IMG/VR virus record: IMGVR_UViG_3300031623_000065
Span: 1 to 20,580 of that record
Origin: a virus
Strand: one strand, 5' to 3'
Length of the DNA stretch: 20,580 bases
The translations under genes and the position numbers were made by a program. This document shows positions 1 through 20,580 of this stretch, piece by piece (within the stretch, counting starts at the first letter, position 1; every line of letters begins with the position of its first letter). The notes beneath the pieces were generated by a model, which saw only the letters and a list, made by a program, of their open reading frames with translations, made no database searches and was not told the origin of the DNA.

Positions 1-1762
1 TGAAAATCCCCCGTGCTTCTGGGTCGGGAATTAATAGTGTTAGCTTGTGTAAGTTCTGCTGACTCAAAAAATACTGGGCCATGCCTTTAGGGTTTGCACT
101 TGAGGCTTCTATCTTTTTGGCCAGCACGTTAAAGGCAGCATTACGGAAGGCTTTTTTCTCTGACTCTGTTTTAAGTTTAGTTGAAAACTCAAAGAGCTTA
201 TCCATCGAATCACCGGAATCAAATAACTTCTGTCCAAGTTCGGTGGCATCTTTAAGTTCCATTTCTCCAGCATAAAGGTTCCGGGCTTTTTTATACTCCC
301 CAACAGTTTCTCCGATTATGTCCAGCATATCGTTATTATGTGTCCTCATTGAAGACGACATTGCCGTAACATTTGAGTCCGGGCTTAAAAAGCCCCGTCC
401 AAATTTTGTGTTGATTGCCTTCTTTACTTTATCAAGAGCATAAACAGGGAACTTATGCCCCTTCGGGAAACCACCTTTGGGCATAGGTAGGAGGGTTACT
501 GGGGGTTTATCATTTGCAGCTATTTTTATTGCCCTCTTGTATGCCGACTTAAATTCTGGCATTAGGAACAGATCGTTTAAACGTGTGTCGGACACGTCCC
601 TCATTTTACCCTTCTTATCATAAAAAGCAGCATCATAATCTGTATCAGATGCTTTCTTTGCTGCATCCCTTGTTTCCTTAATAGTCTGTTTTAAAGACAC
701 TCTCTGTCCACCTGTGGCATCTTGGAGGAAGAGTTCAAGGTGGTCACGTACTCCAGCAGCACGTTTAACCAGTGCTTTCTCTGCTGCATCAGGTACTTTA
801 TCTCCGTGCCTCATTATTGTGCCTGCCAAGTTCTGACCCTTCTTACCCAAAAGGTCAACCTCCATTACCTCATCTCCTAGTCCCAGCCTTTCATACTCGT
901 TAAGTTTTGTCTCTTTCTGAACCAGAGTGAGACCATCCTTCTGGTCAACTTCTTCCAGCATCTGCTCACCCTTTATCTCTGCCGTGGTGAGGTCTTTCTT
1001 GGAAGTCTTGCCGAATAGTTTTTTGATTGGAGAAACAAGTTTTTTGACAACCCATTTGGCTACTGGGACTGCCACTACTCCAGCAGCACCACCAACTCCA
1101 CCGAGCATCATACCTTTAAGTGTATTTTCATCTTTGGCTGCTGCCACTCCTCCTCCTTCTGCTACTCCGATCCCAGACCCCGTGCCAACACCTTTAATTA
1201 TATTCTTTGCCGTTTGTCCTGCCACTGGACCAAGTGCAGGGACTGCAGTTGCTATTGCTTTACCTGCTCCTGCTCCTCCTAATATCCCTCCTGCTATCTC
1301 TGTGCCCATTGCCATCTTCGGGTTCTCATCTCTCCATTGTTTATCTTCGGCTTGTACGGCATCAACGGATTCTGAAAATGTTTCTACTTCTGACTCATCT
1401 TTCCACGGCATATTCTTGGCTGCCCATCTTCCTACTGCCCGTGCTGGCACTGCCAACCCGAATGTGGCACCTGTCATAAGAGAGTCTCCTGCCTTGTTAA
1501 AATACTCCAGACCACCCTGAACACTATTCCAAAATCCACCTTCTTCTTCTGCCTGTTCTGCTGGCTTCACCTCATCTTTTGCCGTTTGCTTATTAACAGC
1601 CGTAGTGAAAGACTCAGTAGTGTATCCCCGTTTCTTTAAGAACTTGGCTATTTCTTCTTCTGCCATGTCATTTTCACGAGCATATAAAACCCTTCCTGTA
1701 ATATCTGGCAGGGTCGTAAACCTCATCTTTGTCTTATTATGAAATGTTTCTCCTGTTTCCAT
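1..1762 (-). CDS. Putative internal/ejection virion protein 4 (partial)
   Basis: Open from ATG 1762 to the window edge, 587 codons without a stop; the C-terminus is missing. The N-terminus is MRFTTLPDITGRVLYARE (13-30), then a helical region and the segment SLMTGATFGLAVPARAVGRW (94-113) with WRDENPKMAMGTEIAGGILGG (143-163), a pattern common in long phage ejection proteins. Residues 151-240 are a glycine-zipper type hydrophobic region (AGGILGGAGAGKAIATA, GVGTGSGIGVAEGGG, MMLGGVGGAAGVVAVP) that could insert into the host membrane. The rest is charged and helical. Translation is coupled to the previous gene (TAATG). A channel-forming role in DNA entry is inference. The large plus-strand frame at 927-1520 is its antisense shadow. 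Confidence 0.78.
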   Translation of the reverse strand, partial: METGETFHNKTKMRFTTLPDITGRVLYARENDMAEEEIAKFLKKRGYTTESFTTAVNKQTAKDEVKPAEQAEEEGGFWNSVQGGLEYFNKAGDSLMTGATFGLAVPARAVGRWAAKNMPWKDESEVETFSESVDAVQAEDKQWRDENPKMAMGTEIAGGILGGAGAGKAIATAVPALGPVAGQTAKNIIKGVGTGSGIGVAEGGGVAAAKDENTLKGMMLGGVGGAAGVVAVPVAKWVVKKLVSPIKKLFGKTSKKDLTTAEIKGEQMLEEVDQKDGLTLVQKETKLNEYERLGLGDEVMEVDLLGKKGQNLAGTIMRHGDKVPDAAEKALVKRAAGVRDHLELFLQDATGGQRVSLKQTIKETRDAAKKASDTDYDAAFYDKKGKMRDVSDTRLNDLFLMPEFKSAYKRAIKIAANDKPPVTLLPMPKGGFPKGHKFPVYALDKVKKAINTKFGRGFLSPDSNVTAMSSSMRTHNNDMLDIIGETVGEYKKARNLYAGEMELKDATELGQKLFDSGDSMDKLFEFSTKLKTESEKKAFRNAAFNVLAKKIEASSANPKGMAQYFLSQQNLHKLTLLIPDPEARGIF

Positions 1763-3915
1763 TATTCCAAATCTGCTGCTGTTGTTGGTTTACCTTTTTG
1801 ATCGTCCTCCTCACTGCCAGCTTTCCTTGTGCCATCCTCATTCCACCACTTAGTAGCATCATCCCCCCATACTGCATCGTTGTACCCTGCTCCTTTTGAG
1901 AACATATTCCGGGTGAGGCCGAGGTTAAAATTGGCATCCGTGAGCAATGTTTCTAATTTAATTCTTAAAGAGGCTGGTGTGTCTTTATCGGAAACAAAAA
2001 GTGGTTCAGTGAATTTTAATTCCCCGTCTGTCATCTGGGAACCAATCAACTCATGTCTCTTGGTCAAGTTGGCCATTGTTGCAATGGCCTTAAACTTCTG
2101 GAATATAGGATGCTTGGCTTTTTCAGTAATTTGCCCATACCAAAACCCGACCTCTTTTTCAATTATTGCCGTCTGCTTGGGGTCATTAATCATGGCAAGT
2201 GCTTCTTTAGCAGCACGTCTTACCCCCATGTCACTCTGATACTTTTTCAGAATTGATGCTGGTGCTTGTATTAGTTTCTTCCCCTCTTTCTGCATATAGT
2301 CATGGGCCTGTTTAAGTGCTGCCATCGGATCATCCTTGTCAATCCTCAACCCACGAATAATATCTTTTTGATCCTGAGTAAATTCATGGTCTGCATATAG
2401 CTTTTTCAGTTCCTTGCCTATTTCCTCATCTGCATCACTGTTTAAAGGTTCAACCCATGTGCTAAAATCCTTCTCCACCATTTTTGTTACTTTGCCATCT
2501 GTAACCTCTAAAAAGGCAACTCCTTTTGGCAGCCTTGCAGTCTCATTACCTTCAAGAAATTCTTCAGCAGAAATATATTGTGTCCTGTCCTCATAGTTCT
2601 TTGCCATCTGTGACATCTTGGCAGTATGGGCATATTTTTCCCTATTTAATTTCTCTTGGGTCCATTTATTATCTTTTGCCCGTTGAAGCATCTCCTGAGT
2701 TTTATCCGATTCGTAATTATCCTGTTGTTGCTGGAAGTCAGATTCTCTTAGCTCAAGGGTATTATATGCTATATCTAATCTTTCTTGTGCCATCCCAAGC
2801 TCAATCCCTTTTGTTCCGAAAGGTATAAACTTGTTGCCTTCTGTGGTGAACCCTTGTAATTCCCCCTTGTCATTAACAGCAGCAGCATTTGCTTCAGCAG
2901 GCCAATTTAAGTTCTTTAAATTAGTATCGGTTGAGAATTGCTGTTTATTAAGATACCTGAAAGTAGCAGCTTCAGCAGGGGGTTCCTCAATATCTGTTTG
3001 TCCGAGGTCTTTTATTTCTTCACCAGTATCATCAAAAAGAATTGTTCTCATCTGGAACGTGCCATCTTCTTGTTTTACTGCTATATTCTCCCGGTAGGTA
3101 TTCTTTTTTGTGACGGTATCCTCAATAGCTGCTCGTTTTATTTCCCCACCCTCACTTATCTGCCATACTTGGTCAACGGGGATTTTCTCTGCTCTTTTTT
3201 CGGCAGTAGTCATAAATTTCCACGTCCCATCCTTTTTCGGAGAGGGTAACACAGAAATCGTTCCGTCTGGTTTACGTTGATACATCTGCCCCTCAATCAA
3301 CCCCTCCAATTTTATCTCGGCAGGAGTAAGCATCTTAGTTTTCTCCTTCTTCTTCTCCTTCTCCATGATCCGTTTAGCAAGGTAAGACGATGCTTCTTTA
3401 GGATTTTTCATATAAAATCTGAGCATAGATTTTTGCTCCGTAACAGACAACCCCAACTCATTCATCATCTGGGTAAATGAAGCCTGATCCTGTTCCTGTA
3501 TCCTTATATCATCCTCTGCCTTCAACTTGGCATCGAGTGCAGTCTGCTCTGCCTGCTGTCTCTCGTAAAGTGCTGCTTGTTCGTTTTGATTCAGGGCATC
3601 TTGGTCGTAGTATGCTTGCATGCCATGTGGGATAGCATGACCAATAGACTCACCCAGGGACATAGGGTTCCGACTCCACCCTGAATTTCTCAGCAGGGAA
3701 GCACCAGCAGATAAGGCTGCTGCCCGGAGAGGATCAAAGCCTCCTTCCTCTTCTTCTTGTTCATCCTCTTCCTCTTGCTTTGCATCCAGCAAACCTTGCA
3801 GTTTCTTATTCTTAGCGTTACCTTCACTATCTATTGCAATACCTTCTGTTGGATACAGCATTGCATAAAGCTCTTTTTCTTCTGCTTCTTCTTTAGGGGT
3901 TAAATTTAAGGCCAT
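1762..3915 (-). CDS. Putative internal/ejection virion protein 3
   Basis: 717 residues. After an acidic start with an EEEDEQEEEEGGF run (48-60), a short motif at about 65-105 (RAAALSAGASLL, then SLGESIGHAIPHGMQAYYDQ) is frequent in large phage structural proteins of the internal-core or tail-tip type. Residues about 105-215 form a long Gln/Glu/Ala-rich coiled coil, and another helical stretch with many Gln/Asp/Lys residues lies at about 390-450. The C-terminal third is mixed helix. It starts two bases after the previous stop with AGGA upstream, and its TAA overlaps the next ATG (TAATG). The role is inferred; no peptidoglycan hydrolase domain is visible. Confidence 0.72.
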   Translation of the reverse strand: MALNLTPKEEAEEKELYAMLYPTEGIAIDSEGNAKNKKLQGLLDAKQEEEDEQEEEEGGFDPLRAAALSAGASLLRNSGWSRNPMSLGESIGHAIPHGMQAYYDQDALNQNEQAALYERQQAEQTALDAKLKAEDDIRIQEQDQASFTQMMNELGLSVTEQKSMLRFYMKNPKEASSYLAKRIMEKEKKKEKTKMLTPAEIKLEGLIEGQMYQRKPDGTISVLPSPKKDGTWKFMTTAEKRAEKIPVDQVWQISEGGEIKRAAIEDTVTKKNTYRENIAVKQEDGTFQMRTILFDDTGEEIKDLGQTDIEEPPAEAATFRYLNKQQFSTDTNLKNLNWPAEANAAAVNDKGELQGFTTEGNKFIPFGTKGIELGMAQERLDIAYNTLELRESDFQQQQDNYESDKTQEMLQRAKDNKWTQEKLNREKYAHTAKMSQMAKNYEDRTQYISAEEFLEGNETARLPKGVAFLEVTDGKVTKMVEKDFSTWVEPLNSDADEEIGKELKKLYADHEFTQDQKDIIRGLRIDKDDPMAALKQAHDYMQKEGKKLIQAPASILKKYQSDMGVRRAAKEALAMINDPKQTAIIEKEVGFWYGQITEKAKHPIFQKFKAIATMANLTKRHELIGSQMTDGELKFTEPLFVSDKDTPASLRIKLETLLTDANFNLGLTRNMFSKGAGYNDAVWGDDATKWWNEDGTRKAGSEEDDQKGKPTTAADLE

Positions 3916-3916
3916 G

Positions 3917-4810
3917 CTATCCTAGTCCTTTAGGGGTGTAACGGGGGTTTACGGGTCTTTGTGAAGCAGCAAGCAGGCCCGGAAATGAAGCTCTCCCCAT
4001 CTTGACTCCTGCTGATGGAGCATTTTGTACGGGTGTGTTTCTGTTAGACCCTGTGAGTAGGTCTGTTGCTATCTTGATGCCAGCTTGTTTGCCCTTTGAA
4101 AAAGGTTTATGCTTTTTCTTGTCATCATCTGAGGAGAATAACCCATCGAAAATAGAAGTTTGGTCTATGCTTTCACCGGGCTTCTCCATCTTATCAGGAC
4201 CAAGATCACCCATAGCATTTATCATATTTTCCCTGCCTATTCTATCCAATTCAGATTCACCTTCCCCATCTACTGTTGGTTCCCGTTGGTTTCCATCCAT
4301 ACCATGAGGTCCGAGTATTCGTTTTTTCCTGTACTCTTCCCCTGCCAATTTATTCAAGTATCTATTTTCACCTTCAGTATCAGCAACATCCCGGTATTCC
4401 TTTTCCTCCGGAGAAAACAGACCACCAACATAATCTCCAGCCTGTCCTAAATATGAGCCTAATTTGTCACCAATGGAGTCTCCTGGTGGATTTTCCATTG
4501 CTGCAAAGTCTTCCTCTACTTCCCTTCTACCCATGTATTCCCTACCTGTTTGGTCTAAAGGACTTTCACCTTCTGCAGATAGCAATGAACCTGTTTTCGA
4601 TATAGGTGGAGAACTTTTAGGGGCAGCTAAGACGGCATTCATTTCAGCAATTTCCTTGCCCTCAAAATCACCTTCGGCATGCTCGTCCTCATCTTCATCA
4701 TCCCACCAACTTTTCATTGCTCCTATTGGGTCAAAATCGTGGGTGCCCGATAGGAAACTATTGGGGTCAAACGAATATTCTTTGTTTTTGTTCTTTCTGC
4801 CAATTTTCAT
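3917..4810 (-). CDS. Putative internal/ejection virion protein 2, internally duplicated
   Basis: 297 residues, highly charged, with no catalytic motif. It contains an internal duplication at a spacing of 103 residues: EGESPLDQTGREYM (80-93) matches EGESELDRIGRENM (183-196), MENPPGDSI (105-113) matches MEKPGESI (208-215), and GLFSPEE (130-136) matches GLFSSDD (223-229). The C-terminal 60 residues are basic and Pro/Ser-rich, ending NPRYTPKGLG. AGG lies five bases before the ATG. Location between two ejection-type proteins suggests that it belongs to the same set, but no family is recognised. Confidence 0.65.
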   Translation of the reverse strand: MKIGRKNKNKEYSFDPNSFLSGTHDFDPIGAMKSWWDDEDEDEHAEGDFEGKEIAEMNAVLAAPKSSPPISKTGSLLSAEGESPLDQTGREYMGRREVEEDFAAMENPPGDSIGDKLGSYLGQAGDYVGGLFSPEEKEYRDVADTEGENRYLNKLAGEEYRKKRILGPHGMDGNQREPTVDGEGESELDRIGRENMINAMGDLGPDKMEKPGESIDQTSIFDGLFSSDDDKKKHKPFSKGKQAGIKIATDLLTGSNRNTPVQNAPSAGVKMGRASFPGLLAASQRPVNPRYTPKGLG

Positions 4811-4818
4811 AATTACCT

Positions 4819-5949
4819 TTAGCTAAGTAGTGAAGCCCCACCAGCAGCAAGACCTACATACGGATTGCCAGTGGCAGCCCATCCTGATAGACCTGCTCCG
4901 ATAGCACCTCCTAGTTTACTGCCCTTTCCCCCTCCTCCTCCGGTCATAGTGGTTTTTGTACCAGAAGGGGCACCACCTAAAACATTTGATGCAAACATAG
5001 TGTTATTCTTGTCCCAATCTCGTTCCTCAATATAATCTCCATAATCTATATCCTTTTGGTTCTGATCCCGGCCCTCTATATCTGCACCAACATTAGAAAG
5101 CATACCAGCATCCTCATACCCTGCTGCTCTTCCTCTATCAGTTGCATCTGTCATTCTTCCTGCACCCCTGTCTCGTATGTCCATATCTTTGTGCCCGGAT
5201 GCTACATTGTATTTATCAGCATCTCTTGCTGAGTTCATGTCGTATTTCTTCATGTCAGAAGCCTGGGCATAACTTTTTTCCAATGCACCTGAAACCTGCT
5301 GGCCCAACCCTCGTTGTACTTCTCCCATCATGGCAGCATTCTCCAATGCACCACGGGAACCCATACCTGCTCCTGCCATCTGATGCTGGGCCTGTAATGC
5401 CCCCCTTTGTTGTTGCATTGTATTCATTGCATTTTTTTGCATTCCACCAATCACATTCTTAGTATGTGGTGACATATACTCATCTACTCCTTTGCCAGCT
5501 AGGAACGACTGATCTCCTACTTTGTCAGATGCATAACCAGTAGCAGCCTCACCAACTCCAGCAGCATCTGTATATGCATCTTGACCAACTCCTTGCATAT
5601 CTCGGACTCCCTTATGGGCACCCTTAGTGTCATCAGACATGCCAGCTAATCTGTCACCTTCGTATCCTTCATAACCACGATCCATCACCTCTCCAGCCTT
5701 ATCAAATACTTCTCCCCGAAATTCCTTAACTGCTGGATCAAGTTCTGACGTTGTTGTTGAGGGTGGTGGAGCCTTGCTACCACCTAGCAGGCCGGACAGG
5801 AAATAACTCTTGAGACCAGTCTTTTTATCCTTTGTCCCTGAACCTCCAAAGTATTGTAATATCTTTCCTTCTCTTGGAGTGATGTGTGCCAGCATGTGCC
5901 CTTTTGGACCGTTTGACTGTAGCCAACTTTGTGATGGGTTTTTATTCAT
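4819..5949 (-). CDS. Putative internal/ejection virion protein 1
   Basis: 376 residues. The N-terminus has the pattern HMLAHITPREGKIL...GGSGTKDKKTGLKSYF (19-50), common at the start of proteins ejected with DNA in short-tailed phages. Residues about 158-210 carry YMSPHTKNVIGGMQKNAMN, a QQQRGALQAQHQ helix and GAGMGSRGALENAAM, again typical of such internal proteins. The middle is Asp/Gly/Arg-rich and probably helical, and the C-terminus is Gly-rich (TGGGGGKGSKLGGAIGAGLSG) and could insert into membrane. AGGAA precedes the ATG. It is the first of four consecutive large helical or Gly-rich proteins after the nozzle gene, a gene order matching the internal-core genes of podoviruses. Confidence 0.75.
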   Translation of the reverse strand: MNKNPSQSWLQSNGPKGHMLAHITPREGKILQYFGGSGTKDKKTGLKSYFLSGLLGGSKAPPPSTTTSELDPAVKEFRGEVFDKAGEVMDRGYEGYEGDRLAGMSDDTKGAHKGVRDMQGVGQDAYTDAAGVGEAATGYASDKVGDQSFLAGKGVDEYMSPHTKNVIGGMQKNAMNTMQQQRGALQAQHQMAGAGMGSRGALENAAMMGEVQRGLGQQVSGALEKSYAQASDMKKYDMNSARDADKYNVASGHKDMDIRDRGAGRMTDATDRGRAAGYEDAGMLSNVGADIEGRDQNQKDIDYGDYIEERDWDKNNTMFASNVLGGAPSGTKTTMTGGGGGKGSKLGGAIGAGLSGWAATGNPYVGLAAGGASLLS

Positions 5950-5972
5950 TTTCTCGTTCCTGTTAGAGTCTA

Positions 5973-6236
5973 TTATACATGAGGATTCGTTGATGTTATT
6001 GGTCTGTTTCCTACAGTTGTCACGGCAGTAGCACTGAGTGATCCTGCATCCGATACTACAATTTTAAAATAGCTGCCATTCGGTGACCTGAGTATAACTG
6101 AGCCTGTATCAAATACATTGTCCCTGGAGGTTTTACACGTTATTGCTTCCTCCGAAATAATTAATGAGGACAGGTCATACATATACTCCGGCTCATATTG
6201 CTCCGGAGGATTCGGTAATGGCTTTTGTGTCTTCAT
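5973..6236 (-). CDS. Small virion-associated protein, unknown
   Basis: 87 residues. The first 30 are polar with Pro/Glu/Tyr (QYEPEYMYDLSSL), then a beta-rich end: VILRSPNGSYFKIVVSDAGSL and ATAVTTVGNRP. This 'dG-yy-i-v-d-G-L-a-t' style pattern is seen at the C-terminus of several small phage structural proteins, so a virion role is likely, but the exact family is not recognised. It is coupled to the nozzle gene by an ATGA overlap and followed after 23 bases by the first ejection-type protein. Confidence 0.65.
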   Translation of the reverse strand: MKTQKPLPNPPEQYEPEYMYDLSSLIISEEAITCKTSRDNVFDTGSVILRSPNGSYFKIVVSDAGSLSATAVTTVGNRPITSTNPHV

Positions 6237-9200
6237 CTTTTCCCCGAAGCTGCTGCCTCAAAACGGACCTCTCCAAATCTCCACTCTTGGTCAAAGGGTG
6301 ATTCCACTCTCAAAATTGCTTGACGATCAGTGAATCGACAATCCGTGTACCCATCACTCTCCAGGGTGAATGGTCCATGAGTATCACCTGGTGCGTCTGG
6401 TGTTTTCCCCGTTACAATTTTCATACGGAGTCCATTGCTTCCGGCATCCGTATCGGTCAAAATAGAGTTTACGCTCATCATCTTATTTCCACCAGCAATT
6501 TCTATTGCACCAGTTTCTGCATAACACAAGTGATCCTCTGTTGCCACATTTGGGTGTGTGCTAGTAGAGACACCCTTTGCAACAACTCTATTTGCTTTAC
6601 CTGACAATGCATCAATATCTGCAGGAGCAGTCACTGAACTATCCCTTGGGACTGTTACATTATGAGTATCCGGGTCCATTTCATGTCTGTATAAGTATCC
6701 GTCACTTCCAGCCCATACAGGATAACCCAAAGCATCACTTGGCTCCATAGCAACTCTCTCTAATTCTCCGGTCACCCAATGCCCCTCACGATAACTATAT
6801 GTCACATAACGAGTACAAACGCTATCACCTTCTTTTGGATAGAACCACGAAATTTCACCAAATTCCCCATTATGTCCTGCTGCTATCAGTCCCTCTACAT
6901 CCAGGTTAATATCTGCAAAGACGTAATCTGCCACCTCACAACTAAGCTCCTTTATATATCCTCCTGTATAACTCCAGAAACGTCCCCTGCTCATCCAGGC
7001 TACAAAGTCGGCACTGCCAGCAATGCTTTTCATTCCTACGGGACCTGCACCTTCTGTTAGACGTTCTACCCCATAGACATAGGGGGGGCCAAGGTAATTT
7101 GTCCTCCAAACATCTGAAGTGGTGAAAATCAAAACACCATACCTTGTCTTAAATCCTCCAATGATCCGACCCTTAGTCTGGAGGTCTAAATCTCCTGCTG
7201 TATTAAGTAAGGAGGGACTAAAGTCTGTGAGTGATTCCTGGGACCCCCATTGGATCGTTCTATGTGCTCCGTCTGGAGCAAGGATCATTATATGTCTTTC
7301 CGGAGTAACCAATACTGCCACATTAGACCCTACGGGAACTCCAGTTGAATTAGCTACATCCTGTAATGCAATCGGGGCAGTTGCAGTTTGAGTTGCATTA
7401 TTAAAGGATATTGCACCACCTGTTCGACTTTCCCATGTATTTTCTCCATAACTTGGAGTAGTAAATGCTAATGCAGTTCCACCGTTACTTGTTGCAAGTT
7501 TAAATGTGTCAGTAGTCTTGTCTCTAACATATAAATCTGTGTAGGGAGGGACTCCTACTGGCAAGGCTCCAAGAGATGAAACCTGTATTATACTTCCGTC
7601 AATAAGTCCAGGAGCAGTAGATGTAATAGTTGAGTCAATAGCTTTTACAGTAATTGTTGCAACATTTACTGTGTTACCGGGATCAGTTAATAGGATTGTG
7701 TCATTAACTGAATACCCACTTCCTGCAGATGTGATTGCCACACTACCCAAATTATTTACTGTTGAGGTAACAACCGTAAATTTTGCCCCTGAACCAGAAC
7801 CAGTGGTAGATGATGAAGTACTCGTTTGAATTACATTTGTGTGTGTTTGTCCACTCTGCCAAGGAGCTAGGTTTGCACCGGAAATTGTCCATGTATGTGT
7901 CCCAGAACCTACAGTGGTAAGTGCTAATGCAGTCCCATTGGAAGTGGCTGCAAGTTTAAATGTATTTGCAGTCTTGTCTCTAACGAATAAATCTGTGGCT
8001 GCCGTAAGTCCTACAGGTAAGGCTCCAGATGAGGAAACTTGGACTTTATTTGTGTCAATAAGTCCATGTCCAGTAGATGTAATAGTTGGATCAAGAGTAC
8101 CTACTGTAAGTGTTGCAACATTTACTGTATTACCAGGATCAGTTACTAATATAGTGTCTCCAACAGCATACCCAGAACCAGCAGTTGTGACTGTTGCTGC
8201 AGACAAGTATGTACCCGATGATGCTGTAATTGTAAATTGTGCTCCTTGACCACCACCGGAGGTGCTAGTTTGAGATACAGTATTGTATGGGCCAGCCTGC
8301 CAAAAAGCCAGGTTTGCCCCCTCGTTTGTCCATGTGTGTGTCCCGGAACCTGGAGAAGTAAATGCTAATGCAGTCCCGTTTAAACTGGTTGTAAGTCTAA
8401 ATGTATTTGCAGTCCTGTCTCTAATATATAAATCAGTGGAGGCCGAAAGTCCTCCGGGTAATGATCCAGTGGTAGAAACCTGTACTCTATGTCCATCTAA
8501 AAGTGTATGCCCAGTAGATGTAAGAGTAGTGTCAGTAGGACCTACCGTAAGTGTTGCAGTCTCTGTTCCTGTGATATGTGGCAGGGTTGAGGGAGCACTC
8601 CCCGGATCAGTTAATACAATAGTGTCGTTTTCGGCATATCCACTTCCTGCAGTTGTGACGGTTACTGACTTTAAGTCTGTGTCAAGTGGGTCTTGAAACG
8701 ACAAATGCTGATAGTGATAACTGCCGGAAGCAGAACCATTAGCACGGGTAAGTTGTATTGTTGTTGAATTAGTTATGGATGCAATATAAGGCTGAATAAA
8801 CGATCCAAATGCATGATGCCCCATATCTCCATATAAACCATGTACTAACATACCTACAGAAAGATTAGAAGTATCCCCACAATCGATGCGAGTATTATAG
8901 TGCCAAACACTGCAACTTGATACAACAAGACCTAATTGGGTTACAACCGTAAATTTTGCCCCCGAACCAGAACCAGAAGTGCTAGTTTGGGATACATTAG
9001 TCCATGTTTTTTCAACTAAGGTTGCATTGCTAGCTGGGTTCCCACATTCCCATTGACCTGAAGTGGTGGAGGTAGTAAGAACAGCAACTCTACAAGTAGC
9101 ACCACCAGCCGGAGGATTAGGAAATGTTAATACATCTCCTATCCTATAACCAGTTCCAGCATTTTGTATTGTAACATTATTTACATCACCACCAGAACTA

Positions 9201-10456
9201 ACATATCCATCAACCGTAATACCTGAACCAGAACCTCCCGATAATCCAATACCATTAAATGATGACTCACCATGAGTACCATTTTGTACAATAGTATCAA
9301 GAGTAGCTATGGGGCCACTGTGAGGTAAAAATTCTTCAGCACCAGACGAGCTAGTGAATGTTTGACTAAGATTAGCTGGAATGTAAGTATTAGCTGGATT
9401 ACCAGAAGCACCTGTGTTTGTGAGTGCAGTAATACCAGATGCGGTAGTGAATGCTTGACTACGATTATCTGGAATGTAAGTATAAGGCTGAATACTTGCT
9501 GGAGTTGGGCCAACGGGTAGGAGTTCAGTAATACCAGATGCGGTAGTGAATGTCTGAGTTACACTGCCTCCTGTTTGAAATGACCAATACCAAATCGTAC
9601 CCTCTCCAGAATGACAGGCTAAAAGATCATCACCAAAATTATCGAAGCTGACACAACTTGCGAAATTGTCACGAAATGCATCTGCATCTTGTACATTTGG
9701 ATCGACAGCAGAATATCTTGGTGTTCCATAAATGTCTCCTCCTGAAGCTGCTCCCGTGTATGCTGGGTCTGTAAACCCTCCAGAACCAGAGAGCTTGTAT
9801 GTAACTCCTGTATCACCACCATATTGTAAGGCTCCGAAACCAAGACCTGCTATTTCAAAATCGGCTTGCTGGTGGAATGGTAAAGCCGACCCCGGAGAGG
9901 TTGGTGGAGTAATGTCATAGATTGGAGCATTAACTCCTGCACTCTGTGACCCATCCCAAATTCTTAAAGATTGAACAGAACCAACTGCCAAGTATCTTGC
10001 TCCAGTGGATAGTCTCCAGGAGTGTAATCCACGAATAGGATCAACACCAAAAAAATTGGTTGCTGTGATGACTGCACCACTTCCAGCAGAACCCGTTGTT
10101 GGAGTCAAAACAATCGTTGGAACAGAGGTGTATCCAGAACCGGGATCAGTGATTTTTACTGTTGAAATTCCCCCCCCAGATACAGTATATGTTCCAGCAA
10201 ATGGTACTGGACCTCCGACTGCCGAGAGTGTCCCACCATCTGCATGGTATCCAGAGCCGGGGGTTGTGATTGTTAATTTCTTTACTCCACCTTTTTGGGT
10301 AATCTGAGTATCTGTCAGTCTTTGCCATCCTCCAATTGGCCTTACTCGACCCTCAGAAAACCTGACTAGGTTCCCATCATACCAGCGATTCTTTGCCTGG
10401 TACTGGGTCCCGTTCTTGAAGAACCCTGGTGCTATTTTAATTGGTAGTAGTGACAT
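6233..10456 (-). CDS. Tail nozzle/hub beta-propeller protein with large repeat insertion
   Basis: 1407 residues. The start (LLPIKIAPGFFKNGTQYQAKNRWYDGNLVRF, in parts) and GGWQRL are typical of marine podovirus tail nozzle proteins, functional counterparts of P22 gp10 or T7 gp12 that close the tail tube. Propeller-like segments are at about 140-297 (GLHSWRLSTGARYLAVG, DDLLACHSGEGTIWYW) and 1013-1260 (VLVTPERHIMILAPDG, QWGSQESLTDFSP, GRIIGGFKTRYGVLIFT, GPPYVYGVERL). Between them, about residues 298-1012 are low-complexity Gly/Ser/Thr repeats: two to three 31-33-residue units, then three modules of about 150 residues with AGSGY, DTILxTDPGN, STGHGLID, LYVRDKTANTFKL and GTALA motifs. A smaller AGSGY-like pair lies at 59-133. 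The C-terminal 140 residues form a separate beta domain. The stop overlaps the next start (ATGA). Confidence 0.8.
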   Translation of the reverse strand: MSLLPIKIAPGFFKNGTQYQAKNRWYDGNLVRFSEGRVRPIGGWQRLTDTQITQKGGVKKLTITTPGSGYHADGGTLSAVGGPVPFAGTYTVSGGGISTVKITDPGSGYTSVPTIVLTPTTGSAGSGAVITATNFFGVDPIRGLHSWRLSTGARYLAVGSVQSLRIWDGSQSAGVNAPIYDITPPTSPGSALPFHQQADFEIAGLGFGALQYGGDTGVTYKLSGSGGFTDPAYTGAASGGDIYGTPRYSAVDPNVQDADAFRDNFASCVSFDNFGDDLLACHSGEGTIWYWSFQTGGSVTQTFTTASGITELLPVGPTPASIQPYTYIPDNRSQAFTTASGITALTNTGASGNPANTYIPANLSQTFTSSSGAEEFLPHSGPIATLDTIVQNGTHGESSFNGIGLSGGSGSGITVDGYVSSGGDVNNVTIQNAGTGYRIGDVLTFPNPPAGGATCRVAVLTTSTTSGQWECGNPASNATLVEKTWTNVSQTSTSGSGSGAKFTVVTQLGLVVSSCSVWHYNTRIDCGDTSNLSVGMLVHGLYGDMGHHAFGSFIQPYIASITNSTTIQLTRANGSASGSYHYQHLSFQDPLDTDLKSVTVTTAGSGYAENDTIVLTDPGSAPSTLPHITGTETATLTVGPTDTTLTSTGHTLLDGHRVQVSTTGSLPGGLSASTDLYIRDRTANTFRLTTSLNGTALAFTSPGSGTHTWTNEGANLAFWQAGPYNTVSQTSTSGGGQGAQFTITASSGTYLSAATVTTAGSGYAVGDTILVTDPGNTVNVATLTVGTLDPTITSTGHGLIDTNKVQVSSSGALPVGLTAATDLFVRDKTANTFKLAATSNGTALALTTVGSGTHTWTISGANLAPWQSGQTHTNVIQTSTSSSTTGSGSGAKFTVVTSTVNNLGSVAITSAGSGYSVNDTILLTDPGNTVNVATITVKAIDSTITSTAPGLIDGSIIQVSSLGALPVGVPPYTDLYVRDKTTDTFKLATSNGGTALAFTTPSYGENTWESRTGGAISFNNATQTATAPIALQDVANSTGVPVGSNVAVLVTPERHIMILAPDGAHRTIQWGSQESLTDFSPSLLNTAGDLDLQTKGRIIGGFKTRYGVLIFTTSDVWRTNYLGPPYVYGVERLTEGAGPVGMKSIAGSADFVAWMSRGRFWSYTGGYIKELSCEVADYVFADINLDVEGLIAAGHNGEFGEISWFYPKEGDSVCTRYVTYSYREGHWVTGELERVAMEPSDALGYPVWAGSDGYLYRHEMDPDTHNVTVPRDSSVTAPADIDALSGKANRVVAKGVSTSTHPNVATEDHLCYAETGAIEIAGGNKMMSVNSILTDTDAGSNGLRMKIVTGKTPDAPGDTHGPFTLESDGYTDCRFTDRQAILRVESPFDQEWRFGEVRFEAAASGKR
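7420..8670 (-). repeat. Three ~450-bp in-frame modules in nozzle gene
   Basis: The same DNA words recur in order, for example TCTCTAA...ATAAATC at 7521, 7977 and 8418 (spacings 456 and 441, both multiples of three), and ACATTTACTGT...GGATCAGTTA at about 7661 and 8118. Each module encodes about 147-152 residues with AGSGY, TDPG, STGH and RDKTANTFKL-type motifs. The copies have diverged by substitutions, so the duplications are older than the 30-bp repeat elsewhere. Confidence 0.85.
9300..9560 (-). repeat. Short tandem repeats (~99 bp) in nozzle gene
   Basis: The 27-base segment starting CAGTAATACCAGATGCGG is identical at 9427-9453 and 9526-9552, 99 bases apart. A third, diverged unit precedes it (GAATGTTTGACTAAGATTAG at 9356). 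They encode repeats of the type SQTFTTASGIT...YIPDN at about residues 300-331, 332-363 and 364 onwards. Near-identity of the first two shows a recent duplication. Confidence 0.85.
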
Positions 10457-10533
10457 TAATGTTTTATATCCTTCTTTTTCTTTACTCGGACTAGATACCC
10501 CCTGTATCCATCCCTTGTCTTATAACTGAACAT
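10456..10533 (-). CDS. Possible 25-residue basic peptide before nozzle gene
   Basis: ATG at 10533 has GGGAAG eight bases upstream. The peptide, MFSYKTRDGYRGYLVRVKKK followed by KDIKH, is strongly basic. Its TAA stop overlaps the ATG of the large nozzle gene (TAATG), so it could serve as a coupling leader or as a small functional peptide. It is short enough to be chance, but the ribosome site and exact stop-start overlap favour translation. It fills most of an otherwise non-coding gap of about 105 bases. Confidence 0.4.
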   Translation of the reverse strand: MFSYKTRDGYRGYLVRVKKKKDIKH

Positions 10534-10561
10534 GGTGATTACTTCCCAGTTTAAATGGCTA

Positions 10562-10894
10562 TTAATTAGACCTATATGTGTTACAGGACAATCTCAATAC
10601 GGTGGCTAATTCATCACCTTCTGTCTTTGTCATATTATCTAGCTGAGTTGAATTATTGAACCTGATTCGGATTCGATCTATAAAACAATCACAAATCGGG
10701 TAATATACATTCTGTGGGAATCCTTTCATCTTGTGATTCACCGAACACATCTGCCACAACTCTCGAATGGTTTCCGTTTTGAAGTTTCCACTGAACTTTT
10801 TCGATGGCAGTGCTGTTGAAGGTGAACTTAAAATCAGGATCAAAGTCACAAATAACCCCAGACTCCAACTCAAGTTTAATTTCCATTTATCCAT
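10562..10894 (-). CDS. Exported cysteine-containing small protein, unknown
   Basis: 110 residues with a clear Sec signal: basic start (MDKWK), hydrophobic core LGLFVTLILILSS (12-24) and a probable cleavage after A28 (STA|LP). The mature part has four cysteines (50, 68, 70, 104), including a CDC motif, so disulfides in the periplasm are likely. It overlaps the endolysin stop by eight bases (ATGGATAA) and is the last gene of the lysis block. Possible roles are lysis accessory, periplasmic inhibitor or superinfection exclusion, all from context only. I do not recognise a family. A 65-residue frame starting at 10886 overlaps it in a different phase. Confidence 0.65.
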   Translation of the reverse strand: MDKWKLNLSWSLGLFVTLILILSSPSTALPSKKFSGNFKTETIRELWQMCSVNHKMKGFPQNVYYPICDCFIDRIRIRFNNSTQLDNMTKTEGDELATVLRLSCNTYRSN

Positions 10895-11270
10895 ACGTCC
10901 AAACGGTTGGCCTCGGCCCCTCTTCAGGAGTCAGACTATCAATGTGGCAGAACCTCTTGTTGTGTGGACCTTTTTGACTAAGACCAATGCCAGATATGCC
11001 ATGTCTCTGTGCTATTGCAAAAAGCCTCATTGCATCTGCTCCACTAATCAAAATATCAACTGCCTTTGCATGGGTATGGGGGCCTGTCTTGCCTGTAGAT
11101 GAAACCCTGCTGTTGTGCTTTTCACACCTGTATCCTGATGTGATCTTTAATGGTCGTTGCATCTCATCTCGTACAGACTGAAGTATCTTCATAAACCCTT
11201 CATCCATATCTGATTTGTTACAGCATGAGCATGCCATCTCGTTAGTCGTAAAATTCTTTGTAATATACAT
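10887..11270 (-). CDS. Endolysin, peptidase M15 family
   Basis: 127 residues from the preferred ATG at 11270. The residues of the zinc-dependent M15 fold are visible: ITSGYRCEKHN (43-53), then GPHTHAKAVDI (63-73) with the metal ligands H65 and D72 in an HxxxxxxD arrangement, and FCHID (107-111) with the third ligand H109. Such enzymes cut the peptide part of peptidoglycan (L-Ala-D-Glu or D-Ala bonds). There is no signal peptide, so release depends on a holin. The frame is open 18 codons further up to an ATG at 11324, but AGGTGGG lies about seven bases before 11270 and the family normally starts close to the NFTTNEMACSC segment. Its end overlaps the next start. Confidence 0.88.
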   Translation of the reverse strand: MYITKNFTTNEMACSCCNKSDMDEGFMKILQSVRDEMQRPLKITSGYRCEKHNSRVSSTGKTGPHTHAKAVDILISGADAMRLFAIAQRHGISGIGLSQKGPHNKRFCHIDSLTPEEGPRPTVWTYG

Positions 11271-11341
11271 AGCTATCCCACCTATTATAAGCCCATTGAA
11301 TTGTCGTCTATTTCCAATCCACATGGGATCAGTAAATCGGA

Positions 11342-11521
11342 CTACTTGTCCGACTTGCCCAATGATTCTTTTAGCAACTGGACCAATTTATCGTCAACGG
11401 TTGAATCAGTCTTTTTTGCTAATGTTTCTAACAATAAAATAATAACTTTCTCGATTACTCCACTATTACCCAGCATCGAAAAGGCCATTGATTTAACTAC
11501 TCCTGCAATCACGAAAGGCAT
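11342..11521 (-). CDS. 59-residue small protein in lysis cassette, unknown
   Basis: ATG at 11521 directly follows the lipoprotein stop (TAGATG) and has an ideal AAGGAG six bases upstream, located inside the end of the lipoprotein gene. The product (MPFVIAGVVKSMAFSML at the N-terminus) has a moderately hydrophobic first half, an IEKVIILLLETLAKK helix and a polar C-terminal helix (DDKLVQLLKESLGKSDK). It could lie on or in the inner membrane. Its position between spanin and endolysin genes suggests a lysis role such as a pinholin or antiholin, but no family is recognised. The strong ribosome site makes it a convincing gene. Confidence 0.68.
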   Translation of the reverse strand: MPFVIAGVVKSMAFSMLGNSGVIEKVIILLLETLAKKTDSTVDDKLVQLLKESLGKSDK

Positions 11522-11677
11522 CTAACACTCCTTGTTTCTATATGGTGAAAACGAATCAACACACTGCCAGATCGAATATTCACTTGGGTATGTATCAACC
11601 CAATGTCCTAGTCTTTCATTGCTCATCGTGCATCCTGTTACTAAAAATCCCAGCATAATTATTTCAATGATTTTCAC
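11522..11677 (-). CDS. 51-residue lipoprotein, o-spanin candidate
   Basis: GTG start at 11677 with AAGGGA just upstream. The product begins MKIIEIIMLGFLVTGC, a very short lipoprotein signal with a lipobox (LVTG followed by Cys16), leaving a mature peptide of about 36 residues with Cys39 and a C-terminal Cys. The gene overlaps the last 14 bases of the i-spanin-like gene in another frame. A tiny outer-membrane lipoprotein starting inside or at the end of a coiled-coil membrane protein gene is the hallmark of two-component spanins. It would be anchored in the outer membrane and contact the i-spanin coiled coil. An alternative ATG at codon 8 leaves too short a signal. Confidence 0.7.
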   Translation of the reverse strand: MKIIEIIMLGFLVTGCTMSNERLGHWVDTYPSEYSIWQCVDSFSPYRNKEC

Positions 11678-11945
11678 GTTCCCTTCGGGGATCACCACCT
11701 AGTGAAACTCTCAGGTCAGTCAAGGTAACACTCATGGCATCAATTTTAGCTGACAAACTATCCACCTTTTCTTCCAAATTATGCACTGTACCTTCGTTGA
11801 GCAGCTTTACTTGCTGTTCAAGTGACATGACGGAATTAAAAAGGAAAGAGCAGAATCCTAAAATTGCTGCAACGACAAAGGGGGTTGCTGCCTTCACTAA
11901 ACTATGCTCCGAAACTGCAGTAAAAGTTCCATTGACTGATCCCAT
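11664..11945 (-). CDS. Inner-membrane spanin-like protein (i-spanin candidate)
   Basis: 93 residues: a short N-terminal region, one hydrophobic segment at about 19-41 (ATPFVVAAILGFCSFLF), then a coiled coil with regular Leu/Val spacing (LEQQVKLLNEGTVHNLEEKV, SLSAKIDAMSVTL) and a charged end. One membrane anchor followed by a periplasmic coiled coil is the i-spanin layout. The 3' end overlaps the start of a small lipoprotein gene, as in Rz/Rz1-type pairs. The two products would link inner and outer membranes and fuse them after peptidoglycan is cut. No clear Shine-Dalgarno precedes the ATG. An XhlA-like or second holin role is an alternative reading of the same topology. Confidence 0.6.
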   Translation of the reverse strand: MGSVNGTFTAVSEHSLVKAATPFVVAAILGFCSFLFNSVMSLEQQVKLLNEGTVHNLEEKVDSLSAKIDAMSVTLTDLRVSLGGDPRRERENH

Positions 11946-11996
11946 ATTGTAGTTTTAAAAGTTGTAGATTAAAAAAAGTTTGGGGGTGCTGGCATG

Positions 11997-12281
11997 CTAA
12001 CCATTTTTTACCCGATCCATTTCTTCCTCATGCTCATGATCTTTTTTCTCACGGAACCAGTAATCCGTTGACTTGGCAAGGACTGCAACGTATGCACCAC
12101 AGAGGATATTAACCAAGTCACGGCTTGATTCCTTAACCTCCGAATAGAACAATAGATACAGTAGAACAAGAAACGTAAACGCATTGGCAACTGATATGGT
12201 AAACCTTGCCCAAAAATTGAGGAGTTTCCTGTTCTCCAAAGCATTACCACCTCCTCCTAATAGTGACCTGTGTACTTTCAT
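11997..12281 (-). CDS. Holin-like membrane protein
   Basis: 94 residues. A strong hydrophobic segment is seen at about 26-46 (FTISVANAFTFLVLLYLLF) and a second, weaker one at about 57-70 (LVNILCGAYVAVLA). The C-terminus is highly charged (KKDHEHEEEMDRVKNG), as in class II holins, whose cytoplasmic tails are charged. It is the first gene of the lysis cassette, followed by spanin-like genes and an endolysin without a signal peptide, which would need a holin to reach the periplasm. AAGGA lies about ten bases before the ATG. Holin sequences are too diverse for certainty, so an anti-holin or other small membrane protein remains possible. Confidence 0.65.
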   Translation of the reverse strand: MKVHRSLLGGGGNALENRKLLNFWARFTISVANAFTFLVLLYLLFYSEVKESSRDLVNILCGAYVAVLAKSTDYWFREKKDHEHEEEMDRVKNG

Positions 12282-12366
12282 TCATTCATCATCCTTGTAA
12301 AATCGGAGTTGTACTTCTATATTTCATGGTTGTATCTGACCAAAATGTTACCACTTTTTGTGACTT

Positions 12367-12402
12367 CCCAACTGACTACCCAACTGACTACCCAACTGAT
12401 TA
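12367..12402. repeat. 12-bp direct repeat, three copies
   Basis: CCCAACTGACTA occurs at 12367 and 12379, and CCCAACTGATTA at 12391, followed by a further CCC. The repeat is in non-coding DNA. Its periodicity of 12 would allow iteron-like binding sites or simple slippage. On the plus strand it would read as repeated PTDY, but no gene is supported there. Confidence 0.85.
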
Positions 12403-12418
12403 CCCAGTAGTTTGTGGT

Positions 12419-12480
12419 CGAATATTTCGACTTCAAAGCAGTCAAAAGTTTTGACCAGTTCAATCGGACACTTTTGTCCG
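12419..12480. promoter_or_regulatory. Cluster of three dyad-symmetric elements
   Basis: Three inverted repeats lie within 62 bases: CGAA-TAT-TTCG at 12419-12429, GTCAAAA-G-TTTTGAC at 12441-12455 and CGGACA-CTTT-TGTCCG at 12465-12480. The last can form a 6-bp stem with a 4-base loop and lies 17 bases after the stop of the 52-residue gene. None is followed by a T-run on the coding strand, so a classical intrinsic terminator is not supported. Operators, an RNA processing hairpin or a stabilising 3' end are possible. Confidence 0.5.
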
Positions 12481-12497
12481 TTATCCGATGTTGAGGT

Positions 12498-12656
12498 CTA
12501 AACTTTCGACTTCATATTTTTTTCCGGTTCCTTCTTTTCTTTTGCCACATCCAGCAGGGCCTGCTTGTACCCTTCTGCTTGGTGCAGTTGTGCTTGCATA
12601 TTCGGTATCTGGTTCCGAAGGTCATTGATTATCTTGTCGATTTCTTCAATTGTCAT
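12498..12656 (-). CDS. 52-residue coiled-coil protein, unknown
   Basis: A short gene reading MTIEEIDKIINDLRNQ, then a Gln/Ala/Leu-rich helix and a Lys/Glu-rich tail, with a TAG stop. Leu, Ile and Met recur with heptad-like spacing, so a short coiled coil is likely. GGAAACAAA before the ATG gives a plausible ribosome site. It lies 13 bases after the 106-residue gene and is the last gene before the intergenic region, so it closes the adhesin block. Small coiled-coil proteins of this type occur in many phage late operons. The function is unknown. Confidence 0.6.
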   Translation of the reverse strand: MTIEEIDKIINDLRNQIPNMQAQLHQAEGYKQALLDVAKEKKEPEKNMKSKV

Positions 12657-12669
12657 TTTGTTTCCAATA

Positions 12670-12990
12670 TTATTCAGGTTTTGGGAATTTATCTTTTATA
12701 GCTTGAATTGCACTTTCCCACCTAGTACCACCATCCAAACTGTCATCGAATTGTAATTCAAATTGATTTAGTTCAACATACTCGGATTTTCTCATGTCTG
12801 AATAATAATTAGAATAATCCAATCTGTCTGATATTTCATTACCTTCATCCAGCCATGTCTGAACTCTTGTCCAATTATCTGAACCATCATTCTCTAAGGG
12901 AATCACCAAACAGAGTGTTGGTTCTTCATCATCAAGATGAACTACTAAACTTATCCTGTCATTTTGTATATCAATGCTATTTATACTCAT
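12670..12990 (-). CDS. Small acidic protein following the tail fibre, unknown
   Basis: 106 residues, strongly acidic, with no membrane segment. The first 35 residues look like a small beta domain (IQNDRISLVVHLDDEEPTLCLVIPL), and the rest is probably helical, ending IQAIKDKFPKPE. It is translationally coupled to the fibre gene by an ATGA overlap. Tail fibre genes are often followed by a small fibre-assembly chaperone, so that role is a reasonable guess from position, but no chaperone family is recognised. It is followed after 13 bases by a 52-residue gene. Confidence 0.65.
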   Translation of the reverse strand: MSINSIDIQNDRISLVVHLDDEEPTLCLVIPLENDGSDNWTRVQTWLDEGNEISDRLDYSNYYSDMRKSEYVELNQFELQFDDSLDGGTRWESAIQAIKDKFPKPE

Positions 12991-15515
12991 AGGACCATTC
13001 TGTATATTTTTATTTGTGGAGTGGAAGTGGGAGAGGCATTTGTTTTAACATGTAAGGAAAGAGGTGGATACGTTGCACCATTCTGTTCTTCTGAAAGCAT
13101 CATATTAACTGTCAGAGCACTTGAAGATGTGTGAGTAGAAACATAGCAGGGAACCCCATTAAAACTTCCTCCATTATCCCCAAGATTCGTTCTCTGCCAG
13201 TGTACGTTCCCCTGATAATGAGACGAATGTGTGTTTACCCCATTGCTATTTATTATTGCCAATGCTTGAACAGTATACCCATAAGTTGTGTTAATATTGT
13301 TCCAAGACATCTTAATAAGAAAACATCCCCCTCCTCCGGACCATGAAGCAAAATCAACAACAGTAATATCATAATAAGTATTTATTGTTGCTCCACTAGG
13401 AAACCCTGTAGCACTACCAGAATAAATAGGAGTACTTGCAAAATAACGACCGTGAACTGGCCCCCATCTTGCCGAGGTCGATCCTAAATTTTGTGTATTG
13501 TCAGCACCGGGAGTAATATGACCAGAGGAGTTAATGTGCAGTCTTTTTGTTCCATTCGTTTGCCATACATAACCACCTGTCGATGCAGTTACATTCATAT
13601 AAGCACTCCCGTATTCACTTGAGCTAGCATGTGTAATATATGTAGTGTAACTACCTGCCCCAGTACCTGTTCTAACCATACCAAAACTGTCAGGTATGGA
13701 TAAGGCATAAGCCGGTGAGGTATTGGCACTACCGATGCCTACTTTGCCAGTAGAAGTGTTACCATAAATCGTGTTACCAATGTTCAACTGGTTACTTGCA
13801 GTATTACTAACGACATTAACGTCTGTTCCTATAGTTATATTACTGGAACCAGTTGTGAGGCTAAGAGCAGCACTCTTCCCAATTGCTACATTATAACTTC
13901 CTGTGGTGTTATACATTGAGCTATTACCAATAGCTGTATTCTGATGTCCTGTGCATAAACCCAGTGCAGCATTCCCAATTGCCATATTAGAATCTCCTGA
14001 GATATTTTGTACAAGTGCCTGATCTCCAAGAGCGAAATTGTACATACCATCTGTGTTTTGCCCAAGTGCATTGTAACCAATACCAGTATTTTGTATGCCA
14101 GTGGTCGTAGAATACAAAGCTCTTTCACCAAAAGCAGTATTGTAGCTACCACCATTAATAGCATTAAGAGCATCTAGCCCAACACCTATATTCCTAGTTG
14201 AAACACTTTTGAAATGTATACCATTTAATGATGTTGCTGTTGCGACACCAAGAACTGGACTTGTTAATGTTAATCCTGCTATTGTTGCATTTGTTGATCC
14301 TGATCCTATTGATGTGCTTCCTATTGTTGGTGCTGAATAAATTGTGTTAGTGTCAGTTGATGAAAAGGTAGTTCCAGAGAGAGACATATTAGTCCCGGCT
14401 GAATAAGTTGTGTTAGTGTCGGTGTCAGTTGGTGTTACCCAAGTGTTATCTCCTCTTAAGAAAGTTGAACTTGATGCTGTACCCGTTGCTGATAACATTG
14501 CAATATCTACTGCACCTCCTTGAATAGTAAGAGCCGTAGTACCTGCAACATCACCTGTGTGTGTAACATTAGTTACTTTAGCTGTGTTAGCGTCAATTTC
14601 AGCTAAAAGTGTGTTAGCTAGTTTATCTTCTGTAACTGCATCGTTTGCTATATGTATAGTATCAATCGAAAAATCTTTATAATGAACACTATCAATACTA
14701 TCGTCATCTAATGCAAAAGTGACTGTATCATTAGAAACAGTACTTGTTAATGCAGTCCCGCCTAAAAGGTTTAATGTACCCCCAACAGCAAAAACATCAG
14801 TAGTTCCTGCATCTGCATTTAAACTAAAACTAGAACTAATTGCATTCGTTGAGGCTGCCGTTATTCTACCTTGAGCATCAATCGTAATAGCTGGGATTAG
14901 ACTTGCACTACCATATGAATTTGGTGTAACTGCAGTATCATCAAGATTAACTGTAATTGTGTTACTGGAACCTACACTGCTAAGTCCAGTTCCTCCTGCA
15001 ACAGTAAGTGATTCACTGTCCAAATCAACACTTAATGCACCACCAGAATCACCTTGAAAATCTAAATCTTGTGCAGTAATATTCTGGTCAATCTGGTCAA
15101 TGGTATGGTTGACCATACTACCCCACTTTTCGGCAGTTGCCGATCCTCCAACTACTGGCTTCAGAAAATTATAATTAGTGGAAGTGTTAAAACCGGAGTT
15201 GCTAAACTCCTCTCCGTATGTACCTCCACCACTTGAATAGAAATACAAGGTATCTGTGGTCGATCCAGAAGTAACGATTGTAGTCTTTGCATTAGCATTT
15301 CCCGGTGTACCTGCCTTCGTGACTCCAGTGGTGTATTCTGCCGATCCAGAGTTGTTGGACGTTATTGAAAACTGGAGTATTTGACCTGAGTTCGATGAAT
15401 CTGCTTGATCGAAGACATAGGTATCTCCATCACGGAAGGTCAGTTTGGGTGCAACTGCACCATCAATCAGAAACTTAGCATCTGCTACTGTGACTGTATA
15501 ATTTATCGTACTCAC
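12987..15515 (-). CDS. Large tail fibre with YadA-like head repeats
   Basis: 842 residues with a GTG start preceded by AGGTGAACC. Residues 1-105 resemble the cupredoxin-like beta-sandwich domain common in marine phage proteins, but the usual C-terminal Cys/His copper ligands are absent (TLYFYSSGGGTYGEEF at 89-104). Residues 130-144 are a WGSMVNHTIDQIDQN anchor, similar to the collar fibre. Residues 150-435 are Ser/Thr/Asn-rich beta repeats. Residues 441-565 hold about eight 16-17-residue YadA-like head repeats of the type AIGxxAL...tG..N. Then come a KVGIGSANTSP linker, an NLGSTSARWG motif (677-685) and a unique C-terminal domain (690-842), probably the receptor-binding tip. It is expected to be trimeric. 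The stop overlaps the next start (ATGA). Confidence 0.82.
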   Translation of the reverse strand: MSTINYTVTVADAKFLIDGAVAPKLTFRDGDTYVFDQADSSNSGQILQFSITSNNSGSAEYTTGVTKAGTPGNANAKTTIVTSGSTTDTLYFYSSGGGTYGEEFSNSGFNTSTNYNFLKPVVGGSATAEKWGSMVNHTIDQIDQNITAQDLDFQGDSGGALSVDLDSESLTVAGGTGLSSVGSSNTITVNLDDTAVTPNSYGSASLIPAITIDAQGRITAASTNAISSSFSLNADAGTTDVFAVGGTLNLLGGTALTSTVSNDTVTFALDDDSIDSVHYKDFSIDTIHIANDAVTEDKLANTLLAEIDANTAKVTNVTHTGDVAGTTALTIQGGAVDIAMLSATGTASSSTFLRGDNTWVTPTDTDTNTTYSAGTNMSLSGTTFSSTDTNTIYSAPTIGSTSIGSGSTNATIAGLTLTSPVLGVATATSLNGIHFKSVSTRNIGVGLDALNAINGGSYNTAFGERALYSTTTGIQNTGIGYNALGQNTDGMYNFALGDQALVQNISGDSNMAIGNAALGLCTGHQNTAIGNSSMYNTTGSYNVAIGKSAALSLTTGSSNITIGTDVNVVSNTASNQLNIGNTIYGNTSTGKVGIGSANTSPAYALSIPDSFGMVRTGTGAGSYTTYITHASSSEYGSAYMNVTASTGGYVWQTNGTKRLHINSSGHITPGADNTQNLGSTSARWGPVHGRYFASTPIYSGSATGFPSGATINTYYDITVVDFASWSGGGGCFLIKMSWNNINTTYGYTVQALAIINSNGVNTHSSHYQGNVHWQRTNLGDNGGSFNGVPCYVSTHTSSSALTVNMMLSEEQNGATYPPLSLHVKTNASPTSTPQIKIYRMVL

Positions 15516-15522
15516 GGTTCAC

Positions 15523-16413
15523 CTAAAATGAAGGATGTTTTGCTAAAATTATATACTGGACAGTAATATAGGGTTGCATATTGTTGTGTGATGCATCTCC
15601 TTCTGTTGAATCATCTGTTGACGCAACCCGAGTAGCTGCAAGGTTAGTCTGAGTGGTTGTAATTCCGGTTGCTTTTGCATCGGTAGTCAAAGTGTGATCG
15701 TGGTTATCAATGGTGATGTTGGTTAATTCATCCGGAACAGGCCATGTTCCAGTTGGATCGTCTTGATTCCTATCACGTCCTATACTGTAATCAGACTCTG
15801 GAGATGCGTAATCATGTCCAATTCCTGTAAGTGTATGACCATGTTTTGGATCATTTATTACCACTGGATCAGAGGAGGTTTTTCCACCAGTTTGATCTCC
15901 AATATGAAAGTGAGTAGTTGTAGGATCAATTGGATGAATGTGTCCCGAATCAGTTATTGGATGTGAATGTGTCGGGATTTGAGCATCTGCTAAAACGTGG
16001 GCTTCTGTACCTCCTGTAGTTGTTGCCATTTCTCGTATAGACCTTACACCAACAGTTCCATCACCAATAGTTGCAACATTATAGCCTACTGGAACTCTTG
16101 CTTGAAAATCTGGGAGGTTAAAATGAGTTGCTGCATTCGTCCCACTTGCATCGTATGTTGATCCAATCAATTCATAAAGGTCTTCATAATTATCTTGTAG
16201 TAAAATACCACCATCACAGACCAACCATGTTCCACCATTGAGGGTTGCCGTGGGTGCAGTTGACATGGGGAACATCTGGATCGTACCGATGGGGATTGCC
16301 AGGGACAATAATTCGTCAAGTTTGTCGATACCTATATTTACAATTCCTCCCCAGGAATTACGTGCTCCACCTACATTGGGTTTTTCAATACTGAAATTAG
16401 TTGTGTTTGCCAT
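15523..16413 (-). CDS. Tail-collar domain fibre protein
   Basis: 296 residues. Residues 13-34 carry a WGGIVNIGIDKLD anchor motif also found in the next fibre. Residues 40-110 form a phage tail collar domain: PIGTIQMFP, a GGTWLVCDGG strand-turn, YEDLYELIGSTY and FNLPDFQARVPVGY. Residues 149-240 contain five HxH motifs (149-151, 158-160, 168-170, 191-193, 238-240), as in T4-type fibre tips where HxH clusters from three chains bind metal ions along the trimer axis. The end, HNNMQPYITVQYIILAK, is the classical collar-protein C-terminus. The likely role is a trimeric receptor-binding or adhesin fibre. It starts three bases after the solenoid gene and its TAG stop overlaps the AGGTGA ribosome site of the next gene. 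Confidence 0.85.
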   Translation of the reverse strand: MANTTNFSIEKPNVGGARNSWGGIVNIGIDKLDELLSLAIPIGTIQMFPMSTAPTATLNGGTWLVCDGGILLQDNYEDLYELIGSTYDASGTNAATHFNLPDFQARVPVGYNVATIGDGTVGVRSIREMATTTGGTEAHVLADAQIPTHSHPITDSGHIHPIDPTTTHFHIGDQTGGKTSSDPVVINDPKHGHTLTGIGHDYASPESDYSIGRDRNQDDPTGTWPVPDELTNITIDNHDHTLTTDAKATGITTTQTNLAATRVASTDDSTEGDASHNNMQPYITVQYIILAKHPSF

Positions 16414-16416
16414 ATA

Positions 16417-16827
16417 TTAGCTTACTGTTTGAGTTGACCATGTTGCATCCGATAAATCCTGTTTGCCCCATGTTACATCCGATAAATTCTGTTCGTCCCA
16501 TGTTGCATCTGGTAAATCCTGCTTGTCCCATGCAAGGTATCCAAAAGTAAAAATAGTCCCTTGTCCTGTTACTGTGTCTCCAAAACCAGCCCATGTAGCA
16601 ACCGGATATGAGTACATGGTTGTCGTGCCTTGCATATCACCCCATCCTCTCCAAACTGCATTTCCAAATGTTAAAACAGTCGAAGTTGAAGAAGTTTGAG
16701 CGTATCCGTGCCTTTGTGCAATTCCAAACGTATTTACTGTGGAGGTTGCATCAAGGTCAGTGTGACCGACAATGACTCCTCTGCCAAATGTTCCCTGGTT
16801 AAATTTTGCGGAACCAAAACCTAGCAT
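16417..16827 (-). CDS. Repeat-solenoid virion protein
   Basis: 136 residues made almost entirely of repeats. Residues 13-93 hold four units of 20-21 residues, each starting TFG or a variant (TFGRGVIVGH, TFGIAQRHGY, TFGNAVWRGW, SYPVATWAGF), with a fifth start at 94 (TFGYLAW). From about residue 100 to 130 there are three 10-residue units (WDKQDLPDAT, WDEQNLSDVT, WGKQDLSDAT). Such regular Gly/aromatic repeats suggest a small beta-solenoid or propeller-like rod, probably a surface or fibre component. The 10-residue units come from a nearly exact 30-bp DNA repeat, so they are recent. It starts by a one-base TGATG overlap with the previous gene and ends three bases before the collar fibre. No named family is recognised. 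Confidence 0.65.
   Translation of the reverse strand: MLGFGSAKFNQGTFGRGVIVGHTDLDATSTVNTFGIAQRHGYAQTSSTSTVLTFGNAVWRGWGDMQGTTTMYSYPVATWAGFGDTVTGQGTIFTFGYLAWDKQDLPDATWDEQNLSDVTWGKQDLSDATWSTQTVS
16438..16527 (-). repeat. 30-bp tandem repeat, three copies, in coding DNA
   Basis: Three head-to-tail 30-base units start at 16438, 16468 and 16498, each beginning CCATGTT on the plus strand and followed by a partial CCATG at 16528. They differ at only a few positions. The unit length is a multiple of three and encodes a 10-residue repeat at the end of the solenoid protein, so copy number can change without a frameshift. Confidence 0.9.
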
Positions 16828-17243
16828 CAGTCAAGTTGTATCTTAATGGTGGATGCATTGAACTTGAAAATGTCTCCATCATTTATCGTTTTTGTTGTAG
16901 TGGTGGAAAAATCCGATTTTTGCAGATTTTGGAAGGCCACTAACTCACCTCCACTAGCTGATTCATAGATTCCTACCCATCCAACTATCCCCCAATCTCC
17001 TCCACTTGCTGTTGGAAACGTGATTGCTGACGTATTGGTTGCCTGTGCGACACCTGAACCACTTATCGTAAAAGCACAAATCTGACGGGCATACGCACTT
17101 CCTGACACCTCTGTTCCTCCTGCTGAGTCGGATGGAGTTGCAGTCAGTAGCCCGACATACCAATTAGTAGGCCTGTCGTATGTTGTTGAACCAAAAACGT
17201 GGTTTATTATTTTGTCTTCAAGGTAATTCGTGAGTCCTGCCAT
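16827..17243 (-). CDS. Small virion protein, possible neck/tail-fibre attachment type
   Basis: 138 residues beginning MAGLTNYLEDKIINHVFG, followed by NWYVGLLTATPSD and later WGIVGWVGIYES, with a Ser/Thr/Ala-rich beta-strand composition throughout. This N-terminal pattern (a short helix, then an x-YVGLxTxxP strand) is common in small phage virion proteins annotated as neck, head-fibre or tail-fibre-like (gp80-like). I recognise the pattern but cannot assign an exact role. It ends with KIQLD and shares one base with the following start (TGATG), so the two are translationally coupled. It lies nine bases after the adaptor gene, at the border between head and adhesin genes. Confidence 0.65.
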   Translation of the reverse strand: MAGLTNYLEDKIINHVFGSTTYDRPTNWYVGLLTATPSDSAGGTEVSGSAYARQICAFTISGSGVAQATNTSAITFPTASGGDWGIVGWVGIYESASGGELVAFQNLQKSDFSTTTTKTINDGDIFKFNASTIKIQLD

Positions 17244-17252
17244 ATTCGTTTA

Positions 17253-17864
17253 TTAGAAGGGTATGAATGAGATGCTCGGAGTTGAACCACTGAACTTGGC
17301 ATTTTCGTCCGATGTTGTGATTTGCTGAATAATCTGCTGGTATTTCCCAGCCCAGATTCCTACTCTTTCATCCTGTTGCAGGTAAGGGGCAGAATGCATT
17401 AAAGTTCCATAAAGATATGCATCTGGATGATTAGTTAATAACCAGTTCGTTGGGTTTGCAGAAAGTGTCGGAATCTTTTGGTAATACACAATCTCAAGTG
17501 TATATGTTCCATCTGGGACAGGTGCAAACTCGATATTATTCTGCATAATTGAATAATAAATTGGTTTACCCGTCTTGTCGTTTCTACGATGTATATCCAG
17601 GTTCTGGAGGTTTTTATACTCAAGTGGAGTCACTGGATCAGTCATCAACTCAATGTTCCTCATTCCAAGAAAATCATCCGGCAGTTTCACATACTGACCA
17701 TCAATCTGGCCTTGTGTCCGAACAGACATTTCCCGTACCCTCAAGGTCCTGTTAAAATCTGCTTCTGCCAGTGTGATGAAATCTGGGATTACGGAACTGA
17801 GGTCGGACCTGTTCAAGAAATCTGCAACTGATGCTTTCAGGTCAGTATAATTTGCTAATGCCAT
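17253..17864 (-). CDS. Head-tail adaptor protein, SU10 adaptor type
   Basis: 203 residues. The N-terminus (NYTDLKASVADFLNRSDL, then VIPDFITLAEADFNRTLRVREM) is the helical signature of the SU10-type adaptor family. The middle follows the usual pattern: KLPDDFLGMRNIEL (about 80-93), the TPLEYKN segment, then IEFAPVPDGTYTLEIVYYQKIP (about 131-152) and a C-terminal helical LLTNHPDAYLYGTLMHSAPYL segment. In the family these proteins sit as a ring under the portal and join it to the tail. Size is in the normal range. The start overlaps the end of the glycosyltransferase-like gene by 10 bases, with GGTGA just upstream of the ATG. The position after head genes and before tail genes agrees with the call. 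Confidence 0.85.
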   Translation of the reverse strand: MALANYTDLKASVADFLNRSDLSSVIPDFITLAEADFNRTLRVREMSVRTQGQIDGQYVKLPDDFLGMRNIELMTDPVTPLEYKNLQNLDIHRRNDKTGKPIYYSIMQNNIEFAPVPDGTYTLEIVYYQKIPTLSANPTNWLLTNHPDAYLYGTLMHSAPYLQQDERVGIWAGKYQQIIQQITTSDENAKFSGSTPSISFIPF

Positions 17865-18532
17865 GTTTCACCATAATTTAATGCCTTTACATCCTGTGAG
17901 AGAACGTGGTCAATAACACAGGGTATTGCTTTTTCTTTACACTGATCCCAGAATGGTATGTGGTCCTCGTTGAACCCTGGTGTACTTCCAATCTGTTTGT
18001 ATTCAAAAAATGGTATATCCAGAACATCAAATACTGGCATATTGAATAAAACCATGCCAAGTGCCACACCATCCACTTCCTCAGTTTCTGGTGCTGATGG
18101 GTCAGGAACAACCGTTCCGTTACCCCGGTAAGCAGCAAATTCTCCGAAAGAAGGGTTACGTAAATAATTTACCCCAAGCACTGCTCTTCCTCGTGCCAGC
18201 ATCCTATGTAGTGAATCTTCTGGGAAAACCAATCCTGTGGATAAAAAAAGGACATGTGTTGCTTCCCATCCGATTGCATCACCGATTAAATGATGCCTTA
18301 TTTCTGGTATTACCCTGCCACTTTGGGCAAAGACTTTTATTTCGTGTTCTCCCTCAAAATCACTTTTCTGAAAATGCTGAACCATATTTGCTAAACTCTC
18401 ACCGAACTTAGCAGGCCAGAATCCAGAAAATGAAGGTATTAAAACTGCAACTTTCAGAGTCTTCCGGGCCACGTCCGAAACATCTTGTTTGCCGGATCGT
18501 TTGCCCATACCTTCCAGTCTTTTGGTGACCAT
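17855..18532 (-). CDS. Glycosyltransferase-fold (GT-A-like) protein lacking DxD
   Basis: Up to 225 residues. The start of the fold is visible as KVAVLIPSFSG (27-37), followed by a helix and the segment EATHVLFLSTGLVFPEDSL (90-108). Phage and bacterial GT2-like proteins have a DxD metal/nucleotide-sugar motif at this exact place (LFxDxDxxFPxD). Here both acids are replaced, giving S98-T99-G100. The downstream marks of the family are kept: LARGRAVLGVNYLR (112-125), a glycine-rich GVALGMVLFNMPVF strand (155-168) and GFNEDHIPFW (187-195). It may be a structural or binding relative rather than an active enzyme. Start is uncertain: ATG 18532 overlaps the previous gene by 79 bases, whereas GTG 18472 overlaps by 19. 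It overlaps the adaptor start by 10 bases. Confidence 0.7.
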   Translation of the reverse strand: MVTKRLEGMGKRSGKQDVSDVARKTLKVAVLIPSFSGFWPAKFGESLANMVQHFQKSDFEGEHEIKVFAQSGRVIPEIRHHLIGDAIGWEATHVLFLSTGLVFPEDSLHRMLARGRAVLGVNYLRNPSFGEFAAYRGNGTVVPDPSAPETEEVDGVALGMVLFNMPVFDVLDIPFFEYKQIGSTPGFNEDHIPFWDQCKEKAIPCVIDHVLSQDVKALNYGETWH

Positions 18533-18750
18533 TTCTCCCGTAATGATTGATCTAAAACGAATCTAGGGATACATGCTGAGTGCCGTATTCCTTTTGACGG
18601 TTGTAGCTCAGACATATCCTTTGCCAGCTTTATGATAGGTTCAACGTCCTCTGTTGACTCAATCGTAAAGCTCTTATCGTGTTGATCCCAAGAGAAGACT
18701 TCCGTCCTCCCCTGAGACCAATCGAGCAGAGTTTTCCTGCTTGCAGACAT
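18454..18750 (-). CDS. Small conserved-looking head protein, function unknown
   Basis: 98 residues, soluble, with several Trp residues (including WSPKDWKVWANDPANK near 73-88) and no membrane segment. It begins one base after the capsid stop and has no clear Shine-Dalgarno of its own, so it is probably translated by coupling to the capsid gene. Its 3' end overlaps the longest reading of the following gene by 79 bases, and by only 19 bases if that gene starts at its GTG (18472). Position between capsid and adaptor genes suggests a head or head-completion role. I do not recognise the family. The compact placement and protein-like composition support it as a real gene. Confidence 0.7.
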   Translation of the reverse strand: MSASRKTLLDWSQGRTEVFSWDQHDKSFTIESTEDVEPIIKLAKDMSELQPSKGIRHSACIPRFVLDQSLREKWSPKDWKVWANDPANKMFRTWPGRL

Positions 18751-18751
18751 A

Positions 18752-19702
18752 TTACGAAACAGTCAGATCGGCACAAATGCCGGAGGCTGCTTGGTTTTTG
18801 GCAATTAGTGCATATTCCACTAAAAGTGCCTTTTTGTTTGCATCAGAAGTTTTTGCTATGTCTTCTTGCTTGAAATCTCTGAAATATGCTACAGACCAAT
18901 ACTCAGGGTCCAGAACAAATGCAGATTGTTCACGTTGGAAACGATTTGGGATAACTTTCAAATCTCCAAAGTCAGAAGCATACAAATCTGCTGCTGCCTG
19001 GATTTTTGTTGCCCCAATCATCTGACGTGCCGAGGTACGGCCCCCGAAACTAGCACTTACCACACCCTTGTTATATGGACCAACCATTAAAACGGATGGG
19101 TCCCCACCACTTGAGTATGTTGCCTGAATTACTGCCTTCAGAATGGTTTCTGTGAAAGCTCTTTTTGTAGTTGCATCCACTGGGGCTGCACCTGCACCTG
19201 CACCAGAACCAACTGTTGAACCACCACCACGACTTACGTTAGAAGAAGTCCAAGTCTCCAACCCACCTGTTTTACGGGCTGCTGTTGCTGTGCCAGCACT
19301 TTTGCCTACGTTTTGGGTGAGTACAGTTTCCATATCTCGCTTTAATTGCTTAGAATTTTTTGCGAGCTGAAGTGCCATCTCTGAATCTCTGCCAGCATTG
19401 TTACTTGCTTGCTGAGAACCAGAAATCATCACTGTGTTGGATGAGATTTGGGTATGGTTTGAGAGTCTCGTTGTTACAGGAACAGCAGAAAATGCATACA
19501 AATCTCCCTCGATCTGTGCATTATGTGCTGCTGCAGCAAGGGTATCCGTTTGCCATTCTGTTAAAGTGTTAGTTGCCTTCGACCTGCCGATCATTGACAT
19601 AAAAGGCACATCTGAAGGTGAAATATTATAAATTGTGTTTGCCAAATCTTCTCTACGACCAATTGCCGTGTAAGTTTGGTATGTTCCAGCTATAGCTGCC
19701 AT
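18752..19702 (-). CDS. Major capsid protein, SU10/DUF5309 family
   Basis: 316 residues. The N-terminal region (about residues 8-55) has the pattern of the SU10-type major capsid family: a REDLANTIYNISPSDVPF segment, then a short Ser/Lys loop and a TLTEWQTDTLA segment. These proteins form the icosahedral shell with an HK97-like fold. Residues 153-178 are a Gly/Ser/Ala-rich flexible loop, and the C-terminal half (about 235-300) has the expected DFGDLKVIPNRF and DPEYWSVAYF strands. The start is well supported by an AAGGAG Shine-Dalgarno six bases before the ATG, the strongest ribosome site among the head genes, which fits the most abundant virion protein. It follows the scaffold gene by 15 bases and is followed after one base by the next small gene. 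Confidence 0.92.
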   Translation of the reverse strand: MAAIAGTYQTYTAIGRREDLANTIYNISPSDVPFMSMIGRSKATNTLTEWQTDTLAAAAHNAQIEGDLYAFSAVPVTTRLSNHTQISSNTVMISGSQQASNNAGRDSEMALQLAKNSKQLKRDMETVLTQNVGKSAGTATAARKTGGLETWTSSNVSRGGGSTVGSGAGAGAAPVDATTKRAFTETILKAVIQATYSSGGDPSVLMVGPYNKGVVSASFGGRTSARQMIGATKIQAAADLYASDFGDLKVIPNRFQREQSAFVLDPEYWSVAYFRDFKQEDIAKTSDANKKALLVEYALIAKNQAASGICADLTVS

Positions 19703-19717
19703 AATTACTCCTTATTG

Positions 19718-20566
19718 TTATTTTGAACGAATCATGTTATAGAATACTCCAGCAGCATCCTCGACACTGCCAGATTTTTTAAGTCTCTGTGCTGCCTTTC
19801 CAGCTTTCATTTTACTGGGTTCTCCAGACTGTGATCCTGCTCTTAAATTTTGACGTTGGACGGGTTTAAGGCTTTTACGTTTTTCAGTAAGTTGGTCATA
19901 TTTCATTGCTTTTCTCATTGTTGCAACTGCTCTGGCATCATAGGCATTATCCAACTCTTCTTTTGTGAATTTACCTGTTGTGCTTGCCCACTCAAGAACC
20001 AACTTCTTTTCTGCATCAGCCACTTTTGTATCATCCCACTCAGGAACGAGGGATTTAAGCTCGTTATGTTGTGAGGATACAAATTGCTCCTTTTCAAGTT
20101 GTCTTTCTGCAGCCTCCTGTGCCCTCAACTGTTCTAGTTGAATGGACCGTTGGTGTTCCTGCATCTGACCTTCTCTTAGAGCATCCCGTTCCATCATCCA
20201 CTGCATCGGATCGGTGTCTTTAAGATTTTCCCAATAAGCACTATCATGCTGTTCAGGTTGAGTCTGTGCTTTGGCATGCTCAAGGATGGAGATTGCTTGT
20301 TCCCTCATTTGTCTTGAGTCTGCCTGTTCCTGCTCAAAAGCCTTTCGATCTGTTGCTAGGCTTTGGCTTTTCTGAGTATAATTCTCACCTTTGGAAAAAT
20401 TGTCTTGTAATGCCTGTAAGGTGACGGATTTGGTTTCTCCATCGGACTTGACTTCAAAAAGCTGCTCCTCTGGTTCTTCCTCATCCTCCTCATACTCTTC
20501 TTCCTGCACATCCTCTAAGTCTGGTTCTTCTTCAGACTCTGACATCAACTGGTTATCTTCGTTCAC
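19718..20566 (-). CDS. Putative capsid scaffolding protein
   Basis: About 282 residues, very acidic at the N-terminus (Glu/Asp-rich over the first 40 residues), then a long charged Gln/Glu/Lys-rich helical stretch with coiled-coil character, and a basic C-terminal tail ending in FYNMIRSK. This acidic-coil-basic layout and the position directly before the major capsid gene are typical of podovirus scaffolding proteins, which bind capsid subunits during prohead assembly and then leave. A GTG start at 20566 is preferred because GAGGAA lies six bases upstream (20578-20573). A TTG at 20572 is also in frame and the frame stays open to the window edge, so a longer protein cannot be excluded. There is no recognisable enzymatic domain. 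The role is inferred from composition and context. Confidence 0.7.
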   Translation of the reverse strand: MNEDNQLMSESEEEPDLEDVQEEEYEEDEEEPEEQLFEVKSDGETKSVTLQALQDNFSKGENYTQKSQSLATDRKAFEQEQADSRQMREQAISILEHAKAQTQPEQHDSAYWENLKDTDPMQWMMERDALREGQMQEHQRSIQLEQLRAQEAAERQLEKEQFVSSQHNELKSLVPEWDDTKVADAEKKLVLEWASTTGKFTKEELDNAYDARAVATMRKAMKYDQLTEKRKSLKPVQRQNLRAGSQSGEPSKMKAGKAAQRLKKSGSVEDAAGVFYNMIRSK

Positions 20567-20580
20567 CGGCAATTCCTCAC

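Follow-up and report, generated by a model that had tools for sequence, protein, structure and literature searches.

What does a virus retain a glycosyltransferase-like protein for when the residues expected to bind the metal ion and to act as catalytic base are gone? This question is raised by a gene in the capsid cluster of IMG/VR record IMGVR_UViG_3300031623_000065, of which 20,580 nucleotides were analyzed (hereafter, the window). The minus-strand open reading frame at positions 17855-18532 has 225 codons, and its translation places the segment LFLSTGLVFPED at residues 95-106. An earlier note had proposed that in this segment Ser-Thr-Gly replaces the DxD motif of glycosyltransferases (GTs), and the register proves exact when the protein is aligned with LWLDTDMRFPKD of relatives encoded at the same genomic position.

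The gene and its place in the capsid cluster

All genes of the cluster lie on the minus strand. In the reading direction, a scaffolding protein (19718-20578, its 5′ end off the window edge; phrog_3927, 3e-39) is followed by the SU10-type major capsid protein (18752-19702; PF17236, SU10_MCP, 8e-90), the 98-amino-acid protein p98 (18454-18750; phrog_3982), the window gene, the SU10-type adaptor (17253-17864; PF24175, SU10_adaptor, 3.7e-38) and a gp80-like head/fibre protein (16827-17243; PF23140, 1.9e-34). The gene had been described as lying between capsid and adaptor genes. This holds on the adaptor side, while p98 intervenes on the capsid side. The order scaffold-capsid-p98-GT-adaptor is kept among relatives. 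Moreover, p98 precedes this slot and the adaptor in almost all relatives, whether a GT gene is present or not, and therefore looks like a core component.

The predicted GT-A domain, with the character of a putative pseudo-glycosyltransferase (AlphaFold2, Foldseek, hhalign and dN/dS; see below), covers residues 26-225 (17855-18457), and the N-terminal extension in front of it (18458-18532), on the 3′ end of p98, is doubtful. Residues 1-20 are modeled with pLDDT below 50, stop codons break the extension in two related loci (L019 and L020), and the ATG of the relatives that carry DxD corresponds to residue 26 of the window protein (18457). Candidate starts in the window are ATG at 18532, ATG at 18508 or GTG at 18472. 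Since the residue-26 codon in the clade without DxD is CTG, CTA or TTA, the true start is uncertain. The first ~25 codons (~78 bases; 18454-18532) overprint the end of p98, and the final 10 bases (17855-17864) are at the same time the start of the adaptor gene, ATGGCATTAG (..TGG CAT TAG read as ATG GCA TTA G). As a result of these overlaps, apparent conservation at either end is not caused by the window protein. In particular, the invariant C-terminal Trp-His of the clade is dictated by the adaptor start, and its candidacy as a new ligand was dropped. A frameshift fusion with p98 was likewise dropped, as inspection of the junction by eye revealed no slippery sequence. Scans for promoters, terminators and repeats in the region of the gene gave results near the chance level.

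By homology and by position between p98 and the adaptor, the window protein belongs to a family of capsid-slot phage GTs. Members with DxD, such as those of MW202711.1 (annotated "putative glycosyltransferase") and MW202496.1, have the p98-GT-adaptor arrangement in common with the window, and are about 27-28% identical to its protein, with clear profile homology. In the slot of the cultured capsid relatives HTVC106P, Venkman, MJing1 and phiM5, a gene of this kind is absent. Sinorhizobium phage phiM5 (L125, 5346-6656) encodes an SGNH/GDSL hydrolase immediately ahead of p98, in the interval from capsid gene to adaptor, and its depositors found this protein in the phage particle. The capsid-to-adaptor stretch may host interchangeable accessory genes. 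In a more distant capsid group (L107-L116), the interval from p98 to the adaptor is filled by ~300 bp of different sequence (e.g., L114, 6446-6743), and in L104 and L105 a large insertion of about 3.5 kb parts the capsid gene from p98. Two contigs, L058 (3263-3874 and 5001-5612) and L059, each carry two DxD GT genes of the same family, with no recognizable SU10-type neighbors. Elsewhere in the window, a 1407-amino-acid reading frame (6233-10456) has several repeated segments with a motif like TTAGSGYAVGDTILVTDPG and probably specifies an internally duplicated tail or fibre protein.

Predicted fold and active-site motifs

The structure prediction and comparison with GT-A folds that the earlier note had called for returned a GT-A fold. 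The AlphaFold2 model, for which the window protein was aligned with IMG/VR relatives (40 rows), has a mean pLDDT of 87.6 and a pTM of 0.84, and the protein is well predicted to adopt the alpha/beta/alpha Rossmann-like GT-A architecture. The first match of the model in the PDB (Foldseek) is A197 of the archaeal virus STIV (2c0n; E 1.7e-8, TM 0.56/0.65). It is followed by collagen galactosyltransferases, mimivirus R699 and LH3, with vaccinia H3 lower. At E<=0.001 there are 130 PDB matches, with GTs making up most of those at the top of the list, and many of the named top matches among predicted viral proteins are GTs or GT-A domains of uncultured phages. A control model of a DxD relative (pLDDT 93.0) gives the same leading PDB matches with somewhat better E-values. 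Profile-profile alignment (hhalign) with the DxD relatives gives E 7.2e-33 and is ungapped through the relevant parts.

In the window protein, S98-T99-G100 (codons 18233-18241) occupies the DxD position, H191 that of the xED Asp, and A217 (17882-17884) that of the C-terminal His, which belongs to an HIG motif in the relatives. Residues E189-D190-H191 (17960-17968) stand opposite the relatives' G-E-D in both the MAFFT and the hhalign register. Both Asp residues of DxD, the base Asp and the His are invariant in 32/32 DxD relatives. By contrast, DxD, base Asp and C-terminal His are all absent from the 42 distinct full-length clade members in IMG/VR. The first motif position of the clade is S, A, T, Q or M, the second is mostly P, and the third is E in 38, G in three and H in one. 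At the base position there are 24 His, 10 Phe and eight Tyr, and at the C-terminal His position 38 Ser, three Ala and one Asn. The earlier statement that both catalytic acids are missing thus extends to the whole clade, with DxD in 0/42 members. When homologs are compared at the STG position, it is the loss of DxD that is clade-wide; STG itself is confined to the small subclade of the window, the clade norm being xPE.

The earlier note also held that the remaining fold signatures stay. This is the case for the fold and for the G-loop glycine, which by its position in the sequence would be G159 (42/42; aligned with G133 of L021), while the xED Asp and the C-terminal His have gone. Of the four motifs canonical for a metal-dependent GT-A enzyme, only this putative glycine is found. 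The relatives' xED Asp aligns with Asp151 (D151) of STIV A197, which has been named its catalytic base (PMC4187194). Within the GT-A core, the C-terminal His is the residue linked to the metal (PMC7185993), but it is not universal among active GT-A families. The clade further keeps G72, R/K79 (42/42), F103-P104, N122-Y123, D208 and S212, along with a large part of the hydrophobic core; D190 is present in 42/42 and E189 in 40/42 members. Several further polar positions that show little or no variation in the DxD group (R10, D11, Q48, R72 and R96 in L021 numbering) are replaced in the clade, which indicates that the rewriting went beyond the metal site. The excess loss of polar relative to non-polar conserved positions was not significant (Fisher p 0.11).

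Since the clade retains an E-D dipeptide one residue ahead of the xED position, the register was checked. From F176/F150 to D208/D182 the offset is constant at 26, the predicted helix end and the next strand agree between the models, and MAFFT and hhalign are both ungapped. E189-D190 was accordingly dropped as the retained catalytic base that would have favored a metal-free enzyme. The pair lies one residue off, and His, Phe or Tyr stands at the base position itself.

Descent and selection

In a 66-row tree the 30 non-DxD sequences form one clade with 100/100 support, whose stem measures 1.7-2.0 changes per site. Within it, the STG/SAG subclade branches from among xPE members, suggesting that the window's motif is a later, more extreme state. 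As the deep placement of the clade rests on long branches, the strongest argument for descent from a DxD enzyme is the shared slot. In the capsid tree, the carriers of the altered protein belong to a single group, which also contains two separate nested lineages that have no such gene and in which the adaptor directly follows p98. Hence, the gene moves together with the capsid cluster, yet it is dispensable.

The gene evolves with a median dN/dS of 0.091 (range 0.03-0.19, 42 pairs), compared with 0.138 for the capsid gene, 0.134 for p98 and 0.118 for the adaptor gene. Being no higher than for capsid or adaptor genes, these values argue that the gene is functional. The clade is known only from metagenomic viral contigs, the longest of 37.5 kb; a pattern search of 84,980 bacterial and archaeal genomes found no relative.

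Enzyme, relic or accessory protein

Collectively, these data favor, as the probable reading, a catalytically dead GT fold retained as an accessory protein that would be associated with the virion or its assembly; we infer the inactivity, the virion location and any ligand. That the clade protein is non-catalytic is likely judging from its residues, and since it has lost the enzyme residues while its gene is preserved as strictly as the capsid gene, it probably has a new, non-enzymatic job. Our confidence is held at this level mainly by the shifted E189-D190 pair, which lies one residue ahead of the former base site, hardly varies and could, going by sequence, have taken over a catalytic role. 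If the protein is indeed non-catalytic, the chances that it is part of the virion, or directly bound to it, are roughly balanced.

An active, metal-independent GT-A enzyme, as suggested in the earlier note, would use basic and hydroxyl side chains in place of the metal and E189-D190 as the base, with a capsid or tail protein as the target. Bacterial GT6 and GT14 enzymes lost DxD and stayed active without metal, so that DxD loss alone leaves such an enzyme possible, and the strong purifying selection and the conservation of D190, E189, G159 and R/K79 are what it would predict. Known metal-free GT-A enzymes, however, retain a functional active site; in the clade, His, Phe (10/42) or Tyr stands at the base position in an ungapped alignment with matching secondary-structure offsets, many ancestral polar positions have changed (R10, D11, Q48 and R72 of L021), and no newly invariant Lys or Arg could be placed at the phosphate site from sequence. 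The suggestion is weakened by this, and we consider it unlikely, if still worth bearing in mind. A metal-dependent enzyme with a rebuilt site, in which the cation is coordinated by E100 of xPE together with E189/D190 and a displaced His, draws on the Glu at the third motif position in 38/42 members and on a His two residues past the old C-terminal His position in 28/42. Such a site would be missing in exactly the window protein, whose subclade has G100 and N219; moreover, L091 has H100, and the His region is deleted in L151, L152 and L155. A rebuilt metal site is accordingly improbable.

Loss of the catalytic residues together with the two gene-less nested lineages might also be taken to mark an inactivated capsid-linked GT decaying without function. 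The DxD homologs do not reveal simple decay: the 42 sequences form one clade with a dN/dS of ~0.09, every one of the 42 pairs lies between 0.03 and 0.19, and the core is intact in the full-length members seen, with 44 invariant positions across the 42 sequences. Decay is excluded by these selection data, and we give it hardly any weight. The same is true, even more so, of an accidental, by-eye resemblance with no GT fold at all. Such a resemblance would fit the results from Pfam and PHROGs, which gave the window protein and the clade members tested nothing above noise, and the lack of a GT match when a clade-only profile was run against PDB sequences. A phmmer search of PDB sequences with the single protein returned noise, and a mixed alignment was too diverse to scan contigs with. 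The hhalign match to the DxD relatives, the model with its Foldseek matches and a slot shared with annotated GTs already refute it, unless an experimental structure differs.

Known systems are instructive in weighing a non-catalytic GT fold. STIV A197, a putative capsid-glycosylating enzyme, is like the window protein a minimal single-domain viral GT-A protein, but it has DxD, a metal site and the catalytic base (PMC4187194), and it is essential to STIV (PMC10551542), whereas the window gene is absent from close relatives. Human COSMC (C1GALT1C1), a GT31 pseudoenzyme, has a GT-A fold that lost both DxD and xED and retains a non-catalytic role as a chaperone (PMC7185993). Its client is an active paralogous enzyme, while in eight related phage records (up to 37.5 kb, possibly incomplete) one family member per record and no second, paralogous one was found. 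In vaccinia H3 (PDB 5ej0), a virion protein with a GT fold, mutation of ExD leaves growth nearly normal, while deletion costs about a log (PMC12172419), showing that such a protein can matter to a virus when its active-site acids hardly do. H3 is found in the virion, whereas the window protein is known by its cluster position; H3 also keeps ExD and binds UDP-glucose with a cation (PMC10747254), is membrane-anchored and has no demonstrated sequence relationship to the window protein, whose clade has no DxD. Bacterial GT6 BoGT6a and GT14 share the loss of DxD with the clade and stay catalytic via defined compensating residues (PMC3961637), none of which was identified here. Joint loss of DxD and the base Asp follows the COSMC pattern, here in a constrained gene, and together with the H3 precedent it favors a pseudo-glycosyltransferase.

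The proposed course would begin with descent from a phage GT-A enzyme between p98 and the adaptor, or from an ancestor common with it in that slot, as homology, synteny and the tree suggest. What is shown is that the protein of one capsid clade sits on a long stem, has lost DxD together with the base Asp of xED and the metal-binding His near the C-terminus, and is held under strong purifying selection. With sugar transfer gone, the fold would serve as a binding or scaffold surface, acting late in virion assembly or on the particle; this is suggested by the gene's position, its overlaps with the p98 and adaptor genes and the viral precedents. As related phages do without the gene, the factor would be accessory rather than essential. 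The predicted fold, the clade-wide loss of three motifs and strong purifying selection in place of decay thus bear out the earlier idea of an inactive transferase kept for a new role. Of the assembly factor that was also suggested, an accessory one fits, while an essential one is unlikely given the two nested lineages without the gene. A dedicated non-catalytic virion protein, decorating head or neck by binding sugar or capsid, is a more tentative proposal and rather less probable than loss of catalysis as such, as position in a capsid cluster alone is no proof of presence in the virion.

Pseudoenzymes with the GT-A fold have been described in animals, and poxviruses have a virion protein with a GT fold. 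A literature search on phage GT pseudoenzymes near capsid genes found nothing relevant, and no account turned up of a phage family whose capsid-linked GT had been stripped of every active-site motif while the rest was kept at a dN/dS of ~0.09. In related phages one and the same slot is found in three states, with an active-looking (DxD) protein, with an inactive-looking one or with none. The role of capsid-linked GTs, and that of the fold without catalysis, is therefore directly testable. If the protein is truly a virion component, an old modifying enzyme would have been turned into a structural part of the phage.
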